A DNA stretch of 64,000 nucleotides, from NCBI RefSeq assembly GCF_014174375.1, contig NZ_JABEQE010000010.1, positions 1 to 64,000 of the forward strand. Reading direction: 5' to 3'. This document shows positions 1-64,000 of this stretch, one piece after another. Every line of letters begins with the position of its first letter. The stretch's first letter is position 1. The translations under genes and the position numbers were made by a program. The DNA comes from Gluconacetobacter asukensis (lineage in GTDB: Bacteria; Pseudomonadota; Alphaproteobacteria; Acetobacterales; Acetobacteraceae). The notes beneath the pieces were generated by a model. It had not been told where the DNA came from and did not search any database. It saw nothing but the letters and a program-made list of their open reading frames with translations.

Positions 1-219
1 GCGCGGACAACAGACCCCCAATCCCCGCCAAGAAGAGATACAGAACGCATCTTTCTCTTGAATCATAAGTCGGACACTCAATTCAATCCATTACCTTCGC
101 GCCTATGGGGCTCTGCCCTGGACCCGGCAGGGCCTGAGGCCCTGCACCCCAATCATTTGATAACGAATGGGTTTCCAAAGGGCGTTGCCCTTTGGTGGGT
201 CAAGGGCAACGTCCTTGTC
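1..219. repeat. Intergenic GC-rich hairpin repeat block
   Basis: No gene is visible here. The stretch holds at least two perfect hairpins: GCAGGGCC-TGA-GGCCCTGC at 127-145 and CCAAAGGGC-GTT-GCCCTTTGG at 175-195. It lies just downstream of the Trm112-like gene on the minus strand. Multi-hairpin blocks of this kind are common between genes of acetic acid bacteria, and this one could act as a transcription terminator or a REP-like repeat. The family assignment is from memory. Confidence 0.5.
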
Positions 220-411
220 TCAGGCGTCGAGCGAACGGGCCTCGTCGGGCAGCATGATGGGAATGCCGTCGCGGATCGGAAAGGCCAGGCCGGCCTGGCG
301 GCTGATCAGTTCCCCGGCCTCGCGATCATAGATCAGCGGCCCCTTGGTGACGGGGCAGACCAGGATCGACAGCAGGCGCGGGTCCAGAGGGGGCTGGGCG
401 GTTTCGGTCAT
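220..411 (-). CDS. Trm112 family protein (UPF0434/YcaR type)
   Basis: A 63-residue protein with the Trm112 fold signature: [14 protein letters not shown] near the N-terminus, then a basic/acidic middle, and [12 protein letters not shown] near the C-terminus. Family members are small zinc-ribbon-like proteins. Eukaryotic Trm112 activates methyltransferases, but the bacterial role is not settled. Only one of the usual zinc cysteines is present (ILVCPVTKG), as in many YcaR-type members. The ATG at 411 is preferred because AGGAGA lies about 8 nt upstream; a longer in-frame start at 462 has no such site. It is the last gene of the leftward run after thioredoxin and the LON-domain protein. Confidence 0.85.
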
Positions 412-477
412 CGGCTGGTCTCCTGTACGCATGGCCGGTTGCGGAGGCAGCCCATCCGGCACCGTGTGGATGGGGCC

Positions 478-1146
478 TCACACCGGTGGGTGAGATGCAT
501 CGTCGCCGGGCTCATGTCCAGCCAGTTCCAGCAGGGTCTGCAATGTCCGCGCCCGGTCGTTCAGCGAGGCGGATTCGAGCAGCGCCTGTTTTTCGGCGGC
601 GGGGAAGGGGCAGATCATCGGCAGGGTGATCAGCAGCGTCTCGTCATCCATCTGCTCGATCACGTTCCAGCGCGTGCCGAATCCCCGCAGGCTGCAATAG
701 CGCCGCAGCGCCGTCAGCATGCGGCTGCGATCGAAGAACAGGTCCGCACTGTCCGTCAGGTCGCTGGCGAAGGACGACACATCGATTCGCGCCCGACGAT
801 AGCCACGGTGCAGGCCGGTTTCGCGCAACAGGCGGAACCGGGCCAGGCCGGTCAGCGTCACGGCATAGGTTCCGTCGGCCCGTTCGGTCAGCGAGGTCAC
901 ACGCCCGACGGCGCCGATATCGTACAGGGGCGGGAACTGATCCTCGCCGTTCTCGCCATCCTCGTCGTCCATGGCATCGTCACGCGGCTGGATCATGCCG
1001 ATCAGCCGGTTCCCGGCCAGCGCGTCCTCAAGCAACGCGACATAGCGCGGCTCGAAGACATTCAGCGGCAGCTTGCCCCGTGGCAGCAGCAGGACCTCGC
1101 GGAGCGGGAACAGGCCCAGTTCGGCCGGCATGTCCGCCAGCGTCAT
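478..1146 (-). CDS. LON peptidase substrate-binding domain protein
   Basis: About 222 residues matching the stand-alone LON N-terminal (PUA-like) domain: LGLFPLREVLLLPRGKLPL followed by NVFEPRYVALLEDAL, then the GAVGRVTSL and GLARFRLL strands typical of the fold. No Lon AAA+ or Ser-Lys protease domain follows, so it is not Lon itself. Its biochemical role is unknown, and a part in protein quality control is only inferred from the domain and from the thioredoxin-TPR gene just upstream. The ATG at 1146 is used. A GTG at 1215 lies one base past the thioredoxin stop and would add 23 residues by translational coupling, so the start is uncertain. Confidence 0.85.
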   Translation of the reverse strand: MTLADMPAELGLFPLREVLLLPRGKLPLNVFEPRYVALLEDALAGNRLIGMIQPRDDAMDDEDGENGEDQFPPLYDIGAVGRVTSLTERADGTYAVTLTGLARFRLLRETGLHRGYRRARIDVSSFASDLTDSADLFFDRSRMLTALRRYCSLRGFGTRWNVIEQMDDETLLITLPMICPFPAAEKQALLESASLNDRARTLQTLLELAGHEPGDDASHPPV

Positions 1147-1216
1147 GTCCCGCAGGCGCGGGACAGCACGGGGAACGTCGTCGTCGATCAACGCTGGCAG
1201 GCCATGGGGGCGCACG

Positions 1217-2215
1217 TCATGAAAACAGCAGCGAGGACATGCGCCGCCGCGCCTGCAAGGTCGCGGGGTCGTCATGCCCCCAGGCTTCGAACAACCGGAT
1301 CAGCTGCAGCCGCGCGGCATCGTCATTCCAGCCGCGATCCTGCCGCATGATGCTCAGCAACTCGTCGGCGGCTTCCTGCCGCAGGCCCGCCGCGTTCAGC
1401 GCCGCCGCCAGCTCATAGCGTGCTTCATGATCGGCCGGGTTGGCGGCCAGGCGCCGGCGCAGCTCCTCGGCGGCCTCGGCGGCCTTGCGGCCTTCACGCT
1501 TCAGGTCCAGGGCCGCGCGGGCACCGGTGATTTCCGCATGTTCGGCGATCTTGGCCGGCACGTCGGCCAGGGCGGCCTCGGCGGCGTCCTCGTCCCCCAT
1601 GGCGATCAGGGCGCGTGTCAGCCCGCCCCAGGCGGCCGGGTTTTCGGGCTCGATCTCGATGGTCTGGGAATACAGCCCGGCCGCTTCCTCGGCGCTGCCG
1701 GCATCCAGTGCGGCGCGGGCGGCGGCAATCAGGTCCGCGGCCGGCATGCTGCCGCCCCCCGCCGCCTGCAACAGGCCCTCGACGAAACGCTTGATCTCGC
1801 TTTCCGGCTGCGCGCCCTGGAAAAGGTCGAGAATCTGCCCCTGCCAGAAGGCCGCGACCAGCGGAATGGATTGCAGCGGCAACCCGACCTGCGCCAGCTG
1901 CTGGGCCAGGGCCCGGTTGGCATCCACGTCGATCTTGACCAGCTTGACCCGGCCCCCGGCCGAACGGACGATCTTTTCCAGAACCGGTGTCAGCTGTTTG
2001 CAGGGGCCGCACCAAGTGGCCCAGAAATCGACCAGGACCGGCATGGTCCGGCTGGCTTCCAGCACGTCCTGCATGAACGTGTCCTGGTTGCCGTCGACGA
2101 TCATCCCGGCGTCGTTATGCGCTGCGGCGCTTGCCATCGCAGGGGCCCCCGCTTCGTCAATCAGGCCACCCGCCGGGCGCTGTGCTGCTCGGGACTGACC
2201 GATGATGTACTCCAT
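1217..2215 (-). CDS. cnoX: Thioredoxin-TPR protein, CnoX/YbbN-like
   Basis: A 332-residue protein. A short N-terminal extension is followed by a thioredoxin domain (about residues 40-145) with an intact WCGPCK redox motif and the cis-Pro region SIPL. A helical TPR-like C-terminal half follows (about 155-332, rich in AAxAAL repeats). This is the CnoX/YbbN architecture, a holdase that protects proteins from chlorine stress and hands them to GroEL or DnaK. E. coli CnoX lacks the first cysteine, whereas here both are present, so redox activity is likely. There is no signal peptide, so it should be cytoplasmic. It is the first gene of the leftward run with the LON-domain and Trm112-like genes. Confidence 0.88.
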   Translation of the reverse strand: MEYIIGQSRAAQRPAGGLIDEAGAPAMASAAAHNDAGMIVDGNQDTFMQDVLEASRTMPVLVDFWATWCGPCKQLTPVLEKIVRSAGGRVKLVKIDVDANRALAQQLAQVGLPLQSIPLVAAFWQGQILDLFQGAQPESEIKRFVEGLLQAAGGGSMPAADLIAAARAALDAGSAEEAAGLYSQTIEIEPENPAAWGGLTRALIAMGDEDAAEAALADVPAKIAEHAEITGARAALDLKREGRKAAEAAEELRRRLAANPADHEARYELAAALNAAGLRQEAADELLSIMRQDRGWNDDAARLQLIRLFEAWGHDDPATLQARRRMSSLLFS

Positions 2216-2360
2216 GAAAACCGATCCTGCCTGTTTTTATCGTGCTCTACCGCCGGGTATGGCCCGGCCTCATGCTGACCTTAACATTGTCATCGCCAAC
2301 CTGTCTCACAAGCGGCAAAGCACCCCCGACATAAAAAACCCGGAAGATGACTTTCCCCCC

Positions 2361-2389
2361 TTGTCAGCCGATCTGCTTTCCCTTAAACC
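2361..2389 (+). promoter_or_regulatory. Candidate promoter of tRNA-Gly
   Basis: TTGTCA at 2361-2366 and a weak -10-like TTAAAC near 2383-2388 are separated by 16 nt. The predicted start is about 15 nt before the tRNA. The -10 match is poor, so this is a suggestion from position only. Confidence 0.35.
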
Positions 2390-2409
2390 CCCGTTCACCG
2401 ACACGGTGA

Positions 2410-2484
2410 GCGGGCGTAGCTCAGGGGTAGAGCACAACCTTGCCAAGGTTGGGGTCGTGGGTTCGAATCCCATCGCCCGCTCCA
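2410..2484 (+). tRNA. tRNA-Gly (anticodon GCC)
   Basis: A full cloverleaf can be folded. The acceptor arm GCGGGCG pairs with CGCCCGC. The anticodon loop TTGCCAA carries GCC, the T-arm contains GGTTCGAATCC, and the gene ends in TCCA with the CCA encoded. From 2434 onward the gene is also the left attachment repeat of the prophage, so in the lysogen its anticodon and T-arm half is the phage-borne copy. The product should be unchanged because the repeat is perfect. Confidence 0.97.
2434..2484 (+). repeat. attL, 51-bp direct repeat
   Basis: Runs from the anticodon arm (ACAACCTTGCC...) to the terminal CCA of tRNA-Gly. It is identical to 41442-41492. Flanking bases differ on both sides (C versus T before, A versus G after), which fixes the limits of the repeat. 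Confidence 0.95.
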
Positions 2485-2597
2485 AGAAAACAGCAGTTTT
2501 CTACGGAATTTAACCGCTCCCGTTTCGGTTCAATCGGACATAACTGGACAGAACGCTTGGAGAACATGCCAAGCGATTTGGGCACGGGCTGGGCAAG

Positions 2598-3626
2598 CTA
2601 TGTGAGCCGCCTGATGGCATCTGCCATGTGGTCCGCGCTGACTGCAGCATACCTCTGAACCATCGCCGGGCTGCTCCATCCGCCTAGACGCATCAGCGTC
2701 ACGAGATCGCACCCGGTCATCACCATCCACGATGCCCAATGGTGCCGCCATGAATGGGGCGTAAACCCGACGATGCCAGCGCGCTTGCATGCTGTCCGAT
2801 GGGCTTTGGTGATCGGGTTCCCACCCTCCTTTTTCTCAGCCGTATCTGTGTATGGTCTTCCCCACCGGTTCAGGAACACTGGGCCTACGGAGGGGCGTCC
2901 GCATGCAATCCATATCTCCCGCAGCGCATCAAACACGCGCGGGTGCATTGGAACGGACCGCTGGCGCCCGCTCTTGCTCTTCGCCACGAATATTGATCGG
3001 CGCGAGAAATCAACATGCTTCCAGTCGAGCCGGAGAGCCTCAGCCGACCGTAGCCCCTGAAAGCACAGAACCAGAGCGATCGGCCGTACGTGATCGGCAT
3101 AGGATTCCAAAAGCCGATCTTGTTCGGCTTTCGTAAGCCACGCCGCTACTTCCTGGGTCTTTTGCTTCACCACGGATATCCGCGGCGCAACAACTCCATT
3201 CACTTTCGCGCTGGCATTGATTGCGGCCTGGAAAATTGCACGCCATCTTGCTTGTGTCGCCAGCGCCATGCGACGCCCTCGCGTTGACAGCCAGAACTGC
3301 CATGCATTTTCAGCCTGCGATATAGCATAGTGGCCAATGCGCGGGTTCATGTCCGATAGCCGGGCGACATCGTACCGTTCGGGTGGGTTGGGGCCTCCGA
3401 GATAGTCGCTGATGGCTTGGGCGATCGTGATCTTGTTCGCTGTTACACTCGGGCCGTCGATGCGCTCGCTCCGGATACGGGCTTCTTCGGCCGCTCCAAT
3501 AGCTTCAGCATCTGTTCTTGAACGGCATCCTGTATTGACTTCTTTGACGGCGACAGTTTCACGACCGACGCGGACCGTCCCGCGGACGTACCAATAATCA
3601 CCGCGCTTGCGGTAGGATAGGGACAA
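2598..3626 (-). CDS. int: Tyrosine-type site-specific integrase
   Basis: A 342-residue tyrosine recombinase. The N-terminal arm-binding part (YRKRGDYWYVRGTVRVG) is followed by a core-binding domain and a catalytic domain from about residue 160. All catalytic residues can be placed: R193 (GLRSAEAL), K216/K218 (AKSKSGR), H291 and R294 (HSWRHH), W317 (LGGW) and the nucleophile Y326 (VQRYAAVS). It should catalyse integration at the tRNA-Gly site about 115 nt away. Its first 60 or so codons overlap the excisionase-like gene in another frame. It is the last gene of the leftward early arm, so expression in the lysogen depends on read-through or a local promoter. Confidence 0.96.
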   Translation of the reverse strand: MSLSYRKRGDYWYVRGTVRVGRETVAVKEVNTGCRSRTDAEAIGAAEEARIRSERIDGPSVTANKITIAQAISDYLGGPNPPERYDVARLSDMNPRIGHYAISQAENAWQFWLSTRGRRMALATQARWRAIFQAAINASAKVNGVVAPRISVVKQKTQEVAAWLTKAEQDRLLESYADHVRPIALVLCFQGLRSAEALRLDWKHVDFSRRSIFVAKSKSGRQRSVPMHPRVFDALREIWIACGRPSVGPVFLNRWGRPYTDTAEKKEGGNPITKAHRTACKRAGIVGFTPHSWRHHWASWMVMTGCDLVTLMRLGGWSSPAMVQRYAAVSADHMADAIRRLT

Positions 3627-3790
3627 CGCAATGCTTTCTGGATCTGGCCGACATCGGCCTCAGTGAAATAGATTGTCCGGCCGATCTTGATGCATGAGAG
3701 ATTCGGAACGGACGGCAGGTGGCGGCGCAGGGTCTTTTCAGAAATTCCCAAGCGTTGCGCGAGATCGGCGCGGGAGACCAAATCACTCAT
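3443..3790 (-). CDS. Excisionase-like helix-turn-helix protein
   Basis: A 115-residue protein. Residues 1-55 form a MerR/excisionase-type DNA-binding unit: LVSRADLAQRLGISEKTLRR helix-turn-helix, then the wing IKIGRTIYFTEADV. The remaining 60 residues are low-complexity, rich in Ser, Ala and Lys, and lie entirely over the 5' end of the integrase gene in a different frame (184-nt overlap). Position and fold suggest the Xis directionality factor. The long overlap could tie integrase translation to Xis synthesis. The tail may have little function of its own because it is constrained by the int frame. Confidence 0.75.
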   Translation of the reverse strand: MSDLVSRADLAQRLGISEKTLRRHLPSVPNLSCIKIGRTIYFTEADVGQIQKALRCPYPTASAVIIGTSAGRSASVVKLSPSKKSIQDAVQEQMLKLLERPKKPVSGASASTARV

Positions 3791-3983
3791 TCCCTACCTC
3801 CCTGGCCCGCGCTGCCACAATGCCCGGATTCCGCACCTCCGCAATTTTGATCAGTGTCAGGATCGCAGCGGCATCTAGGCCATCCGTTACGGTTCCTTTG
3901 GCCCTCGCATCGGCGTAGATCAGCCGGGCGCGCTCGATCGCCTGCGCCCTCGGCAGGAATCGTGGAGTTATATGGTCAGCCAT
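3783..3983 (-). CDS. Hypothetical early phage protein
   Basis: A 66-residue, mainly helical protein with no recognised domain. Its stop overlaps the start of the excisionase-like gene by 8 nt, and its start overlaps the stop of the next upstream gene by the same amount, so it belongs to the coupled leftward early operon. The overlapping arrangement is the main reason to accept it as a gene. Confidence 0.6.
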   Translation of the reverse strand: MADHITPRFLPRAQAIERARLIYADARAKGTVTDGLDAAAILTLIKIAEVRNPGIVAARAREVGNE

Positions 3984-4317
3984 CGCCCTGTCCCTCCCGG
4001 TCCATAGCCGCGTCGATGGCGGCGCGGACGATGCTCGCCAGTTCGTCGGCCGTAACCAGCATCATGTCGGGCGCGTCGTCTGGAGACGATCTGTCCGGCA
4101 GTTCGGCGACAGCCTGCAGGACAGTAGCGGGCACGTCGTCCAGCGCCTCCCGCAGCCGCTCGTTCTCGGCCTGGAGGGCGGATTTAGCGCGCACCTCGAA
4201 CTCGGCTGCGTGCCGTTCGGCAGTCATGATCGACACGCCATCACCCATTCCGGTCTCGAACATAAGCTCATCGGCCAGTTCTTTAATCTGCTCTTCCCGC
4301 GTCCTGTGCTGGGTCAT
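3976..4317 (-). CDS. Hypothetical early phage protein with coiled coil
   Basis: A 113-residue protein. The first half (REEQIKELADELMFETG, then AKSALQAENERLREAL) has a heptad pattern consistent with a coiled coil; the C-terminal half is acidic. No catalytic motif was seen. The ATG at 4317 overlaps the stop of the upstream winged-helix gene as ATGA, which favours it over the in-frame ATG at 4329. Confidence 0.6.
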   Translation of the reverse strand: MTQHRTREEQIKELADELMFETGMGDGVSIMTAERHAAEFEVRAKSALQAENERLREALDDVPATVLQAVAELPDRSSPDDAPDMMLVTADELASIVRAAIDAAMDREGQGDG

Positions 4318-4523
4318 GCCCGCCTCCAACGGATCGGCGCATCATGCGATCGGGTGATGATCCCCTTGCGCTCCAAAGCCCGCAGCGCCCCGTAAACAGC
4401 CCGCGTAAAAGCACCGAGCCGGCTCGCGACCTGATCCGTGCGGGGATCAAATCCGCCTGATGAGGGTGCGACCGCGTCCAGAACACGCTGCTGCCATGGG
4501 GTCAGTTGCGGTTCCTGGGTCAT
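4314..4523 (-). CDS. Small winged-helix-like protein
   Basis: A 69-residue protein. TPWQQRVLDAV, VASRLGAFTRAVYGALRALE and KGIITRS read as the helices and wing of a MarR/PadR-like winged helix, suggesting DNA binding. This rests on the residue pattern only. It is coupled by short overlaps to genes on both sides in the leftward early operon. Confidence 0.6.
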   Translation of the reverse strand: MTQEPQLTPWQQRVLDAVAPSSGGFDPRTDQVASRLGAFTRAVYGALRALERKGIITRSHDAPIRWRRA

Positions 4524-4798
4524 GGGGCATCTCCTCTAGAGGCGGGCCATCCAGCCTGCCCGCTCATCCTCATCTCCACCAGATCACGAAACCATTTCAG
4601 TTTCTCGATTGCTTCGAATTCGTTCGTCGCCTCCGGAATGCCTGGGACAAGAAGGCTGATCCCATCCTTCGCGTGCCGCGCATTGACCGAAACAACATCG
4701 CGCAATTTGCGGGCAGGCCCTCTTCCGCAAGGAAGATCCCCATTCGGGATAGTCTTCCCAAATTCAATTTTCCTGTCTGCATAGCAATAGGCGTACAT
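4520..4798 (-). CDS. Hypothetical early phage protein
   Basis: A 92-residue protein starting MYAYCYADRKIEFG. It contains GDLPCGRGPARKLRDVV and a tryptophan-containing helical end (IEKLKWFRDLVEM). I recall similar small proteins beside phage recombination genes, sometimes labelled host-nuclease inhibitor, but cannot confirm this. The start at 4798 shares TGATG with the stop of the upstream gene, so it is chosen over the in-frame ATG at 4837. Confidence 0.6.
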   Translation of the reverse strand: MYAYCYADRKIEFGKTIPNGDLPCGRGPARKLRDVVSVNARHAKDGISLLVPGIPEATNEFEAIEKLKWFRDLVEMRMSGQAGWPASRGDAP

Positions 4799-5316
4799 CA
4801 CGAACTCTCCCCCGCATGGCGGATTGCCTTGGCACACTCAGCGCAGGCGAAACGCTCCTGAAAGGCCCCCATCTCACCGCCGGCGTATTGTGGGTCGGCA
4901 AAATCCTCACGCTGCTGTTCGCAGATCCTCGCGCACGCCTCCCGCGTCTCCTGCGCGATCGTGTCGAGCTTGGCGGTCAGTTCGGCGATCTTCGCGTCGC
5001 GGGCGGTGATCTGGACGGCGGCGTCAGATTTGCTGACGAACGCGACAATAGACCGCCCAGGAGTGGTCGCCCAATGTTCTGCCTTCCGTTTGCTGGCAAA
5101 AAGAGAGGGACGGCCCGGCATTGTATACGACGGTCCCCAGCGCACTGTCTCCAGACCGCTCGCCTCGACGGGCATGCCGAGGGCGCTGGAAATGGCGATC
5201 CATTTGTCATATGCATCGTGCTTATCCTCAGCCTCCAGCAATGCATTTTCGAGGAGATCGCATTGCTCGTCCGTCAGCTTCGCCGGAACGAGGTAGTTTG
5301 TCGGTTCGTCCATCAT
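4798..5316 (-). CDS. Hypothetical early phage protein with C-terminal coiled coil
   Basis: A 172-residue protein. The N-terminal 90 residues are of unknown fold. Residues about 105-145 (TARDAKIAELTAKLDTIAQE) form a likely coiled coil. The C-terminus carries spaced cysteines (ACARIC, then FACAECAKAIRHAG) that could bind metal. The start at 5316 shares TGATG with the stop of the methyltransferase-tail gene; a longer open frame to 5469 is the shadow of that gene. No function can be given. Confidence 0.6.
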   Translation of the reverse strand: MMDEPTNYLVPAKLTDEQCDLLENALLEAEDKHDAYDKWIAISSALGMPVEASGLETVRWGPSYTMPGRPSLFASKRKAEHWATTPGRSIVAFVSKSDAAVQITARDAKIAELTAKLDTIAQETREACARICEQQREDFADPQYAGGEMGAFQERFACAECAKAIRHAGESS

Positions 5317-5525
5317 CACTCCGCAGCGATCACCGCCGCCCGATCGAGGGCGGTGACGCGGTTTGCCTGGGCCAGCAGGGTGGCCATGCGTTTGGGGACA
5401 CTGTTGCCGATCAGGCGTATGACCTCGGACTTGGTGAGCCGCCGGTGCTTGCCGTCGATCTCGATCCATTCCGGCAGCGTCAGCTCATGCGCGGCGGCCG
5501 CTTCGGATGGGGCGAGCATATTCAT
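5316..5525 (-). CDS. DNA cytosine-5 methyltransferase C-terminal piece
   Basis: A 69-residue protein. Its core HRRLTKSEVIRLIGNSVPKR followed by MATLLAQAN matches the C-terminal end (motifs IX/X region, RLIGNSVPPxxAxALxxAN) of phage m5C methyltransferases. None of the other motifs is here or in adjacent frames: no PCQ catalytic loop, no SAM-binding FxGxG, no ENV. It keeps clean ATGA/TGATG junctions with both neighbours. It is therefore either a decayed remnant kept as a gene or a small protein that uses this fold piece. It cannot methylate DNA by itself. Confidence 0.65.
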   Translation of the reverse strand: MNMLAPSEAAAAHELTLPEWIEIDGKHRRLTKSEVIRLIGNSVPKRMATLLAQANRVTALDRAAVIAAE

Positions 5526-6211
5526 GCTGCTACCTCGTCGATATTCCGCTGCTGGACCTCAAACGTCAGCGCCCATACCCACGGGTTCGCCTCCCACGAA
5601 TCCGGACCGTTGATGGAATTGAACAGCAATGCAAAGGCAGCTTCCGGGGAGAAGGCGGCTTGCCCGTCTATGGCGGAATACTGCTCCCACCGCAGGGCTC
5701 CGCCGCCGACGCGCTGAACACCTTCGGCGAGAGCATCAGCGCGGCTGATCTCCTGCAACCGCTGCGCGCGGACGTCCGTCACGACCAGCGTCAGTCGGCT
5801 GGCCCAACGGGGCATGTGGAGGGAGGGGCGACGCGGCATCTCATTCAAAATCTCAGGATCATCCTCAGTCGCGAAATGGACAAGATGATAATCCAGCAGA
5901 TCTCCGGGCCGTGCTTTCGGAATTTCCGTCATATAGTCTTGGTGATTGAGACCCCACGTCTCCCGCACCCAGATGCTGTCTCCGGGACGAGCGGGAGCCT
6001 TTATGGCCCACTCATCGAATGTGGCACCGAAAACTTCTTCCCCCGGCCCTTCTTCTCCGTTTCTCATGACGATAGTTGGATGATACGTCCCAATGTGCGG
6101 GCAGCCATCGAAATCGGGCTGTCCCTTCATCACACGACGCGTCTGGGTCTTTCTTCCCTCAAGTAGCGCACGCACCATCGGGGCATTGAAAAGCATCGGG
6201 TGGTCGGTCAT
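5522..6211 (-). CDS. ASCH-domain phage protein
   Basis: A 229-residue protein. The start FNAPMVRALLEGRKTQTRRV and the later PGDSIWVRETWG and TLVVTDVRAQRLQEIS are the hallmarks of a phage ASCH-type (PUA-like) protein. ASCH domains are thought to bind RNA or modified nucleotides. Many phages carry this protein in the early region and its task there is unknown. GINGPDSW-like text near the C-terminus (NSINGPDSWEANPWVW) is also typical. The stop overlaps the next gene's ATG. Confidence 0.8.
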   Translation of the reverse strand: MTDHPMLFNAPMVRALLEGRKTQTRRVMKGQPDFDGCPHIGTYHPTIVMRNGEEGPGEEVFGATFDEWAIKAPARPGDSIWVRETWGLNHQDYMTEIPKARPGDLLDYHLVHFATEDDPEILNEMPRRPSLHMPRWASRLTLVVTDVRAQRLQEISRADALAEGVQRVGGGALRWEQYSAIDGQAAFSPEAAFALLFNSINGPDSWEANPWVWALTFEVQQRNIDEVAA

Positions 6212-6228
6212 GATTTTCCTCCCCGCAC

Positions 6229-6396
6229 CTAGGCCTGCCGCCCGTCACCGTCGCAACCGGCGCAGATCGCCAGGGCCTCGACGGTGCGAAAGACGAACAG
6301 ATCCCGGCCACCCGACCAGGTCGTGCGGACCCAGCCCCGGCCAGCGCAGTCGCGGCAGGCGCGCAGGGCGATGATGATGGCGAGCCAGCAGGTCAT
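6229..6396 (-). CDS. Small zinc-knuckle protein, DnaJ-like CxxCxGxG
   Basis: A 55-residue open frame. Its ATG at 6396 overlaps the stop of the upstream gene (ATGA). Two cysteine pairs, RACRDCAGRGW near residue 14 and AICAGCDGDG near residue 44, match the paired CxxCxGxG zinc motif of the DnaJ cysteine-rich domain. A hydrophobic N-terminus (WLAIIIALR) precedes them. It is likely a structural zinc protein of the early region. The overlap and spaced motifs make it better than the other frames across this stretch. Confidence 0.65.
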   Translation of the reverse strand: MTCWLAIIIALRACRDCAGRGWVRTTWSGGRDLFVFRTVEALAICAGCDGDGRQA

Positions 6397-6656
6397 GCCG
6401 GCACCTGAAGATCGAGAATCCTCCGCGTTTCTTCGTGATCAACCCATCGCGGGTTGAGCATCGTCCGCTGGAGACGCCCATACCGCACACAGTTCATCAG
6501 ATCGGAAAGAGAGCGATTGCGAAGGGCGGCTGCATGCCAGAGGCGCCCGTTGAGGAGAAACCATTCTCGGCTCTCTGCCAGGGCATCTACTAGTTCGCCG
6601 ACGGTCGCTATCCTCTCTCCAGCAATCCACTTGCGCGGCTTCTTCGCCCAACTCAT
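6393..6656 (-). CDS. Hypothetical early phage protein
   Basis: An 87-residue basic protein (starts MSWAKKPRKWIAGERI; middle LVDALAESREWFLLNGRLWHAA). The tryptophan- and arginine-rich composition suggests nucleic-acid contact but no family is recognised. The gene overlaps the stop-start junctions of both neighbours in the early operon. Confidence 0.6.
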   Translation of the reverse strand: MSWAKKPRKWIAGERIATVGELVDALAESREWFLLNGRLWHAAALRNRSLSDLMNCVRYGRLQRTMLNPRWVDHEETRRILDLQVPA

Positions 6657-7531
6657 GCCGGCACCTCTTCCGCATCAGCCTCGGCATGCTCAGCCGCCCG
6701 CTGATGCTCGATCTGCTGCATGTCGGCCATCCGGTCGCTGATCATCGCCTGCACGCGCTCGATGATCTCCGGCGCGATCGGGCGTCCGGCCTCCTGTGCC
6801 TTTTCGACAGTCTGCGCCCATGCGCGCCACTGACCGTCCACGCAGGCGATATCGGTGCATTTCAGCAGCCGCGCATCGAACAGGGCTTCGTAGTCGATCG
6901 GGCGCCGCTCTTCGGTGACGCGAGACTGGGGCGCTGTCGAGCGTTCGGGCGTCACGTCGATGACCGTGCCGCGATAGTTGTCCGGCGGGATATCTGACGC
7001 CTCTTCCGCCGTGATCAGCCCCTTGAGCACATCCGGAAACGCATCGCGCAGAGCGAACCCGCGAGCACGCATCTGGAGCATGCGCTTGGGGTATTGCGTC
7101 CACGGGCCTTGCTTGGACCACAGACCGGCCTTCTTCGCGTCATCCACGCTGAACTCGGCACGCACCGGCTTCTTACCTGTGCGCGTGGCGATGCAGATCG
7201 CGACCATCTTGTCGCCTTCGCCCTCGATGCGCTCTTCGATGTCATCGCATACCGAAGACTGGCGACAGAGAGCGGGCAGTGCATCGCCCCATACGCTCGG
7301 CCGGCCATTCACCACGGCGATATTCTGGATGGCCTGCATCGGCGCCAGGCCGAGTTCAGATCCCATCTGCACGGCGATCATGATATTGCCCGGCTTGCCG
7401 CGGAAGTCCTTCGGCATCAGATCGGAGCCGGCCGCCATCTTGGCGAACTCCATCAGTTCGCCGAACGACTGCGGCTGGAGAACGGGCATCGGCGTGGCGC
7501 CACGGGCGCCAGACTTCACAACGGCATTCAT
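6653..7531 (-). CDS. recT: RecT-family single-strand annealing recombinase
   Basis: A 292-residue protein. The core SFGELMEFAKMAAGSDLMPK, then the GNIMIAVQMGSELGLAPMQA helix, GRPSVWGDALPAL and the basic end of the core KRMLQMRARGFALRDAFPD, are characteristic of phage RecT/Bet-like annealases. It would anneal complementary strands in phage recombination and replication. No RecE/Exo nuclease is adjacent, so a host nuclease or an unrecognised neighbour may supply the 5'-3' resection. The ATG at 7531 overlaps the upstream stop (ATGA) and is favoured over the longer open frame to 7780, whose extension is out-of-frame Gp157 sequence. Confidence 0.88.
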   Translation of the reverse strand: MNAVVKSGARGATPMPVLQPQSFGELMEFAKMAAGSDLMPKDFRGKPGNIMIAVQMGSELGLAPMQAIQNIAVVNGRPSVWGDALPALCRQSSVCDDIEERIEGEGDKMVAICIATRTGKKPVRAEFSVDDAKKAGLWSKQGPWTQYPKRMLQMRARGFALRDAFPDVLKGLITAEEASDIPPDNYRGTVIDVTPERSTAPQSRVTEERRPIDYEALFDARLLKCTDIACVDGQWRAWAQTVEKAQEAGRPIAPEIIERVQAMISDRMADMQQIEHQRAAEHAEADAEEVPA

Positions 7532-7992
7532 GCTGCCTGATCCTTTCGTGCCTTGATCTGGATATGCCCGGCACCGCCGTTCGACAGTTCGGCCCCATCG
7601 ACCATGATCCCGGCCTTGAGCAATTTTGTGAGTGCAGCCGTGTCGAGATTGTCCGGCTGCGGCTTGAACAGATCCGGCCGCGCCGCGCGCAGCTTCTTCA
7701 GATCGGTGACTGTTGCGCGCTGGGCGCCGGCGACGTGCGAGGCAGAGAAGTTCAGCGTGTCGAACTGGAGGATGCCGCATTCCAGCATTTCGTCGTGGAC
7801 TGATGCCCGCAGTGCCTCACGCGCCGCCTTGGCTGCCTTCCCCAGTTCGTCCAGCGCCTCGGCCAGTTCAACTTCGCACTGGTCAACCTCGGCGCCATCC
7901 GCACGAGACGCTATGATCCAGCGCACATACCGGTCGATAGCGGGCTTGAGGTCGTCAGCATGCAGCTTGTTGATGAGGTCCAGGCCCTTCAT
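7528..7992 (-). CDS. Gp157-like phage protein
   Basis: A 154-residue protein. The N-terminal helices (LHADDLKPAIDRYVRWI, EVELAEALDELGKAAKAARE) lead to a beta-rich end with LKAGIMVDGAEL and IQIKARK. This resembles the siphovirus Gp157 family, often found beside RecT or single-strand-binding genes; the match is to the general pattern, not exact. It is directly coupled to recT (ATGA), suggesting a shared job in DNA recombination. The start at 7992 overlaps the preceding stop; an in-frame ATG at 8028 lies inside the upstream gene. Confidence 0.6.
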   Translation of the reverse strand: MKGLDLINKLHADDLKPAIDRYVRWIIASRADGAEVDQCEVELAEALDELGKAAKAAREALRASVHDEMLECGILQFDTLNFSASHVAGAQRATVTDLKKLRAARPDLFKPQPDNLDTAALTKLLKAGIMVDGAELSNGGAGHIQIKARKDQAA

Positions 7993-8192
7993 ACCGGCGC
8001 CCTCCCGCAAACCCGCAGCGAAGGCCATGGACGCGGCGGCGCGGGCATGCGCACCGGTTCACGCTCCTGGCGCACGATCTCGACGGACCGTCCTATCTCC
8101 GCCAGCAGCCGAGCGGCATCGGCGGAGTATTGCAGCAGCATCCGGCGCAGGACCAGTGCGCGGGCCGCGTGGTTCGTGTGGTGGTGGGTCAT
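7989..8192 (-). CDS. Hypothetical small early protein
   Basis: A 67-residue protein beginning MTHHHTNHAARALVLRR; histidine- and arginine-rich with one amphipathic helix. GGAGGGTG stands 5-6 nt before the ATG at 8192, and the ATG overlaps the stop of the tiny zinc-ribbon gene upstream. No family is recognised. Confidence 0.55.
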   Translation of the reverse strand: MTHHHTNHAARALVLRRMLLQYSADAARLLAEIGRSVEIVRQEREPVRMPAPPRPWPSLRVCGRAPV

Positions 8193-8350
8193 TGTGACAC
8201 CCTCCGGTTCTGATTCTCGCGTTCTCTCAATTCTGCGGAAAAGCATTCGAAGCACTTCCCCCAGTCAGGATCGCCTTCGGGCGCAATTCTCCGGCCGCAT
8301 TCGGCACAGCACTGCTGGTCCCAGCCAGGCTTAAGCCACCAGAGGCTCAT
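8189..8350 (-). CDS. Tiny zinc-ribbon protein
   Basis: A 53-residue open frame. ATG at 8350 shares ATGA with the upstream stop, and its own stop shares ATGA with the downstream start. Residues 14-37 contain CCAECGRRIAPEG and KCFECF: two CxxC pairs spaced as in a zinc ribbon. The C-terminus is charged (ELRERENQNRR). It was found by reading the frame between two accepted genes. It probably binds nucleic acid or a protein partner; no assigned function. Confidence 0.65.
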   Translation of the reverse strand: MSLWWLKPGWDQQCCAECGRRIAPEGDPDWGKCFECFSAELRERENQNRRVSQ

Positions 8351-8646
8351 ATCTCCGCCACCATCTCGATCGTCTTGTCGTCGCCTTCGAGCATCTCGAT
8401 CGCGTCATCGATCGCTGGCAGAAGCTCCGCACCGGCGTAAAGCTCGCGTGGATAGCTCTGGCGCGGCGCCTTCTTGTGCAGCGCCTCGATCTTCTTCTTG
8501 GCTTCCTTCATGACCGCGATACTCCCGCGTACGAGGTCAAGATCCTGCCAGGCCGCATTGCGGAACGAATTGCTCTGCGCCGGCGGCGTGAAATACGGAT
8601 GGTTCGGCGCCGACGAATGCGACGTCATGCCTTCGGGATAGGGCAT
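8347..8646 (-). CDS. Hypothetical early phage protein
   Basis: A 99-residue protein. A Pro/Ser-rich N-terminus is followed by helices (IAVMKEAKKKIEALHKKAP) and an acidic end (AIEMLEGDDKTIEMVAEI). GGGGGA lies about 8 nt before the ATG. Family unknown. It heads the tightly coupled block that runs down to integrase. Confidence 0.6.
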   Translation of the reverse strand: MPYPEGMTSHSSAPNHPYFTPPAQSNSFRNAAWQDLDLVRGSIAVMKEAKKKIEALHKKAPRQSYPRELYAGAELLPAIDDAIEMLEGDDKTIEMVAEI

Positions 8647-8691
8647 ATCAAAATCCCCCTGGTTGATTCTCGGCCAATCCGGCCATAAGGG

Positions 8692-8707
8692 CCGATCTGC
8701 AGATCGG
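8692..8707. promoter_or_regulatory. 16-bp perfect palindrome
   Basis: CCGATCTGCAGATCGG is fully self-complementary and sits in the 75-nt gap between the repeat protein gene (ends 8722) and the next early gene (starts 8646). It could be an operator or the stem of a weak attenuator. No U-tract follows. Confidence 0.4.
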
Positions 8708-8721
8708 TCCCCACGGTGGGA

Positions 8722-10083
8722 TCAGGCAGCGACTGCCAGATGCTGGAACACATCCCCCGTCAGTCCCCAGGTCGAGGCGCGCGCATTCAGCGGCGTCATT
8801 TCCTGAGGCGCTCCAACCCATCCATCGCGCGCACGGAACGGGCGGCACTCCGGATGCACGCGCAGCCAGAATTCACGAATCGTGCCGTCTGGCTCGACCG
8901 TATTGTTCTTCACATGCAGCATGATGATCGGCGTGTCGTCATCGCGATCTTTTCTGTACAGATCTCCATGAATCGGATCATGTGCGATCATCTTCGCGCC
9001 GCCCTCGCGGATATAGCGTTCCGTGCCGAAGACCTCGATCATGACGCGGCGGATCTCAGCGTTTGTTTCTGCCTCGATCGAATCCGGTGTGACGCTGGCC
9101 TTATCTTCGATGATCGATGCGGGCACGCGGACACCGCCCACCGCATGGACACTCCATCCATCTGCGAAAGCCACCGCAGCACCATCGATATTATGCAAGC
9201 GCCCGCGATCATCACGATGGATCTGCGTCGGCCGATCGCATGCTACGATCATGCCATCGCGAGGATAGAACCACATGCATGACATGCCGATCTCGTTCAT
9301 GATGTCCAGCCGATCGGCAACGTCATCGGGATATTTGACACCGATCTCTGCCACGAATTTATAGAGTGCGATCCAATAGAGATCCTGCTGCCCCCACCAA
9401 TATGTGCTGGTGAATTCGATCCCGAGCTGGCCCCGGAGCTGGCCCCGGAGCTGGCCCCGGAGCTGGTCCCAGAGCTGGCCCCGGAGCTGGCCCCCGAGCT
9501 GGTCCCAGAGCTGGTCCCGGAGCTGGTCCCGGAGCTGGCCCCGGAGCTGGCCCCAGAGCTGGCTCCCGAGCTGTTCCCAGAGCTGGCCCCCGAGCTGGTC
9601 CCGGAGCTGGCCCCCGAGCTGGCCCCGGAGCTGGCCCCAGAGCTGGCTCCCGAGCTGGTCCCAGAGCTGGTCCCGGAGCTGGTCCCGGAGCTGGCCCCGG
9701 AGCTGGCCCCGGAGCTGGTCCCCGAGCTGGTCCCAGAGCTGGTCCCGGAGCTGGCCCTCGAGCTGGCCCCCGAGCTGGTCCCAGAGCTGGCCCTCGAGCT
9801 GGCCCCCGAGCTGGTCCCAGAGCTGGCCCCCGAGCTGGTCCTCGCCGGTATCTTTCAGTGCCAGATGCTTCATCGCAGAGAGCGCGAAACAGCATCCCAT
9901 GGGGCTGGACATCCAAATCACGGGAACCGGTTCTTTCCCGATGATACGATATGCACGCGCGAATGCCGCCTCTGCCCGCTTCTTATCGGTCGGCGCGGTG
10001 GATAATCCGTGCGCAAGGTATTCGGCGCGGAATTCGACCAGGCGCTGTTCTTGTTCTGCCGTCAGGCGTTCGATCTTGCTCAT
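8722..10083 (-). CDS. DUF6745-like protein with 35 tetrapeptide repeats
   Basis: A 453-residue protein in three parts. Residues 1-81 are a helical N-terminal region. Residues 82-221 are 35 uninterrupted tetrapeptides of the form (D/G/S/E)-Q-L-(R/G/W/E). Residues 222-453 are a globular part with [35 protein letters not shown] and DPIHGDLY, which resembles the DUF6745 family. No enzymatic motif is recognised and the function is unknown. The period of four with invariant Gln-Leu would place the Leu residues on one face, as in a repeat solenoid or coiled rod. ATG at 10083 follows the upstream stop by 2 nt. The repeat DNA makes copy-number change by slippage likely. Confidence 0.8.
9421..9840 (-). 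repeat. 12-bp tandem repeat array, 35 units
   Basis: On the + strand the unit reads GAGCTGG(C/T)CCC(C/A/G)(C/G/A), copied 35 times in frame with the minus-strand gene. The constant part encodes Gln-Leu and only the outer codons vary, so selection for the encoded pattern is likely. The opposite strand is also open throughout (Ser-Trp-Pro-Arg type repeats), which is a by-product. Confidence 0.95.
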
Positions 10084-10085
10084 GA

Positions 10086-10463
10086 TCAGTCGACCACCTG
10101 AATCGGTTCCATCGCATCCGACCACTGGCTCTGCAGCTCAACCAGATAGGTCGTGGCGTTCAGCGCGATGTCGGCGTGCTCGCCGGTCGGCGCGGTGCCG
10201 TGCAGATGCTGGATCGGCGCAGGCTCGTTCAGCGTCACGAACTCGGCACGCGGACCATATCCGGCGCCATCGTCACGGAAGCGCGCGATGCGGTCCGAGA
10301 TGATCGTGTGGCGATGGCCGGACGTTTCGCCCAGGGCCAGCACCGTTTCGGTCTGGCCGGTCACAGTCTTCGTCATCGCGATCGGCTCGGCGCGCGTCGA
10401 CAGCGTCGCTTCGATCAGCAGGACATCGCCCTGGTGGACGAGGTGGGGGATTTTCTTCGTCAC
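10086..10463 (-). CDS. Hypothetical early phage protein
   Basis: A 125-residue, beta-rich protein starting with GTG at 10463 (GGGAG about 7 nt upstream). VHQGDVLLIEA, TVLALGETSGHRHTI and HADIALNATTYLVELQSQW give a jelly-roll-like strand pattern with several histidines (GHRHT, QHLHG). I recall this as a common small phage protein of unknown role; cupin-like metal binding is possible but unproven. Confidence 0.65.
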   Translation of the reverse strand: MTKKIPHLVHQGDVLLIEATLSTRAEPIAMTKTVTGQTETVLALGETSGHRHTIISDRIARFRDDGAGYGPRAEFVTLNEPAPIQHLHGTAPTGEHADIALNATTYLVELQSQWSDAMEPIQVVD

Positions 10464-10530
10464 TGGTAGCTCCCTTGAGGAATTGGCTCTGACGCCAGAC
10501 CACGCGGACCGCAGCCCGCGTAACCCGGCG

Positions 10531-10674
10531 TCACACCTGCGCCGCCAGATCGAGGAACAGAGCGATCGTCGCGTATCCGAGGATCGCGAGGCCGGCGCCG
10601 ATGAACAGGCACGAGACCTCGCGGAGGGAGAGGCCGCGTTCGTCGGGGAGGCGGAGGGGGATGTGGTTTTGCAT
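10531..10674 (-). CDS. Small single-span membrane protein
   Basis: A 47-residue open frame read between the early promoter and the next gene: MQNHIPLRLPDERGLSLREV followed by one hydrophobic segment (CLFIGAGLAILGYATIALFL). It is the first gene downstream of the leftward early promoter. Membrane location is inferred from the segment; the role is unknown. A longer open frame to 10730 in another register is Pro/Arg/Ser-rich and unlikely. Confidence 0.6.
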   Translation of the reverse strand: MQNHIPLRLPDERGLSLREVSCLFIGAGLAILGYATIALFLDLAAQV

Positions 10675-10700
10675 GGTGGTTCCCATCGGTTGATGGGATC

Positions 10701-10730
10701 AAAGTAAGTCTGTCTTACTTTGCGCGTCAA
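10701..10730 (-). promoter_or_regulatory. Leftward early promoter with operator (PL-like)
   Basis: On the minus strand TTGACG (10730-10725) and TACTTT (10706-10701) form -35 and -10 boxes 18 nt apart. The inverted repeat AAAGTAAG-TCTGT-CTTACTTT (10701-10721) fills the spacer and the -10 box, so a bound repressor would block polymerase. It drives the early arm from the small membrane protein toward integrase. Confidence 0.7.
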
Positions 10731-10762
10731 GCCAAAAATCAGCTCAGCTTACATATCTGCGC

Positions 10763-10787
10763 AAAAAGAAACCCGGCTGGGGCCGGG
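10763..10787 (-). terminator. Terminator of the repressor transcript
   Basis: Read leftward, CCCGGC-CCCA-GCCGGG forms a six-pair stem followed by TTTCTTTTT. It lies between the stop of the membrane gene (10867) and the early promoter, so it should end the repressor/membrane-gene transcript before the lytic arm. Confidence 0.7.
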
Positions 10788-10866
10788 GAGCGCAAGGTGG
10801 AAATGGTTGCTTAACGACTCGGTCGCTAAGATTCTAATCGCTAGGGAGACCTGGAGATCCCTTTGC

Positions 10867-11253
10867 TCATAGATGTCGCCTGAACATCATATAAAGAGCC
10901 TGCATAGCGAAACCGATCATGTTAAGAATCAATCCCCACTGCCCAGCCCACGGGTGGTCAGATGTCACGATCGCGACATGGTTGTCATCTGAGGCTTGGC
11001 AGCCGCGTTCATCTCCAAACTGGGTGCTCAGTCCCTGTTGCGCGGCTACTGCTACGTTTTTGACGCAAATAGAATATAATGTGGGCTCAGATGGAGGCGC
11101 GGAAACCCTCATGCCGACAGGAGGAAACTCTAGTTTGGTTAGCCTAAAGTCGGAGGAGGAAGCCTGGAATGAATAGGATAGCAACAGGGTGCCAAAAAAA
11201 TTCAGGACAAGTGCAAGAATCTCAAATAGACGGTGACGAATTGTCGCTAGCAT
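10867..11253 (-). CDS. Two-span membrane protein in rex position
   Basis: A 128-residue protein with a hydrophobic segment at about residues 9-30 (FEILALVLNFFGTLLLSYSF) and another near 105-122 (GLILNMIGFAMQALYMM). About 75 residues lie between them, with two cysteines (SICVKN and RGCQAS), likely outside the cytoplasm. AAGGA lies about 8 nt before the ATG. It follows the repressor gene on the same strand and ends before a terminator, so it should be expressed in the lysogen, as rexAB is in lambda. Superinfection exclusion is a reasonable guess, not shown. Base composition is more AT-rich than its neighbours. Confidence 0.6.
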   Translation of the reverse strand: MLATIRHRLFEILALVLNFFGTLLLSYSFQASSSDFRLTKLEFPPVGMRVSAPPSEPTLYSICVKNVAVAAQQGLSTQFGDERGCQASDDNHVAIVTSDHPWAGQWGLILNMIGFAMQALYMMFRRHL

Positions 11254-11339
11254 GGAAGATATTCCTTATTTCAATATTATGTGTTGGCTTAATTATTGCA
11301 GTTGTGTGGAGCTTTATTGGAATCGGAGTTCCTGTTTAA
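11169..11339 (+). CDS. Candidate 56-residue membrane protein, opposite strand
   Basis: An open frame with a very strong ribosome site, GGAGGAGGA, 8 nt before its ATG. Residues 1-29 are polar; 30-56 are one hydrophobic span (WKIFLISILCVGLIIAVVWS). The span lies outside the coding part of the minus-strand membrane gene, so it is not merely its complement. No promoter is evident. It overlaps that gene by 85 nt. It may be a real anti-sense gene (toxin-like or holin-like size) or chance in AT-rich DNA. Confidence 0.35.
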   Translation: MNRIATGCQKNSGQVQESQIDGDELSLAWKIFLISILCVGLIIAVVWSFIGIGVPV

Positions 11340-11342
11340 TAC

Positions 11343-11999
11343 CTAAATTCTGCGTGAAAACCAGACGACGCGCCCCAGCATTCGGCACCTTTCGGCCTCT
11401 ACCTCATACGGTGGGAATCGGCTGTTTTCAGAGGCAAGACGCAGCATCGCCGGATCAGATCCATGGACCCTCTGCACCCACTTGCAGACCACACCATCGC
11501 CATCGAACAGGACAAAGATCCCCTCCATGGCGACGTTCCGCTTGCGGAGATCTACCAGCACGGTATCGCCGCTGCGCAAGAGAGGCTCCATAGACTGCCC
11601 CTCGACCTCAACAACGCAAAGGTCCTCAGGCTGGGCCCTCAACTCGCGGGTGATAAAACCCTCTTCGAAGTAGCGAGGTGCCCCCAGGTAGGCATCGTCG
11701 ATGATGCCCCCACCGCCAGCACCAGCCCTGATATCAAGGGTGGCAACTGGAAGGTATGCCGGCGCCGCGGAAACAGGATGCTGCGTCGGCAAATCGGGCT
11801 CTTCAACCCATGCTCCAGTCCCACCTAAGCGCCTCTGGAGATATTCTCGCACGGCGATGAGCTTATCCGACGCCGGCAGGTTTGCTCCGCGTTTCCATGC
11901 ACTGACCGCCTGACTGGTTACGCCAAATTTCTCTGCGATCTCCTTGTTGGAAATCCCAGCCCGCGTCATTGCGTCTCTTAGATCGTCACCGAAAGACAT
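11343..11999 (-). CDS. cI: CI-type repressor, HTH plus S24 peptidase
   Basis: A 218-residue protein. Residues 1-57 are an XRE helix-turn-helix (NKEIAEKFGVTSQAVSAWKR). Residues about 85-218 are a LexA/CI S24 autopeptidase: cleavage pair A92-G93 (IRAGAG), nucleophile S136 (VEGQSMEPL) and general base K173 (VVCKWVQR), 37 residues apart as the family requires. It should repress the two early promoters and be inactivated by RecA-stimulated self-cleavage after DNA damage. It is divergent from the Cro-like gene across 82 nt of operator DNA. Confidence 0.93.
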   Translation of the reverse strand: MSFGDDLRDAMTRAGISNKEIAEKFGVTSQAVSAWKRGANLPASDKLIAVREYLQRRLGGTGAWVEEPDLPTQHPVSAAPAYLPVATLDIRAGAGGGGIIDDAYLGAPRYFEEGFITRELRAQPEDLCVVEVEGQSMEPLLRSGDTVLVDLRKRNVAMEGIFVLFDGDGVVCKWVQRVHGSDPAMLRLASENSRFPPYEVEAERCRMLGRVVWFSRRI

Positions 12000-12000
12000 G

Positions 12001-12081
12001 CTTACACTCTACTGCGCCTTTGGCCTTACTTCGACGTAAGATTGAGTTGCGCGTTAAAGTAAATTGCGCTTACATTGCGCT
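12001..12081. promoter_or_regulatory. Repressor/Cro divergent control region
   Basis: Contains GTAAA-TTGCG-CTTAC (12059-12073), the same layout as the operator of the leftward promoter; an inverted pair CTTAC-TTCGAC-GTAAG (12025-12040); and a lone CTTAC at 12001-12005 beside the repressor start. A rightward -10 box TACATT (12071-12076) would place the start of transcription at about the ATG of the Cro-like gene (12082). The multi-site layout fits a lambda-like OR. Confidence 0.65.
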
Positions 12082-12282
12082 ATGACCACGCAATCCATAA
12101 AGGACGTCGTTGCCCGAGGAGGCGGCCCGTCTGCCCTGGCCAAGAAGCTTGGCATCACCTCGCAGGCTATCAGCCAGTGGCGGCGTGCTCCGGCCGAGCG
12201 TGTGGCCCAGATTGAGGCCGCAACTGGTATCCCCCGCGAAGACCTACGCCCGGACTTGTTCCGGCGGGAAGGCGCAGCATGA
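12082..12282 (+). CDS. Cro-like transcriptional regulator (YdaS type)
   Basis: A 66-residue protein: GGPSALAKKLGITSQAISQW is a helix-turn-helix, followed by RAPAERVAQIEAATGIPRED, typical of YdaS/Cro-like phage proteins. It is divergent from the repressor and first in the rightward arm. There is no Shine-Dalgarno-like sequence before the ATG at 12082 and the predicted transcript start is at or next to it, so it may be translated from a leaderless mRNA. Confidence 0.85.
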   Translation: MTTQSIKDVVARGGGPSALAKKLGITSQAISQWRRAPAERVAQIEAATGIPREDLRPDLFRREGAA

Positions 12283-12491
12283 GCGCGACCATCCCCGCCA
12301 ACTTCCGCGTCGTCTACGCCCGTCCGAAGTTCGCCCAGCGTGGCGATACCTGGTCCCGCGTCGCGAAATGCCCGCACACGGCCGCACAGCTTGAGGCTAA
12401 GGCCGACGCTGGAGACAAGCGCGTCTGGCGCGGAATTTCCGAAGGCCTGTCCGCGCTGGCGATCTCGCCGGCGCTGGAGAAGAAATCATGA
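12279..12491 (+). CDS. Hypothetical rightward early protein
   Basis: A 70-residue protein, no known domain. Coupled by ATGA overlaps to the Cro-like gene upstream and the zinc protein downstream. It may belong to the YdaT-like class that often follows YdaS, but no sequence feature confirms this. Confidence 0.55.
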   Translation: MSATIPANFRVVYARPKFAQRGDTWSRVAKCPHTAAQLEAKADAGDKRVWRGISEGLSALAISPALEKKS

Positions 12492-12847
12492 GCCATCCCA
12501 TCGATATGACCGGTCGTGTGATCGGAAATCGCCGTGTCCTCGGACTCGGAACTGCGCCCGCGACTGTTGCCCATCCAGTCGGGCGCTACTGGCGCACCGA
12601 ATGCCTGGAGTGCGGCGACATCCAGTCGGTCAGCGGCGGGAACCTGCGCAATCGCAAACCGGTTCAGTGCCGCCAGTGCGCCAACGGCACTCTGAACGCG
12701 GCCCGTCGCGGGAAAGGCGCGGCGAAATTGCCGGGATACAAGGTGCATCTCGTGTCGCTCGATCCCGATGCGCCGGGCCCAGACTCGTTCGATCCGGTCA
12801 TGACGTTCGCCGAGATCCGCGAGGTTGACGAGGCACTGTTTCCATAG
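12488..12847 (+). CDS. Zinc-motif early phage protein
   Basis: A 119-residue protein. MTGRVIGNRRVLGLG, YWRTECLECGDIQSVSG and VQCRQCANG show two CxxC pairs about 26 residues apart. The layout resembles the zinc-finger part of phage AP2/HNH-associated proteins. No HNH catalytic residues are present. A DNA-binding role is inferred. ATGA overlap with the upstream gene. Confidence 0.6.
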   Translation: MSHPIDMTGRVIGNRRVLGLGTAPATVAHPVGRYWRTECLECGDIQSVSGGNLRNRKPVQCRQCANGTLNAARRGKGAAKLPGYKVHLVSLDPDAPGPDSFDPVMTFAEIREVDEALFP

Positions 12848-12870
12848 CGCATCGGGCAGGAGATTTTCTG

Positions 12871-13206
12871 ATGCCAAAACAGAAATACGACTGGTCGATC
12901 CTCGACCCCCAGGTTGACGCGCTGCTGGCGTCCGGCCTGACGCCGTCCGCTGCTGCGGCTCAGTTGGGGATGCGGAGCCAGACTCTCCGCGACAGGTTGG
13001 GATACAGGAAGCGGCCGAAATACCCGAGCCCGCGCGCAAAGAGCGTCGAGAAGGTCGTCGTTACCCGGAACTGCCTGTCCTGCCGCAAGCCGTTTGGCTC
13101 CGACAGCCGCACGCGCTTCATGTGCCCTCCGTGTCGCAGTAGCGCCGGCGCATTCTCTGCCCACTCTGTCGCGCAGTCGGGCACCCGACGTTCCAGTCAC
13201 CGCTGA
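12871..13206 (+). CDS. HTH plus zinc-ribbon phage protein
   Basis: A 111-residue protein. Residues 6-45 (WSILDPQVDALLASGLTPSA, then AAAQLGMRSQTLRDRLG) form a helix-turn-helix of the kind that opens GcrA-like proteins. Residues 68-90 hold CLSCRKPFG and CPPCRSSAG, a zinc ribbon. The order HTH-then-ribbon suggests a small DNA-binding regulator. The gene is followed by a converging minus-strand gene that overlaps its end by 10 nt. Confidence 0.6.
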   Translation: MPKQKYDWSILDPQVDALLASGLTPSAAAAQLGMRSQTLRDRLGYRKRPKYPSPRAKSVEKVVVTRNCLSCRKPFGSDSRTRFMCPPCRSSAGAFSAHSVAQSGTRRSSHR

Positions 13207-13406
13207 GACGCCGGAAGTTCCATGACGCCGCCCATCAACTCCACATGCACCAGCGCCGCGAGGTATTCCCTCGTGTGCATGCTGGCGCGCGGGTTGAGGG
13301 CGGCCCATAGCCTGGCGATCTCCGTCAGGCTGTCTCTCAAGACCGGCTCGCCCATCGGGATCTCGCGCACCGGCAGGTCGTATTCGTGTGCGGCTGGCGC
13401 CTCCAT
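13197..13406 (-). CDS. Small minus-strand protein inside the rightward arm
   Basis: A 69-residue protein starting MEAPAAHEYDLPVREIPMGE, mainly helical afterward. GGAGGAG lies 6 nt before the ATG at 13406, an excellent ribosome site. It runs against the direction of all its neighbours, and the + strand here has no better frame. It may be expressed in the lysogen while the rightward arm is silent. Function unknown. Confidence 0.55.
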   Translation of the reverse strand: MEAPAAHEYDLPVREIPMGEPVLRDSLTEIARLWAALNPRASMHTREYLAALVHVELMGGVMELPASQR

Positions 13407-13457
13407 TCGTAACTCCTCCAATTCCGTTCGTCGCAGTTCGGAATGTGAGGGATCGCG

Positions 13458-13790
13458 ATGCGGAATGATTGGTCGAAAACACGCCAAAATTGGTCAAACC
13501 AACGGGGAGGCATGCCGGTGCCCGTGATTGTGCGCCCCGTGAAAGATTCACTGCTCGATGCGATCGCGCGCGAGTTCAAGCCGCTTCGCTTCGCGCAGGA
13601 AATGCTCGCCCGCGCGTCAGGAAAGACGCCGAGGGCGGCTCGTAACTGGCTGGATGGTCGATGTGCGCCCGATGCGGATGCGCTCATCGAACTGATGGCC
13701 TCCTGCAACTCCATAGCCGACGAAGTGAACGCTCTCGTCGAAGAGCGCCGAAGGGCGCGTGAAGGGAAGAAATGCCCTGGATCAAACTAA
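13458..13790 (+). CDS. Hypothetical early protein, possible HTH
   Basis: A 110-residue protein. EMLARASGKTPRAARNWLDG and PDADALIELMASCNSIADEV read as a helix-turn-helix plus dimerisation helix, similar to phage regulators that need a few extra helices. GAGGGA stands 5 nt before the ATG; a second ATG at 13512 (after GGGGAGGC) is possible. Confidence 0.6.
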   Translation: MRNDWSKTRQNWSNQRGGMPVPVIVRPVKDSLLDAIAREFKPLRFAQEMLARASGKTPRAARNWLDGRCAPDADALIELMASCNSIADEVNALVEERRRAREGKKCPGSN

Positions 13791-13939
13791 CCCTTTGCCA
13801 CTTTGGGTTTGGCCGCGATGCTGGACCGCCGCCCTCCTGTCGTGTGGCGTGGGTCCGCGTGTCGTGGTTCGATTGGGAAACCTGGGCCGACAAGATGGAG
13901 CGCGCATTGAAGGCAGCTCGGGAGGAATTGCGGAAATGA
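13772..13939 (+). CDS. Small tryptophan-rich hypothetical protein
   Basis: A 55-residue open frame: MPWIKLTLCHFGFG, a middle with CRVAWVRVSWFDWETWADKM, then a helical charged end (ERALKAAREELRK). It overlaps the end of the preceding gene by 19 nt and its stop shares ATGA with the next start. The tail contains GGAGGAA, which serves as the ribosome site for the following gene. It is a good candidate because of the junctions and amphipathic end. Confidence 0.55.
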   Translation: MPWIKLTLCHFGFGRDAGPPPSCRVAWVRVSWFDWETWADKMERALKAAREELRK

Positions 13940-14181
13940 CGCGCCCAACACCCGCACAACAGCGCGTCCTGCGCAAGGCCATGCACGCCCCAGTCATGAT
14001 CTGGGGCGCCTTCTCCGGCGTCGGGGGGGGTATCGATCTGGAGAATCCGAGATTCGATCGGCGCCACACTGTCGAGATGTGCATCGGCCAGGGCTGGCTG
14101 ACCCCGGCCGAGGGGTTCAATCAATACGCCATCACGGACAAAGGGCGCTCTGTGCTGCCGAAGCGGAGGCGCGATAAATGA
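13936..14181 (+). CDS. Small winged-helix-like phage protein
   Basis: An 81-residue protein: TPAQQRVLRKAMHAPVMIWG, then VEMCIGQGWLTPAEGFNQYA and ITDKGRSVL. The ITDKGRxxL end is the wing seen in many phage winged-helix proteins. The start at 13936 overlaps the previous stop (ATGA); a longer frame from 13759 is the shadow of the small gene. Confidence 0.6.
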   Translation: MTRPTPAQQRVLRKAMHAPVMIWGAFSGVGGGIDLENPRFDRRHTVEMCIGQGWLTPAEGFNQYAITDKGRSVLPKRRRDK

Positions 14182-14408
14182 CCGCCCTCATAACCGGACG
14201 TCCGATTACGGATGCACAATCAATCGTCTGCGCCGCTGTGGAGATGGCCGGCGGCCAGAGGATTCTGGCGCGACGCCTCGGCATTTCCCAGTCCGACATC
14301 TCTCAGGCAGTCAACGACAAGTTGCCGGATGCCCGCAATCGCGTCCTGAACGCGCTTGGATACATGGTCGTCGAGGTTATCAGGCCTGTGCGGGGGCAGA
14401 ACGCATGA
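14178..14408 (+). CDS. Cro/XRE-like small DNA-binding protein
   Basis: A 76-residue protein with a clear helix-turn-helix: AGGQRILARRLGISQSDISQ followed by AVNDKLPDARNRVLNALGY. It may be a second Cro-type regulator in the rightward arm. ATGA overlap both sides. Confidence 0.65.
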   Translation: MTALITGRPITDAQSIVCAAVEMAGGQRILARRLGISQSDISQAVNDKLPDARNRVLNALGYMVVEVIRPVRGQNA

Positions 14409-14599
14409 GACGCTGGACCCGCATCACAGCGACCGACCGGGCTGGCGAGACCTACTCGGGCACCTACAACGTCCTGAGCCCGCGAGACGCGCGCGATCGT
14501 CTGGCGCTGGACCATGCACACCAGATCCGCGGACGGCTGACGGCCGTGCGCTGCGAGGAACTGGCGCCCGGCGACAGGGAGTGTCCGGCCCATGCGTGA
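14405..14599 (+). CDS. Hypothetical early protein
   Basis: A 64-residue protein, RRWTRITATDRAGETYSGTY at the start, then an Arg-rich helix. No family. Coupled to the previous gene by ATGA and overlaps rusA by 8 nt. Confidence 0.5.
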   Translation: MRRWTRITATDRAGETYSGTYNVLSPRDARDRLALDHAHQIRGRLTAVRCEELAPGDRECPAHA

Positions 14600-14996
14600 G
14601 ATCACATTCACCCTGGCCCGGCCGACGCCGGTGCTCAACGTGCTGATGCGGCAAAACCGGTGGGACCGGGCGCGGAACAAGCGGGCGCTCGGACGGGAGA
14701 TCGCCGCGGCATTGGGCGGCCGTCTGCCGGCTCAGCCGTTCGAGAGGGCACGCGTCACGGTCACGCGGTTCTCTGTCGGCGTTCCGGATACGGACAATGC
14801 CGTTGGGGGACTCAAGGATACCCTCGACGTGCTGACGACGCCCTGGGTTACGCCCAAGGGGCAGCGACGGAACAAATTCGGGATCGGACTAATCCGAGAT
14901 GATGACCCGTCGCGGTGTGAGGTTGTCGTTCAGTGTGTGAAGTGCCGGGCGGCTGAGCAGCGCACGGAAGTGGTGATCGAGGAGATCGCATCATGA
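14592..14996 (+). CDS. rusA: RusA-like Holliday junction resolvase
   Basis: A 134-residue protein. The RusA signature is present: ARPTPVLNVLMR at the front, then the metal-binding D66-x-D68-N69 (VPDTDNAVGGLKDTLD) with K75 and D79. A late IRDDDPSRCEV, where the final acidic cluster of the family sits, completes it. It should cut four-way junctions made during RecT-driven recombination or replication and help to prepare DNA for packaging. Length agrees with the family (about 120 residues). Confidence 0.82.
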   Translation: MREITFTLARPTPVLNVLMRQNRWDRARNKRALGREIAAALGGRLPAQPFERARVTVTRFSVGVPDTDNAVGGLKDTLDVLTTPWVTPKGQRRNKFGIGLIRDDDPSRCEVVVQCVKCRAAEQRTEVVIEEIAS

Positions 14997-15157
14997 CCGA
15001 CCTCCCCGAACCCATGACGCCGGAAGATTGCGACGTGGAAGGAATCCCCATGCCGGTCGAGTTGATCCGTGCGCTTTGTGCGGAAGCTGGGATCGACCCT
15101 GATTGGGCGATCCAGTTCTGCATCGAAAACGGCATGCCTATTGGGGGGCTCAACTGA
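14993..15157 (+). CDS. Tiny hypothetical protein between rusA and replication gene
   Basis: A 54-residue acidic protein: MPVELIRALCAEAGIDPDW and AIQFCIENGMPIGGLN. ATG overlaps the rusA stop (ATGA), and its own TGA shares a base with the ATG of the replication gene (TGATG). Both junctions support it. Function unknown. Confidence 0.6.
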   Translation: MTDLPEPMTPEDCDVEGIPMPVELIRALCAEAGIDPDWAIQFCIENGMPIGGLN

Positions 15158-16023
15158 TGGCGCGCATCCGCACAATCCACCCGGGCCTCTACACGGACGA
15201 GGCGTTCGCAACCCTATCGATGGCTGCGCGCGTTCTGATTATCGGTATCTGGAGCCATGCGGACGACGGGGGCGGCTTCGAATGGAAGCCACTCACGCTC
15301 AAGATGCGCGTGTTCCCAGCCGACATGCTCGACGTTACTCCACTCCTGGAGGAACTGGTGCAGAACGACATCGTGATGAAATACGATGTGGACGGAAAGA
15401 CCTATGGAGCAGTTCGGAACTTCGGGAAGTGGCAGCGTCCGAAAAAGCCATCCCGGTTCGTCCCCATGCCGGAACACGTTCGGAATTACGCACGCACAAA
15501 CGAGGATGAAAAGGGTGACGGTTCGGAACCTGAGGACAAATCAGGTCCAGTGAACGATCCAAAATCGGAAACCAGTTCTGAACCAGTTCCGAACCAGTCC
15601 GGAATTTCGCAAACAGAAGGTAGGAAGGTAGGAAGGAAGGAAGGTAATAACTCTCTCCCTTCGGTCGAGAGTTCGCGCATGCCCGTCACCGAGACGCCGG
15701 GTCCAGCGCGCGACTTCGAGGAGTTCTGGGCGGCCTACCCCCGCAAGGTCGGGAAGGACGGCGCCCGGAAGGCGTTCGACAAAGCCCGGAAGCGGGCTGG
15801 TCAGGCGGAAATCATGGTGGGCCTGTCGCGGCATATCGCCGTCTGGCCCGGAGCCAACGACGAGCGCGCCCAGTTCATCCCGCACCCGGCGACCTGGCTG
15901 AACCGCGGCGACTGGCAGGGCGATGCCGCATCGTCAGCCGCTGCCGGCCGCCCATCGTCCGGATCCCCGCAATCCGACCGCCTCGCGATCTGGGACCGCG
16001 TCCCTGACCATCCGGGAGTTTGA
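15157..16023 (+). CDS. Phage replication initiator protein
   Basis: A 288-residue protein. The N-terminal 110 residues (ARIRTIHPGLYTDEAF, LSMAARVLIIGIWSHADDGG) match the phage O/DnaA-like replication proteins with a winged helix. Pro/Ser-rich linkers follow at about 115-190. The C-terminal EFWAAYPRKVGKDGARKAFD and FIPHPATWLNRGDW are the replisome-binding domain common in phage initiators. The start shares TGATG with the preceding stop. A phage origin is likely in or beside this gene but no iterons were recognised. Confidence 0.82.
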   Translation: MARIRTIHPGLYTDEAFATLSMAARVLIIGIWSHADDGGGFEWKPLTLKMRVFPADMLDVTPLLEELVQNDIVMKYDVDGKTYGAVRNFGKWQRPKKPSRFVPMPEHVRNYARTNEDEKGDGSEPEDKSGPVNDPKSETSSEPVPNQSGISQTEGRKVGRKEGNNSLPSVESSRMPVTETPGPARDFEEFWAAYPRKVGKDGARKAFDKARKRAGQAEIMVGLSRHIAVWPGANDERAQFIPHPATWLNRGDWQGDAASSAAAGRPSSGSPQSDRLAIWDRVPDHPGV

Positions 16024-16026
16024 CCG

Positions 16027-16824
16027 ATGCAGCAGATTTCCAACATTCACATCCCGGTCGGGCCCGAGTGGAAGCCGGCGAGCGGCCAGCTTTCGGCGCT
16101 GGTCTCTGGGCGCCGAGAGGGAATGGCCATCCTTCCGCGCGACCTGCCGCCTGCTGTCGTGTCGGAGGCCAAAGCCCAAGCCGCCCTCGCGAAAGAGGCG
16201 CTGCGCCCCGCGTCGCCCGGCGTCATCATGGCGTGGCTGAAAAAGCTGGCGCCGATGGTCGCCAATGCGCCTGCCGATGCCGGGGCAGTAACCGCTTCGG
16301 CCGAGGCGATCATCGAGATCTGCGGCGATCTGCCGGCTGGCGTCTGGTCTCCAGCGGCGCGGAAGTCGTGGATCACGCAGGGCCGGGACGCAGCCGGGCG
16401 ATTGCCGGGCACGTTCTGGCCGAGGCCGTCAGAGCTTTACGCGACCCTGCGTCCGATAGCGGACCGGATCGCCTCCGAGCTTGATGGGTGCCGGGCCCTA
16501 ATCGCGATCGCCGAGAATGCCCCAGAGCCAGCGCGCACCGTGCCGACGCACCAGGAGCGCGAGGCTGTCGCGGCCGCCATGGCCGAGGTGCGCGCCCAGC
16601 AGGCCGCCCGCGACGCAGAAGAGCAGAAGCTGCGCGAGTTCGGGCTCTACATGCCGGGCAACGACGTGTCGCTGCGCGGGCCGGCGCTGATCGCGGCGCT
16701 GAAGGCCGACCTGCCGAAGATGTCAGCCGAGATGCGCGAGGTGACGGAACTGCGGATTGCATCGCTCCAGAAGGCGCATGACTTCGCGGAACAGATCGGA
16801 GCCGGCGCGGGAGACAGCGCATGA
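16027..16824 (+). CDS. Putative helicase-loader-like protein
   Basis: A 265-residue helical protein. WLKKLAPMVANAPADAG and GDLPAGVWSPAARKSWITQG, then GRLPGTFWPRPSELYATLRP resemble phage replication-partner proteins that follow the initiator gene. A charged coiled segment is present at about residues 175-210. There is no Walker A motif, so it is not a DnaC-type ATPase. Its role is inferred from position directly after the initiator gene. Confidence 0.5.
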   Translation: MQQISNIHIPVGPEWKPASGQLSALVSGRREGMAILPRDLPPAVVSEAKAQAALAKEALRPASPGVIMAWLKKLAPMVANAPADAGAVTASAEAIIEICGDLPAGVWSPAARKSWITQGRDAAGRLPGTFWPRPSELYATLRPIADRIASELDGCRALIAIAENAPEPARTVPTHQEREAVAAAMAEVRAQQAARDAEEQKLREFGLYMPGNDVSLRGPALIAALKADLPKMSAEMREVTELRIASLQKAHDFAEQIGAGAGDSA

Positions 16825-17084
16825 CCGACGAACCGAACGCTCCTGCCGACCCGCTGGCCGCCAAGCACGCGGCGCTCCTCGCGACACCGTGGCGCGACCG
16901 GGTGGATGCGTCGAACTTCATCGCTGGCCCAGCGTCGTGGAGCAACGTGGACGGAAACGGGGGTTATTTGAGCGATGAGGGCGGTGTGGGCGCTTTCTGC
17001 TCCGATGATGCATCGGATGGTCAGAGGGCACTCAGTGGCGATCCTGAGCGGTTCCACGAAGCCGCGTGGGCGGAGGAGGTTTGA
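16821..17084 (+). CDS. Hypothetical protein upstream of terminase
   Basis: An 87-residue protein, acidic, with LLATPWRDRVDASNFIAG. It overlaps the stop of the previous gene (ATGA) and its end contains the GGAGGAGG that serves the terminase start. No domain seen. Confidence 0.5.
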   Translation: MTDEPNAPADPLAAKHAALLATPWRDRVDASNFIAGPASWSNVDGNGGYLSDEGGVGAFCSDDASDGQRALSGDPERFHEAAWAEEV

Positions 17085-17085
17085 A

Positions 17086-17589
17086 TTGGCTTCACTGACC
17101 GGAAAGCAGGCAAGATTCGTCGACGAATATCTTGTAGATCTGAACGCCACCCGAGCAGCAATCCGGGCAGGATACAGTGAGAAAACCGCACAGGAGCAGT
17201 CATCGCGCCTGTTATCGAATGTTATGGTTCAGGATGCCCTATCAAAGGCGCAGAAGGCCCGATCTGCCCGAACGCAGATCACACAGGACCGAGTGGTTCA
17301 GGAGATTGCGCGCCTTGGCCTGAGCGATATTCGTAAATTGTTCGATGATGCAGGGCGTTTGCTACAGCCGCATGAATGGGACGACGATACAGCAGCAGCC
17401 GTGGCTTCAATTGAGGTCGACCAGCGCAAGGATCCCGGCCCGGACGGCGATCGCTACACGGTCACCAAGATCAAGGCGTGGGATAAGAACAGCGCGCTTG
17501 AGAAGCTCATGAAGCATCTGGGGCTTTATGAGCGGGATAACGAGCAAAAGCAGATCATAGTTAACATCCGGGATGACCTTGATGATTGA
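17086..17589 (+). CDS. terS: Terminase small subunit
   Basis: A 167-residue protein starting at TTG (17086), 6 nt after GGAGGAGG; the longer frame to 16975 lacks such a site. SLTGKQARFVDEYLVDLNAT and AAIRAGYSEKTAQEQSSRLL are the DNA-recognition helices of the terminase_2 family. A C-terminal oligomerisation region follows, with an Asp-rich end (IRDDLDD) that overlaps terL. It should bind the pac site and regulate the large subunit. Confidence 0.92.
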   Translation: MASLTGKQARFVDEYLVDLNATRAAIRAGYSEKTAQEQSSRLLSNVMVQDALSKAQKARSARTQITQDRVVQEIARLGLSDIRKLFDDAGRLLQPHEWDDDTAAAVASIEVDQRKDPGPDGDRYTVTKIKAWDKNSALEKLMKHLGLYERDNEQKQIIVNIRDDLDD

Positions 17590-18931
17590 GGTCGACCTTC
17601 CGGCCAACGGATGGAAAGCTCGTCCGTACCAGCGTCCGCTATGGCGCTATCTTCGAAGAGGCGGCAAGCGCGCCTATGAAGTCGCCCATCGGCGTTGGGG
17701 AAAAGATGACGTTGCCCTGAACTGGGCAGCCATCAGCGCGATGAAGGACATTGGCAACTACTGGCACATGCTTCCCGAGGCCAGCCAGGCGCGCAAAGCG
17801 ATATGGGACGCGGTTAACCCGCACACCGGGCGCCGGCGCATCGATGAGGCTTTCCCGCCCGAGATCCGAGCTACGACCAAAGACAACGAGATGTTCATCC
17901 GGTTTGTGAACGGCTCGACATGGCAGGTCGTTGGGTCAGACAACTTCAACAGCCTTGTGGGATCGACACCACGCGGCGTTGTGTTCTCGGAATGGGCGCT
18001 GTCGAACCCGAGCGCCTGGGCGTTCCTCTCGCCGATCCTGCTGGAGAATGGAGGATGGGCGATCTTCATCACCACGCCGCGTGGGAGGAACCACGCGAAG
18101 ACATTCTTCGATGCGATGCGGCATGAGCCCGGGTGGTTCTGCGAGGTGTCGAGCGTCGAGAAGACGGGCCGGTTCACGCCGGAGCAGCTTGCGGCAGAAC
18201 GGAGACAGCTTGTGGCCCAGTACGGCGAGGACGACGGCGCGGCGAAATACGAGCAGGAATACGACTGCTCCTTCGATGCGGCGATTCAGGGCAGCTATTA
18301 CGGCAAGATCATGAAGCGACTGGACGAGCAGGGGCGCATTGGCGATGTGCCATATGACCCGTCGTTGCCGTGCATCACCGCCTGGGATCTCGGCTATGGC
18401 GACAGCACCGTGATCTGGATCACCCAGCAGCAGGGACCCGAGGTGCGCGTGATCGATTGCATCGCCGGATCAGGAATGGGCCTAGACTGGTATGCGAAGC
18501 AGCTTTCGGAACGGCCATACATTTACCGGCAGCATATCGGTCCGCACGATGCTGATAACGGAGAATTGGGAACTGGGAAGCGCCGGGTGGACATTCTCCG
18601 CAGCCTTGGGGTGAAGCCTCTCCGCATTCTGCCGCGCGCCGGTGTCGATGACGGAATTGCCGCCGCGCGCTTGCTCCTACCGCGTTGCCGGTTCGATCGG
18701 CAGAAGTGCCAGCGTGGCATCGATGCGCTGGAGCAGTACCGAAAGTCATGGGACGATGCGAACAAGGTATTCCGTGACAAGCCTCTTCACGACTGGTCTT
18801 CGGACTATGCCGACGCATTCCGGTATCTGGCCGTTGGGCTGCGCGATCGGGAAGCGCCCGTGAACCCAGCCCCCAAGCCGCCGGCGCGCCGGCCGTTCCC
18901 TGGTGGCGCTGCCGGCTGGATGGGCTCATAG
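17573..18931 (+). CDS. terL: Terminase large subunit
   Basis: A 452-residue motor-nuclease. The ATPase part has a deviant Walker A, HRRWGKDDVAL, with K44 present but Asp where Ser/Thr is usual, and Walker B VVFSE with E140. The nuclease part has D272 (TAWDLGYGDST) and D411/D414 (SDYADAF). It packages DNA into the prohead through the portal. The start at 17573 or the ATG at 17582 are both possible. The overlap of 17 nt with terS suggests coupling. Confidence 0.95.
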   Translation: MTLMIEVDLPANGWKARPYQRPLWRYLRRGGKRAYEVAHRRWGKDDVALNWAAISAMKDIGNYWHMLPEASQARKAIWDAVNPHTGRRRIDEAFPPEIRATTKDNEMFIRFVNGSTWQVVGSDNFNSLVGSTPRGVVFSEWALSNPSAWAFLSPILLENGGWAIFITTPRGRNHAKTFFDAMRHEPGWFCEVSSVEKTGRFTPEQLAAERRQLVAQYGEDDGAAKYEQEYDCSFDAAIQGSYYGKIMKRLDEQGRIGDVPYDPSLPCITAWDLGYGDSTVIWITQQQGPEVRVIDCIAGSGMGLDWYAKQLSERPYIYRQHIGPHDADNGELGTGKRRVDILRSLGVKPLRILPRAGVDDGIAAARLLLPRCRFDRQKCQRGIDALEQYRKSWDDANKVFRDKPLHDWSSDYADAFRYLAVGLRDREAPVNPAPKPPARRPFPGGAAGWMGS

Positions 18932-18950
18932 GAACATATTCCTATTTTGC

Positions 18951-18980
18951 TTGTACCGGCATATCTGGGCATGCTAAACT
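18951..18980 (+). promoter_or_regulatory. Candidate promoter before the portal gene
   Basis: TTGTAC at 18951-18956 and an extended -10 (TG-C-TAAACT, TAAACT at 18975-18980) with 18-nt spacing. It lies in the only sizeable gap (250 nt) of the virion block. The match is moderate. Confidence 0.35.
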
Positions 18981-18987
18981 GACTTCC

Positions 18988-19194
18988 ATGCGGAATAAAT
19001 CTTCATGGATCGAAGGGCGCAGGGCGATCAGCCTTGTGCGGCGCACTCTTTGGTTTCGACTTGCAAGGTTCTGTTTCAGGCGCATCAAGTTTTCTGCCCC
19101 TGATGGCACTTGCGTTTTCTCGCTCAGGATGCGGCACGGCCATGCGATGATCTATTGCGCGCGCTCTGACGAATTTGAGCGGTGGTCTCGTTGA
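18988..19194 (+). CDS. Possible small basic protein
   Basis: A 68-residue Arg-rich frame (MRNKSSWIEGRRAISLVRRT) filling the gap between terL and portal. No ribosome site precedes it and no family is recognised. It may not be translated, or may be leaderless if the candidate promoter just upstream is real. Confidence 0.3.
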   Translation: MRNKSSWIEGRRAISLVRRTLWFRLARFCFRRIKFSAPDGTCVFSLRMRHGHAMIYCARSDEFERWSR

Positions 19195-21416
19195 GCGCCA
19201 AAAAGCAGACCGATGCCGAGATCGTTGATGAAGTCGTGGAGCGCCACCGGCATTGCCGTGACGTCGAAGCGACGGCGCGCAGCAATTTCCGCGATGACCT
19301 GCGGTTCCTGTATGCCGATGCCTACAATCAAGACCAGTGGGACCCGGCCGCCATCATGGCCCGGCAGGGTGCAGGCGGGACTGGCGGCCGCCCTTGTCTG
19401 ACGGTCAACAAGACGCTCCAGCATGTGCTGCAGGTCACGAACTCAGCGCGCCAGCAGACCATGGGCGTCAAGATCGTAGCGACAGGCTTTGGCGCCACCC
19501 AGAAGGCGGCGGAAGTGCTGGAGGGCATCATCCGGCATATCGAGGCGCAATCCAATGCGGCACAGAACGCCTATGCCAACGCGATCATGGGCCAGGTGGG
19601 CGGAGGCATCGGGTATGTCCATATCACCACCGATTACGTGCGCGGCGTGGACAGCTTCGACCAAGACCTATTCGTCGAGACGGTGCCCGACCCGCTGTGC
19701 GTGATGCTGGACCCGGACGCGCAGGAGCCGGACAAGAGCGATGCGGGATGGGGCATGCTCATCACCGAGATGCCGCGCCGGGAGTTTGACCGACTCTATC
19801 CGCGCGACAAGGACGTAGATGGCGCCAGTCCGTTCGATGGCGCCATGTCGCATGACGACCAGCAGGACTGGGACGGCAAGGAACGTGTCCGCGTCGCGCG
19901 CTATTACCGCCGGTCGGAGATCGATGACACGCTGTGGGCCACGCCGGCCGGTCCGGTGCGCGAGAGTGCGTTGGACGAGGATGGGGTGTCGCTCCTGCGC
20001 GAAGGCGGCGCCCAGTCGCGTCCGATCTCCGACCATACCGTCGAATGGTTCCTCATCGGCGGATCGCGCGTCATCGACAGCGGCGAGACGGTGTTCAAGC
20101 ACGTCCCTCTCGTGCCGTGGATCGGTATCGAGACCCATGTGGACGGCAAGCTTGATCGGAAGGGTCTCACCCGCCTGCTGATCGATCCTCAGCGGATGTT
20201 CAACTATTCCGCGTCGAAATTCATCGAGGGCCTAGCTGCACAGACGATCGGGTCGTGGACCGCGCCGGACAGCCGGGTGAAGGGACGCGAGGCCGAATGG
20301 GCGATGGCGAACATCTCGCCTCCGGGCGTCCTGATCTACAACAGCGAGGACCCGGACAGCGGACAGCCGATTACCGATCAACCGCCTGAGCAGGTGCCTC
20401 CGCCGCAGTTCTCGCCCGGCTATCTCCAGGCCATGCAGTCGTCTGACCAGCAGATGCAGATGGCCAGCGGCCAGTATCAGGCCGAGATGGGCGCGCCCAG
20501 CAACGAGAAGTCGGGGCGCGCGATCGGGGAGCGCCAGCGCCAGAGCGACACGGCGAATTACCACTTCACGGACAACCAGGGCATGGCGCTCCGGCTGATC
20601 GGCAAGATCCTGTTGGATGCGATCCCCCGCGTGTATGACGTGACGCGCGCAGTGCAGGTGATGGGCATTGACGGCACGATGGCGCAGGCCATTGTCGATC
20701 CGTCGATTCAGCAGGCGCACCAGCAGGTCACGCCCGGCGGACCGGTTCCTCAGGCCCCTGCACCCGATCCGGAGGCAGTGGCGGACGTGAAGGGTGCGAT
20801 CCTCGCGATCAACCCGGCTATCGGCCGCTATGACGTGGTGGCGGACGTGGGTCCGTCCTGGGCAAGCCAGACGCAGGAGACGTTCAACGCGCTGATGCAG
20901 GTCGTGCAGGCCGATCCCGCGCTGATGCAGAAGTGCGGCGACCTTCTCTTCCGCGCCGCGCCATTCCCGCTGGCATCCGAGATCGCGGACCGTCTTAAAC
21001 CCGCGACGGATGATCCGCAGGCGATGGCGCTTCAGCAGCAGTTGCAGCAGGCGCAGGGGGTGATTGCGCAGCTTCAGCAACAGCTGAAGGACAAGGGCAC
21101 AGATCTGGCCATCAAGGCTCAGGGGCAGCAGCACCAGGGCACCGTGGATCTGATCAAGGCCGATACGGACAAATACAAGGCCGAGACTGATCGCATGGCT
21201 GCGATCGGATCGACAGACCCGGCCGCGCTCCGCGTTCTGGTCCATCAGCTGGTGGCCGAGGCGCTGAGTGGTGGTGGCAATCCGTCTCCGGAAGACGGTG
21301 CCATGCCGGCCATGCAGGACGGGCCGCAGGGTCCGCTCCCGCGCCTTCCCTCATCCAATCCCCCTGGTGGCGAGATCCACGCCCCAAACCCCGTAACCGG
21401 AGCTGTTGACGCATGA
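19182..21416 (+). CDS. Portal protein (P22 gp1-like)
   Basis: A 744-residue protein, the size of P22 gp1 (725). Early VERHRHCRDVEATARSNFRD, then the DAYNQDQWDPAAI block, NKTLQHVLQVTNSARQQTMG and later long helical regions with a glutamine-rich barrel (QQQLQQAQGVIAQLQQQLKD) at about 615-650. This is the P22-type portal layout. It forms the dodecameric ring for DNA entry and exit. GTG at 19182 or TTG at 19191 are candidate starts. Confidence 0.88.
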   Translation: MVSLSAKKQTDAEIVDEVVERHRHCRDVEATARSNFRDDLRFLYADAYNQDQWDPAAIMARQGAGGTGGRPCLTVNKTLQHVLQVTNSARQQTMGVKIVATGFGATQKAAEVLEGIIRHIEAQSNAAQNAYANAIMGQVGGGIGYVHITTDYVRGVDSFDQDLFVETVPDPLCVMLDPDAQEPDKSDAGWGMLITEMPRREFDRLYPRDKDVDGASPFDGAMSHDDQQDWDGKERVRVARYYRRSEIDDTLWATPAGPVRESALDEDGVSLLREGGAQSRPISDHTVEWFLIGGSRVIDSGETVFKHVPLVPWIGIETHVDGKLDRKGLTRLLIDPQRMFNYSASKFIEGLAAQTIGSWTAPDSRVKGREAEWAMANISPPGVLIYNSEDPDSGQPITDQPPEQVPPPQFSPGYLQAMQSSDQQMQMASGQYQAEMGAPSNEKSGRAIGERQRQSDTANYHFTDNQGMALRLIGKILLDAIPRVYDVTRAVQVMGIDGTMAQAIVDPSIQQAHQQVTPGGPVPQAPAPDPEAVADVKGAILAINPAIGRYDVVADVGPSWASQTQETFNALMQVVQADPALMQKCGDLLFRAAPFPLASEIADRLKPATDDPQAMALQQQLQQAQGVIAQLQQQLKDKGTDLAIKAQGQQHQGTVDLIKADTDKYKAETDRMAAIGSTDPAALRVLVHQLVAEALSGGGNPSPEDGAMPAMQDGPQGPLPRLPSSNPPGGEIHAPNPVTGAVDA

Positions 21417-22234
21417 GCGAGACCCTCGAACAGATCGACGCGGATGATACCTTCCTGACGACCGATCGCGGCCAGCAGGACGGCCAAAGCAGCAGCCAGG
21501 AACCCGGTGAAAACGAGGGGGCGGCCACTCAGGAAACGACGAAGCCCAAGCCGACGCCCAGCGACGAAACGCCGGCATGGCTGCGCAAGCGGATCGACCG
21601 CGCTGTGGCCCAGCAGCGCGATGCCGAGCGGGCAGCCCAGGCAATCCGCGACGAAAACGAGCAGCTTCGGCGCGCTCTGGCGCACGCGCGCGGCGAAGAA
21701 GATCAGCAGCCGGCCCCGAAGACGCCGGCGCAGATCGAAGCTGAGGTGCGCGTGCGGGTCGAAAACGAGTCCCGCGCCTCGTCCGAGATCGCGGCATTTC
21801 GTGCTACGGGCGACGCGCTGGCGAACGCGATCAACGGTGAGGCGGGAGCCGGGCAGGCGCAGGCGGCGACGCAGCGGCTCGTCGATGCTGTCGGACTCGA
21901 CTTCCAGAATGCGGATCACCGGCAGATCGTCAACGACATCTCGAAGCTGCCGAACAGCGCGCACGTCTATGTCGCACTTTCTCGGAATCCGGACGCGGCG
22001 TCGGAAATTTTCGGCGCGTCTGCGCGCGAGCAATATGCGCTGCTGCGGGACTTCGCGCGGGAACTGACACCAGCTTCTCCTGTTGCACAGCCTGTGCAGA
22101 AGCCGGCTCCCGTCTCGCAGGCGCCTCGACCAGCCGGCAAGACGCCCGCCGGTCAGCGCTCTTCGACTCGTACCGAGTACGATGACGATGTGAGCATGGA
22201 CGAATTCGTTGCCATGCGTAACAAGAAGCGATAA
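21413..22234 (+). CDS. Scaffolding protein (P22 gp8-like)
   Basis: A 273-residue hydrophilic protein rich in Glu, Gln, Ala and Pro. It has long helical stretches (ERAAQAIRDENEQLRRALAH) and a basic C-terminus (VSMDEFVAMRNKKR), the typical coat-binding end of scaffolds. Its position between portal and coat is as in P22. ATGA overlap with the portal stop. Confidence 0.8.
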   Translation: MSETLEQIDADDTFLTTDRGQQDGQSSSQEPGENEGAATQETTKPKPTPSDETPAWLRKRIDRAVAQQRDAERAAQAIRDENEQLRRALAHARGEEDQQPAPKTPAQIEAEVRVRVENESRASSEIAAFRATGDALANAINGEAGAGQAQAATQRLVDAVGLDFQNADHRQIVNDISKLPNSAHVYVALSRNPDAASEIFGASAREQYALLRDFARELTPASPVAQPVQKPAPVSQAPRPAGKTPAGQRSSTRTEYDDDVSMDEFVAMRNKKR

Positions 22235-22417
22235 TATAATACCGCTTCACGCTCTTGCGTGCGTCACGGAGACGTAAACCCGGCCAAGCTCGGCAGCAGC
22301 TATATGCTGCCCGCTCACGGAGAGCGAACCAGTTCCGGCCAGTTGCGGGTTCACAACCCGACACACGTGCACGGCACGGCCAGAGCGCCCAGTTCGGGCA
22401 TTCCGTGAGCTTTCCCG
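22235..22417 (+). promoter_or_regulatory. Structured leader of the major coat gene
   Basis: No gene. Three perfect hairpins follow one another: CACGC-TCTT-GCGTG (22248-22261), GGCAGCA-GCTATA-TGCTGCC (22292-22311) and CGGGTT-CAC-AACCCG (22346-22360). No U-tract follows any of them, so they are not standard terminators. They may stabilise the coat mRNA or control translation from the weakly preceded GTG at 22418. Confidence 0.5.
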
Positions 22418-23683
22418 GTGGCAAACCAGCTTCTCACCCCCAAGATGCTTACGCGGGAGGCCCTGCGCCTTTACCGCAACTCCAACTCGTTCCTGAAGAA
22501 CGTCGATACGCAATACGACAATTCGTTCGCCAAGACGGGCGCGAAGATCGGCAATACGCTGAACATCCGCCTGCCGAACGATTACGTCGTTGGCAACGGG
22601 CCGACGATCTCGCCGCAGCCCACGCTCGAGCGCCAGACCTCGCTTTCGATCACGAACCAGTTCAACGTGCCGATGTCGTTTTCCTCGGCCGACCTGGCTC
22701 TGTCGCTGGACGATTTCAGCCGTCGCATTCTGGCGCCCGCCGTCAATCGTTTGGCTGGAATGGCCGCCAGCACGCTGATGAGTACCGTGGATCAGGCGAC
22801 CATGGGCGGCCAGGGGCCGGCGCAGCATTTCGTGCACAACACGGATGGGGGCGGCAACACCATCAGCCCGGTTGCGGAAACGGTGCTGCAGGGTGGTGCG
22901 GTGCTGACCAACAACGGCGTTCCCGAAGGAACCCGGCGCATCGCGCTGGTCGACCCGCTGACCGAGGCGCGCCTGGTGTCTGGACTGTCGGGACTGTTCA
23001 ATCCGCAGACCAAGATCGGCGACCAGTTCGAGACCGGCATGCTGTCGAAGGACACGCTGGGCTTCGACTGGTATCGCGATCAGACGATCCTCAAGCACAC
23101 CAGCGGCACCATGACGGGCGCGACCGTGAATGGCGCGAGCCAGACCGGCACATCCCTGTCCGTCAGCGTCGGCGCTGGCGGTTCTGTCTCCCTGAACCCG
23201 GGCGACGTTTTCACGATCGCGGGCGTCTATGGCGTCAACTATATCACCGGCGCGTCGACCGGCATCCTGCGCCAGTTCGTGGCGACGCAGGCCGTTACCA
23301 TCGGCGCCAACGCGACGGGCACTGTCAACTTCTTCCCCGCCATCACGCCGACCGGCTCGACGGCCGGGACGCAGGTCGCCTACGGCACCGTTACGGTTGC
23401 TCCGGCCGCTGCCGCTGCGGTCACGCTGGCAAACGCTGCGGGCGAGATCTACCGGGCGAACCTGCTGTATGTGCCCGAGGCGTTCACCATGGCGACGGCC
23501 GACCTGCCCGTCACGAACGACGAAGGCGCCAAGATGTGGCGCGAGAGCTACGACGGCGTGTCGATGCGCCTGGCGAGCCAATACAACATCATGACGGACC
23601 AGTTCATCACCCGTCTCGACATCCTCTGCGGCATGGCCTGCCTGCGCCCCGAATGGGTCGTACGCCTGGCCGATGCGATCTAA
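22418..23683 (+). CDS. Major coat protein (P22 gp5-like)
   Basis: A 421-residue protein, close to the 430 of P22 gp5. Early REALRLYRNSNSFLKNVDTQ and GAKIGNTLNIRLPNDY, then LERQTSLSITNQFNVPMSFS and SRRILAPAVNRLAGM; these follow the P22-coat family pattern. Residues about 205-345 are a Ser/Thr/Gly/Ala-rich insertion, comparable to the I-domain. GTG start with no strong ribosome site, but preceded by a structured leader. It forms the icosahedral shell. Confidence 0.9.
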   Translation: MANQLLTPKMLTREALRLYRNSNSFLKNVDTQYDNSFAKTGAKIGNTLNIRLPNDYVVGNGPTISPQPTLERQTSLSITNQFNVPMSFSSADLALSLDDFSRRILAPAVNRLAGMAASTLMSTVDQATMGGQGPAQHFVHNTDGGGNTISPVAETVLQGGAVLTNNGVPEGTRRIALVDPLTEARLVSGLSGLFNPQTKIGDQFETGMLSKDTLGFDWYRDQTILKHTSGTMTGATVNGASQTGTSLSVSVGAGGSVSLNPGDVFTIAGVYGVNYITGASTGILRQFVATQAVTIGANATGTVNFFPAITPTGSTAGTQVAYGTVTVAPAAAAAVTLANAAGEIYRANLLYVPEAFTMATADLPVTNDEGAKMWRESYDGVSMRLASQYNIMTDQFITRLDILCGMACLRPEWVVRLADAI

Positions 23684-23697
23684 GGGAGGGCCGCATC

Positions 23698-23886
23698 ATG
23701 GCGACCAGTCGTTATCCGCACAGCCTTGCGCACCCCAACGGGTTCCGCACCGTGACCGTCTATTCCCCCGAGGAGGAAAAGGCGGCTATGGCCCAATTCG
23801 CCGATTTCCGCCGCGAGAACAACGAGGCGTTCGAAAAGGCGAAGGCCGGCGAACCGATCTCGCGCCGGACACGCGCCAATGGATGA
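23698..23886 (+). CDS. Small hypothetical virion-region protein
   Basis: A 62-residue protein: MATSRYPHSLAHPNGFRTVT, then EEEKAAMAQFADFRRENNEA, ending in a basic tail. AAGGGAGGG stands 8 nt before the ATG, a strong site. It sits between coat and the gp4-like gene. It is easily missed because a long overlapping open frame across the coat gene ends at the same stop. Confidence 0.65.
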   Translation: MATSRYPHSLAHPNGFRTVTVYSPEEEKAAMAQFADFRRENNEAFEKAKAGEPISRRTRANG

Positions 23887-24217
23887 GGGCGAGATGAATG
23901 GGGAGGGGGTGTCTGCCGCCCCCTCATTCCCGGGATATCCGATCACGCGCTTCAACCCTGTCTATGGGCGCCGTCAGTTCGCCACGCCGAACGACTACGT
24001 GGCCGCCGGTGGTGACGACGGGGATTGGCGCTTCCTGTCTGCCGGGGCCGCCGATCAGGCACGCACCCACACGGAGGCCGTCCTGGCCATGCGCATGAAC
24101 GAGGAGCGCGCTCTGGCGGCGCTGAAGGAGGGCGGTAACGTCGTTTCCAACAGCGTTCAGGCCGATGAATCGGCGCGATCGGGCTATCCCGAACCTGGCG
24201 TCGTGACGGGCGTCTGA
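23879..24217 (+). CDS. Hypothetical virion-region protein
   Basis: A 112-residue acidic protein. SFPGYPITRFNPVYGRRQFA and PNDYVAAGGDDGDWRFLSAG lead to a helical end. Family not recognised. Overlaps its neighbours at both ends (8 nt and 1 nt). Confidence 0.6.
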   Translation: MDEGEMNGEGVSAAPSFPGYPITRFNPVYGRRQFATPNDYVAAGGDDGDWRFLSAGAADQARTHTEAVLAMRMNEERALAALKEGGNVVSNSVQADESARSGYPEPGVVTGV

Positions 24218-25098
24218 TGTCCGGAATCGCCTCATCGGCGGGTGCGTCGGGAGGCGTTCCCGGCTCAACAGGATACCTCGTCTCCGATCTCGTGGGGCTC
24301 GCGCTCCGCCAGATCGGTGTCGGTGCCATGGGCACCACGCCGGGACAGCAGGATATCTCCGATGGAGTGATGCACTTAAACATGCTCCTGGCCAAATGGC
24401 AGCAGCAGCGGTTCATGGTGCCGAACCTCGTCGACCTTCCCCTAATGAGTACCGGGAAGAGCGTCTATTATATCGGCCCCAGTGGCGATTTTGATGTGCT
24501 GAACCGGCCTGCGCGCCTGGAATCGGCATACGTGCGATTGGCTTCAAGCCCAGGGTTCCAAGCGTCCGCTTCGGCCGACTTTGAGCCTGTCCAATTTGAT
24601 GACAGCGATTTCAACGTCGGTTCCGATGGTCTGAATGGCGCGAACGGATCGGGTCCACTCGATTTCCCGCTCGCCATCATTTCATCCTATGAGGATTACG
24701 CCGCTATCGGCCTTAAGGGCCTGCGGACGTGGCCGAGCGCGGTCTACTACAGCCCGGCGTTTCCCCTCGGGGAATTGCGGTTCTTTCCGATACCCGTGGC
24801 CGGTCTTTGGGAATTGCACGTCATCGTCAAGGCTCAAATCGCAACGCCGGTTTCGGCAACAGATCCGATCGCCCTTCCTGATGAATATTGGGACCTGCTC
24901 ATGTGGACGCTCGCGGTGCGTCTGGCCCCTTCTTACGGGCAGGAGGTGAGCCCGACAGTCGCTGCGATGGCCAAGGCAGCCCTTCAAACGGTTCGTTCTG
25001 CCAACACCCAAATTCCAAAACTTCAAATGCCGTCTTCCCTCGGGCCTCGCAGCACATCTGCGGTCAATCCGTGGTGGATTTACACAGGAGGATTCTGA
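24217..25098 (+). CDS. Tail accessory factor gp4-like (head completion)
   Basis: A 293-residue protein. SDLVGLALRQIGVGAMGTTP followed by DISDGVMHLNMLLAKWQQQR, then YAAIGLKGLRTWPSAVYYSP and PDEYWDLLMWTLAVRLAPSY match the P22 gp4 family of packaged-DNA stabilisation factors, which bind under the portal ring. P22 gp4 is 166 residues; longer members exist in other phages. It is the first of the gp4-gp10-needle series. Confidence 0.85.
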   Translation: MSGIASSAGASGGVPGSTGYLVSDLVGLALRQIGVGAMGTTPGQQDISDGVMHLNMLLAKWQQQRFMVPNLVDLPLMSTGKSVYYIGPSGDFDVLNRPARLESAYVRLASSPGFQASASADFEPVQFDDSDFNVGSDGLNGANGSGPLDFPLAIISSYEDYAAIGLKGLRTWPSAVYYSPAFPLGELRFFPIPVAGLWELHVIVKAQIATPVSATDPIALPDEYWDLLMWTLAVRLAPSYGQEVSPTVAAMAKAALQTVRSANTQIPKLQMPSSLGPRSTSAVNPWWIYTGGF

Positions 25099-25100
25099 CG

Positions 25101-26837
25101 GTGGCGCTTTCTCCGCTGACCCGGATGGTCAATCTTGCTGAACTGCAAGAATATCTTGATGAGATGCCTGCCAACAACCCGGCCGGGACGGTAGGGGAGC
25201 CGGGCATCGCCTTCGCCAATGACCAGACATCTGGGCTGTTCCGGTCGGCAGACGGATCGATGGGCATTGCCCAGGGTGGAAAATCCGTTTTGAACATCTC
25301 ACCTGCTGGGGCGATTGATATAAGCGTCGTCGCTGCCGGCTTGACCACACTGATCGCTTTGTCTCAACGCTTCGCTTTTCTGCCGCTCGCGCAGGACCTG
25401 GGCGCGGTTGGCGATGGCGTGACGGATGCGAGTATCGCCCTGATGAATCGTGCCGTGACGGCCGCGTTTCTTCCTCCGGGCACCTATCTGGTCAACCAGT
25501 CCTGCACGATCTCCATGCAGCTGGTCTTTTCTCCAGGAGCGATGCTCAAAATCGCAGACGGATGCACGGTAACCCTCTCGAACGTGGTTGATTCCGGTCG
25601 AGAGCAGCCAATTTTTGCGTTCGGTGCTGCGCGCACTGGCATCGTCCAAATCCCGAACAGCTTCGTATCGCTGGGCTGGTTCAGCATTGCCCGCGACGGT
25701 AGCCAGGACGTGGGGCCTGTGGTCAATTCGCTGATCGCGAGTGCGCCTGCGCAGGGCAGAACAATCTACGTGCCCGACGCCTCACGCTATCTCATCGCGA
25801 CCACGATCGACATCCAAGGCAAGCCTTATATTACGATCAGGGGAGAGGGGCGCGGAGAGCGCAGCAATGTTGATTCGTCCGGAGTGTGGGTAGGCGGCGG
25901 ATCGCAGTTCGTCCTCGGTCCCAATGTCGGGATCGGGATCACGGATAGCCGGCCGTCGGGGACGTTTTCGCGCACCTCAGGTCTAGTTCTGCAGGATTTT
26001 TCCATGTCTGGATATTCCGGCTCGGCCGTGGTCCAGACTGGCATCTCCATCCAACGGGATGGCGACGGACTGATCCTCGACAAGCTGAATCTCATCAACT
26101 TCAACGGAACAGGTTCCGGCAGCTGTTGCGTCAATATCTATGCACAGGACACTGCCGCGATCCGCGATTGCTGGATGGCGGAAAGCACAAACTGTCTGGC
26201 CATCGGAAACTGCATCGAGACCTCCGTGGAGGGGTGCCAGCTTGGCGCCCAACCAACCGGCGTGACGATCAACTGCTCAAATGGAGTTCGCGTTCTTGTT
26301 TCCGGCTGCAATATCTTCCCGGATGGGCAGGTTGCAGTTCTGTGGACCAACATGCAGTTCTCGCAGATCTCGGATTGTATTATCTCGACCCGGTTCACCG
26401 GCGCCATCGTGCTCTACGGCTGCGTGGCATGTGAGATCAGCAGCTTCATCCTGCGCGCCCCGAACGATCTGTCTACGAGCTGGACAGCCGGAAAGAGCCA
26501 GTGGGCCGCGACGAATTATGATCCGATCAACCGCGACGAGCTTACAGGGCTCATCTACCTTGATGGCTCGTCGAACGATAACGTGATCCGAGACGGACAG
26601 GTGTGGTCCTATATGGACGCCACGAACGCAACGGGACTGCGCATCAAGTCCGGTGCATCGGGGAACCGTGTCGTTAACCTCAAGTTCGCGGGAAGCGCTG
26701 CCTTCGTTGGGAGCGCGGAAGTTGTTGCGATCGAGAGCGGGGGGGCCGCTGGCGTCACTTACCTGCTCGATAGCTGCCTCTCTACCCAGGCTACGGTAGC
26801 CGGCAGCGTGGTGACACGCTATTTGGCCGCAAGCTGA
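25101..26837 (+). CDS. Tailspike with beta-helix (pectate-lyase-like)
   Basis: A 578-residue protein from GTG at 25101 (AGGAGG 9 nt upstream). The head-binding N-terminus (GEPGIAFANDQTSGLFRSAD and GGKSVLNISPAG) is followed by QDLGAVGDGVTDASIALMNR, the pectate_lyase_3 start, and right-handed beta-helix turns (VNIYAQDTAAIRDCWM, IGNCIETSVEGCQLG, VRVLVSGCNIF). It should bind, and may cleave, a surface polysaccharide such as cellulose-like or acetan-like host polymer or LPS; the substrate is not known. In P22 the spike gene is distant; here it lies between gp4-like and gp10-like. Confidence 0.82.
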   Translation: MALSPLTRMVNLAELQEYLDEMPANNPAGTVGEPGIAFANDQTSGLFRSADGSMGIAQGGKSVLNISPAGAIDISVVAAGLTTLIALSQRFAFLPLAQDLGAVGDGVTDASIALMNRAVTAAFLPPGTYLVNQSCTISMQLVFSPGAMLKIADGCTVTLSNVVDSGREQPIFAFGAARTGIVQIPNSFVSLGWFSIARDGSQDVGPVVNSLIASAPAQGRTIYVPDASRYLIATTIDIQGKPYITIRGEGRGERSNVDSSGVWVGGGSQFVLGPNVGIGITDSRPSGTFSRTSGLVLQDFSMSGYSGSAVVQTGISIQRDGDGLILDKLNLINFNGTGSGSCCVNIYAQDTAAIRDCWMAESTNCLAIGNCIETSVEGCQLGAQPTGVTINCSNGVRVLVSGCNIFPDGQVAVLWTNMQFSQISDCIISTRFTGAIVLYGCVACEISSFILRAPNDLSTSWTAGKSQWAATNYDPINRDELTGLIYLDGSSNDNVIRDGQVWSYMDATNATGLRIKSGASGNRVVNLKFAGSAAFVGSAEVVAIESGGAAGVTYLLDSCLSTQATVAGSVVTRYLAAS

Positions 26838-28294
26838 TGCAACGCATCAATCTGTCGGGCGGCTCATACGATGCGCGCGCTACCTCGGTGGCCGCGCAGC
26901 GCTGCCTCAACCTGTATGGCGAACCGATTCCCCAAGATGACGGGGAACCTATCAGATTCGCCTATTATCCTACGCCCGGCCTTCTGGTGGCGGCCCAGGC
27001 GGCCGGGGCGGGGCGGTGTGCCTACCAAACGACGCAGGGAGATGCTATTTTTGTCGTTGGCGCATCTGTTGTCCGCCTCGGGCCAGACGGCTCCCTCTCG
27101 GAGATCGGGCAAATTGCTACCGGTAGCGCGCCAGTCAGGATCGCAGACAACGGGACAACCCTTTTTATCGTGGATGGGACCGCGGGCGCCGGATGGTATT
27201 GCGCAATGCCTCCGAAGCCAGGGGCTATCCCGTATGGAGAAATGCAGCAGATCGGCGATTCTGCATTCTACGGCTCGCCGACCATTTCTGTTCTCGACAC
27301 CTTTTTCCTGTTCGTGAACCCGGGGACCACGAACTGGTACACATCGCCGGCACAGTTTTCAGACGAGACCACGACGCCATTCGATAGCCTCTACGTGGCC
27401 AGCGATGCCACGAGCCTGGGAACAATCATCGGAATCGGCGTGCTGGGCCAGTATATCTGGCTATTCGGGCGCAACCAGATTGAGTTCTGGGCCGATTCTG
27501 GCGCATCGGATTTCCCCTTCGCGCGCGTGTCCGGCGTGACTGTCGAAGCCGGGTGCATAAGCCCATATTCGATCGCTAATGTGCCGACGACAGCCAACAC
27601 GCCAAACGGCGCGATAATGTGGTTGGGCCGAGACCGATCCGGATATGCGCGGGTCTATCTCGGGCAGCAGACATCTGCCGTTCCGGTATCGACCTTCCCC
27701 GTCGACGGGGCGCTCCAGGCAATGGCCAATTTGGCGGGAGCAGTTGGAAGCGTCTACCAGCAGGATGGGCATGTCTTCTACGTGCTCACAATTCCCGGCC
27801 AGTCATCGTCGTGGGTTTTCGATGTGTCGACCGGCCTGTGGCATGAGCGTTGCTCGCTGGATGCTGCAGGAAATGAAGCGCAGATCCGCCCTCTGTTCTG
27901 GACGCAGGCCTATGGAAAGATCTGGGCGGTCGATCGCGACAACGGCGCCGTTTACGAAGTGTCGATGGAGGCGACCGATGATGCGGGCGCCCCGATCAAA
28001 CGGCAGCGCGCATTCCCCCACCTGCTGACCAACGGACAGCGCGGCATTCACCGCCAGTTCATGCTGGACATGCAGAACGGAGCTGGCCAGCAGATCGCGG
28101 TGGATTGGAGTGACGACCGTGGTGCGACATTCTGCTCTCCACAGGCATTGACGCTTGGTATGACCGGGAATATCTGGCCTACGCTCTGGCGCCTCGGTAT
28201 GGCCCGAGACCGGGTATATCGCCTGACGTGGACTGATCCAGGAATGACGGCCCTGATGGGTGCGTTTCTCCAGATTGACCCGGTGCGCACATGA
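26837..28294 (+). CDS. gp10-like packaged DNA stabilization protein
   Basis: A 485-residue protein (P22 gp10 is 472). It has NLYGEPIPQDDGEPIRFAYY and TPGLLVAA at the start, VFDVSTGLWHERCSLDAAGN and AYGKIWAVDRDNGAVYEVSM later, and repeated beta-propeller-like blades. These match the P22 tail hub gp10 family. It closes the head below gp4 and carries the spikes and needle. Confidence 0.9.
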   Translation: MQRINLSGGSYDARATSVAAQRCLNLYGEPIPQDDGEPIRFAYYPTPGLLVAAQAAGAGRCAYQTTQGDAIFVVGASVVRLGPDGSLSEIGQIATGSAPVRIADNGTTLFIVDGTAGAGWYCAMPPKPGAIPYGEMQQIGDSAFYGSPTISVLDTFFLFVNPGTTNWYTSPAQFSDETTTPFDSLYVASDATSLGTIIGIGVLGQYIWLFGRNQIEFWADSGASDFPFARVSGVTVEAGCISPYSIANVPTTANTPNGAIMWLGRDRSGYARVYLGQQTSAVPVSTFPVDGALQAMANLAGAVGSVYQQDGHVFYVLTIPGQSSSWVFDVSTGLWHERCSLDAAGNEAQIRPLFWTQAYGKIWAVDRDNGAVYEVSMEATDDAGAPIKRQRAFPHLLTNGQRGIHRQFMLDMQNGAGQQIAVDWSDDRGATFCSPQALTLGMTGNIWPTLWRLGMARDRVYRLTWTDPGMTALMGAFLQIDPVRT

Positions 28295-28818
28295 CCGGTC
28301 CGCGCAATCTCTATACACCGCTGCCGATTCAGATTTGCAATTCAGACGGTACCCTGACAGCGCAGGGGCAGGCTTTCTTGCGGCGCCTATGGGAGCGCAC
28401 TGGATATGCTCCAGGGACAGATGGATCATGGTCCTCAATGCAGGGGGATGTCGGGTCTCTGCTTTCTGGGTTGGCTTCCGCAGCAGCGTCCCAGGCCACA
28501 GCGCGCGCGGAAGCCGCGATAGCAGAGGCAACGGCCCTTCTTCTGGATGCCACAGCCCTCCGCGCCCAGGCCATATTCGCGATCAACGAGGCACGCGACG
28601 AGGCGCGGATTGCCCACCTGGAGGCGCAATCCATCCGTGTGGAGGCGAGGCGCGCGCTCGATGACGCCAAGCTATCGCTGGTAGCGATTTTGGATGCGCA
28701 ATCAGTGCGCGCCGAGATGCGCAAGGCAGTCTCCGCTGGGGCAGCCGCCCGGCAGACAGCATCTGACGCGGCCACCATGGCAATCCTGAACGCGGCGCAC
28801 GGAAGCGACTTTTTCTGA
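28291..28818 (+). CDS. Tail-needle-like coiled-coil protein (gp26 position)
   Basis: A 175-residue protein. The N-terminal PLPIQICNSDGTLTAQGQAF and LRRLWERTGYAPGTDGS is a known phage tail-tip motif. Residues about 55-160 are an Ala-rich continuous helix with heptads (ARAEAAIAEATALLLDATAL and LEAQSIRVEARRALDDAKLS). Position after gp10 equals P22 gene 26, the tail needle that plugs the channel. The role is inferred from position and structure rather than direct identity. Confidence 0.6.
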   Translation: MTGPRNLYTPLPIQICNSDGTLTAQGQAFLRRLWERTGYAPGTDGSWSSMQGDVGSLLSGLASAAASQATARAEAAIAEATALLLDATALRAQAIFAINEARDEARIAHLEAQSIRVEARRALDDAKLSLVAILDAQSVRAEMRKAVSAGAAARQTASDAATMAILNAAHGSDFF

Positions 28819-28929
28819 AAGGCATTGGACGACGCGTCTGATTCTGCTATTCTCATCGTCACGGCAGGCGCGATCGCCCAGGCGGCCAATTTCAGATGAT
28901 GGCACGGTCCGTAGGTCCGTGATGTGCTG

Positions 28930-29247
28930 ATGGCTGTTATTGCCCAGAATCTCCAGCCCGGGATTACCCTCGTCGCAACCGCCGAAACCATTGTCACGGC
29001 TGGTGCAGGGACGAATGTCATCACGAGCGCCGTGCTGACGAACCCTACTGCGGCTGCCGTGAGTGTCACGGTCCAGATCAAGCGGTCTGGAGGATCGGCC
29101 CTCGACCTCGTGCCCTCGCGCGCGATCCAGCCGAATGGGACCGATCTCCTTCCCGAACTGATCGGGCGCGTCCTGGGCAACGGGGATCAGATCCTAGCTT
29201 TGGGCGCCGGCCTCGTCTGCGTCGTGGACGGATATTCCCTGTCGTGA
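28930..29247 (+). CDS. Small virion-region protein, beta-rich
   Basis: A 105-residue protein with a strand-rich pattern: TAETIVTAGAGTNVITSAVL, AAAVSVTVQIKRSGGSALDL, GRVLGNGDQILALGAG. It is similar in type to small phage fibre or decoration proteins. ATG at 28930 or GTG at 28924. Confidence 0.6.
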   Translation: MAVIAQNLQPGITLVATAETIVTAGAGTNVITSAVLTNPTAAAVSVTVQIKRSGGSALDLVPSRAIQPNGTDLLPELIGRVLGNGDQILALGAGLVCVVDGYSLS

Positions 29248-29606
29248 TGGCGCCGGCTGACCTGCTGGGCATGGAGCTGCCGCCCCACGCGAAGATCTAT
29301 CGCGAGGGGGATGTGCTGGCTGCCGTGATGCCGATCAGCGATGGGGCGTGGGAGGTTCATTGCGGCGCGGCGCCGGACCGGCGTGGGCGCATTGCCTTGG
29401 AGGCATTCCGGCGCCTGATCGCCCAGTTCTGGAGTGATTATCCAGATGCAATCACCCTGATCGGCGTGATGGAGGCGACGCACCGCGCCGCGCGGGTGAA
29501 CGCCGTCCGGCTGGGGTTCATTCCGTTTCTCACTGACAACCTGCCGTGGCCTGATGGGTCGGTCCGGCTGACGGCTTGCTACCGACTGGAGAGGGCTCAA
29601 TCATGA
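29244..29606 (+). CDS. GNAT-like acetyltransferase-fold protein
   Basis: A 120-residue protein. AAPDRRGRIALEAFRRLIAQ and FWSDYPDAITLIGVMEATHR, then AARVNAVRLGFIPF follow the GNAT pattern of the pyrophosphate loop, beta-4 and the NxxAxRxxxxxGF end. Such proteins occur in podovirus virion clusters; the P22 equivalent position is gene 14. No target known. GTG start overlaps previous stop. Confidence 0.7.
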   Translation: MMAPADLLGMELPPHAKIYREGDVLAAVMPISDGAWEVHCGAAPDRRGRIALEAFRRLIAQFWSDYPDAITLIGVMEATHRAARVNAVRLGFIPFLTDNLPWPDGSVRLTACYRLERAQS

Positions 29607-30313
29607 GATGGCTGCGGAACCACCAGCATGATGCGATGGCTGGCGTTTGCTTCGATGTTGGTGCTGCTGTCGGGGGCGCCGCGCAGGCTGCCGGCACTGT
29701 CGCCGCGACGGCGATGCAGGTCAGCGCCGAAAAGCAGGCCCGGCAGACGGCAATCAACACGGCCAACAGCGTCGCCCCGACGATCACGGACTCGGCCGAC
29801 TATGCGAACAACCTGCTCAATCCGTATGCCACGACTGGCACGAACGCGATTAACGGCCTGTCGAACGGACTGACGGAAAGCTACCTCCAGTCGACGCCCG
29901 GCTATCAGTGGAACCTTAACCAGGGCGAGCAGGCCGCGACGAATAGCGCGGCGGCCCGCGGGCTGGCGAATAGCGGCGCCGCGCTCAAGGGGGCCGCGAC
30001 CTACGCCAGCGGGCTGGCCGACAGCACCTATCAGAACCAGTTCAACGACACGAACGCCCTGGCGCAGGAGGGTTACAACGCCCTCAACCAGCAGGGCAAC
30101 AACACCATGACGGCGGCCAACAATGCTGGCCAGATCCGCATGGAGGGTGCGAACGGGGCCATGGCGACGACCGTTGGGGCCGGGAATGCCCTTTCGTCTG
30201 GTATCTCCAGCTTGGGCAATACGGCAGCGCAATACGGCCTCTACAGCAGCCTCCTGAACGGCGGAAGCGGCAACGACACCTCCAACTACAGCGCCGGCGG
30301 CCTGTATTTCTGA
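29603..30313 (+). CDS. DNA ejection protein (gp7-like)
   Basis: A 236-residue Ala/Gly/Asn-rich protein with a hydrophobic N-terminus (GAAVGGAAQAAGTVAATAMQ) and later NQGEQAATNSAAARGLANSG and YNALNQQGNNTMTAANNAGQ repeats. Composition and position suit the P22 gp7 class of injected proteins. ATGA overlap with the previous gene fixes the start at 29603. Confidence 0.72.
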   Translation: MRWLRNHQHDAMAGVCFDVGAAVGGAAQAAGTVAATAMQVSAEKQARQTAINTANSVAPTITDSADYANNLLNPYATTGTNAINGLSNGLTESYLQSTPGYQWNLNQGEQAATNSAAARGLANSGAALKGAATYASGLADSTYQNQFNDTNALAQEGYNALNQQGNNTMTAANNAGQIRMEGANGAMATTVGAGNALSSGISSLGNTAAQYGLYSSLLNGGSGNDTSNYSAGGLYF

Positions 30314-30325
30314 CGGGAGCAGATC

Positions 30326-31846
30326 ATGGCCTTTGGTGGTTTCGATGCGGGTGCTCTCATGCCGACGCCGATCAAAACGGCGAACCCGCTGGAGATGGCC
30401 GAGCAAGCAATGAGCTTCAAGTCCGCGCTGCTGGGGAACCAGATCCAGCAGGCGGAATATGACGCCAGGCTGGCGCAGGGCCGCGCGCTTCAGCAGGCGA
30501 CGGATGCGGGCGGCCGAACGGATTACGCCAAAGCCCGCGCGGCGATGGCGGCCGATCCAGCAGCGGCCTATGGCGCGGCTGAGGCATACTCGGCGCAGAA
30601 CCGGAACCGTGCCGAGGATGTCCTGAACCAGGACGAGCAGCTTGCGTTCCAGACGCACGCCAGCGCAGCAGCGGCGGACGGCATGGGACGCGTGATCGCT
30701 GACCCGTCCAATGCCAACGTGAAGGGATATGCTGCCTTCATGTCGCGCCTGACACCGGCGGCCGCCGGACAGATCGGCACGATCGCGGATCAGGTCATGG
30801 CTCTCCCGACCAAGGGGCAGCGGGTCGAGGCCCTGAAGGCAGCCTTCACCGCGCATATGGGTCAGGAGGCCAGCAATCGCGTGTTCGGCGCACCGACAGT
30901 GGTGGATGACGGGAACACGATCCAGAGCGGAACGCAGGCGGCTGCGATGGATGGGGGCGCATTCACGCCGACCGGGGGCGTGCAGCGGCAGGTGTCGCCG
31001 GAAAGCAATGCTCATCTTGTGCCTGTCACGATGAAAGACCCAGAAACTGGACAGATGATCACCGTCTATCGGCCTGCCGGCGAATTGCGCCAGACCTCTG
31101 GCCGCGGCAACTTTACCGGCCGCCGCGTGGACACGTCTGGGGGCGCCAGCGCGGAGCCGATGGCCGGAACGCCCACGGGGTATGACGCCCAGTATAAGAC
31201 CGGCCAGGATGTGCAGAATGCCCTCGCGGGTCAGCAGAACGATGTTACGCAGAACGTCGCGACACTCCGCAATCTGGATTCTTTGCTCTCCAGCATCCCC
31301 AAAGATGCCCGCTCGCGCACGCTCAAGGATATCGCAAACAATCTCAGCAAGTTCGGGATTGGCGGTGAAAGTGCAGACCGTTACGCCACGCTGGCGCAGG
31401 AGATTGACAAGGCCGGAACCACGCTGCGTAAACAGATGATGGACGGGGGCGCTGGCTTGCATACGAATGCCGGCCTGTCCGACCTCGAGCACATCACGCC
31501 CGGAATGGAGATGACGCCGACCGCTGCCCGGGCCCTTACGAATGAGATGCTGACGGCAGCGCTCTATCAGAAGGGGCGCCAAGGCATCGCCAGTAGGACC
31601 AAAGACCCCACGAAGGTCATGCAGGCGCTTGCCGATTACGACCAGGCGTTCGACCCGCGCTTTGCCACGATCCAGCGCCTTGGGCCAGAAGAGGGGAGAG
31701 AATATGCACGCACGCATATCTCTGACCCGCGCGAGTATACCGCGTCCGTCCGCCGCATGGCCCAGGCACAGCGGGATAGGGGTTATGACTATGGCCTGAC
31801 GTCGGCGCAAATCGAGCGCATCCTGGGCCCGCAGAATGGCCGATGA
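30326..31846 (+). CDS. DNA ejection protein (gp20-like)
   Basis: A 506-residue protein (P22 gp20 is 471) with Ala/Gln-rich helices (QIQQAEYDARLAQGRALQQA) and ARTLKDIANNLSKFGI-type helical parts. Not strongly conserved, but its place between the gp7-like and the transglycosylase protein matches P22 gene 20. It is expected to be carried in the head and ejected into the cell envelope. Confidence 0.72.
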   Translation: MAFGGFDAGALMPTPIKTANPLEMAEQAMSFKSALLGNQIQQAEYDARLAQGRALQQATDAGGRTDYAKARAAMAADPAAAYGAAEAYSAQNRNRAEDVLNQDEQLAFQTHASAAAADGMGRVIADPSNANVKGYAAFMSRLTPAAAGQIGTIADQVMALPTKGQRVEALKAAFTAHMGQEASNRVFGAPTVVDDGNTIQSGTQAAAMDGGAFTPTGGVQRQVSPESNAHLVPVTMKDPETGQMITVYRPAGELRQTSGRGNFTGRRVDTSGGASAEPMAGTPTGYDAQYKTGQDVQNALAGQQNDVTQNVATLRNLDSLLSSIPKDARSRTLKDIANNLSKFGIGGESADRYATLAQEIDKAGTTLRKQMMDGGAGLHTNAGLSDLEHITPGMEMTPTAARALTNEMLTAALYQKGRQGIASRTKDPTKVMQALADYDQAFDPRFATIQRLGPEEGREYARTHISDPREYTASVRRMAQAQRDRGYDYGLTSAQIERILGPQNGR

Positions 31847-34217
31847 CCTTCAGTCCTCAGTCGACCGGGCGTTTCGCGAAGCTTCGGCCCGTCACAACGT
31901 CGACGAAAAATGGCTGAGAGCGATTGCTCAGACTGAAAGCGGCGGTCGGCTGGATGCGGTGAGCCCGGCGGGTGCGGTCGGGCTGATGCAGATCATGCCC
32001 GACACCGCGCGCGGCCTGGGCATCGATCCCCGCGATCCGGTGCAGGCCATCCACGGCGCCGCCCGGATGCTGGACGAAAACCTGCGCCGATACGGCAACC
32101 CAGATGACGCCATGCGGGCATATAACGCCGGCACCGACCGGGCACGATGGGACAACGAACAGACGCGGGCATACCCCGCTAAGGTGATGGCGAACATGGC
32201 CGAGATCGCGAAGAGGCAGTCTGCGCGCAAGCAGCCGGATGTTCTGGACGACAGTGTTTACGGCTGGGATGATGCGCCCAAGGGTGGCGGCGCGGCGACC
32301 TTGGATGACGGCATCTATGGTTGGGACGAGAAGCCGTCTCCTGCCATGGCACGCAGCCAGCAGACAGGATCGGCGCCTGAGCAGTCGCGCCTTGGCAAAG
32401 CATGGACGGTCGCCAACGACACGGTGAACGCCGCCGGCCGCGAGATAGATAGAACCGGCGCGGGCGTGTCGCATCTTCTGGGCTGGCTCGCATCTGCTGG
32501 TCATCACCTCGACAATCCGGTGTCACGGACGGCAAACCGCCTGGGAGATTGGGTTGAAGGGCTCGAGAAGGCAGACGAGGAGTCGCGTGCGGGCGATTAT
32601 GGCGCCGACTATTCGAATGCCCTCGGCACAGCGGCCGGCGCCCTCCTGTCGACAGAAATCGGAGGCAAGCTGGTGCGCCGAGTGGCGCCAGCCCTTGAGG
32701 GGAGTCGACCAGGGCGCATCGTCGCCAACACTTTGACGGGCGACGGGTCTACAGCGGCACGCTGGGCCAATAACGGACTGGCGGCCGGAGTGCAGACAGC
32801 GCTTGCTGGGGGAGATTGGAAAGACGCGGCTGCGCTCGGTATAGGGCTCGGCGCCGCTGGTTCGGTTGCCGGGAGAGCGGGCGCCCACCTGTCTGGCGCA
32901 GCACGGCGCGTAGGCGACTATCTCGGCCCGGAAGGCGCACGGATGCGAAGTGCAGAAGGGACGCCTTCAGCCGCCGGCGCCGCAGAGGGAGAAGCGCGGC
33001 CGGGGGCGGCATCGGCCAGTGAGCAGCGCGCAGAGGAGCGGGCACAGAAAAAGGCAGCATCGAATATCGGGGCATTCACGAGCCCAGATAAGGCAGCCGA
33101 TGCGATCATGCGCGCTTTCTCCAGCACGGACGGAACGCGCCTCTATGAAGCGCTGGTCCCGGGCGTGTTCCACACTTTGGCGACCAGAAACCGCGACGTG
33201 AAGATGGCTGGGCTCGAGGACAATCTGCGCGATCTGTATCCGGATGCTTTCCGGGCTCTGGATGCCTCGAACGGCGACGCCTATGTGCGCCATCTGCGCG
33301 AGACTGTCGGGACGCCTGAGCAGATCCAGAAGATGGAGGTGGAGCGGTCGGAGTTCGAACGGGCGCAGCGCGAGAGCGCATTCGCAAATGAGGAGCCAGT
33401 TTCGACCGACGATCTCCACTCGATCCTCGACCGTCACATTGCCGACAGCCGGGGCAATGAGCCAGTCAAAGCGGCGCTGAACAAGGCCAAGGCTGCGCTG
33501 ACGGATGCCTCGGAAGAGGATGGGACCGCGATGCCCTCCAACCTGTGGAATGTGCGCAAGGCCATCGGATATGGCCTTCAGCAAGCCGCCGCGTCCGAGT
33601 CCGCGCATATGCGCGCAGCCGCCTCGCGGCTCTCGCCGTTCATGGAAGATCTGGCCGAGAAGATCGACCATGGCGCGCCTGGCTTCCGTGATTATCTGAG
33701 CGGATATTCCAGCAGATCAAGCGATATCGGCAGCCTTCGCTTTCTCCAGTCGCGCGGGTTGACTCAGGCAGCGAACGATGCGCCGTCCGGAGAAGCCGTC
33801 AATTACACAGCACTCAAGAGGCTGATCGGCCAGATCGACAAGAACGAGGTGTCTGTTTCCACGAAGGGAACCGATGCCGTCACGCCGGCGCAAGAAGCGC
33901 GCCTGCGGGCCCTCTATCGGGATATGCTGGCTGAGCGAGAAATGCGCGAGGCCGGGCGTTCATCGGGCGCATCGAAGACGTTCAAGGCGGCGATGACGCA
34001 GCGGGCGAAGGAGGTGCGGGGAGGATTCACTGGCGGTCTCCTGGCACCAGTAGCTGCGGCGATCGGGGGCCATGAAGGGGGCGCCTTTACTGGCGGCGCG
34101 CTCGGGGCGGCCCTACATGGCGGCAACACCCTTGTCAGCCATGCACTGGCGAACCGGCGCATGACGAACATGGAACGCACGGATCAGAAGGTCATCACAC
34201 GGTTGCTGGGTGGATAG
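31836..34217 (+). CDS. Ejection protein with lytic transglycosylase domain (gp16-like)
   Basis: A 793-residue protein. Residues 1-120 are a lytic transglycosylase SLT domain: catalytic E34 (AIAQTESGG), then GAVGLMQIMPDTARGLG and AYNAGTDRA. Two copies of a DD(S/G)xYGWD(D/E) motif follow near 135-160. A long Ala-rich helical remainder follows, with a coiled region and a C-terminal hydrophobic, Gly-rich stretch. P22 gp16 (609 residues) is the same class; it would open the peptidoglycan and form the DNA channel. The SLT domain in the ejection protein also occurs in T7 gp16. Confidence 0.88.
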   Translation: MADDLQSSVDRAFREASARHNVDEKWLRAIAQTESGGRLDAVSPAGAVGLMQIMPDTARGLGIDPRDPVQAIHGAARMLDENLRRYGNPDDAMRAYNAGTDRARWDNEQTRAYPAKVMANMAEIAKRQSARKQPDVLDDSVYGWDDAPKGGGAATLDDGIYGWDEKPSPAMARSQQTGSAPEQSRLGKAWTVANDTVNAAGREIDRTGAGVSHLLGWLASAGHHLDNPVSRTANRLGDWVEGLEKADEESRAGDYGADYSNALGTAAGALLSTEIGGKLVRRVAPALEGSRPGRIVANTLTGDGSTAARWANNGLAAGVQTALAGGDWKDAAALGIGLGAAGSVAGRAGAHLSGAARRVGDYLGPEGARMRSAEGTPSAAGAAEGEARPGAASASEQRAEERAQKKAASNIGAFTSPDKAADAIMRAFSSTDGTRLYEALVPGVFHTLATRNRDVKMAGLEDNLRDLYPDAFRALDASNGDAYVRHLRETVGTPEQIQKMEVERSEFERAQRESAFANEEPVSTDDLHSILDRHIADSRGNEPVKAALNKAKAALTDASEEDGTAMPSNLWNVRKAIGYGLQQAAASESAHMRAAASRLSPFMEDLAEKIDHGAPGFRDYLSGYSSRSSDIGSLRFLQSRGLTQAANDAPSGEAVNYTALKRLIGQIDKNEVSVSTKGTDAVTPAQEARLRALYRDMLAEREMREAGRSSGASKTFKAAMTQRAKEVRGGFTGGLLAPVAAAIGGHEGGAFTGGALGAALHGGNTLVSHALANRRMTNMERTDQKVITRLLGG

Positions 34218-34226
34218 CCGCAGCAG

Positions 34227-34499
34227 TCAATCACATGGCGTCTTCGGGATGCCCATTCGATCCGCGCGCTGGACAAGCCAGATGCGGATCAGCATGGGGA
34301 AGGCCATAGGGAGCGCCATTATCAGCGCCTCGGCCTGCGGGTAATCGAACTCAGCCTGCAAGAGCAGGGCTATCCCGGCCCAGCCCGTGATGTTGATGAC
34401 CCAATTGCCCAGGCAGTAAAACGCCAGAATGCCCAGAACAAAAGGGAGCCCGGCGAGGCCGGGAATAACTTCAGCTACGAAGCTGGTCCAATCTTGCAT
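34227..34499 (-). CDS. Small membrane protein
   Basis: A 90-residue protein with two or three hydrophobic segments (LPFVLGILAFYCLGNWVINI, WAGIALLLQ, IMALPMAFPMLIRIWLV). It faces the ejection gene and is convergent with it (9 nt gap). No ribosome site seen. Expression from the minus strand would fit a lysogeny or immI transcript. Unknown function. Confidence 0.5.
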   Translation of the reverse strand: MQDWTSFVAEVIPGLAGLPFVLGILAFYCLGNWVINITGWAGIALLLQAEFDYPQAEALIMALPMAFPMLIRIWLVQRADRMGIPKTPCD

Positions 34500-34551
34500 G
34501 CACCGGTCTTATCGCGGCGCTCACCTGGTCGTCACATGAAATATCGGTTGT

Positions 34552-35106
34552 TTATCGGCAACTCGTATTCACATATGAGCCGGCAGCATAGGACGAGCAG
34601 TTCACCGTTGCGCCCATGCTGCCCATTTGCGGGACAGGCGCTTGGTAGACTGGGGCCGGCTGCCGGCCACCGAAAACGGCTTGATAGGCGGCTATCCTGC
34701 GTTCAGCAGCAGAGTTTTGATCATCTGTCTCTTTCTCTCGCAGATATTGGGACTCGCCGGCGTTAATCTCCGCTATCTTGAGCTTCAACTGCTCGACGCC
34801 CTCTTGAGGGGAAACTTCCCTGCGATCTATCTTCCCTGCGAGATCAGATCTCGCAACTGAAATCCGCTGTGCATAAGAATAGTCGCCTCTTACACGGGCT
34901 GTATAATTGAACATAGCTGTGTTTATGCAGCGAGCACGGCGGGTGTAATTTCCTATCTGCTCTGGTAAATTCTTTAGGCAGTCATCCCGCTCTGTGGCCA
35001 TCGCATTTAATTCTGCCCGGTTTTCCTCTTTGCTCGGCCCATTGCCGGATTGAGCACATGCAGACAGACCGAAGGCCATAATCCCCAACACAATCCGCCG
35101 CATCAC
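34552..35106 (-). CDS. Lipoprotein
   Basis: A 184-residue protein. The signal MMRRIVLGIMAFGLSAC has a lipobox GLSAC with Cys17. Then a long charged helical region (EENRAELNAMATERDDC and RISVARSDLAGKIDRREVSP) and a Pro/Gln-rich end with two more Cys. Likely an outer- or inner-membrane lipoprotein made by the prophage. A lysogenic-conversion role is possible. No family was recognised. Confidence 0.7.
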   Translation of the reverse strand: MMRRIVLGIMAFGLSACAQSGNGPSKEENRAELNAMATERDDCLKNLPEQIGNYTRRARCINTAMFNYTARVRGDYSYAQRISVARSDLAGKIDRREVSPQEGVEQLKLKIAEINAGESQYLREKETDDQNSAAERRIAAYQAVFGGRQPAPVYQAPVPQMGSMGATVNCSSYAAGSYVNTSCR

Positions 35107-35152
35107 CGTCTCTCCAAATTGTAATGAAACGTCACATAGAGAGGTGGATGGG

Positions 35153-35443
35153 TCAATGGCCCAGGCGTTCCTTTACGGCCTCAACTTCCGACTTCAGTCG
35201 CTCGATTTCGTCATAGAGATCGCTGAAATGCTTCCATAGAGCGCGGTTTCCGAATTCCTCATCGGAAGTCAGCCGCTCCAGGTCATCTATCCTCTTGTCC
35301 GCCCCGCTCAGCGTAGATTCCAGACGCGCCAGGATCTCGGCCGTCAGTGTGATGCCATGCTGGGCAGCCTCGTCTTCGAGGCGCTTCCTTAGCGATGGAC
35401 TGAGTCTCAGCTTGAACCAAGTGTCGGATGTGGATTCGCTCAT
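35153..35443 (-). CDS. Mnt-like ribbon-helix-helix repressor
   Basis: A 96-residue protein. Residues 6-45 (DTWFKLRLSPSLRKRLEDEA and AQHGITLTAEILARLESTL) are an Arc/Mnt ribbon-helix-helix. Residues about 62-96 (LWKHFSDLYDEIERLKSEVE) form a C-terminal coiled coil as in Mnt, which tetramerises. It is divergent from the Arc-like/antirepressor pair. By analogy with P22 it may repress the antirepressor promoter in the lysogen. ATG at 35443; the longer in-frame start at 35485 overlaps the divergent promoter. Confidence 0.78.
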   Translation of the reverse strand: MSESTSDTWFKLRLSPSLRKRLEDEAAQHGITLTAEILARLESTLSGADKRIDDLERLTSDEEFGNRALWKHFSDLYDEIERLKSEVEAVKERLGH

Positions 35444-35468
35444 GGGCGAACTATGGGTACATTTTGCC

Positions 35469-35499
35469 TTGACTGCTACGGGCAATCCATGGTCATGAT
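35469..35499 (+). promoter_or_regulatory. Candidate promoter of the Arc-like/antirepressor operon
   Basis: TTGACT at 35469-35474 and CATGAT at 35494-35499 with a long 19-nt spacer. It is in the 80-nt gap between the two divergent ribbon-helix-helix genes. Weak match; position is the main support. Confidence 0.35.
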
Positions 35500-35523
35500 T
35501 TGCTCGTTAGAACCGAGGAGACC

Positions 35524-35709
35524 ATGACGCAGCAAATTCACTTCAAGATCCCCATGCCGGACGATGTGCGGCAATGGCTGGATCGCGCAGCACCGCGCGC
35601 CGAGCGCAGCAGGGGAGCGCATGTCATCTTCTTGCTTCGGCAGGAAATGGAAAAAGAAAAGGCGTCGGACACCGCCCTAGGAAAGCAGTCCGACGCCTCT
35701 CAGCAATGA
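35524..35709 (+). CDS. Arc-like ribbon-helix-helix protein
   Basis: A 61-residue protein: QIHFKIPMPDDVRQWLDRAA, then GAHVIFLLRQEMEKEKA, the strand-helix-helix of Arc (53 residues). It is followed directly by the antirepressor gene, as arc is followed by ant in P22. GAGGAG lies close before the ATG. It may dampen its own operon once the antirepressor is made. Confidence 0.72.
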   Translation: MTQQIHFKIPMPDDVRQWLDRAAPRAERSRGAHVIFLLRQEMEKEKASDTALGKQSDASQQ

Positions 35710-35729
35710 CCACGGAAGGACATCACGCG

Positions 35730-36578
35730 ATGACGCATAACACGTCTCTGACCATTCTTTCCACCAAGATCCGCCAGGATGAGGAGGGGCGCTACTGCCT
35801 GAACGACTGCCACAAGGCAGCCGGCGCAGATCCGAACAAAGCTCCATCCGAATGGACCAAAAGTGCGCAGACAAAGGCGCTTATCGAGGAACTTTCTAAC
35901 TCGGGGAATTCCCCGAGTAAGCCTTTCTCATCAAAGGAAGGGCGCGGCGGAGGCACCTACGGCAGCGAAGAGCTTGTGCTTGCCTACGCCCAGTGGATCA
36001 GCCCAGCGTTCCATGTCCAATGCCTCCGCGCGCTGCTGACCATGATGAAGGGCGAGCCGGGCGCAAGTCCCACGAAGCGCTCGATCCGCAAGCCTTCGCT
36101 CCGCATGACGTTCCGCACTGGCCACGAGATCGCCAAGCTGATGGGGTTGGACGACAAGACGGCCGGCATCAAGGCTGGGCGGTACTGCCTGAAGAAGTGC
36201 GGCGAGAACCCGCTAGAGGATATGGGGCTGCTCTATCAGGACGCCCCGGAACAGGATCGCTTCATGACGGCGACGAAGGTGGCCGAAGCGCTTGGCATGG
36301 CGGGTGGTCGCCTGGGAGAGCGAGGAAACGCGCTTCTGGAAGCCGCCCTTCTTCAGACCTACTCACATGTGAAAGGGAAGAAGATCTGGACGCCGACCGA
36401 GATCGGAATGGCCTATGCGCGCCTGTCGGACGTTGGGAAGGCGCATGCCGACGGGTCAGTTCAGACCTACCTCTGGTCATCGCGGGTGATCGAGATCCTG
36501 AAGCTGCATGTGGATCTGAAGGGGATGCCGGAGATCACGCGCCGCCCTTTCGCTCCGAAGCGGGAGGCAGCGGCATAG
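35730..36578 (+). CDS. KilA-N domain antirepressor
   Basis: A 282-residue protein. Residues about 10-110 form a KilA-N domain: KIRQDEEGRYCLNDCHKAAG and GGTYGSEELVLAYAQWISPA, FHVQCLRALLTM. The C-terminal part (DRFMTATKVAEALGMAGGRL and TPTEIGMAYARLSDVGKAHA) resembles a phage antirepressor regulatory domain with helix-turn-helix. Expected to inactivate the CI-type repressor, or act on DNA itself. GGAAGGA 9 nt before ATG 35730; an ATG at 35706 overlaps the arc-like stop (ATGA) and is an alternative. Confidence 0.8.
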   Translation: MTHNTSLTILSTKIRQDEEGRYCLNDCHKAAGADPNKAPSEWTKSAQTKALIEELSNSGNSPSKPFSSKEGRGGGTYGSEELVLAYAQWISPAFHVQCLRALLTMMKGEPGASPTKRSIRKPSLRMTFRTGHEIAKLMGLDDKTAGIKAGRYCLKKCGENPLEDMGLLYQDAPEQDRFMTATKVAEALGMAGGRLGERGNALLEAALLQTYSHVKGKKIWTPTEIGMAYARLSDVGKAHADGSVQTYLWSSRVIEILKLHVDLKGMPEITRRPFAPKREAAA

Positions 36579-36607
36579 TCCTGCTGGCCGGGCCGGCGCG
36601 GGCCCGG

Positions 36608-36772
36608 ATGGCGCGCGTGGAACTGTCCAACGCGCTTCTGCGGGCGAACTCGACGCTCATCGTCAGGGCTGAGGTCCCGCCCGAGCACATGCGCAGGATG
36701 CTGCGCGACGCGGCCAGCGCAGTCATGCAGATGTGGGACGACCTGCATCAGGGGGTGATTGCGTCGACATAA
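36608..36772 (+). CDS. Small hypothetical protein after antirepressor
   Basis: A 54-residue frame (MARVELSNALLRANSTLIVR, then VPPEHMRRMLRDAASAVMQM). It follows the antirepressor gene by 29 nt and ends just before the AT-rich P63C block. No ribosome site seen. The composition is helical. Acceptance rests on position. Confidence 0.45.
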   Translation: MARVELSNALLRANSTLIVRAEVPPEHMRRMLRDAASAVMQMWDDLHQGVIAST

Positions 36773-36786
36773 TCATGATAAATGAG

Positions 36787-36864
36787 ATTGCAAGCTGGAG
36801 ATATTTAGCTTGCAATTTCTCTCCAGAATATTTTATGCAAGCACACGAAGAATGGAGCTTGCAA
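36787..36864 (+). promoter_or_regulatory. Inverted-repeat operator before the P63C gene
   Basis: ATTGCAAGCT (36787-36796) and AGCTTGCAAT (36807-36816) are perfect 10-bp arms with a 10-nt spacer. AGCTTGCAA occurs a third time at 36856-36864, touching the ATG at 36865, and TGCAAGC once more at 36836-36842. The layout predicts a dedicated repressor or autoregulation. The region is AT-rich compared with the prophage. Confidence 0.7.
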
Positions 36865-37893
36865 ATGTCTGAGAGTAAGAAGCCTAGATCTGTTCCATCC
36901 AGGGCGAATGGAGCCAAAGCTAGATCAGATTCGCTAACCCCTGAACAAAGATCTGAAATTGCAGCAAAGGCTGCCCGCGCCTCTGCGAAGGCTAGATCGA
37001 AGCCTATCATCAAGGCGACGCATGGAAGAGCTGACCACCCTTTAAAAATTGGCGATTTGGAAATCCCTTGTTATGTCCTAGAGGATGGGACGCGCGTTTT
37101 AACGCAGTCTGGCGTTCTCAATGCGATGTCTCTTCCTGATCGCGGAGGATCCGAAGGGCGTACGAGACTAGCCCGATTCTTTGATGGTCAGGCATTTTCT
37201 CCTTATCTTTCTAAGGAGTTATCCGATAGTACGAACGACCCGATTCGCTTTCAAACGACGAGTGGGGTCATAGCTTACGGGTTCCCGGCGGAGATGCTGG
37301 TTCATCTGTGTGAGGCAATATTAAAGGCAAGGGATGAGGGTCTGTCTGGACGATACTCCCGTGTCGTTGTCCAGGCAGACATCATCATGCGCGGCTTGGC
37401 ACGCACGGGGATTGTAGCCCTTGTCGACGAAGTCACGGGATACCAGAGAGATAGACCACGCGATGCTCTCGCAAAGATTTTCGAGGCATTCGTAAGCAAA
37501 GAAATCCAAAAATGGATCAGGAGATTTCCCCCTGAGTTTTATGAGCACTTGTTTAGGCTCAGAGGGATTCCTTATTCTATCGAACAGGGGCAAAAGCGTC
37601 CCGGATATTTTGGTCACCTTACCAATGATTTGGTTTACAAGAGGTTAGCTCCTAACATTCTTGAAGAGTTGAACAGAATTAATACAGTGGATCCAGAGAC
37701 AAAAAGGAGAAAAACAACACACCATCAGAGGTTGACAAACGATGTTGGCATTAATGCGCTGAATTCTCACATCGGTTCCGTTGTTGCTTTAATGGCTATT
37801 ACTCCCGATAAAAAGTATGATGAGTTTGTTCAGCTTCTCGACAAGGTTAAGCCTCGCCTCAACGGGCACGACGCAGAAGATTTTGACACCTAA
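36865..37893 (+). CDS. P63C-domain protein, AT-rich moron gene
   Basis: A 342-residue protein. A Lys/Ala-rich N-terminus (LTPEQRSEIAAKAARASAKA) is followed by a central region IPCYVLEDGTRVLTQSGVLN and GFPAEMLVHLCEAILKARDE. Then comes the P63C domain: YQRDRPRDALAKIFEAFVSK, IQKWIRRFPPEFYEHLFRLR. P63C-domain proteins occur in phages and mobile elements; the function is unknown, though a KilA-N/ORF6C-like DNA-binding or antirepressor role is sometimes supposed. GGAG lies 8 nt before the ATG. Codon use and base composition are much more AT-rich than the neighbours, a sign of transfer. A terminator follows. Confidence 0.82.
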   Translation: MSESKKPRSVPSRANGAKARSDSLTPEQRSEIAAKAARASAKARSKPIIKATHGRADHPLKIGDLEIPCYVLEDGTRVLTQSGVLNAMSLPDRGGSEGRTRLARFFDGQAFSPYLSKELSDSTNDPIRFQTTSGVIAYGFPAEMLVHLCEAILKARDEGLSGRYSRVVVQADIIMRGLARTGIVALVDEVTGYQRDRPRDALAKIFEAFVSKEIQKWIRRFPPEFYEHLFRLRGIPYSIEQGQKRPGYFGHLTNDLVYKRLAPNILEELNRINTVDPETKRRKTTHHQRLTNDVGINALNSHIGSVVALMAITPDKKYDEFVQLLDKVKPRLNGHDAEDFDT

Positions 37894-37904
37894 GTTTCTT
37901 GAAT

Positions 37905-37934
37905 AAAGGGGCGCTCGAATGCGGGCGCCTTTTC
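37905..37934 (+). terminator. Terminator of the P63C gene
   Basis: AAAGGGGCGC pairs with GGCGCCTTTT across a 9- to 10-nt loop (one bulged G) and ends in a T-run. It closes the AT-rich P63C unit, making it an autonomous transcription unit. Confidence 0.65.
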
Positions 37935-37951
37935 TCACATAGGAGGCCGCG

Positions 37952-38095
37952 ATGATATTCATGCGTTTTCGGACAGAAGCTCCAGAGGGTAGCGAGGCTG
38001 TTCGGGCGATAGCACGCCTCGTGAATGTCGCTGCGCTGTCAGTGGGAATGGTCGCGGTCTCATGGTGCGTGGTCTACGTGCATACCCATTGGTGA
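37952..38095 (+). CDS. Small single-span membrane protein
   Basis: A 47-residue frame with AGGAGG 6 nt before its ATG. MIFMRFRTEAPEGSEAVRAI is followed by one hydrophobic span (LVNVAALSVGMVAVSWCVVY). It lies between the P63C terminator and the lysis genes. It could be part of the lysis cassette (holin or antiholin-size). Confidence 0.6.
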   Translation: MIFMRFRTEAPEGSEAVRAIARLVNVAALSVGMVAVSWCVVYVHTHW

Positions 38096-38188
38096 TCCTG
38101 CGCTTGCGTGCCATTCCCCATCCGTACTAGAATCCGTTCACGGCGATGTCCCACCGGACTGACGGCGGCCAAAATCCGATGTTCGTGA

Positions 38189-38533
38189 TTGTGCCCCGAT
38201 GCGCCGTTTCTCTGCCTATTGCCGTACACTGGTCGCGCCTTGACGGACGCGACATGCGCTGATCCGCGCCTTGAGGATCACGAGCGCCGGCTGACGGATC
38301 TTGAGCGTGGCCAGACGCGCATCGAGGCCGGGCAGCGCGACCTGTCCAACAAGATGTCTGAGATGCACGGCGAGAACCGTATCCGCGCGGAGCACCTGGA
38401 TCGCACCGTTGGCGTCATGAGCGACCAGTTGAGTGCTCTTGCCAGCATGCGCGGCTGGGCCAAGTGGGCGTTCGTCATCGGCGGATCTTCGTTCGCCGGC
38501 TCGGTGCTCTCTCATTTCGCGACGCTTCCGTGA
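38189..38533 (+). CDS. XhlA-like lysis accessory protein
   Basis: Up to 114 residues; the TTG at 38240 gives 97. DPRLEDHERRLTDLERGQTR and IEAGQRDLSNKM is a coiled coil. The C-terminus WAKWAFVIGGSSFAGSVLSH is a single membrane span. This is the XhlA/haemolysin-type arrangement that works with holin and endolysin. GTG at 38189 is the far start; no clear ribosome site before either. Confidence 0.65.
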   Translation: MCPDAPFLCLLPYTGRALTDATCADPRLEDHERRLTDLERGQTRIEAGQRDLSNKMSEMHGENRIRAEHLDRTVGVMSDQLSALASMRGWAKWAFVIGGSSFAGSVLSHFATLP

Positions 38534-38946
38534 GCGCTGGCGCCGACATCGCAGCCCGCACGGCCTGGGCCGAGGCGCGCGGCGAGGGCATTGCCGGGAT
38601 GCAGGCGGTGCTGAACGTCATCGCGAACCGCGCGGCACGGCCGGGCTGGTGGGGCCATGACATCGCCAGTGTGTGCCAGGCGCCGCACCAGTTTTCGTGC
38701 TGGCTGCCCGGCGATCCGAACGGACCCGAGGCACGCGCCGTCACGGACGACGATCCCCTTTTCCGATCCGCGCTGTCCATGGCCGGGCGGGCTGCATCTG
38801 GCGATCTGCCGGACCTGACCCGCGGATCGGACAGCTATTACGCGACCACCTCGACGCGCCCGCTATGGGCGGCCGGTCGTGTCCCTCAAATCATCATCGG
38901 CCACCACGCATTTTTCCGCGTCGGCCTGACTGGAGATGGCAAGTGA
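38530..38946 (+). CDS. SleB-type cell wall hydrolase (endolysin)
   Basis: A 138-residue protein from GTG 38530. AARTAWAEARGEGIAGMQAV with the catalytic E16 and LNVIANRA is the cell-wall hydrolase (Hydrolase_2, SleB/CwlJ) signature; HQFSCW and YYATTSTRPLWA complete it. It cuts peptidoglycan glycan strands. There is no signal peptide, so it would need the holin-like protein downstream. GTGA overlap with the upstream gene. Confidence 0.88.
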   Translation: MSAGADIAARTAWAEARGEGIAGMQAVLNVIANRAARPGWWGHDIASVCQAPHQFSCWLPGDPNGPEARAVTDDDPLFRSALSMAGRAASGDLPDLTRGSDSYYATTSTRPLWAAGRVPQIIIGHHAFFRVGLTGDGK

Positions 38947-39206
38947 GTAAGATCCTCGATTACGTCCGGCAGCCGACCACGCTGATCGGCCTGAGCCTGA
39001 CCGTGGGCGCGGTGGTGGGCAACCTGTTCGGCGTCCTTTCCGAAACCGTGGCTGGCACGATCCTGAGTGCGACGCTTCCGCTGTGGGTGTCGGACACGTC
39101 TGCCCAGGCGAAGGTCGCCGCGATCGAAGGCGTCCTGACCACCACCACCCATGGCCTGGTGACGACCAATCCCGCAGCCAAGACGGAGATCAAGACCAAT
39201 GCGTAA
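38943..39206 (+). CDS. Holin-like small membrane protein
   Basis: An 87-residue protein from GTG 38943. One or two hydrophobic segments at about 11-50 (TTLIGLSLTVGAVVGNLFGV and ETVAGTILSATLPLWV), followed by a polar tail (AKTEIKTNA). Size and position directly after endolysin suggest a holin. GTGA overlap. Confidence 0.65.
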   Translation: MSKILDYVRQPTTLIGLSLTVGAVVGNLFGVLSETVAGTILSATLPLWVSDTSAQAKVAAIEGVLTTTTHGLVTTNPAAKTEIKTNA

Positions 39207-39807
39207 CTGCAACATCGTCCTCAAGGACGGATCGCGACGCGCTTTCCTCGGCCGCGCTCTCCTGGCGCCGGCAGCCGTTGCCGCACTCGCGGCACTTCCG
39301 GGCTGTACCGTGACCACGTCCGGCAACGTAACCACGATCACAATCAACGTCGCCCAGGTGAAGGCCTACGGCACGGCAGGCATCAATGCGGTTACGACGA
39401 TCCTGTCGATCGCCGCCATTGCATCGGCCATCGGCGCACCGGCGGTAGCGGTGATCGAGACCTCTGCGGGTGCTCTCACCGCATCTTTGGCGGCGTTCTC
39501 CGCGGCTGCGGGGTCGAGCGTCACCGTCAGTTGGGACGATACCTCCTTCCGGACGGCGATCAATTCGATCCTGGCGGATCTGCAAACTGTTGCGACCGAT
39601 CTGGATGGGGCTGTCACCGGAGCGGAGACCAAGGTCGCATCCTCCGACCTGTCCACCGCGACGACGGCGTTGGATGCCCTCAAGACGATCGTTTCGGTAT
39701 TCGAGGGGCTGCTGTCCGTCTCGGTTGGCCGCCGTGCCAAGCTGCGCCCAGTGCGCATGACCATGACCGAGGCGCAGGCGCTCTCTATCCTGCATGTGGT
39801 GCCGTGA
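39199..39807 (+). CDS. Twin-arginine lipoprotein-like protein
   Basis: A 202-residue protein. SRRAFLGRALLAPAAVAALA and LAALPGC form a Tat signal (SRRAFLG) joined to a lipobox ending at Cys36. The mature part is Ala/Thr/Ser-rich with long amphipathic helices (GAETKVASSDLSTATTALDA). It is probably attached to a membrane and could be a spanin-like or surface-exclusion protein; no family recognised. Confidence 0.65.
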   Translation: MRNCNIVLKDGSRRAFLGRALLAPAAVAALAALPGCTVTTSGNVTTITINVAQVKAYGTAGINAVTTILSIAAIASAIGAPAVAVIETSAGALTASLAAFSAAAGSSVTVSWDDTSFRTAINSILADLQTVATDLDGAVTGAETKVASSDLSTATTALDALKTIVSVFEGLLSVSVGRRAKLRPVRMTMTEAQALSILHVVP

Positions 39808-40331
39808 CTGTTCGCATCCGCCTCTACCGCCCAGCCGACTTGGCTGGGCGACTGATCGCATGGCGCCTGGAATCCTGCTGGTCGCATGCCACGATCGAGT
39901 TCGACGGGACGATCTACAGCGCAACGGTGCCGAGGATCGTCGCCGCCGGGCTGGATGATCCGGTATTCGGTATGCCGCCCCGGTCGGGCGAGACGGTCGA
40001 GATCAAGCTGTCGGATGACGAGGCGACGCGCGCCTTGGCCTATTGCCGGTCGATGGTAGGCACGGAATACGACATCGCGTCGATTATCGCCTGGGCGCTC
40101 CGTATCCGGGCCCTTCAGTCGCCGAAGCGCGTCTACTGCTTCGAATTCGTCTATGCGGCGCTAGCTGCTGCCGGCGTATTTCCCGAGAGCAAGTGCTTGG
40201 TGACGGGCGATCAATTGCTGGTCGACCTCTATGCGGCTGGCCGAATCGAGGACGTCCCGCTCGGCACTTATCTCCGCGCTTCGCGGCAACGTGCGCCCGT
40301 CAGTGCGCGGGCGCCGAGGATCCACGCATGA
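39804..40331 (+). CDS. NlpC/P60-like (papain-fold) protein
   Basis: A 175-residue protein from GTG 39804. SCWSHATIEFDGTIYSATVP supplies a His, and KRVYCFEFVYAALAAAG a Cys, in the reversed order of permuted NlpC/P60 (YiiX-type) enzymes. It would cut peptide or amide bonds in the cell wall or in lipids. The GTGA overlap ties it to the lipoprotein gene. Confidence 0.65.
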   Translation: MTVRIRLYRPADLAGRLIAWRLESCWSHATIEFDGTIYSATVPRIVAAGLDDPVFGMPPRSGETVEIKLSDDEATRALAYCRSMVGTEYDIASIIAWALRIRALQSPKRVYCFEFVYAALAAAGVFPESKCLVTGDQLLVDLYAAGRIEDVPLGTYLRASRQRAPVSARAPRIHA

Positions 40332-41083
40332 TCAATCGCAAGCTCGGCAAGCGCCCGGCCAAACACGATCCGCGCACATATCGCCTGGCGCCGGTTCTGG
40401 CCGGGCACCTGCCGGCGGCCCCCGAGGCTCACGACTGGACAGTCGGCGTGCCGTTCGAGATGTGGGGCAACGACCGATTCGGATGCTGCGCGTTTGCCGC
40501 GCAGGCCGCGCATCTGGCCATGTGGACGCGGGCGGCGCAGGCGGTCACGGTCTTGCCGACCAGCACCGTCCTGTCGAACTATGCCGAGGTCACGGGCTTT
40601 GACCCGACGACGGGCGCCAACGACGACGGCACGATCCTGCTGGACGAGCTGAGCCACTGGCGGCGGGATGGCCTCGTGCGGCCAGGCCAGCCAGGCCGGG
40701 ACTATCTGACTGCCTATGGCGCAATCGATCCCCGCGACCGGGACGGCATCAAGCGGGCGGTCTGCTTCCTCGGCGGCGTGCTGTCCGGTGTACAGGTGCC
40801 GAATGGCTTCCTGTCGCTGCCGCTCGGCGCAACGTGGGACTGGAACGCGATAACCGATCACGCGCCGGCCGGCGGACATGCTATCGCGATCGGCGGCTAT
40901 GACTCTGCCGGGATCTTTTTCAACACCTGGGGAACGCGGACGTTCATGCCGTGGACGACGTTTGAGCGGATCGCAGACGAGGCATACGGTCTGCTCAGCC
41001 GGCAGAACTGGCTGACGATTCCCGGCCTGTCACCGCTGGGCGAGGATGTTGAGGCGCTGGTTGCGGAGATGCGGGCAGCTTAG
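40328..41083 (+). CDS. Papain-like cysteine protease-fold protein
   Basis: A 251-residue protein. NDRFGCCAFAAQAAHLAMWT gives the active-site Cys, PAGGHAIAIGGYDSAGIFF the His, and NTWGTR the Asn/Trp, as in C1/C39-like peptidases. PAKHDPRTYRLAPVLAGHLP resembles the start of phage or fungal C1-like proteins. No signal peptide. Last gene before attR; it may be a lysogenic-conversion gene. ATGA overlap with previous. Confidence 0.72.
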   Translation: MINRKLGKRPAKHDPRTYRLAPVLAGHLPAAPEAHDWTVGVPFEMWGNDRFGCCAFAAQAAHLAMWTRAAQAVTVLPTSTVLSNYAEVTGFDPTTGANDDGTILLDELSHWRRDGLVRPGQPGRDYLTAYGAIDPRDRDGIKRAVCFLGGVLSGVQVPNGFLSLPLGATWDWNAITDHAPAGGHAIAIGGYDSAGIFFNTWGTRTFMPWTTFERIADEAYGLLSRQNWLTIPGLSPLGEDVEALVAEMRAA

Positions 41084-41441
41084 CGCTTCTGCCCTTGGAA
41101 ATGCCCAGACGAATGGGGCTGCGCCGGAGGCCTCCGCGTTATGAGCGCGACGAGCTACCTGACTGCTCTACCCTACGTCATGTGCTGGGGTCGATGAGCG
41201 TGGCGTTGTAGCCCTATCAGGGTTGTGCTTACCGCCATCTTCCATCAGGTCCACGCCCTAACGCTTCGCTGATTACTTTTGGGAGGAATCATCTACCCGC
41301 AGCCCGAGCAGAATCGCACGGATGGGGGAGGGATACAAGGGGGAAGCGGGCACCTCGAATGGAGATTGGGCACCTTCTGGGCAGAACTGAAAATGACTCC
41401 ATGTAAGTTATTGTGATATATATGTAAATATCAGTATCTAT
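41084..41441. other. Non-coding right end of prophage
   Basis: About 358 nt with no convincing gene. It contains a perfect 12-bp palindrome CGGAGGCCTCCG at about 41109-41120 and an AT-rich stretch (TATATATGTAAATATCAG) right before attR, which suits integrase or IHF binding at the P-arm. Confidence 0.6.
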
Positions 41442-41492
41442 ACAACCTTGCCAAGGTTGGGGTCGTGGGTTCGAATCCCATCGCCCGCTCCA
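41442..41492 (+). repeat. attR, 51-bp direct repeat
   Basis: Identical to 2434-2484. It is a 3' fragment of tRNA-Gly lacking the acceptor and D-arm 5' parts, so it is not a functional tRNA. Confidence 0.95.
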
Positions 41493-41521
41493 GATTTCTC
41501 TAGGAAATCAGTCGGTTAAAG

Positions 41522-41543
41522 CGGCCCTTCGGGGCCGTTTTTT
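41522..41543 (+). terminator. Original terminator of tRNA-Gly
   Basis: CGGCCC-TTCG-GGGCCG followed by TTTTTT. In the uninfected chromosome it would follow the tRNA by about 30 nt; the prophage has moved it 39 kb away from the 5' half. Confidence 0.85.
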
Positions 41544-41685
41544 GTTTGCGCGGCCGGCTCTGTCCGGCGATGCAAACCCCCTTGTAAGCATCAGAATCGT
41601 AGAGCCGGACACACTGCGTGTTGGCGGATGGGCGTCATCTCAAACGCCGCCGTCTCCGTGCTGCCGGCCAGGCAGAAGCGGCTGC

Positions 41686-43002
41686 TCAAGGCCGCGCCGA
41701 TCCCCTGCGTGGTCCGCGACGCCGCGACCCAAGGAACCGGGCAGGGTCGTACGGCGCGGCCTCGGGGACGGTATCGCCGCCGACCATCCGCCCGATCAAC
41801 TCCGCGGTCCATGGCGCGCTGACCAGCCCCAGATGCCCATGGCCCGTGGCGTAGAACACGCCCCGCGTCGAGGGCGAGGGGCCGATGACAGGCAGACAGT
41901 CCGGTGTCGACGGCCGGTTGCCCATCCAGTGCCGGACCGTGGAAAAGCCCCCGATTTTCACGAGAGGCAGGCCGTCGCGCAGGCGATCGAGCAGGATACG
42001 GGCCCGCCGCCAGTCGGGCGCTGCCCCGTCGGGTGCGAATTCCACCTGCCCGGCGGCACGCATGCCCCCTTTCATCGGGGTGATACCGAATTTGAGGTCC
42101 GACATCATGACGGGAACGGGCGGTTCATCCGTCACGCCGGGAATCTGGACATGATAGCCGCGCTCGCTCACCAGCGGGACGGAATCCCCCAACATGGCCC
42201 CCAGAGCGCGAGAGCCCATCCCGGCTGCAACGACGACGCCGTCGCAGGCCACGACCCGGCCCGCCGTGCTGACGCCGCGCACCTGCCCGGCCTCCGTCAC
42301 GAAGCCATCGACATGCCCGTCGGCGAAGCGCACGCCCTGTTCGCGTGCCAGCGTGGCCAGGGCCGCCACATAACCCCCCGGATCGGCGCAATGAGCCCCA
42401 TCGGAAATCTGCGCCGCGAAACCATATCGGGGCCCCAGGCCGGGGCACGCCGCTTCCAGCGCCGTACGGTCGAGCGTACGCCAGCGCACGCCGTTTTCGC
42501 GCCGGAGCTGCCAGCCGAAGGCATCGGCCTCATAGGCGGCCTCATCCGGATAGACGATCAGCAGCCCCTTGCGCTGGATCAGTTCGGGAACGCCCGCTTC
42601 CGCCGCCAGTGCCGCGTGCCGATCCGGCGCGTCGGCCAGGAATGGCCGCAGGGCCGACGCGATGGCGCGGGCGCGGGCACGGGTGGCGCCACAGGCGACA
42701 AAGCGCAGCAGCCACAGCCAGATATGCGGCAGGGACGAGGGGCGCAGGCGCAACGGGCCCTGGGCATCCAGCAGGTAGCCGGGCAGCTTCTTCCACATGC
42801 CGGGCATGGAAATCGGCACGACGGACCCCGGACTCAGCCATCCGGCATTGCCGTAGCTCGCGGCATTTTCCGATCCCGGCGCGTCGGTGGACAGAAGGGT
42901 GACGTCATGCCCCATGCGACGCAGGCGCAGCGCAATCGTCACGCCCACGGCCCCCGCGCCGATGACGACGAGCCGCGCGCCCCACGCTGGCGGAGCAGCC
43001 AT
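41686..43002 (-). CDS. dadA: FAD-dependent D-amino-acid dehydrogenase (DadA-like)
   Basis: A 438-residue DAO-family flavoprotein. VVIGAGAVGVTIALRLRRMG is the N-terminal FAD fold, SENAASYGNAGWLSP is the typical DadA block, and HWMGNRPSTPDCLPVIGPSP plus YATGHGHLGL are the C-terminal FAD and substrate motifs. It would oxidise D-amino acids or similar secondary amines to 2-oxo acids, delivering electrons to quinone. Fourth gene of a leftward operon with a polar amino-acid ABC transporter, which suggests that the same compound is imported and oxidised. ATG overlaps the ATPase stop. Confidence 0.88.
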   Translation of the reverse strand: MAAPPAWGARLVVIGAGAVGVTIALRLRRMGHDVTLLSTDAPGSENAASYGNAGWLSPGSVVPISMPGMWKKLPGYLLDAQGPLRLRPSSLPHIWLWLLRFVACGATRARARAIASALRPFLADAPDRHAALAAEAGVPELIQRKGLLIVYPDEAAYEADAFGWQLRRENGVRWRTLDRTALEAACPGLGPRYGFAAQISDGAHCADPGGYVAALATLAREQGVRFADGHVDGFVTEAGQVRGVSTAGRVVACDGVVVAAGMGSRALGAMLGDSVPLVSERGYHVQIPGVTDEPPVPVMMSDLKFGITPMKGGMRAAGQVEFAPDGAAPDWRRARILLDRLRDGLPLVKIGGFSTVRHWMGNRPSTPDCLPVIGPSPSTRGVFYATGHGHLGLVSAPWTAELIGRMVGGDTVPEAAPYDPARFLGSRRRGPRRGSARP

Positions 43003-43775
43003 CAGGCTTTGCCCATATGGAAATGTTTCAGGAACGTCCGGGTCCGTTCTTCCCGCGGGTCTTCGATGACCTGCCGCGCCGGACCCGATTCCACGATATG
43101 TCCGTCCGCCATGAAGACGACGGTATCGGCCACGTCCCGTGCGTAGGACATTTCATGCGTGACCACGATCTGGGTCATGCCCGCCTGCGCCAGGTCGCGC
43201 ATCACGCTCAGGATCTCGGCCACGCGCTGCGGGTCGAGCGCGGATGTCGCCTCGTCGAACAGCATGACCTTCGGTTCCATCGCCAGGGCACGGGCAATCG
43301 CCACGCGCTGCTTCTGGCCGCCGGAAAGACGCTCGGGCATGGTGTCGGCAAAACTCTCCATCCCCATGCGCTCCAGCAGCGGACGGGCAATCCGCTCGGC
43401 CTCGTCGCGCGACCGGCCACGCACGAAACGCGGGCCCGACATCACGTTTTCCAGGACCGTCAGGTGCGGAAACAGGTTGAAGGACTGGAAGACCATGCCG
43501 GCTTCCGCACGGAACGCCGCCATGGAATTCGTGCGGTGGCGCGATGCCCCGGCGCCGAACCGCATCGTATGGTTGTCGATCGTGACCGACCCGGAATCGG
43601 GAGCTTCCAGAAGATTGACGCAGCGCAGCAGCGTGGATTTTCCCGATCCGCTGGGGCCGATCAGGGCAAGCACATTGCCTTGCGGCACCCCCAGCGAAAT
43701 GTCCTTGAGCACGTCGCGCCTGCCGAAGCGCTTGGACAGGTTCACGATGTCGATCATCAGGGGTTCCCTAGCCAT
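43002..43775 (-). CDS. Polar amino-acid ABC transporter ATPase
   Basis: A 257-residue ATP-binding subunit of the GlnQ/HisP group: Walker A IGPSGSGKSTLL, Q-loop MVFQSFNLFPHLTV, signature LSGGQKQRVAIARA, Walker B VMLFDEATSALDP, H-loop VVTHEM. Energises the permease encoded just upstream. Start at 43775 (8-nt overlap with permease) or 43757. Confidence 0.93.
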   Translation of the reverse strand: MAREPLMIDIVNLSKRFGRRDVLKDISLGVPQGNVLALIGPSGSGKSTLLRCVNLLEAPDSGSVTIDNHTMRFGAGASRHRTNSMAAFRAEAGMVFQSFNLFPHLTVLENVMSGPRFVRGRSRDEAERIARPLLERMGMESFADTMPERLSGGQKQRVAIARALAMEPKVMLFDEATSALDPQRVAEILSVMRDLAQAGMTQIVVTHEMSYARDVADTVVFMADGHIVESGPARQVIEDPREERTRTFLKHFHMGKA

Positions 43776-44427
43776 GACGCCGACGCTCCAGCAGCCGCGC
43801 GCCTTGCGTCATCGGAAACAGGATCAGGAAATAGATGATGGCGATCGTGGTATAGACCTCCAGCGGCTTGTAGGTGGCGGAGGAGACCATCTGTCCCTGA
43901 TAGACCAGGTCGGGAACGGTCACGACCGAAATCAGCGACGTGTTCTTCAACTGCAGCACCACCTGGCTGACGAGCGGGCCGGTCATGCGCCGCAGGGCCT
44001 GCGGCATGATGATCCGGCGCATCATCGTGATTGGCGTCATGCCCAGCGCGGCGGCGGCGTCCCACTGGCCGCGGTCGATCGAATCCAGTCCCGCTCGAAA
44101 GATTTCGCTGTAGAACGCCGCGCCGTATAGCGACAGCGCCAGCAGTGCCGCCGTGGCGGGCGACAGGCTCAGCCCCAGCACGACCGGCAGCGCGTAATAG
44201 CACCATACAAGTTGCACCAGGGCCGGCGTGCAGCGGAAGATTTCGACGACCGCGCCGGCGGGGATGGACAGAATCTTCCAGCCGCTGCGCCGCGCCAGCG
44301 TCAGCAGCAGGCCCGCGGCCATGCCGATGATCGCGCTGGCAAGGGTGAAGCCCAATGTATATTCAAGACCGATCCTGAAAAGAGACCAGTATTGAAGGAT
44401 CGGGCCGAAATCCCATTGATAGGTCAT
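43768..44427 (-). CDS. Polar amino-acid ABC transporter permease
   Basis: A 219-residue permease of the HisM/GlnP type with about five membrane spans and the EAA loop SIDRGQWDAAAALGMTPITM. RCTPALVQLVWCYYALPVVL is typical of the family. A single permease gene is present, so it may homodimerise. ATG 44427 is preferred, clear of the upstream stop; an earlier ATG (44487) is inside the binding-protein gene. Confidence 0.9.
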   Translation of the reverse strand: MTYQWDFGPILQYWSLFRIGLEYTLGFTLASAIIGMAAGLLLTLARRSGWKILSIPAGAVVEIFRCTPALVQLVWCYYALPVVLGLSLSPATAALLALSLYGAAFYSEIFRAGLDSIDRGQWDAAAALGMTPITMMRRIIMPQALRRMTGPLVSQVVLQLKNTSLISVVTVPDLVYQGQMVSSATYKPLEVYTTIAIIYFLILFPMTQGARLLERRRHG

Positions 44428-44446
44428 GATGCGGGCCGCATCCGCA

Positions 44447-45292
44447 TCAGAATTCCAGGCCGGGTGGCAGCGATGCCGGGTCGACATTGCTGGCCCGCAG
44501 CGCCTTGAACATCCATTCCTGCACGATGCCCTCCGAACGGTTGTAGAGAAGCCAGTTATTGACGAAGGTCAGGAAACGCGGGTCGGGCGAGACGGGCACG
44601 CCGATACAGGTCGGCTGATGCACCACGGGCTGCGGCAGGACCAAGTCCCCCACCGCCGGATTGCGCGCATGCATCACGGCCGCGATCACCACGACCTGAA
44701 CCACGCAATCCGCGCGTCCGGCCTGAAGCGCCATGATCGCGTCGGTCGGGGACTGGACCGCAACGGGGGTACAATGGGGCAGCCGGCGCCGGACGAAGAT
44801 GTCGTGCGACGAACCGGTGTCGAAGGCGACGCGGATCTCGGGTTTGTCCAGATCATCCCACGTCGCGACGGAAAGGCCCTTCTTCGCAATGACCGTGAAG
44901 GCGTTGTTGATGGCGAGGTCGCTGAACTGGATCTGCAGCGCCCGCGCCGGGGTGGGGCTCAGGGCGAACATGATGTCGATCTTGCCGGTCTGGAGGTCCA
45001 TGACCGACGTCCCCCACTCGGCCTCGATAATTTCGGGCGTAACCCCCAGGGCCGCGGCCATGTCCTTGACCATGTCGACGCACGCGCCGCTCCAGCCCCC
45101 GCCCAGGATATCCTTGTGGAAAAAGGGTTCCGATCCCGGAATGGCGGCGGTGCGGAGCCTGCCCGCGGCCTTGATGCGCTCGATCGTTCCCCCCGCTTCC
45201 TGCGCCCGTGCCAGGCCTATGCCCGACAGGGACGTGGCGGCCGCGACGCCGCTCAGGGCCAGGACCGATGCAAAGGCTCGACGTGTTGTCAC
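44447..45292 (-). CDS. Amino-acid ABC transporter substrate-binding protein
   Basis: A 281-residue family 3 binding protein from GTG 45292. Tat-type or Sec signal (TTRRAFASVLALSGVAAATS, then LARAQE). The mature part has IERIKAAGRLRTAAIPGSEP, WSGACVDMVKDMAAALGVTP and KIDIMFALSPTPARALQIQF. Binds a polar amino acid in the periplasm; ligand unknown. First gene of the leftward operon. Confidence 0.9.
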   Translation of the reverse strand: MTTRRAFASVLALSGVAAATSLSGIGLARAQEAGGTIERIKAAGRLRTAAIPGSEPFFHKDILGGGWSGACVDMVKDMAAALGVTPEIIEAEWGTSVMDLQTGKIDIMFALSPTPARALQIQFSDLAINNAFTVIAKKGLSVATWDDLDKPEIRVAFDTGSSHDIFVRRRLPHCTPVAVQSPTDAIMALQAGRADCVVQVVVIAAVMHARNPAVGDLVLPQPVVHQPTCIGVPVSPDPRFLTFVNNWLLYNRSEGIVQEWMFKALRASNVDPASLPPGLEF

Positions 45293-45487
45293 TCTACGAC
45301 CTCCCCCGCCGCCATCAGGCGAACCGTTTACAACGCATATCGAGTTTAGGGAGGCGGGCGGCACCGTAAAGCCGAAATCGCCCCCCGTCAGACGGCCTGA
45401 TTCTTCAGGGGGGGGGTGCCGGTTCCTCGACGAACCTGTCCAGCGCCGCGCCGGCGATCCGCCCGGTTCGGAATGTTTGACCCAATT

Positions 45488-46267
45488 TCAGAACAGGCCG
45501 CGATAGTCGCCCCCGTCCACCAGCAGGCTCTGGGCAGTGATGAAGCCTGCCTTCTGCGAGCAGAAGAAGGCGACCGCCGCCGCAATCTCCTCGACGTCGC
45601 CGAACCGCTTCGCCGGGTTGGCGGCAGCGCGCTCCGCCCAGATGCTGTCATAGCTGCGCCCCGTCATGCGCGACAGGTCCTGGACATGGGCATGCTGTGC
45701 CGCCGAATCGATGATGCCCGGCAGAACATTGTTGATCGTGACGTTCCGCGCGACCAGCTGGCGCGCCAGACCCGACGAAAAGGCCACCAGCCCCGATCGC
45801 GCGGCATTGGAAAGGCCCATCTCAGCCTGCGGATTCTTCACGCTGCGCGAGACGATGTTGACGATGCGGCCGAAACCGCGCGCGCTCATGCCGTCCACGG
45901 CAAGGCGGATCATGTCGATCGGGGCCAGCATCATCATGTCCACGCCCGCGATCCAGTGCGCCCGGTCCCACTCGCGGAAATCGCCTGGCGGCATGCCGCC
46001 GCCATTATTCACCAGAATGTCTGGTTGTGGACAGGCGGCGAAGATCCGCTGCCGGTCCTCATCCCGCGTCAGGTCCGCAGCCACGGCCACCGCGTCGCGC
46101 CCGGTCTGCGCGCGCACCAGCGACGCGGTTTCCTCAAGCGCCGCACGGTCGCGCGCCACCAGCGTGACCGCTGCGCCCTCGGCTGCCAGCGTCATGGCGA
46201 TCGCCCGGCCCATGCCGCGGCTGGCCCCGCACACGATCGCGTGGCGCCCCTCCAGTCCCAGATCCAC
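45488..46267 (-). CDS. SDR-family protein lacking the YxxxK motif
   Basis: A 259-residue Rossmann protein: HAIVCGASRGMGRAIAMTLA (NADP-binding) and ILVNNGGGMPPG. After the catalytic-strand region IVNIVSRSVKNPQAEMGLSN the sequence reads AARSGLVAF where Tyr-xxx-Lys should stand; neither Tyr nor Lys is in place. This matches the atypical SDR subfamily with LSNxxR, whose chemistry is unclear. The C-terminal FITAQSLLVDGG is normal. It lies 195 nt upstream of the transporter operon on the same strand. Confidence 0.88.
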   Translation of the reverse strand: MDLGLEGRHAIVCGASRGMGRAIAMTLAAEGAAVTLVARDRAALEETASLVRAQTGRDAVAVAADLTRDEDRQRIFAACPQPDILVNNGGGMPPGDFREWDRAHWIAGVDMMMLAPIDMIRLAVDGMSARGFGRIVNIVSRSVKNPQAEMGLSNAARSGLVAFSSGLARQLVARNVTINNVLPGIIDSAAQHAHVQDLSRMTGRSYDSIWAERAAANPAKRFGDVEEIAAAVAFFCSQKAGFITAQSLLVDGGDYRGLF

Positions 46268-46776
46268 GTCCCGGCTCCCCTCGGAAAATTACAGCCCGAC
46301 ACGGCCGCGACATGGCATTCGTGCGGGAAATGCCGGCACAGCGCGATATCATCGGCCATATCTTTCCGTTTTAATTTCGGCCTGGCAAGGAGCGCGCGCA
46401 GGACCTCGTCCAGTTCGGGAGTCATAGGATTCTGATCAAGATAGTTCAGATCATGCTCTTTGCGAATGAATGACAGGTTCAGGCCCGAACCTGGGTGCGC
46501 CGCTACGGCATCCGGCCCTGCGCCGCCTGTCGGACCGTTGGCGCAGGGTGTCTGGCCAGATCCACTGAGGACCATGATCGGATGATGAAACGCATACGAT
46601 CTGGCGCTTCGGAACAAGAGAGGCGAGGCGTTTCGAATCATGTGGCAGATTGAACTGGCGCGGGAAACAAAGCCCTTATATATAACAGGCTTATAGGAAG
46701 CAGGATGGAACGGGACGCTGGTGGCGATGAAAATTACCGCCCGGATCGCAGAACACATCAACCGGGGCTTACGCGC
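46268..46776. other. Divergent intergenic region, no clear gene
   Basis: About 509 nt between the divergent SDR and aminotransferase genes. A minus-strand frame from ATG 46425 to 46192 (about 77 residues; MTPELDEVLRALLARPKLKR at the start) looks protein-like but has no ribosome site and runs 76 nt into the SDR gene. A TATATAT-containing stretch near 46676-46690 could be part of a promoter for the aminotransferase. Confidence 0.5.
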
Positions 46777-48129
46777 ATGACTTCCGTGAAACAGGACGAG
46801 GCGATGGTCAACGCCTTCGATCCCGGCCGGCTGGCGGAATGCGATGCCGAGACGCGCGGCATGATCGAACGGCGCATGCGCCTGCTCGGCCCGGCCTATC
46901 GCCTGTTCTACGAAAATCCGCTCCGCATCGAACGGGGGAGCGGCACATTCCTCTACGACCAGAATGGCGAGGAATATCTCGACGCCTACAATAATGTCGC
47001 CGGCGTCGGACATGCGCATCCGCGTGTCGCGGAGGCGATCGCGGCACAGGCCGCGCGCCTGTGTACGCACACGCGCTACGTGCAGGAACCCATCTTGCGC
47101 TATGCGGAGCGGATTCTGCCGAGCTTCGGCGGAACGCTGGCCGATGACGGCCATATCATGTTCACCTGCACCGGGTCAGAAGCCAACGACCTGGCGCTGC
47201 GCATCGCGCAGCACCATACGGGCCGGAACGGAATCATCATCACGTCCGAGGCCTATCACGGAAATTCCAGCCTCACGGCCGGGCTTTCGCCATCTCTGGG
47301 GCGCCGCGCACCGCTGGGCCAATGGGTCCGGCAGGTCCCCACCCCCGATTCCTATCGCCTTCCGCGTGACACGATGGTTTCCTGGTTTCTCGATCATGTG
47401 GCGCGCCAGATCGACGATCTGGAACGGCACGGAAACGGGCTCGCCGCCTTTATCTGCGATTCCATCTTTTCCTCGGACGGCATCTATGACGATCCGGTCG
47501 ATCTGCTGGCACCGGTGGCCGAACTCGTGCGGAGCCGGGGCGGGGTCTTCATCGCCGACGAGGTCCAGGCCGGATTCGGCCGAACCGGCCATGGCTTCTG
47601 GGGATATCGCCGCCATGGCGTCGATCCCGACATGGTGACGATGGGCAAGCCGATGGGCAATGGCTTTCCCATCGCGGCCCTTGCCGTCCGCTCCGACATC
47701 GTCGCCGGTTTCGGACGCGACATGCGCTATTTCAATACGTTCGGCGGCAATTCGGTCGCGATCGCCGCCGCCCAGGCCACGCTCGACATCCTGCGCGACG
47801 ACGCCCTGCCCGAACATGCGGATCGCGTCGGGGACTATATCCGCGCCGGCTTCGCCAGATTACAGAAACGATTCCCGGTCATCGGCGATATTCGCGGTGC
47901 CGGCCTGTATGTCGGCGTGGAGATGGTCAAGGACCCGGAGAGCAAGGCGCCGGACGGCGTGCTGGCGGCACGCATCGTCAACGGACTCAGAAACCGGCAT
48001 GTCCTGATCTCGGCGACGGGATGTCACGCCAACACGCTCAAGATCCGGCCGCCGCTGGTGTTCACCACGGGCGATGCGGATCGGTTGCTGCACCATGCCG
48101 AAGCGCTGCTCGAGGAATTGGCGGAATAA
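46777..48129 (+). CDS. Class III aminotransferase (AGXT2-like)
   Basis: A 450-residue PLP enzyme. GSGTFLYDQNGEEYLDAYNN and VAGVGHAHPRVAEAIAAQ start the fold; FTCTGSEANDLALRIAQHHT binds the cofactor phosphate, GGVFIADEVQAGFGRTG holds the PLP Asp, and VTMGKPMGNGFPIAAL holds the Schiff-base Lys. It belongs to the AGXT2/ethanolamine-phosphate lyase-like branch; substrate not determined. Start at 46777 (MTSVKQDE) or 46804 (MVNAFD). Divergent from the SDR gene and possibly linked with D-amino-acid use. Confidence 0.88.
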   Translation: MTSVKQDEAMVNAFDPGRLAECDAETRGMIERRMRLLGPAYRLFYENPLRIERGSGTFLYDQNGEEYLDAYNNVAGVGHAHPRVAEAIAAQAARLCTHTRYVQEPILRYAERILPSFGGTLADDGHIMFTCTGSEANDLALRIAQHHTGRNGIIITSEAYHGNSSLTAGLSPSLGRRAPLGQWVRQVPTPDSYRLPRDTMVSWFLDHVARQIDDLERHGNGLAAFICDSIFSSDGIYDDPVDLLAPVAELVRSRGGVFIADEVQAGFGRTGHGFWGYRRHGVDPDMVTMGKPMGNGFPIAALAVRSDIVAGFGRDMRYFNTFGGNSVAIAAAQATLDILRDDALPEHADRVGDYIRAGFARLQKRFPVIGDIRGAGLYVGVEMVKDPESKAPDGVLAARIVNGLRNRHVLISATGCHANTLKIRPPLVFTTGDADRLLHHAEALLEELAE

Positions 48130-48168
48130 GAAATCCGGCGAAGGTCACGGCCGCTGTTGTCGGCCGGC

Positions 48169-48588
48169 TCACGCGTCGCCCGGCCGCGTATTCGCCATCC
48201 CGGCGCCATCCGCCTCGGGCGCTTCTTCCGGCAGGCGTTCGGCCAGCAACGCACGGCGCTCGCCAAGCCAGGCGCTGTCCAGAAGGTGATCCCGGCGCGG
48301 AAACCGCGTATTCGGATGGATCAGCACGCTGAGGCTCCGGTGATTGAGCATCAGCCATGGCACCAGGGTCGCGAACAGCGCGGTCTCGAAGGCGATCTGG
48401 TACATCGGCAGCGTGTGCGGCCCGACCGGTACCTCATGCCAGCGGCCCAGCCGCACGGCGAAACGATCGGCGATGGCGGTGCGCAGGCGTTCGGCCTCCG
48501 CGCGCTCCTCCGGGCCGTCGAAATAGACATGGGCATGGTAGCTGGCAATCGTCTCGACCGGTCGGATCGGCTCGGGCATCGGGGTCAT
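48169..48588 (-). CDS. DOPA 4,5-dioxygenase family protein
   Basis: A 139-residue protein: [57 protein letters not shown] and [13 protein letters not shown] are the four conserved blocks of the family. Histidines in HAH, RWHE, GPH and HP are likely metal ligands. Plant and fungal members cut DOPA rings; the bacterial substrate is unknown. ATG 48588 overlaps the upstream stop. Confidence 0.88.
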
Positions 48589-49247
48589 CTGGCCTTCCAC
48601 TGGTCGGTCCGTTCGGGACGGGCCTCGGACAGTGCCTTTTTCACGCCGGCAATGTCCAGGTCGGTGGCATAGACCGGCGTGCCGGGCTGCTGCCGCCAGG
48701 ACTCGTCCAGCCCGCCGGCATCGACCGCGTCGAAGCCCAGATCATGCACCAGATCGAGCACGATGGCCTTGACGATGGGGTCGTCACCCGCCACGGGCAG
48801 GGCAATGCGCCCCGGCGTTCCCGGCGGTCTGCCGTTTTCCAGAAGATGCAGAAAATAGATGTTGTTGAATGCCTTGATGACCGGGTGCCCGATCATCTGC
48901 GCGACCCAGCGGCTCTCCGGCAGCCCGTCCTCGATTGCTGCGATCCTGCCGTCCCGCTGCTGCGGGTAATAATTCCCGGTATCGACAACCGGCAATGCAG
49001 GCGGCACGTTCGCAAACAGGTCGTGCGGCAGATGCGGGACGTTCTTCTCCGGAATCGTCAGCACGACCAGATCGACGCCCTTCACCGCTTCATGCGGCGT
49101 CACGGCGGTGGCCCCGGTTTCCGCCGCCAGGTCGCCCAGCGTCTCGGGGCCGCGGGAATTGGCCACCAGAACGGTATAGCCCAGCGCCGTCAGGCGCCGG
49201 GTGAGGGTGCCGCCGATATGGCCGGCGCCGATAATGCCGATTTTCAT
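48585..49247 (-). CDS. F420-dependent NADP reductase-like oxidoreductase
   Basis: A 220-residue protein with a Rossmann start [29 protein letters not shown] (NADP 2'-phosphate binding), [13 protein letters not shown] and [17 protein letters not shown]. This is the NADPH-dependent F420 reductase fold (also called NAD-binding of YcgX group). Acetic acid bacteria do not generally make F420, so the true substrate may differ. A long upstream frame to 49592 is not part of the gene. Confidence 0.85.
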
Positions 49248-49551
49248 ATGCGTCTCCCTGGGCTGGCACCCTGCCGCTTCCCTGGAGCTATGAACGCGCC
49301 GGGGCCGGGGCAAGGGCCATGGTTGGATTGGCGCCACGTTCACGAAAGATCGTCTTCTCCCGAAGAAAAGGAAGCAGGAAAGACGGTGTTTCCTTGCGAC
49401 ACATCGCATCCGCGTGAACGATCGGGCCTTGATCGCCGGTTGCCCGCGCCACTTCGCTTTCCGAACATTTTGTAATTCGCCACGTGGGATCGCGTCTGGA
49501 TTTCGCCACAACTCGGCAACATGATCCCAACACCTGCAAGAGGAGAGCCAG
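49248..49551. other. Intergenic region before the RcnB-like gene
   Basis: About 304 nt with no gene seen. It ends in AGGAGAG before the GTG start at 49552. Any promoter for the RcnB-like gene or the leftward reductase gene should be here; none was clear enough to assign. Confidence 0.4.
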
Positions 49552-50121
49552 GTGAAAACAAAACTGATGGCGGCCCTGGTCATGAGCTGCATGATCGTGG
49601 GTGCCTCTGGCGCTTACGCCGATCCGTACGGCCCCGGCGGCCCGAACAGCCAGGGCGATAATCGCGGCCATGGCGGCGGGCCTGGCGATGATCGTGGCGG
49701 GCCGAACAGCCAAGGCGACAATCGCGGCCACGGCGGTGGACCGGGCTATGACCGTGGCGGGCCGAACAACCAGGGCGACAATCGCGGCTATGGCGGTGGA
49801 CCCGGCTATGACCGTGGCCGGCCTACCAATTATGGTGACAATCGCGGCCGTGGACCCGGCGGGCCCGGTTATGACCGTGGCGGTCCCTGGAAAGGTGGTG
49901 GCCGCGTCTGGCGGCGCGGAGATCGCTATGACGGCCCCCGTTCGGGCAACTGGGCAGTGCATGATTGGCGGCGCTATCGCGGCCTCTACGCCCCGCCGCC
50001 AGGCTATTACTGGGTCCAGTACGGCAACCAGTTCCTGCTGACGGCCGTGGCCACCGGCATCATCGCCAGCGTGATCGCCGGCTCCTACGGCGCCGGCCCC
50101 ATGGGTCCCGCGCCGTACTGA
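49552..50121 (+). CDS. RcnB-like periplasmic protein with Gly/Arg/Asp repeats
   Basis: A 189-residue protein. Signal peptide MKTKLMAALVMSCMIVGASG (cleavage near AYA-DP). Residues about 25-110 are four near-identical 20-residue repeats (Gly-rich, with QGDNRG and GPGYDRGG). The C-terminal 60 residues (NWAVHDWRRYRGLYAPPPGY, YWVQYGNQFLLTAVATGIIA) match the RcnB family, which affects Ni/Co homeostasis in E. coli. The repeats may bind metal or act as an unfolded spacer. GTG start, AGGAGAG 7 nt before. Confidence 0.82.
   Translation: MKTKLMAALVMSCMIVGASGAYADPYGPGGPNSQGDNRGHGGGPGDDRGGPNSQGDNRGHGGGPGYDRGGPNNQGDNRGYGGGPGYDRGRPTNYGDNRGRGPGGPGYDRGGPWKGGGRVWRRGDRYDGPRSGNWAVHDWRRYRGLYAPPPGYYWVQYGNQFLLTAVATGIIASVIAGSYGAGPMGPAPY
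49624..49875 (+). repeat. Tandem 60-bp coding repeats
   Basis: About four units of 60 bp encoding a 20-residue Gly/Asp/Arg motif in the RcnB-like gene. The first two are nearly identical in DNA, indicating recent duplication. Confidence 0.85.
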
Positions 50122-50140
50122 GCCGGGGCGGCGGACGCCT

Positions 50141-51592
50141 CTACGATGGGCCTGTCAGCATGTCCGCACGGGCGCGCCTGACAGGTTCCAGGGGGTGGGC
50201 CGCCGCCTGCCCGGGCAGTATCGCCTCCAGCGCGGCGCCCCAGCCCAGCACCTGCTCATCGGCAAAACGGTGGCCGACGATCTGCAGCCCGACCGGCAAC
50301 CCGTTCGCGGCATGACCGACAGGCAGCGACAGGGCGGGCAGTTGCGGCAGCAGATTGAACGGGCAGGTCATGTCCAGCCCCCCGAATCGGCCGTCCGGCA
50401 GCGTGGCAACGTAATCGTCATCGGTTTCGCACACCGGGGGCGCCGTGATGGCGCAGGTGGGGCAGAGCAGGGCGTCATACTGCACATAAAGCCCGGCCAT
50501 ATCCCGCCACATGGCGGTGCGCAGCAATTCGATCCGCTTGGCGGTCGTGGCATCCATCGCCAGGCCACGCGTGATCATCGCAACCACCGCCGGGTCCATC
50601 CGGGCGTGGCAGGCGGCCAGATCGTCGCCGAAATAGGCCGACATGAACACGCACCACAGGTCGAACCACTGGTCGTTGACCGCCCGCGTCCAGCCCATGG
50701 CCACCTCGTCGACGATGGCGCCCGCGCGGCGCAGCATCTCGGCAGCCTGCCGGACCAGCGATGCGACCTGCGGCTGGACCGCGTAATAGCCAAGGTCGAG
50801 CGACAGCGCGAAGCGCCGGCCCCGCAGGCTGCCGGTCCGTGCCGCCGCGCCGTCGAAGCCGATCGGCAGCGAAGCAATATCCTCGTCGCTGCCACCCGCC
50901 GTCACCTCCATGAAGGAAATGGCGTCGGCCACGGTGCGGGCCAGCGGGCCGAAATGGGAAATATTGTCGAATTGGCTGGGCAGGATGGTCATCGGGATCC
51001 GGCCCAGGCTGGGCTTGAAGCCGACAACGCCGCAGAACGCGGCGGGAATGCGGACCGATCCACCCATGTCGGTGCCCTCGGCAAACGGCACCACACCCGT
51101 TGCCACGGCCACCGCCGACCCGCCGGACGACCCGCCCGGGCTGCGGTCGGGGTCCCACGGGTTGCGGGTCACGCCCCAGCGCGGGCTGCGGGTAAAACTG
51201 GAATAGGCGAATTCCGGCGTCGTCGTCTTGCCGATCAGGATCGCGCCCGCCGCCTGCAGGCGGCGGATACACAGCGCGGTCTCCTCCGGCCGCCAATCGG
51301 GTCGCGTCCACGAGCCCAGCGTCGTCAGGTCGCCTTCGGTGGGGGTCAGGTCCTTGGCCACGAACGGCACGCCATGCAATGGCCCGGTGAATGCCCCCTC
51401 GGCTACCGCCGCATCGGCCCGGCGGGCGGCCTCCATCGCCTGCCCGGCACGGATCAGCGTAAAGGGGTTCAGCATGGCCTGCGCGATCCCCGCGCGCCGG
51501 ATCGATTCCGCGACGACCGATTGCGCGCTGAAACGGGCGGTGCGAATGCCGTCAGCGATCTCCCGCGCGGTCAGGTCCAGCGGATGGGTCAT
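50141..51592 (-). CDS. Amidase signature family enzyme
   Basis: A 483-residue amidase with the full Ser-cisSer-Lys triad: K80 (PFVAKD), S155 (PGGSSGGSA) and nucleophile S179 (GTDMGGSVRIP). Hydrolyses an amide; substrate not predictable. It is convergent with the RcnB-like gene and divergent from the LuxR-type regulator, which may control it. Length is normal. Confidence 0.92.
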   Translation of the reverse strand: MTHPLDLTAREIADGIRTARFSAQSVVAESIRRAGIAQAMLNPFTLIRAGQAMEAARRADAAVAEGAFTGPLHGVPFVAKDLTPTEGDLTTLGSWTRPDWRPEETALCIRRLQAAGAILIGKTTTPEFAYSSFTRSPRWGVTRNPWDPDRSPGGSSGGSAVAVATGVVPFAEGTDMGGSVRIPAAFCGVVGFKPSLGRIPMTILPSQFDNISHFGPLARTVADAISFMEVTAGGSDEDIASLPIGFDGAAARTGSLRGRRFALSLDLGYYAVQPQVASLVRQAAEMLRRAGAIVDEVAMGWTRAVNDQWFDLWCVFMSAYFGDDLAACHARMDPAVVAMITRGLAMDATTAKRIELLRTAMWRDMAGLYVQYDALLCPTCAITAPPVCETDDDYVATLPDGRFGGLDMTCPFNLLPQLPALSLPVGHAANGLPVGLQIVGHRFADEQVLGWGAALEAILPGQAAAHPLEPVRRARADMLTGPS

Positions 51593-51681
51593 GACGGCAT
51601 GCCGGCTGGCGCACCCGCTTGCCGGCGGGGGGCGGGTCTGCTCCCCTGCGCGGGGCGGTAGAAAGGGGCGCGCGACGTTTC

Positions 51682-52458
51682 ATGGAGTCGATATCCCGAC
51701 CGCTCGCGGGCGACCCGCCCTTCGCCGCCTGGAACGCGGCCATCGCCACCGCCGCCGACGCGATCGGCACGCGCCTGTTCCCAGGCGCCCTGCTGGCGGC
51801 GCTGCGGCTGCTGGCGCCGGTGCAGATGATGAACGGGTTTTTCTATACGCCCGACGGCAGGGCGTTCGATCTGTATAATGAAAGCCCGGCCGCCGACCGC
51901 GCGCTGATCGTCGATCGCTACCTGGCCGGCGCCTTCGTGCTGGACCCGTTCCACACCGCAATCATGGCAGACGGGCGCCCCCGCATGATCGCGATGGACG
52001 CCTGCGCGCCCGACAATTTCACGCAGACCGAATATTACCGCCTGCATTACGCCGCAACGCGGATCGTCGATGAACTCGGCTTCGTCATCCCGCTGGCCGA
52101 TCGGTGTGTCGGCGTGCTGTCGCTGTCCCGCCTCGCCCCCGCGCCGGCCTTCACCACCGGGGAACGGGAACGGCTGCATGCCGCCGCCCCGATCGTCTGC
52201 GCGTTCGGGCATCGGCACTGGTTCCACGCCCCCGCCCGCAGGCGCGAGGGCGTGGAACCGGTCGCCAGGATCGCGGACCGCCGGCTCACCCCACGCGAGA
52301 TCGAGATCGTCACCCTGATCCTGAAGGGCCATTCCACCCCATCGCTGGCGGCGGTGCTGGGGTGTGCGCCCAATACGGTCAAGGTCCATCGCCGGCGGAT
52401 CTACGCCAAGCTGGCCATTTCCAGCCAGGCCGAACTGTTCCGCCTGTTCTGGCGGTGA
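51682..52458 (+). CDS. LuxR-family transcriptional regulator
   Basis: A 258-residue protein. Residues about 190-258 are the LuxR/GerE helix-turn-helix: LTPREIEIVTLILKGHSTPS, then GCAPNTVKVHRRRIYAKL. The N-terminal 180 residues are an unassigned sensory domain of a type seen in proteobacterial LuxR regulators that often sit beside amidase/transport genes. Start ATG 51682. Likely regulates the amidase and the APC permease on either side. Confidence 0.85.
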   Translation: MESISRPLAGDPPFAAWNAAIATAADAIGTRLFPGALLAALRLLAPVQMMNGFFYTPDGRAFDLYNESPAADRALIVDRYLAGAFVLDPFHTAIMADGRPRMIAMDACAPDNFTQTEYYRLHYAATRIVDELGFVIPLADRCVGVLSLSRLAPAPAFTTGERERLHAAAPIVCAFGHRHWFHAPARRREGVEPVARIADRRLTPREIEIVTLILKGHSTPSLAAVLGCAPNTVKVHRRRIYAKLAISSQAELFRLFWR

Positions 52459-52466
52459 GGGCGGCC

Positions 52467-53804
52467 TCATCCGGCATGTTCCCGGTCGACATGCATGTCG
52501 GGCGGCGCGCGGCGAAAGCCGCGTGTCTGCCAGCCCAGCCAGCCGATCCCCAGCACCAGCCACACCAGGCCCAGCATCCGCGCATGGCGGTCGAGGTGCC
52601 AGAGCAGAAACACGTCGCATAGCGCCCCCAGCGCCGGCACGACGACACATGCCAGCACCCCCAGCGCGCGCATGCGCCGGTCGCCCTTCAGATACAGCGC
52701 GATCACCGAGAGATTGACGGCGGCAAACCCCAGAAATGCACCGAAATTGATGAAGGAGGCAGAGGTCGCCACATCCATCGCCAGCGCGCCGAGCCCGATC
52801 GTGCCGACCAGGAGCAGGTTGGGCACGGGCGTCAGCCAGCGCGGATGCAGCCTGCCGAAGAGGGAAGGCAGGACCCGGTCCCGGCCCATGGCGTAGAGCA
52901 GGCGGCCCACGCTGGCCTGCGCGGCAAGGCCCGAGGTGAATTGTGCGACCACGAGCGTGGCCAGGAAGACGGTCACGAAGACATCGCCGCCGATGGCCCG
53001 GGCGATTTCGACGCCGGCCGCGTCGGCCGAGGCGAAATCGGCGCCGGGATGGGCCAGTTGCGTCAGATAGGCCGACAGCACGAAGATCAGCCCGCTGCCC
53101 AGCGCGATGACCAGGATCGCACGGGGCATGGTGCGCCGTGCGTTGCGCGTCTCCTCGGCCAGGGTCGTCACGGCATCGAACCCGAGGAAGGAATAGGCAG
53201 CGATGGCGGCCCCGGCCACCGATGCAGAAAACGGCACACCTGCCGCAAAGAAAGGGGTGACGCACAGCAGGCCGCCCGGACCGTCCAGCACCAGCACATA
53301 GCGGGCCGCAAGCGCCAGAAAGGCCGCCAATATGCCGAACTGCGCCAGCATCAGCACGATATTGACCCGGTTGGCGCAGGCGATGCCGACGATGTTGATC
53401 ATGCTCGTCAGCACGATGAAGCCGATGATCCAGGCCCAGCCCGGCACGCCGGGAAAGGCGGAGGCCAGGTAGGCCGCCCCGATCAGCCAGATCACCATCG
53501 GCAGGAAGATATAGTCCAGCAGCACGGCCCACCCGACCAGAAAGCCGATGCCCGGGCCGATCGCGCGCCGTGCATAGCTATAGGCCGACCCCGCGACCGG
53601 ATGGGCGCGCGACATGATGCAATAGCTGAGGGAAGTCAGGAAAATCGCCGCCGCCGCGACCAGATAGGCCATCGCCGCCGTCCCCCGGCTGGCCGTCGCC
53701 AGCGTGCCGAAGGTGCCGAGGACGATCATCGGCGCCATATAGGCCAGGCCGAACAGCACGACGGACCACAGGCCGAGCCTGCGGTCGAGTTTCACATTGT
53801 CCAC
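52467..53804 (-). CDS. APC-family amino-acid permease
   Basis: A 445-residue transporter with about 12 membrane spans. LGLWSVVLFGLAYMAPMIVL and SYCIMSRAHPVAGSAYSYAR are the conserved first loops; FLGFDAVTTLAEETRNARRT is the APC signature around span 6. Similar to putrescine/ethanolamine-type or general APC members. Convergent with the LuxR gene (8 nt). Confidence 0.9.
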   Translation of the reverse strand: MDNVKLDRRLGLWSVVLFGLAYMAPMIVLGTFGTLATASRGTAAMAYLVAAAAIFLTSLSYCIMSRAHPVAGSAYSYARRAIGPGIGFLVGWAVLLDYIFLPMVIWLIGAAYLASAFPGVPGWAWIIGFIVLTSMINIVGIACANRVNIVLMLAQFGILAAFLALAARYVLVLDGPGGLLCVTPFFAAGVPFSASVAGAAIAAYSFLGFDAVTTLAEETRNARRTMPRAILVIALGSGLIFVLSAYLTQLAHPGADFASADAAGVEIARAIGGDVFVTVFLATLVVAQFTSGLAAQASVGRLLYAMGRDRVLPSLFGRLHPRWLTPVPNLLLVGTIGLGALAMDVATSASFINFGAFLGFAAVNLSVIALYLKGDRRMRALGVLACVVVPALGALCDVFLLWHLDRHARMLGLVWLVLGIGWLGWQTRGFRRAPPDMHVDREHAG

Positions 53805-54029
53805 CGCGCCCTCCCTGCCACGGCAGCATGGCGCGGCCCCCGGTGGGTGACCATAATCCCAAGGGAGTATGCCGCCAGCGGGCAGGCATGACGCTGCAAT
53901 GTGCGGGGCGAGCCGTCAGATATGATAAAATCACGATAAATGATTGTGTGAATAATATTTACCTGACAGATCGCATAAACTCTGATCAAACTACGGCGCG
54001 TGTCGATACGTAAGGAAGGAATGGCGCCC

Positions 54030-54869
54030 ATGTCAGGGACTCTCATCCGGACCGCATCCCCTGTGGCGGAGCGCGGGCATCGGCGGTCTGCCTGGCGTCC
54101 GGCACTGGGCGTGCTGACGCGTTATGCCTCTCCGCTCCTGCTGGTGTTGCTCTGGCAGGCGGCGTGTTCGGCGGGGCTTCTGTCCACGCGGCTGGTGGCC
54201 TCGCCCGTGCAGATCGTCGCGACCGGCTGGGCGCTGACCAGGGACGGCAGTTTGCAGACCAATCTGCTGGTGTCGCTGGCACGCGCCGGTGCCGGGCTGG
54301 GCATCGCCTTCGTCGCGGGGGTCGGCCTGGCCCTGGTCTCGGGCCTGTCGCGCCTGGGCGAGGATATCGTGGACGCACCGATGCAGATCCTGCGCACCCT
54401 GCCGGCGCTGGCGCTGGTGCCGCTGTTCATCCTCTGGTTCGGAATCGGCGAGACGCCCAAGATCGCGCTCGTGGCACTCGGGTCCGGCTTTCCCATCTAT
54501 CTCAACCTGCACAAGGGCATCCGGTCTATCGACCCGAAGCTGCTGGAAATGGCGCGCACCCTTGGCCTCTCGCGGGCCCGTACCATCCGCGGCGTCATCC
54601 TGCCCGGCGCGCTGCCGGATCTGCTGGTGGGGCTGCGCTTCGCCGTCGGCATCTCATGGCTGATGCTCGTGGTGGCCGAGCAGGTGAACGCCGATAGCGG
54701 AATCGGCCACATGATGATGGACGCCGAGGATTTCCTGCGCACCGACATCATCCTCGTGGGCCTCGCCATCTATGGGCTGCTCGGCCTCGCCTCCGACCAG
54801 ATCGTGCGGTTTCTCGAAACTGCGCTCCTGTCCTGGCGCCCGTCCCATCGCGCCGCGAGGTCGGCATGA
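54030..54869 (+). CDS. SsuC/TauC-type ABC transporter permease
   Basis: A 279-residue permease with six membrane spans and the EAA loop MARTLGLSRARTIRGVILPG. RLVASPVQIVATGWALTRDG and DAPMQILRTLPALALVPLFI are typical of sulfonate/nitrate/taurine importers. ATG 54030 fits GGAAGGA 9 nt upstream; ATG 54021 is too close to it. No binding-protein gene is next to it in this window. Upstream 53805-54029 is AT-rich. Confidence 0.88.
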   Translation: MSGTLIRTASPVAERGHRRSAWRPALGVLTRYASPLLLVLLWQAACSAGLLSTRLVASPVQIVATGWALTRDGSLQTNLLVSLARAGAGLGIAFVAGVGLALVSGLSRLGEDIVDAPMQILRTLPALALVPLFILWFGIGETPKIALVALGSGFPIYLNLHKGIRSIDPKLLEMARTLGLSRARTIRGVILPGALPDLLVGLRFAVGISWLMLVVAEQVNADSGIGHMMMDAEDFLRTDIILVGLAIYGLLGLASDQIVRFLETALLSWRPSHRAARSA

Positions 54870-55591
54870 ACGCGGTCGCCCCGCTCACGCAGGGGGCGGC
54901 CGTGGTGGTGCACGGCCTGACCCGCCGGTTCGGCGACGACCCGGTGGTGCTCGACCGTCTCGACCTTGCCATTGCACCCGGCGAGTTCGTCGCCCTCCTC
55001 GGCCATAGCGGCTCGGGAAAATCGACCCTGTTGCGCACGCTCGCGGGTCTTGACCCGGTGACGGAAGGGTCGGTGACCCGCCCGCGCGACGTCTCGGTCG
55101 TGTTTCAGGAAAGTCGGCTGCTGCCCTGGAAACGCGTCTGGCAGAACATCGTGCTGGGCCAGGATGGGGCAAACCGACGCGATCGGGCGGCTTCGGTGCT
55201 GGAAGAGGTCGGGCTCGGCCATCGGGTCGATGCGTGGCCGCTGACCCTTTCCGGGGGCGAGGCCCAGCGCGCGGCGCTGGCCCGCGCGCTGGTTCGCGAA
55301 CCCGCGTTCCTGATGCTGGACGAGCCCTTTGCCGCGCTGGATGCGTTGACGCGCCTGAAAATGCAGCGACTGGTCTCGAATCTGTGGACCCGCCATCGCT
55401 GTTCGGTCCTGCTGGTCACGCACGATGTCGACGAGGCCCTGCTGCTGGCGGACCGCGCGGTGGTTCTGGAACGCGGCCGCATCCGCACGAACCTGCCGAT
55501 TCCAATGGAGCGTCCTCGCCGCCACGCCGATCCCCGCTTCGAGCATCTGCGCGGCGTCCTGCTGGAATCGCTTGGCGTGCATGACGATTGA
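54866..55591 (+). CDS. SsuB/TauB-type ABC transporter ATPase
   Basis: A 241-residue ATPase: Walker A LLGHSGSGKSTLLRTL, Q-loop SVVFQESRLLPWKRVW (the LLPW of the SsuB group), signature TLSGGEAQRAALARAL, Walker B AFLMLDEPFAALDAL. Partner of the permease (4-nt overlap). The substrate would be an organosulfur or nitrate-like anion. Confidence 0.92.
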   Translation: MNAVAPLTQGAAVVVHGLTRRFGDDPVVLDRLDLAIAPGEFVALLGHSGSGKSTLLRTLAGLDPVTEGSVTRPRDVSVVFQESRLLPWKRVWQNIVLGQDGANRRDRAASVLEEVGLGHRVDAWPLTLSGGEAQRAALARALVREPAFLMLDEPFAALDALTRLKMQRLVSNLWTRHRCSVLLVTHDVDEALLLADRAVVLERGRIRTNLPIPMERPRRHADPRFEHLRGVLLESLGVHDD

Positions 55592-55636
55592 TGCACACTC
55601 GTTCTGGAGTGCATATGCTGAAAGAGGCCGATTACC

Positions 55637-56239
55637 ATGACTGAATCATCCGGGCGCGTGTCCGAAACGCCCGTCGAGCCGCTGATCCTTGACCGCTGGT
55701 CGCCCCGCGCCTTTGTCGCCGCGCCGATTCCCGAGGCGGATCTGCTGGCCCTTCTCGAGGCCGGCCGCTGGGCGCCGTCGGCCTATAATTCCCAGCCGTG
55801 GCGCTTTCTCTATGCGCGTCGGGATACGCCCGATTGGGACCGGTTCCTCTCCTGGCTGATCCCGTTCAACCATTCCTGGGCCCAGCACGCCTCGGCGCTG
55901 GTCTATGTCGCCTCGCACACCATCACGGCGGGCAAGGCCGAGCCGGTGCCTGCCCCGACCCACGCATTCGACGCCGGCGCGGCGGCCGTGCTGGTGCAGC
56001 TCCAGGCCGCCCGCGCGGGCTGGGCGACCCACCCGGTCAGCGGGTTCGACAAGGAAGTCGCGCGCGCGGGCCTGGAACTGCCGGATGATTATGCGCTGAA
56101 CGCGGCCATCGTCATCGGCAGGCAGGGGCCGGCCGACATCCTGCCCGAGGGGCTGCGCGCCCGCGAAACGCCGTCCGGCCGGCGGCCATTGTCCGAACTG
56201 GCCTTCGCAGGACGGTTTCCGGCCCAGACGGACGCATAG
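55637..56239 (+). CDS. Nitroreductase family protein
   Basis: A 200-residue flavoprotein: RWSPRAFVAAPIPEADLLAL and LEAGRWAPSAYNSQPWRFLY are the FMN and substrate blocks, and HAFDAGAAAVLVQLQAARAG the central helix. Follows the ABC ATPase by 45 nt, perhaps in the same operon; a reductase would fit organosulfur or nitro compound use. Confidence 0.88.
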   Translation: MTESSGRVSETPVEPLILDRWSPRAFVAAPIPEADLLALLEAGRWAPSAYNSQPWRFLYARRDTPDWDRFLSWLIPFNHSWAQHASALVYVASHTITAGKAEPVPAPTHAFDAGAAAVLVQLQAARAGWATHPVSGFDKEVARAGLELPDDYALNAAIVIGRQGPADILPEGLRARETPSGRRPLSELAFAGRFPAQTDA

Positions 56240-56278
56240 GCCCATGATGCTGGCCGGGTATCCCCGGCCAGCAGGTTT

Positions 56279-56770
56279 TCAGGGCTGTCGCCCGAACAGG
56301 GCCGTCAGGCTGGCCGATCCCAGCGCATGGCTGTGCAGGAAAAAGCCGACCATCGCGCCGGACGCGTCGGTGGGCACGCTCAGCGTCTCGGTATCCAGCG
56401 CGTGGACGGTAAAGATATAGCGGTGCGCGGCCCCCGGCGGCGGCGCCGCACCGCCATAGACGTTGCCGCCGAAATCGGTGCGGGTCATGAAGGCGCCGTC
56501 CGGCAGGTCGGCATCGCCCGATCCGGCGCCGGCGGGCAGGCTGGTGACGGTGGCGGGAATGTTCACCGCCACCCAGTGCCACCAGCCTGAGCCGGTGGGG
56601 GCGTCGGGGTCGTACATCGTGACGGCGAAGCTGCGCGTGCCCTCGGGCGCGCCGCTCCATGCCAGCGGCGGCGAGATATTGCCGCCGCGATAGCCCATCC
56701 CGTCGAAGACCTGCGCGTCCGGCAGGCGCTCGCCGTCCTTGAAGGCGCGGCTGGTCAGGGTGAATGTCAT
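56279..56770 (-). CDS. YbhB/YbcL family PEBP-like protein
   Basis: A 163-residue protein. GMGYRGGNISPPLAWSGAPE and SFAVTMYDPDAPTGSGWWHW followed by the DFGGNVYGGAAPPPGAAHRY block are the ligand-binding sequences of bacterial PEBP/Raf-kinase-inhibitor-like proteins. Cytoplasmic; role uncertain. Convergent with the nitroreductase gene. Confidence 0.92.
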   Translation of the reverse strand: MTFTLTSRAFKDGERLPDAQVFDGMGYRGGNISPPLAWSGAPEGTRSFAVTMYDPDAPTGSGWWHWVAVNIPATVTSLPAGAGSGDADLPDGAFMTRTDFGGNVYGGAAPPPGAAHRYIFTVHALDTETLSVPTDASGAMVGFFLHSHALGSASLTALFGRQP

Positions 56771-56798
56771 TTCGGTCTGTCCTTCGTTGTCGGGGACG

Positions 56799-57020
56799 TT
56801 ACCAGTTCTTGCTGACCATCCAGAATTCCTCCGACGTCAGGGTAATGACGGCGCCCCCGGCGGGGGACTGGGCGGCAGCTTCGGCCAGGGCGGCGATGCG
56901 CTGGACCATCAGCGTCTTGCGGACATGGGCTTCGGACGTCTCATCGCTGCCTTCCAGCACGCTCAGGGCGGATTTGCAGGCACGGGCGACACGGGCGGCA
57001 TCAAGCGCGGCATAGGACAT
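56799..57020 (-). CDS. Hypothetical small protein
   Basis: A 73-residue helical protein: MSYAALDAARVARACKSALS and TLMVQRIAALAEAAAQSP. No known family. It lies 28 nt upstream of the PEBP gene on the same strand and is probably co-transcribed with it. Confidence 0.55.
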   Translation of the reverse strand: MSYAALDAARVARACKSALSVLEGSDETSEAHVRKTLMVQRIAALAEAAAQSPAGGAVITLTSEEFWMVSKNW

Positions 57021-57171
57021 GGCTCAGGCTCCGATTTGCAATGTGGGGGCGGGAGGCCCCAGAATGAAAGGCTGCCATTCTGACCGGCGGCGGCGCCACT
57101 GTCCAACCGTCGCATCGTGCCGGCGCGTTATGCTGGCCACGCGGCGCCGGATTCCGTAAACGGTGCGTCCG

Positions 57172-58239
57172 ATGAGTGACCAAGTCTCCGATTTCGATTT
57201 CGACCTGCCTCCCGCCCTGGTCGCCGAGCACCCGGCGCGGCCGCGCGATGCCGCGCGGCTGCTGGACATCATGCCCACGGGCCCGTTCCATGACCGGGTG
57301 GTGCGCGACCTGCCCACGCTGCTGCGGCCGGGCGACCTGCTGGTGGCCAACGACACCGCCGTCATCCCGGCACAGCTCGACGCAAGACGGGGCGAGGCGC
57401 GGATCGGCATCACGCTGGACCGTATCCTGCCCGACGGCACATGGCACGCACTGGCCCGCAACGCCCGCCGGCTGCGCGCCGGCGACGTGCTGACCTTTCC
57501 GGGTACGCCCAACACCGCCGCCATCGTATCGCGCGATGACGAGGGCGGGGTAATCCTGCGCTTCGATACCGAGGGCGAGGCCTTCGACGCCTTTCTCCAG
57601 AAGGCCGGCGTACTCGCACTGCCGCCCTACATCGACCGCCCCCAAGGACCCACCGAACAGGACCGGCAGGACTACGCCACCATCTTCGCCGCCCATCGCG
57701 GTGCCGTGGCTGCTCCCACGGCGGGCCTCCATTTCACCCCCCAACTTTTGGCGGCGCTGGACGCGGCGGGGGTGGAGCGCTGCACCCTGACCCTGCATGT
57801 CGGGGCCGGGACCTTCCTGCCGGTGCGGGGCGACAGCATCGCCGGCCACCGCATGCATGCCGAACGCGGCGTGATCACCGAAGAAACGGCGGAACGGCTC
57901 AACCGCACCCGCCGCGCGGGCGGCCGGATCGTCGCCGTCGGCACCACGTCGCTGCGCCTGCTGGAAAGCGCCGCCGACCCCGACGGCACGATCCGCCCCT
58001 TCGATGGCGATACCGCCATCTTCATCCGCCCCGGCTACCGCTTCCGGGCGGTGGACCTGCTGATGACCAATTTCCACCTGCCGCGCTCGACCCTGTTCAT
58101 GCTGGTCTGCGCCTTTGCCGGATATGACAGGATGCGCGACGCCTATGCCCATGCCATCGGCACGGGGTACCGCTTCTATTCCTATGGCGACGCCTGCCTG
58201 CTGCATCGCGCGCCGCCCCCCGAGGGGACGGGCGCATGA
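57172..58239 (+). CDS. queA: S-adenosylmethionine:tRNA ribosyltransferase-isomerase
   Basis: A 355-residue enzyme. It has [20 protein letters not shown] and [14 protein letters not shown] at the start, [20 protein letters not shown] and [14 protein letters not shown] in the middle and [20 protein letters not shown] at the end. QueA moves the ribosyl part of SAM to preQ1 in tRNA to make epoxyqueuosine. First gene of the queA-tgt-queG operon. Confidence 0.97.
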
Positions 58240-59399
58240 GCACGTCATTCCGCTGGGTTGAGCAAGCCCGCTCCGGCCGCGCGCGGGCCGGGCACCTGCA
58301 CACCGCTCATGGCACAGTGCCGACGCCCACCTTCATGCCCGTGGGCACGGTCGGCACCGTCAAGGCAATGACGATGGATGCGGTGCGCTCCACCGGCGCC
58401 GGCATCGTACTGGGCAACACCTATCACCTCATGCTGCGGCCGGGCGCGGAGCGGGTGCGTGCCCTGGGCGGGCTGCATCGCTTCATGGACTGGCCCGGGC
58501 CGATCCTGACCGATTCGGGCGGGTTCCAGGTCATGTCGCTGGGCCCGCTGCGCAAGCTGGACCAGGACGGGGTAACGTTCAGCTCGCATATCGACGGCTC
58601 CAAGCACCGGCTGACGCCTGAGCGCTCGACCGACATCCAGCACGCGCTGGATGCCACAATCACCATGTGCTTCGACGAATGCCCGGCCCTGCCGGCCGCG
58701 CCCGAGGTGATCGCGCAGTCCATGCGGATGTCGATGCGCTGGGCCGCACGCTGCCGCGAAGCCTTTGTGCAGCGCCCCGGTTACGCCCAGTACGGCATCA
58801 TCCAGGGCGGCACCGAGCCCGAATTGCGGGCCGAAAGCGTGCGCGCCCTGACCGGAATCGGCTTCGAGGGCTATGCCATCGGCGGGCTTGCGGTGGGCGA
58901 AGGGCAGGAACTGATGTTCTCCACGCTGGACGCCACCACTCCGCTGATCCCGTGGGATAGCCCACGTTACCTGATGGGGGTGGGTACGCCAGACGACCTG
59001 CTGGGCAGCGTCGAGCGCGGGGTGGACATGTTCGACTGCGTCATGCCCACCAGGGCGGGGCGCACGGCGCGTGCCTATACCGAGCGCGGCACGCTGAACC
59101 TGCGCAATGCGCGGCACGCGGTGGATTCGCGCCCGATCTCGCCGCATTGCGACTGCCTGGCCTGCACGCGGCATAGCCGTGCCTATCTGCATCATCTGTT
59201 CCGTGCGAACGAGATCCTGGGGCCGATGCTGCTGACCTGGCACAATCTGGCCTATTATCAGCGCCTGATGCGCGGGATCCGGTCGGCGATCGTCGAAGGC
59301 TCGCTGGAGGCGCACGCGGCGTGGCTGCGCGCGCAATGGGCGATGGAGGACTGGACCCCGGACGAGATGCCACTGCCCGATATTCCACCGGTTCCCTGA
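58236..59399 (+). CDS. tgt: tRNA-guanine transglycosylase
   Basis: A 387-residue enzyme with D93 ([11 protein letters not shown]), the nucleophile region [12 protein letters not shown] and the zinc site [18 protein letters not shown]. It swaps guanine-34 for preQ1 in tRNAs with GUN anticodons. 4-nt overlap with queA and TGATG overlap with queG. Confidence 0.98.
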
Positions 59400-60472
59400 T
59401 GGAGACCGGCCTGCCGCCCGGCCGAGCTGTCGCGTTGCGCGACGCCATTCGCGACAAGGCGCTGGCGCTGGGCTTCGATGCGGTGGGATTCTGCGAGGCC
59501 GCGCTGGGGGATGGCGCCCGGCAGCGTCTGGCTGATTTTCTGGCGGCAGGCCATCATGGCGCGATGGACTGGCTGGCCGAGCGGGTAGAACAGCGCGGCG
59601 ATCCGCGCGTTCTGTGGCCCGAGGCCCGGAGCGTGATCGCGCTGGGTCTGTCCTACGCCCCGCCCGGCGATGCGCTGGCGACGACGCGTCTGGCGGACCG
59701 AGGGAATATCTCGGTCTATGCCCGCCATCGCGACTATCACGATGTGGTCAAGGGCATGCTCAAGCATCTGGCCCAGTTCGTGGTGGCTCAAGGTGCGCGC
59801 GCGGGAGCCGCGCCCGAGGTCAAGGTTTTCGTCGATACCGCGCCGGTGATGGAAAAGCCTCTGGCCGAGCAGGCTGGGCTGGGCTGGCAGGGCAAGCACA
59901 CCAACCTGGTCTCGCGCCGGCATGGAAGCTGGTTGTTCCTGGGTGAGATCTATACCACCCTGGTCCTGCCGGCATCCGATGCTTCGGGTGGCCGATGCGG
60001 GTCGTGTCGCCGTTGCCTGGAAGCCTGCCCGACTGACGCTTTTCCCGCACCGTACCAACTGGATGCGCGGCGCTGCATTTCGTACCTGACGATCGAGAAT
60101 CCCGGACCGATCCCGAAGCAATTCCGGGAGGCAATGGGGAACCGGATCTACGGTTGTGACGATTGCCTGGCGGTCTGTCCCTGGAACCGCTTTGCCACGG
60201 AGTCGCGTCACATGAAGCTGCGGGCGCGCGAGGATCTGACGGCGCCACGCCTGGCTGAACTGGCGCTTCTGGACGATACGGGGTTCCGCACCATGTTCTC
60301 GGGCTCGCCCGTCAAGCGTATCGGCCGCGACCGGTTCGTGCGCAACGTGTTGGTGGCTATTGGCAATTCGGGTCATGCGGCCCTGGAGCCAGTGGCGCGA
60401 GACCTGTGTGATGATTCGAACGCCGTGGTGGCCGAGACCGCACGCTGGGCGGTCGGGCGGCTGGCCGGATGA
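59399..60472 (+). CDS. queG: Epoxyqueuosine reductase
   Basis: A 357-residue enzyme. [20 protein letters not shown] and [10 protein letters not shown] are the cobalamin/tRNA-site blocks; [12 protein letters not shown] and [10 protein letters not shown] are two 4Fe-4S sites. The C-terminal helical HEAT-like end follows. Performs the last step to queuosine using B12. ATG shares TGATG with the tgt stop. Confidence 0.97.
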
Positions 60473-60717
60473 GCGGCGGCCTGGTCAAGCGCAGCCTGAT
60501 TCTGTCCGGGCATCGGACCAGCGTGGCGCTGGAACCCGAATTCTGGGCGGCGCTGGAACGCATGGCGCGCGCGCGCGGGCTTGGCCTGCCGGCGCTGATC
60601 GCCGGTATTGACGCCGCGCGCGATCCGGCGCGGCCATTGGCGTCCGCCCTGCGGGTCGCAGCGTTGCATGCGGCGCAGGCACGTGCTGATTTGGGGGGGA
60701 CGCCGCACGCGTGCTAG
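60469..60717 (+). CDS. Ribbon-helix-helix domain protein
   Basis: An 82-residue protein: [20 protein letters not shown] and [20 protein letters not shown] match the alphaproteobacterial RHH_4 family, a small DNA-binding fold often mislabelled as aryl-sulfate sulfotransferase. Overlaps queG by 4 nt. Confidence 0.85.
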
Positions 60718-60750
60718 ACCATAGGTGGTCCGGACATCTGGGCGGGAAGA

Positions 60751-61578
60751 ATGGCGATCTGGGGTAAATTATTCGGTGGTGTGGCGGGGTTCGCGGTCGG
60801 CGGCCCCATGGGCGCCGTGCTGGGCGCGGCGCTTGGTCATGCGGCGGATAACGGATCGATCCTGGAAACGCCCGTCGGCGGCTGGACCGACCGCTGGGGC
60901 CCCCGAATGAATGCCGACCCGAATGGGGCGGCCACTTTCGTGGCGGCCAAGCTGGCCTCGGTGATGGGCAAGCGCGACCAGCTCTATGGGCTGGTGATGG
61001 TCGTATTATGCGCCAAGGTCGCCAAATGCGACGGGCCGGTGAACCGGGCCGAAATCGACGCCTTCAAGCGCCGGTTTCAGATCCCTGCCGAAAATGCAAG
61101 CGATGTCGGCCGCCTGTTCGACCAGGCGCGGCAGCGGGTCGATGATTTCGAATCCTTCGCCGTCGAGTTGGGCCGGGCGTTCCACGACAAGTCTGAGATG
61201 CTGGAAGAGGCGCTCGCCGTACTGTTCGGCATTGCCCGCGCCGATCTGGGACCGGACGAGGCACTGCATCCGGCGGAAATCCGTTTCCTGCGGCGGGTGC
61301 ACCAGGCCTTCGGCCTCGGCCCCGGGGCGTGGGACCGTGCCGAATCCGGCGGCGCGCGGCCCGATGTGAGCGAGATCGACGCCTATGCCGTGCTGGGCGT
61401 GGCCCGCAATGCGACGGACACCGAAGTGCGCGCAGCCTGGCGTGTCCTGGTGCGCGAACATCATCCCGACGCCATGACGGCCCGAGGTGCCGACGAGGCG
61501 GCGCTGGAGGCCGCGGCCGGGCGGATCGCGCAGATCAATGCGGCATGGGACCGGGTTAAGCGCGACCGGAAGCTGTAG
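60751..61578 (+). CDS. djlA: DjlA-like TerB/J-domain co-chaperone
   Basis: A 275-residue protein. A Gly-rich hydrophobic N-terminal span (GVAGFAVGGPMGAVLGAALG), a TerB-like helical domain (residues about 65-190), and a C-terminal J domain (AYAVLGVARNATDTEVRAAW with the HPD of EHHPDAM). It would anchor and stimulate DnaK at the inner membrane. It overlaps the converging mrp gene by 23 nt. Confidence 0.92.
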   Translation: MAIWGKLFGGVAGFAVGGPMGAVLGAALGHAADNGSILETPVGGWTDRWGPRMNADPNGAATFVAAKLASVMGKRDQLYGLVMVVLCAKVAKCDGPVNRAEIDAFKRRFQIPAENASDVGRLFDQARQRVDDFESFAVELGRAFHDKSEMLEEALAVLFGIARADLGPDEALHPAEIRFLRRVHQAFGLGPGAWDRAESGGARPDVSEIDAYAVLGVARNATDTEVRAAWRVLVREHHPDAMTARGADEAALEAAAGRIAQINAAWDRVKRDRKL

Positions 61579-62668
61579 CCCGCCTGACCGTCGCAGCCAC
61601 CGTATGGGCCAGTGCCCGATAGGCCTGGCCGGCGGGGCTGTCGGGGGCCGAGATGACGATGGGGGCGCCGGCATCGGCGCTGGCGCGGATATCGGCCAAC
61701 AGCGGGATTTCACCCAGGAAAGGCACGCCCAGCGCCTCGGCCTCGGCCCGGGCGCCGCCATGGCCGAACAGGTCCGTGCGGTGGCCGCAATTCGGGCAGC
61801 AGAAATAGGACATGTTTTCGACCATGCCGAGCACGGGGACGTTCATCTTCTCGAACATCGCGATCCCGCGCCGGGCGTCGAGTAGCGCGATATCCTGCGG
61901 GGTGGAGACGATGACCGCGCCTGCAAGCGAGACCTTCTGCGCCAGCGTCAACTGCGCGTCGCCGGTGCCGGGGGGCATGTCCACCACCAGCACGTCCAGC
62001 GCGCCCCATTCCACGTCGCCCAGAAGCTGACCCAGCGCGCCCATCACCATCGGGCCGCGCCAGATCATGGCCTGCCGTTCGTCCACCAGCAGGCCGATGG
62101 ACATGGCGCGGATGCCCCACGCCTCCAGCGGCGCCATGCGGCCCTCGCGGACCTGGGGCGGTTGGTGCAGGCCCATCATGCGCGGCAGGGAGGGGCCGTG
62201 GATATCGGCATCAAGCAGGCCGACGCGCAGCCCCTCCATCCCCAGCCCGACGGCCAGGTTTACGGCGGTGGTGGACTTGCCGACGCCGCCCTTACCCGAG
62301 GCCACGGCGATGACGGTGCGCACCTCCGGCAGGATCGGCCCCTGCGCGGGGCGACCGCCAGGGCCGCCCAGGTTCAGCGGCCGGTGGCCGCCGCCCGGTG
62401 CGGGCGCGGGGGCGGATGCGGGGCGATGGGCGGTGAGGATCACACTAGCGGTACTGACGCCGGGCAGGGCGCGCAGCGCCCGTTCGGCCGCCGGGAGCAG
62501 GGGCTGGATGCGTCCGGCCGCCGCCCGGTCGGTGGCCAGGGCGACATGCAATGTTCCGTCGCGCAACATTGTCGTATCCAGGGCCGCATGGTCCAGGATC
62601 GTCGATCCGTTCGCGTCGCGGACCTGGCGCAGGATGTCGGTGATCTGCGCCGGCGTGGGTTCCGTCAT
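61556..62668 (-). CDS. mrp: Mrp/ApbC-type Fe-S cluster carrier
   Basis: A 370-residue protein. An N-terminal DUF59/MIP18-like domain (DILRQVRDANGSTILDHAAL) is followed by a P-loop ATPase: AVASGKGGVGKSTTAVNLA, then DADIHGPSLPRMMGL and the CxxC pair of YFCCPNCGH that carries the cluster. It delivers Fe-S clusters to target enzymes. Start ATG 62668; a longer frame to 62980 is not supported. Confidence 0.94.
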   Translation of the reverse strand: MTEPTPAQITDILRQVRDANGSTILDHAALDTTMLRDGTLHVALATDRAAAGRIQPLLPAAERALRALPGVSTASVILTAHRPASAPAPAPGGGHRPLNLGGPGGRPAQGPILPEVRTVIAVASGKGGVGKSTTAVNLAVGLGMEGLRVGLLDADIHGPSLPRMMGLHQPPQVREGRMAPLEAWGIRAMSIGLLVDERQAMIWRGPMVMGALGQLLGDVEWGALDVLVVDMPPGTGDAQLTLAQKVSLAGAVIVSTPQDIALLDARRGIAMFEKMNVPVLGMVENMSYFCCPNCGHRTDLFGHGGARAEAEALGVPFLGEIPLLADIRASADAGAPIVISAPDSPAGQAYRALAHTVAATVRRATASGRA

Positions 62669-62874
62669 GGTCAGTCCTTCCCTGGCGGCCGCGCGGGGCG
62701 TGGTCGCGTCGTTGCCCGGACATAGGCGAAAACCGTCTGCGCGCAAATCGGAATGGTCGCACGGGCATGTTCGGGGCATATGTAAGAAATCGCAACGGGA
62801 CTGGAGTGGCGGGCGGTTCCGCTCCATTTGTCGAAAGACGCCGCATGTTGCGGCGGACAGGAGAACCGGCTGAT

Positions 62875-64000
62875 ATGACTGCATCCGCGCCTCGCCCGCA
62901 GGTTTCGTCCGGGTCAGGACAGGGGGCGACGGTGTCTGTGAGGCCGTCGGGGAGCCGGCGCGACCATCGGATCGATGCACTGCGCGGCGTCGCGCTGCTG
63001 ATGATGTTCGTCGACCATATTCCGCAGAACGTGCTGAACCGCTTCACGTTGCGCAATGTCGGTTTTGCCGACGCGGCGGAAATCTTTGTGCTGCTGGCGG
63101 GCTACGCCTCTTGGCTGGCCTATGGCCGGAATTTCCAGCGGGTGGGGCTGCGTGCCGGTGTGGGCCGGGTGTGGCGGCGTTGCGCGCGGCTGTATGTTTT
63201 CCAGGCCGTCATGGTGGTGGTGACAACGGCGACCATCCGTTACTGGCGTGCCTTCTGGCCGGTGCCTGTCGATTTCCTCGAACCCGAACTGGCGCATGGG
63301 CTGAGTTCCTTCTGGCGTGTCATGTTCCTCGACGCCCTGCCCAGCAATCTGAACATTCTGCCGCTCTACATGGTGCTGCTGGGTGTCTTTCCGCTGATCT
63401 ACCTGCTGATCCGCACGAGCCTGCGGCTGACGCTGGCGCTCAGTGGCGGCCTGTGGCTGTTGATCAATCTCGACCCCTCGATCAATTTCCCCAACTGGCT
63501 GGACCCGGACGGCTGGTATTTCGACCCGCTGGCCTGGCAGTTCCTCTTCACTCTGGGGGCCTGCGGCGCCGTGGTGGCGGGGCGGCATGACGGCAGCCTG
63601 CCGCGCCGGGGCTGGCTGCGCTGGGCCTGCGGTGTCTATCTGGCGGTCTCCGCGCTGGAGGCCTTTCCCTGGCAGCAATGGGGCCTGCCCGACCTGCGGC
63701 CCTTTGCCCTGACCGCGCCGGACAAGAGCGTACTCGCTCCGCTGCGGCTGCTGGACGTGCTGGCGATCTTCTATCTCGTCCAGTCCTCGCACGGTGTGCG
63801 TGGCGCCGCCGAAGGGCGCATCGGGCGGGTCATGGCGCTGTTCGGGCGCCATTCGCTGGAAGTCTTCTCGGTCGGGACGGTGATCGACCTGTATGCCCGG
63901 CTGGTCTTTACCTCCTTCGGGTCCGGCTGGATGCTGCAGATCGCGGTGAATGTGATCGGATTCACGATCCTGTGGGGCCTGGCGGCGGTTCTCGACCGGG
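62875..64000 (+). CDS. OpgC-like membrane acyltransferase, partial
   Basis: At least 375 residues; the end is cut by the window. RRDHRIDALRGVALLMMFVD, HIPQNVLNRFTLRNVGFADA and AEIFVLLAGYASWLAYGR match the OpgC family, multi-span proteins that succinylate periplasmic glucans in proteobacteria. Eight or more hydrophobic segments are visible. Start at ATG 62875; AGGAG is 12 nt away, rather far. Substrate here unproven. Confidence 0.85.
   Translation, partial: MTASAPRPQVSSGSGQGATVSVRPSGSRRDHRIDALRGVALLMMFVDHIPQNVLNRFTLRNVGFADAAEIFVLLAGYASWLAYGRNFQRVGLRAGVGRVWRRCARLYVFQAVMVVVTTATIRYWRAFWPVPVDFLEPELAHGLSSFWRVMFLDALPSNLNILPLYMVLLGVFPLIYLLIRTSLRLTLALSGGLWLLINLDPSINFPNWLDPDGWYFDPLAWQFLFTLGACGAVVAGRHDGSLPRRGWLRWACGVYLAVSALEAFPWQQWGLPDLRPFALTAPDKSVLAPLRLLDVLAIFYLVQSSHGVRGAAEGRIGRVMALFGRHSLEVFSVGTVIDLYARLVFTSFGSGWMLQIAVNVIGFTILWGLAAVLDR

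What the first reader, a model, noticed from the sequence alone, without database searches (positions are those of the whole stretch)
8722..10083. Tetrapeptide-repeat protein of 35 QL units fused to a DUF6745-like domain
A perfectly phased 12-bp repeat (9421-9840) encodes 140 residues of xQLx with only Asp/Gly/Ser/Glu and Arg/Gly/Trp/Glu at the variable places. That regularity suggests a repeat solenoid or a rod whose length could change by slippage between lysogens. I know DUF6745-like proteins with similar repeats only as hypothetical proteins. In a phage early operon it may act as a host-interaction, sensing or counter-defence protein.
Basis: partly seen in the sequence, partly recalled or inferred. 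Interest (0 to 1): 0.65.

Follow-up and report, generated by a model that had tools for sequence, protein, structure and literature searches.

The report
Phage protein with hypervariable tetrapeptide array
A virus hidden in a bacterial genome carries a two-gene unit whose larger protein holds 35 nearly identical four-residue repeats; in relatives these repeats change far faster than the rest of the gene, probably to match a changing opponent such as another virus's defence system.

Summary
The repeat is real: minus strand, 453 aa, 35 units of [W/R/G/E][D/G/S/E]QL between a conserved ~80-aa N-domain and a true DUF6745 domain (PF20530, E=2e-49). It is one half of a two-gene module: a small gene (10086-10463, minus strand) adjoins DUF6745 on the same strand in 95 of 104 non-redundant loci with flanking room.

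Arrays with the same logic occur with five cores (QL, QV, SL, SV, AV). In QL arrays only two bases of the 12-bp unit vary much, both changing amino acids; synonymous variation is nearly absent; unit order looks close to random and lacks the neighbour runs that slippage gives. A Mycobacterium abscessus prophage and a record with identical flanks (4.5 kb) have 46 and 19 units. Most bacterial DUF6745 homologues read lack the array but keep the partner.

The closest known case is mycobacteriophage Tweety gp54: flanks not homologous, same array signature; published mutants that change its repeats retune counter-defence.

Best reading: a tunable specificity array for phage-phage or phage-host conflict, probably counter-defence. 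Function is inferred, not shown; the array's fold is unresolved. A new scaffold with a near-constant partner for a known kind of array.

The parts
8722..10083 (-). array protein: N-domain + 35 tetrapeptide units + DUF6745 domain, 453 aa
   Evidence: ORF and translation; PF20530 E=2e-49
9844..10083 (-). N-terminal domain, residues 1-80, conserved in phage and bacterial homologues
   Evidence: alignment A2; HMM hits; AlphaFold pLDDT 90-97 per block over residues 1-70
9424..9843 (-). tetrapeptide array, 35 units [WRGE][DGSE]QL, 12-bp unit
8818..9393 (-). DUF6745 domain (PF20530), residues 231-422
   Evidence: AlphaFold pLDDT 84-97 per block from residue 241 to 440
10086..10463 (-). partner gene, 125 aa, GTG start (inferred); stop codon 2 bp before the ATG of the array gene; conserved QGD...GHxH...HxEH...VxD
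   Evidence: conserved neighbour; alignment A4; phrog_27831 only; coordinates read
8347..8646 (-). next gene downstream in the same direction, 99 aa, no Pfam or PHROG family found; context only
6653..8028 (-). RecT-like annealing protein and Gp157/Mu Gam-like gene, same direction; context only
11343..11999 (-). S24-type repressor (HTH_3 + Peptidase_S24) upstream; context only

Best explanation
The gene is the specificity half of a two-gene phage conflict module. SHOWN: the N-domain, the DUF6745 domain and the adjacent partner gene are a conserved unit found in phages and in bacterial chromosomes; in most phage copies read, the stretch between the two domains is a tetrapeptide array; array length and unit order differ between relatives whose flanks are identical; variation is concentrated on two amino-acid-changing bases while synonymous bases stay fixed; the same kind of residue choice (mainly W/R/G at position 1) recurs on five different core dipeptides. 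INFERRED: selection acts on which residue each unit displays, so the array is a recognition surface, and recombination between 12-bp units produces new specificities quickly. INFERRED by analogy with Tweety gp54: expressed early, the protein binds a defence complex (or another variable partner) encoded by a rival prophage or the host and blocks it, and changing the array retunes the target. What the partner protein does is unknown; its two invariant histidines (in GHxH and HxEH) make a metal-binding role a guess.
For: Two-base variability in 104 distinct QL arrays, 2033 units: mean within-array heterozygosity 0.61 (base 1) and 0.45 (base 5), at most 0.10 elsewhere. One-step unit pairs: 32 of 637 synonymous against 23.6% of possible single changes; 64 of 81 arrays have no synonymous variant. 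Neutral slippage simulations give similar variability at bases 1-6 and 12 and an excess of identical neighbours; real arrays do not. Order in QL arrays: p1 and p2 of a unit independent (p=0.11), neighbouring p1 independent (p=0.33), lag-1 identity of p1 below shuffles, z=-2.6. Convergence: 15 core-codon combinations, and 72 of 79 runs with at least 4 Arg use a single Arg codon. Fast turnover: L128 and L089, 0 mismatches in 1500 nt upstream and 3000 nt downstream, 46 vs 19 units. Partner in 95 of 104 non-redundant loci. Of 50 loci read from one bacterial class only L181 has an array; in L207 the DUF6745 gene lacks an array but three array-only ORFs lie beside it. Named hits among 104 neighbour ORFs are mostly integrase, replication and recombination families, each in 1-4 of them. 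Tweety gp54: array core codons invariant in 49 of 49 units; escape mutants with changed repeats tune counter-defence (reviews, passages read).
Against: No functional data for DUF6745 were found (0 papers in the held library). Tweety gp54 shares neither flanking domain nor partner, so function rests on analogy of the array; its discoverers noted that such repeats often go with unstructured proteins. The array fold is not predicted with confidence. Order is not perfectly random: p2 of a unit and p1 of the next are weakly associated (p=0.008), lag 10 is enriched (z=3.2), and the SL array L198 alternates to the eye. Array composition varies widely (R 0-71%, G 0-83%), and nothing shows that any unit binds anything. 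Bacterial homologues without array keep the partner, so the core function may be something else. Many loci are metagenomic or short-read assemblies and many contigs end inside the array. The DNA scan that gave most QL arrays fixed part of the unit, and many of its loci are contigs already in hand.
Confidence: 0.45

Rival explanations
1. Prophage defence rather than counter-defence: the module is expressed from the lysogen and the array recognises a component of incoming phages, the partner or DUF6745 domain then stopping infection. The array logic is the same; only who is attacked differs.
For: The module looks like accessory cargo: of 17 phage records that match the 3.2-kb region of prophiGD102-1, only that record itself covers at least 80% of it. 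It also sits in bacterial genomes and on plasmids. Fungal NLR repeats with a like evolutionary pattern are receptors.
Against: In the window it lies between the repressor and the RecT/Gam genes of the early operon; no PADLOC model matches either protein well.
Confidence: 0.22
2. Composition-only multivalent scaffold: the array is a flexible or helical polymer of aromatic, Arg, Gly and acidic residues whose overall composition matters (condensation, avidity), while order and length drift.
For: Order in QL arrays looks close to random; the residues resemble sticker residues (recalled); the array is predicted with low confidence.
Against: Composition is over-dispersed between arrays (chi2/df 1.96 for p1, 3.12 for p2): some arrays lack G, W or R altogether, so composition is not held constant. 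Fixed core codons with almost no synonymous drift point to repeated re-founding and re-diversification.
Confidence: 0.14
3. Length ruler: only the distance between N-domain and DUF6745 matters; repeats give easy length change (the juxtaposition idea offered for Tweety gp54).
For: Tweety escape mutants differ in repeat number; QL counts run from 9 to 62 in 46 ORFs with both flanks (some of these are cut at a contig end or contain ambiguous bases).
Against: A ruler gives no reason for the concentration of nonsynonymous variation on two bases with synonymous sites fixed, nor for like residue sets on five cores.
Confidence: 0.1
4. Neutral minisatellite: a tolerated low-complexity linker growing and shrinking by slippage.
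For: 12-bp period, no indels, rapid length change; some longer-range repetition of units (lag 10, z=3.2).
Against: Simulated slippage with mutation predicts similar variability at bases 1-6 and at synonymous base 12, and runs of identical units; real arrays show neither (none of the four rates tried reached the real level at base 1).
Confidence: 0.05
5. The DNA repeat itself is the functional element (site array, recombination hotspot) and the protein repeat a by-product.
For: One DNA motif (NGG GRC CAG CTY) dominates QL arrays; L020 combines an N-half like one group and a C-half like another, as if arrays promote swaps.
Against: QV, SL, SV and AV arrays have other DNA motifs but the same protein period and a like residue logic.
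Confidence: 0.03

Closest known systems
Mycobacteriophage Tweety gp54 (with Che8 gp57 and PMC gp51; phrog_3416)
   Same: Tandem tetrapeptides from a 12-bp unit; two invariant residues with invariant codons (GCC GCA in 49 of 49 units by my count, 48 in the paper) and two variable residues (G/W/Q and S/Y); repeat number differs between phages with >95% identical ends; authors concluded selection for variation. Repeat changes tune counter-defence against Phrann or MichelleMyBell prophage defences.
   Different: Flanking regions match neither DUF6745, the N-domain nor the partner; core is AA instead of QL/QV/SL/SV/AV.
DUF6745 proteins of bacterial chromosomes and plasmids (PF20530)
   Same: N-domain, DUF6745 domain and, in most, an adjacent partner gene.
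   Different: In 49 of 50 loci read there is no array; where both flanks were found the stretch between them is 82-172 aa and not repetitive.
Fungal NLR repeats with high internal conservation (het-e/hnwd WD repeats)
   Same: Near-identical repeats under concerted evolution with diversifying selection and length polymorphism; the repeats control recognition specificity (abstract and passages).
   Different: Eukaryotic STAND proteins with WD/ANK/TPR units far longer than 4 residues (unit lengths recalled).
VR2 repeat of Bordetella phage BMP-1 gene bbp36 (as cited, not read itself)
   Same: Phage gene with a tandem element repeated 9-20 times depending on the isolate; not essential for growth.
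   Different: 24-bp element with 5-bp spacers; no comparison was made here.
TAL effectors (recalled, not fetched)
   Same: Near-identical repeats with two adjacent variable residues per unit.
   Different: 33-35 residue helical repeats that read DNA bases; unit size differs and fold and ligand are unknown here.

Membership tests
DUF6745 (PF20530) | profile match above Pfam's gathering score | tested here: met
   168.1 bits vs 27, residues 231-422
DUF6745 two-gene module (defined here) | adjacent same-strand partner gene | tested here: met
   window 10086-10463; 95 of 104 non-redundant loci with at least 600 nt on both sides; the HMM was built from the window's gene and neighbours at 21 loci
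DUF6745 two-gene module (defined here) | conserved N-domain before the array or linker | tested here: met
   alignment A2 and HMM
Tweety gp54 family (phrog_3416) | homologous flanking regions | tested here: not met
   gp54 has no significant hit to N-domain, C-domain or partner HMM and no Pfam family; P0001 does not match phrog_3416 at E<=0.1
Tweety gp54 family (phrog_3416) | 12-bp tetrapeptide array with two fixed and two variable residues and fixed third codon positions | tested here: met
   published description. In the window the third codon base is fixed but for one GAA unit
Tweety gp54 family (phrog_3416) | array changes alter counter-defence | not testable with these tools
   needs phage plating experiments
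Pentapeptide-repeat proteins | five-residue period | tested here: not met
   period 12 bp, 4 residues, no indels; no such Pfam hit
TAL effector-type DNA-reading repeats | 33-35 residue helical repeat (recalled) | tested here: not met
   unit is 4 residues
Diversity-generating retroelement target | adenine-specific randomisation plus nearby reverse transcriptase (recalled) | tested here: inconclusive
   base 1 holds G, T and in most arrays only one of A or C, unlike adenine randomisation; a reverse transcriptase was not searched for
High-internal-conservation NLR receptors | STAND NTPase domain with WD/ANK/TPR repeats | tested here: not met
   Pfam scan of the protein lists no such domain at E<=1
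Known defence systems (PADLOC) | match to a PADLOC-DB model | tested here: not met
   best E 0.023, on the array only

The most novel reading that the evidence does not exclude
The tetrapeptide array is the smallest modular recognition code known: each four-residue unit displays one of about six residue pairs (W/R/G by D/G or D/A), the string of some 9-68 units spells a specificity, and phages rewrite the string by recombination between 12-bp units. The same code-like array has been built on five core dipeptides and on at least two unrelated scaffolds (DUF6745 with its partner, Tweety gp54), and can even stand as separate genes beside an array-less DUF6745 gene (L207), so it is a portable specificity cassette for phage conflicts.
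Probability: 0.25. Interest if true: 0.92.

Novelty: new variant of a known kind. Interest (0 to 1): 0.72.

Why it matters
Tweety gp54 is described for one group of mycobacteriophages, with an obscure mechanism. Here the same array logic appears on an unrelated scaffold with a near-constant partner gene, in phage contigs and in records from alphaproteobacteria and actinobacteria (Sphingobium, Hyphomonas, Pseudonocardia, Arthrobacter, Mycobacterium abscessus). The codon-level evidence says that unit identity, not only array length, is under selection. That gives testable material: natural alleles with identical flanks and different arrays, array-less homologues with the same partner, and two unrelated scaffolds. 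If arrays set specificity, phages own a recombination-driven, rapidly rewritable recognition system, and arrays could be used to ask which defences they meet.

Tried and rejected
Known fold: Foldseek against the PDB gave no match at E<=0.001 (best 0.3) and VIA-align, looking again at those candidates, no Z above 4.1 for the full-length model; the domains were not folded alone, so a known fold is not excluded. Array fold: an alignment of 16 arrays gave one long helix with pTM 0.27, not interpreted. The viral fold library was not searched.

Partner or array protein in curated libraries: nothing above cut-off for the partner in Pfam (8 members), NCBIfam (5 members) or PADLOC (3 members). Hits of arrays to DUF668 (in L127 above its cut-off, 32.7 vs 24 bits), DUF826, Gly-zipper_OmpA (in L181 above its cut-off, 46.3 vs 27), Trigger_C and Minor_tail_Z were judged composition matches; that is a judgement.

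Array as DNA element: rejected because other cores use other DNA. Length ruler and neutral slippage: see rivals. Composition-only: not excluded, disfavoured by over-dispersion. Array as recombination point: N-half and C-half identities correlate over 35 proteins (r=0.67, Mantel 0 of 1000) but L020 is a clear mosaic; left as a side observation.

Literature: DUF6745 0 papers; six repeat strings 0; 'tetrapeptide repeat'+phage+hypervariable 0; 'tetrapeptide repeats'+bacteriophage 8, of which two concern Tweety; hypervariable/tandem repeat/prophage/12-bp 1, irrelevant; Tweety/gp54/tetrapeptide 6. The original counter-defence paper was not read; it is cited through two reviews.

Full report
WHAT IS THERE. 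The finding lies on the minus strand of a prophage. The ORF runs from ATG 10083 to the stop ending at 8722, 453 aa. Period 12, no indels. Variable residues: R/G/W/E 14/9/9/3 and G/D/S/E 18/14/2/1; CAG 35/35 and CTC 35/35 for the core. Residues 231-422 match DUF6745 (PF20530) at 168 bits against a cut-off of 27. Two bases before the ATG ends a small gene, 10086-10463, read in the same direction. In the same prophage are a RecT-like gene, a Gp157/Gam-like gene, an S24 repressor, an integrase near a tRNA-Gly, terminase and portal. Only the window's own genome among 100 relatives has PF20530; that the gene came with the prophage is an inference.

RELATIVES. A peptide-based scan of viral contigs gave 25 loci. 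A DNA-pattern scan (four units NGG-GRY-CAG-CTB) gave 89 stretches; many lie on contigs already found or are two ends of one contig. In loci L029-L117 (87 from that scan, L116 and L117) 90 ORFs hold arrays: 40 have both flanking domains, 42 have one flank and run off the DNA on the other side, and 8 fit neither class. Those 8 are L045 and L083 (one contig, array in another protein), L049, L057 and L059 (short ORFs), L097 twice (N-half and C-half in different frames) and L115 (ends near the contig end). Forty-six distinct ORFs with both domains were read from the loci then held, some cut by contig ends (L001 and L002, duplicates of the window, were dropped). Four further scans used C-domains alone as queries, which do not call for an array, though the query genes have arrays. 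They gave 27 loci, three of them the queries' own contigs and one (L201) a contig already seen; 23 were scored as having arrays and 4 as not (L207, L214, L215, L219). L219 is cut at the contig end inside what looks like QV units. In L206 the array is in frame with the N-half, the C-half in another frame. L207 is instructive: its DUF6745 gene (2045-2935) has no array, but three separate same-strand ORFs beside it (2-955, 1605-2069, 2929-3405) consist almost wholly of SV-type units.

OTHER CORES. The same architecture occurs with other invariant dipeptides: QV (L126, L195, L196, L205, L209, L218), SL (L127, L129, L197, L198, L200, L202, L203), SV (L208, L210-L213, L216, L217) and AV (L181). In QL, QV, SV and several SL arrays position 1 is mainly W/R/G through the codon NGG; others use Y/H/D/R/G (L127), G/E/W/R (L129, L202) or D/R/N/G/Y (L181); L216 adds M and L, L200 has only R and G. 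Over 104 uninterrupted runs of at least 10 units (2397 units) there are 15 core-codon combinations; modal core codons make up 99.7% and 98.1%; 72 of 79 runs with at least 4 Arg use one Arg codon only; 86 of 104 have no synonymous unit variant. These are runs, not genes: L188, L202, L207 and L211 contribute two or three, and those of L207 lie in the array-only ORFs.

HOW THE ARRAY VARIES. In 104 distinct QL arrays of at least 6 units (2033 units) mean within-array heterozygosity is 0.61 at base 1, 0.45 at base 5 and at most 0.10 elsewhere. The DNA scan fixed parts of the unit, so the fairer check is the window plus the peptide-found arrays (25) and the C-domain-found arrays, which behave alike. 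Among unit pairs one base apart, 32 of 637 are synonymous; 23.6% of all possible single changes would be (arrays under 10 units and L028 left out). Unit order was tested on QL arrays only (67 arrays, 1689 units; under 14 units and L028, L009, L043 left out; some are relatives of each other): positions 1 and 2 of a unit are independent (p=0.11), neighbouring position-1 residues are independent (p=0.33), identical position-1 neighbours are slightly rarer than in shuffles (z=-2.6). Against strict randomness, position 2 and the next position 1 are weakly associated (p=0.008) and units at lag 10 match too often (z=3.2). The SL array L198 alternates to the eye. Simulated neutral slippage gives similar variability at bases 1-6 and 12 and an excess of identical neighbours; real arrays do not (a simple model of my own, four mutation rates, 60 arrays each, none reaching the real level at base 1). 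Composition differs between arrays more than chance.

HOW FAST. prophiGD102-1 of Mycobacterium abscessus (L128, MW584211) and the IMG/VR records L089 and L021 (host not shown) are identical over the 3000 nt after the array, L128 and L089 also over 1500 nt before it. Their arrays have 46, 19 and at least 20 units in different order. L010, identical for about 800 nt before and, but for one base, about 660 nt after the array, has 62 units. Five further pairs have 99-100% identical DNA on one side of the array (240-600 nt compared) and partly or wholly different arrays: L015/L067, L073/L103, L094/L096, L095/L107, L012/L114. In each of these one member is cut by a contig end inside the array, so assembly artefacts are possible there. 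The GD strains were sequenced with 300-base Illumina reads and in some cases Nanopore, finished with Consed when complete (passages read); which applies to GD102 I did not learn.

THE PARTNER GENE. Clustering neighbours of 44 loci gave one recurrent family, at 21 loci. With an HMM built from these and the window's gene, 95 of 104 non-redundant loci with at least 600 nt on each side of the ORF have it on the same strand within 1.5 kb (viral 46 of 49; bacterial genome or plasmid 49 of 55); 52 lie upstream and 43 downstream. The nine without it are L066, L069 (two genes), L180, L182, L184-L187. It has no Pfam, NCBIfam or PADLOC family; PHROG 27831 is of unknown function. Across 26 aligned members Q10, G11, H51, H95 and D124 are invariant. 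In 398 Pseudomonadota genomes it is found in 3: two are DUF6745 genomes (G000 and G381), the third match is weak (G422, E=7e-4). The third DUF6745 genome of that set (G207, DUF6745 fused to leucine-rich-repeat-like repeats) lacks it. The phylum name is inferred from the named relatives; the tool gives none.

BACTERIAL HOMOLOGUES. PF20530 occurs in 48 of 394 genomes of the class of L119, a Pseudonocardia genome (44 over the cut-off). I read 50 loci: the 30 best and 20 of 34 further rows. One (L181) has an array; where both flanks were found in the others, the stretch between them is 82-172 aa and not repetitive. L119 itself has an array but was not among those 50.

CONTEXT. Of 104 neighbour ORFs (from a simple ORF caller, picked from 146 listed), the families named most often by PHROGs are integrase, RecE exonuclease, Erf, DnaB, replication initiation and primase, each in 1-4 ORFs (first 25 of 104 families shown). 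In prophiGD102-1 the gene lies among Gam, ERF, RepA-like and WhiB genes.

STRUCTURE. AlphaFold with 37 sequences: residues 1-70 at 90-97 and the DUF6745 part at 84-97 per block, array 41-63; array alone one helix, pLDDT 75, pTM 0.27. No PDB match of note. The array's fold is open.

CLOSEST KNOWN CASE. Pham et al. 2007 (PMC2884959, passages read) describe Tweety gp54: 12-bp units, two invariant alanines, variable G/W/Q and S/Y, third positions invariant, 48, 26 and 15 units in Tweety, Che8 and PMC with >95% identical ends, and a pattern 'consistent with selection for variation'. Reviews report that escape mutants with more or fewer repeats retune gp54 against Phrann or MichelleMyBell prophage defences, mechanism obscure (PMC9262239; PMC8549241; passages read). 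I tested homology: gp54, gp53 and gp55 have no significant match to the N-domain, C-domain or partner HMM, gp54 has no Pfam domain and matches phrog_3416, which the window protein does not. The array of gp54 has the same signature (core codons 49/49). So the window protein is not a gp54 homologue in its flanks, but it carries the same kind of array.

VERDICT. Shown: architecture, partner, concentration of variation, turnover, recurrence on five cores. Inferred: diversifying selection on displayed residues, recognition, counter-defence. I rate counter-defence or a like recognition role most likely (0.45), defence next (0.22). The array kind is known from Tweety; the scaffold, the partner, the breadth, the alternative cores and the evidence that unit identity matters were not found in print (searches: open-licence papers only).

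Noticed in passing
L028 (IMGVR 3300029258_003005), about 3725-4640: Several tandem or overlapping short ORFs, each mainly a QL array ending in a like tail (EEFNND, KEFNNE): stand-alone arrays without a DUF6745 domain on the 5.6-kb contig.
   Followed up: partly
L207:2-955, 1605-2069, 2929-3405: Three array-only ORFs (SV core, W/G/E/R/V/M with N/T/D) on both sides of an array-less DUF6745 gene: the array as separate genes.
   Followed up: partly
L045:9190-10011 and L083:1-215 (contig 3300050014_000410): A QL array with only W and R at position 1 inside an unrelated phage protein (no Pfam match above cut-off): possibly a third scaffold for such arrays.
   Followed up: partly
QL arrays and SL arrays: The Leu codon of QL arrays is CTC or CTT, practically never CTG (which would make CAGCTG palindromes), though CTG is common outside the array; some SL arrays do use CTG. 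CTT arrays use CGG for Arg (11 of 12 with an Arg codon) while CTC arrays prefer AGG (44 of 67).
   Followed up: partly
L117 (genome G207): DUF6745 part fused to leucine-rich-repeat-like repeats (by eye); on a Streptomyces cadmiisoli plasmid the module sits beside STM4013/4014/4015-family genes (L130).
   Followed up: no
L188:683-1929 (Nocardia farcinica plasmid 3): QV array whose reading frame changes inside the array; the annotated DUF6745 gene starts within or after it. Frameshift or sequence error.
   Followed up: partly
L069:6931-8987: Two DUF6745 array genes in tandem with no partner detected.
   Followed up: no
L020: N-half resembles L006/L096 (56-57% identity), C-half resembles L014/L079 (47-49%) while the N-halves of L020 and L014/L079 share only 17-19%: a mosaic with its joint at or near the array.
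   Followed up: partly
window 49636-49883: Another tandem repeat, 60-bp unit, 4.1 copies.
   Followed up: no
window 2410-2484: tRNA-Gly (gcc) near the integrase gene 2598-3626, a possible attachment site.
   Followed up: no
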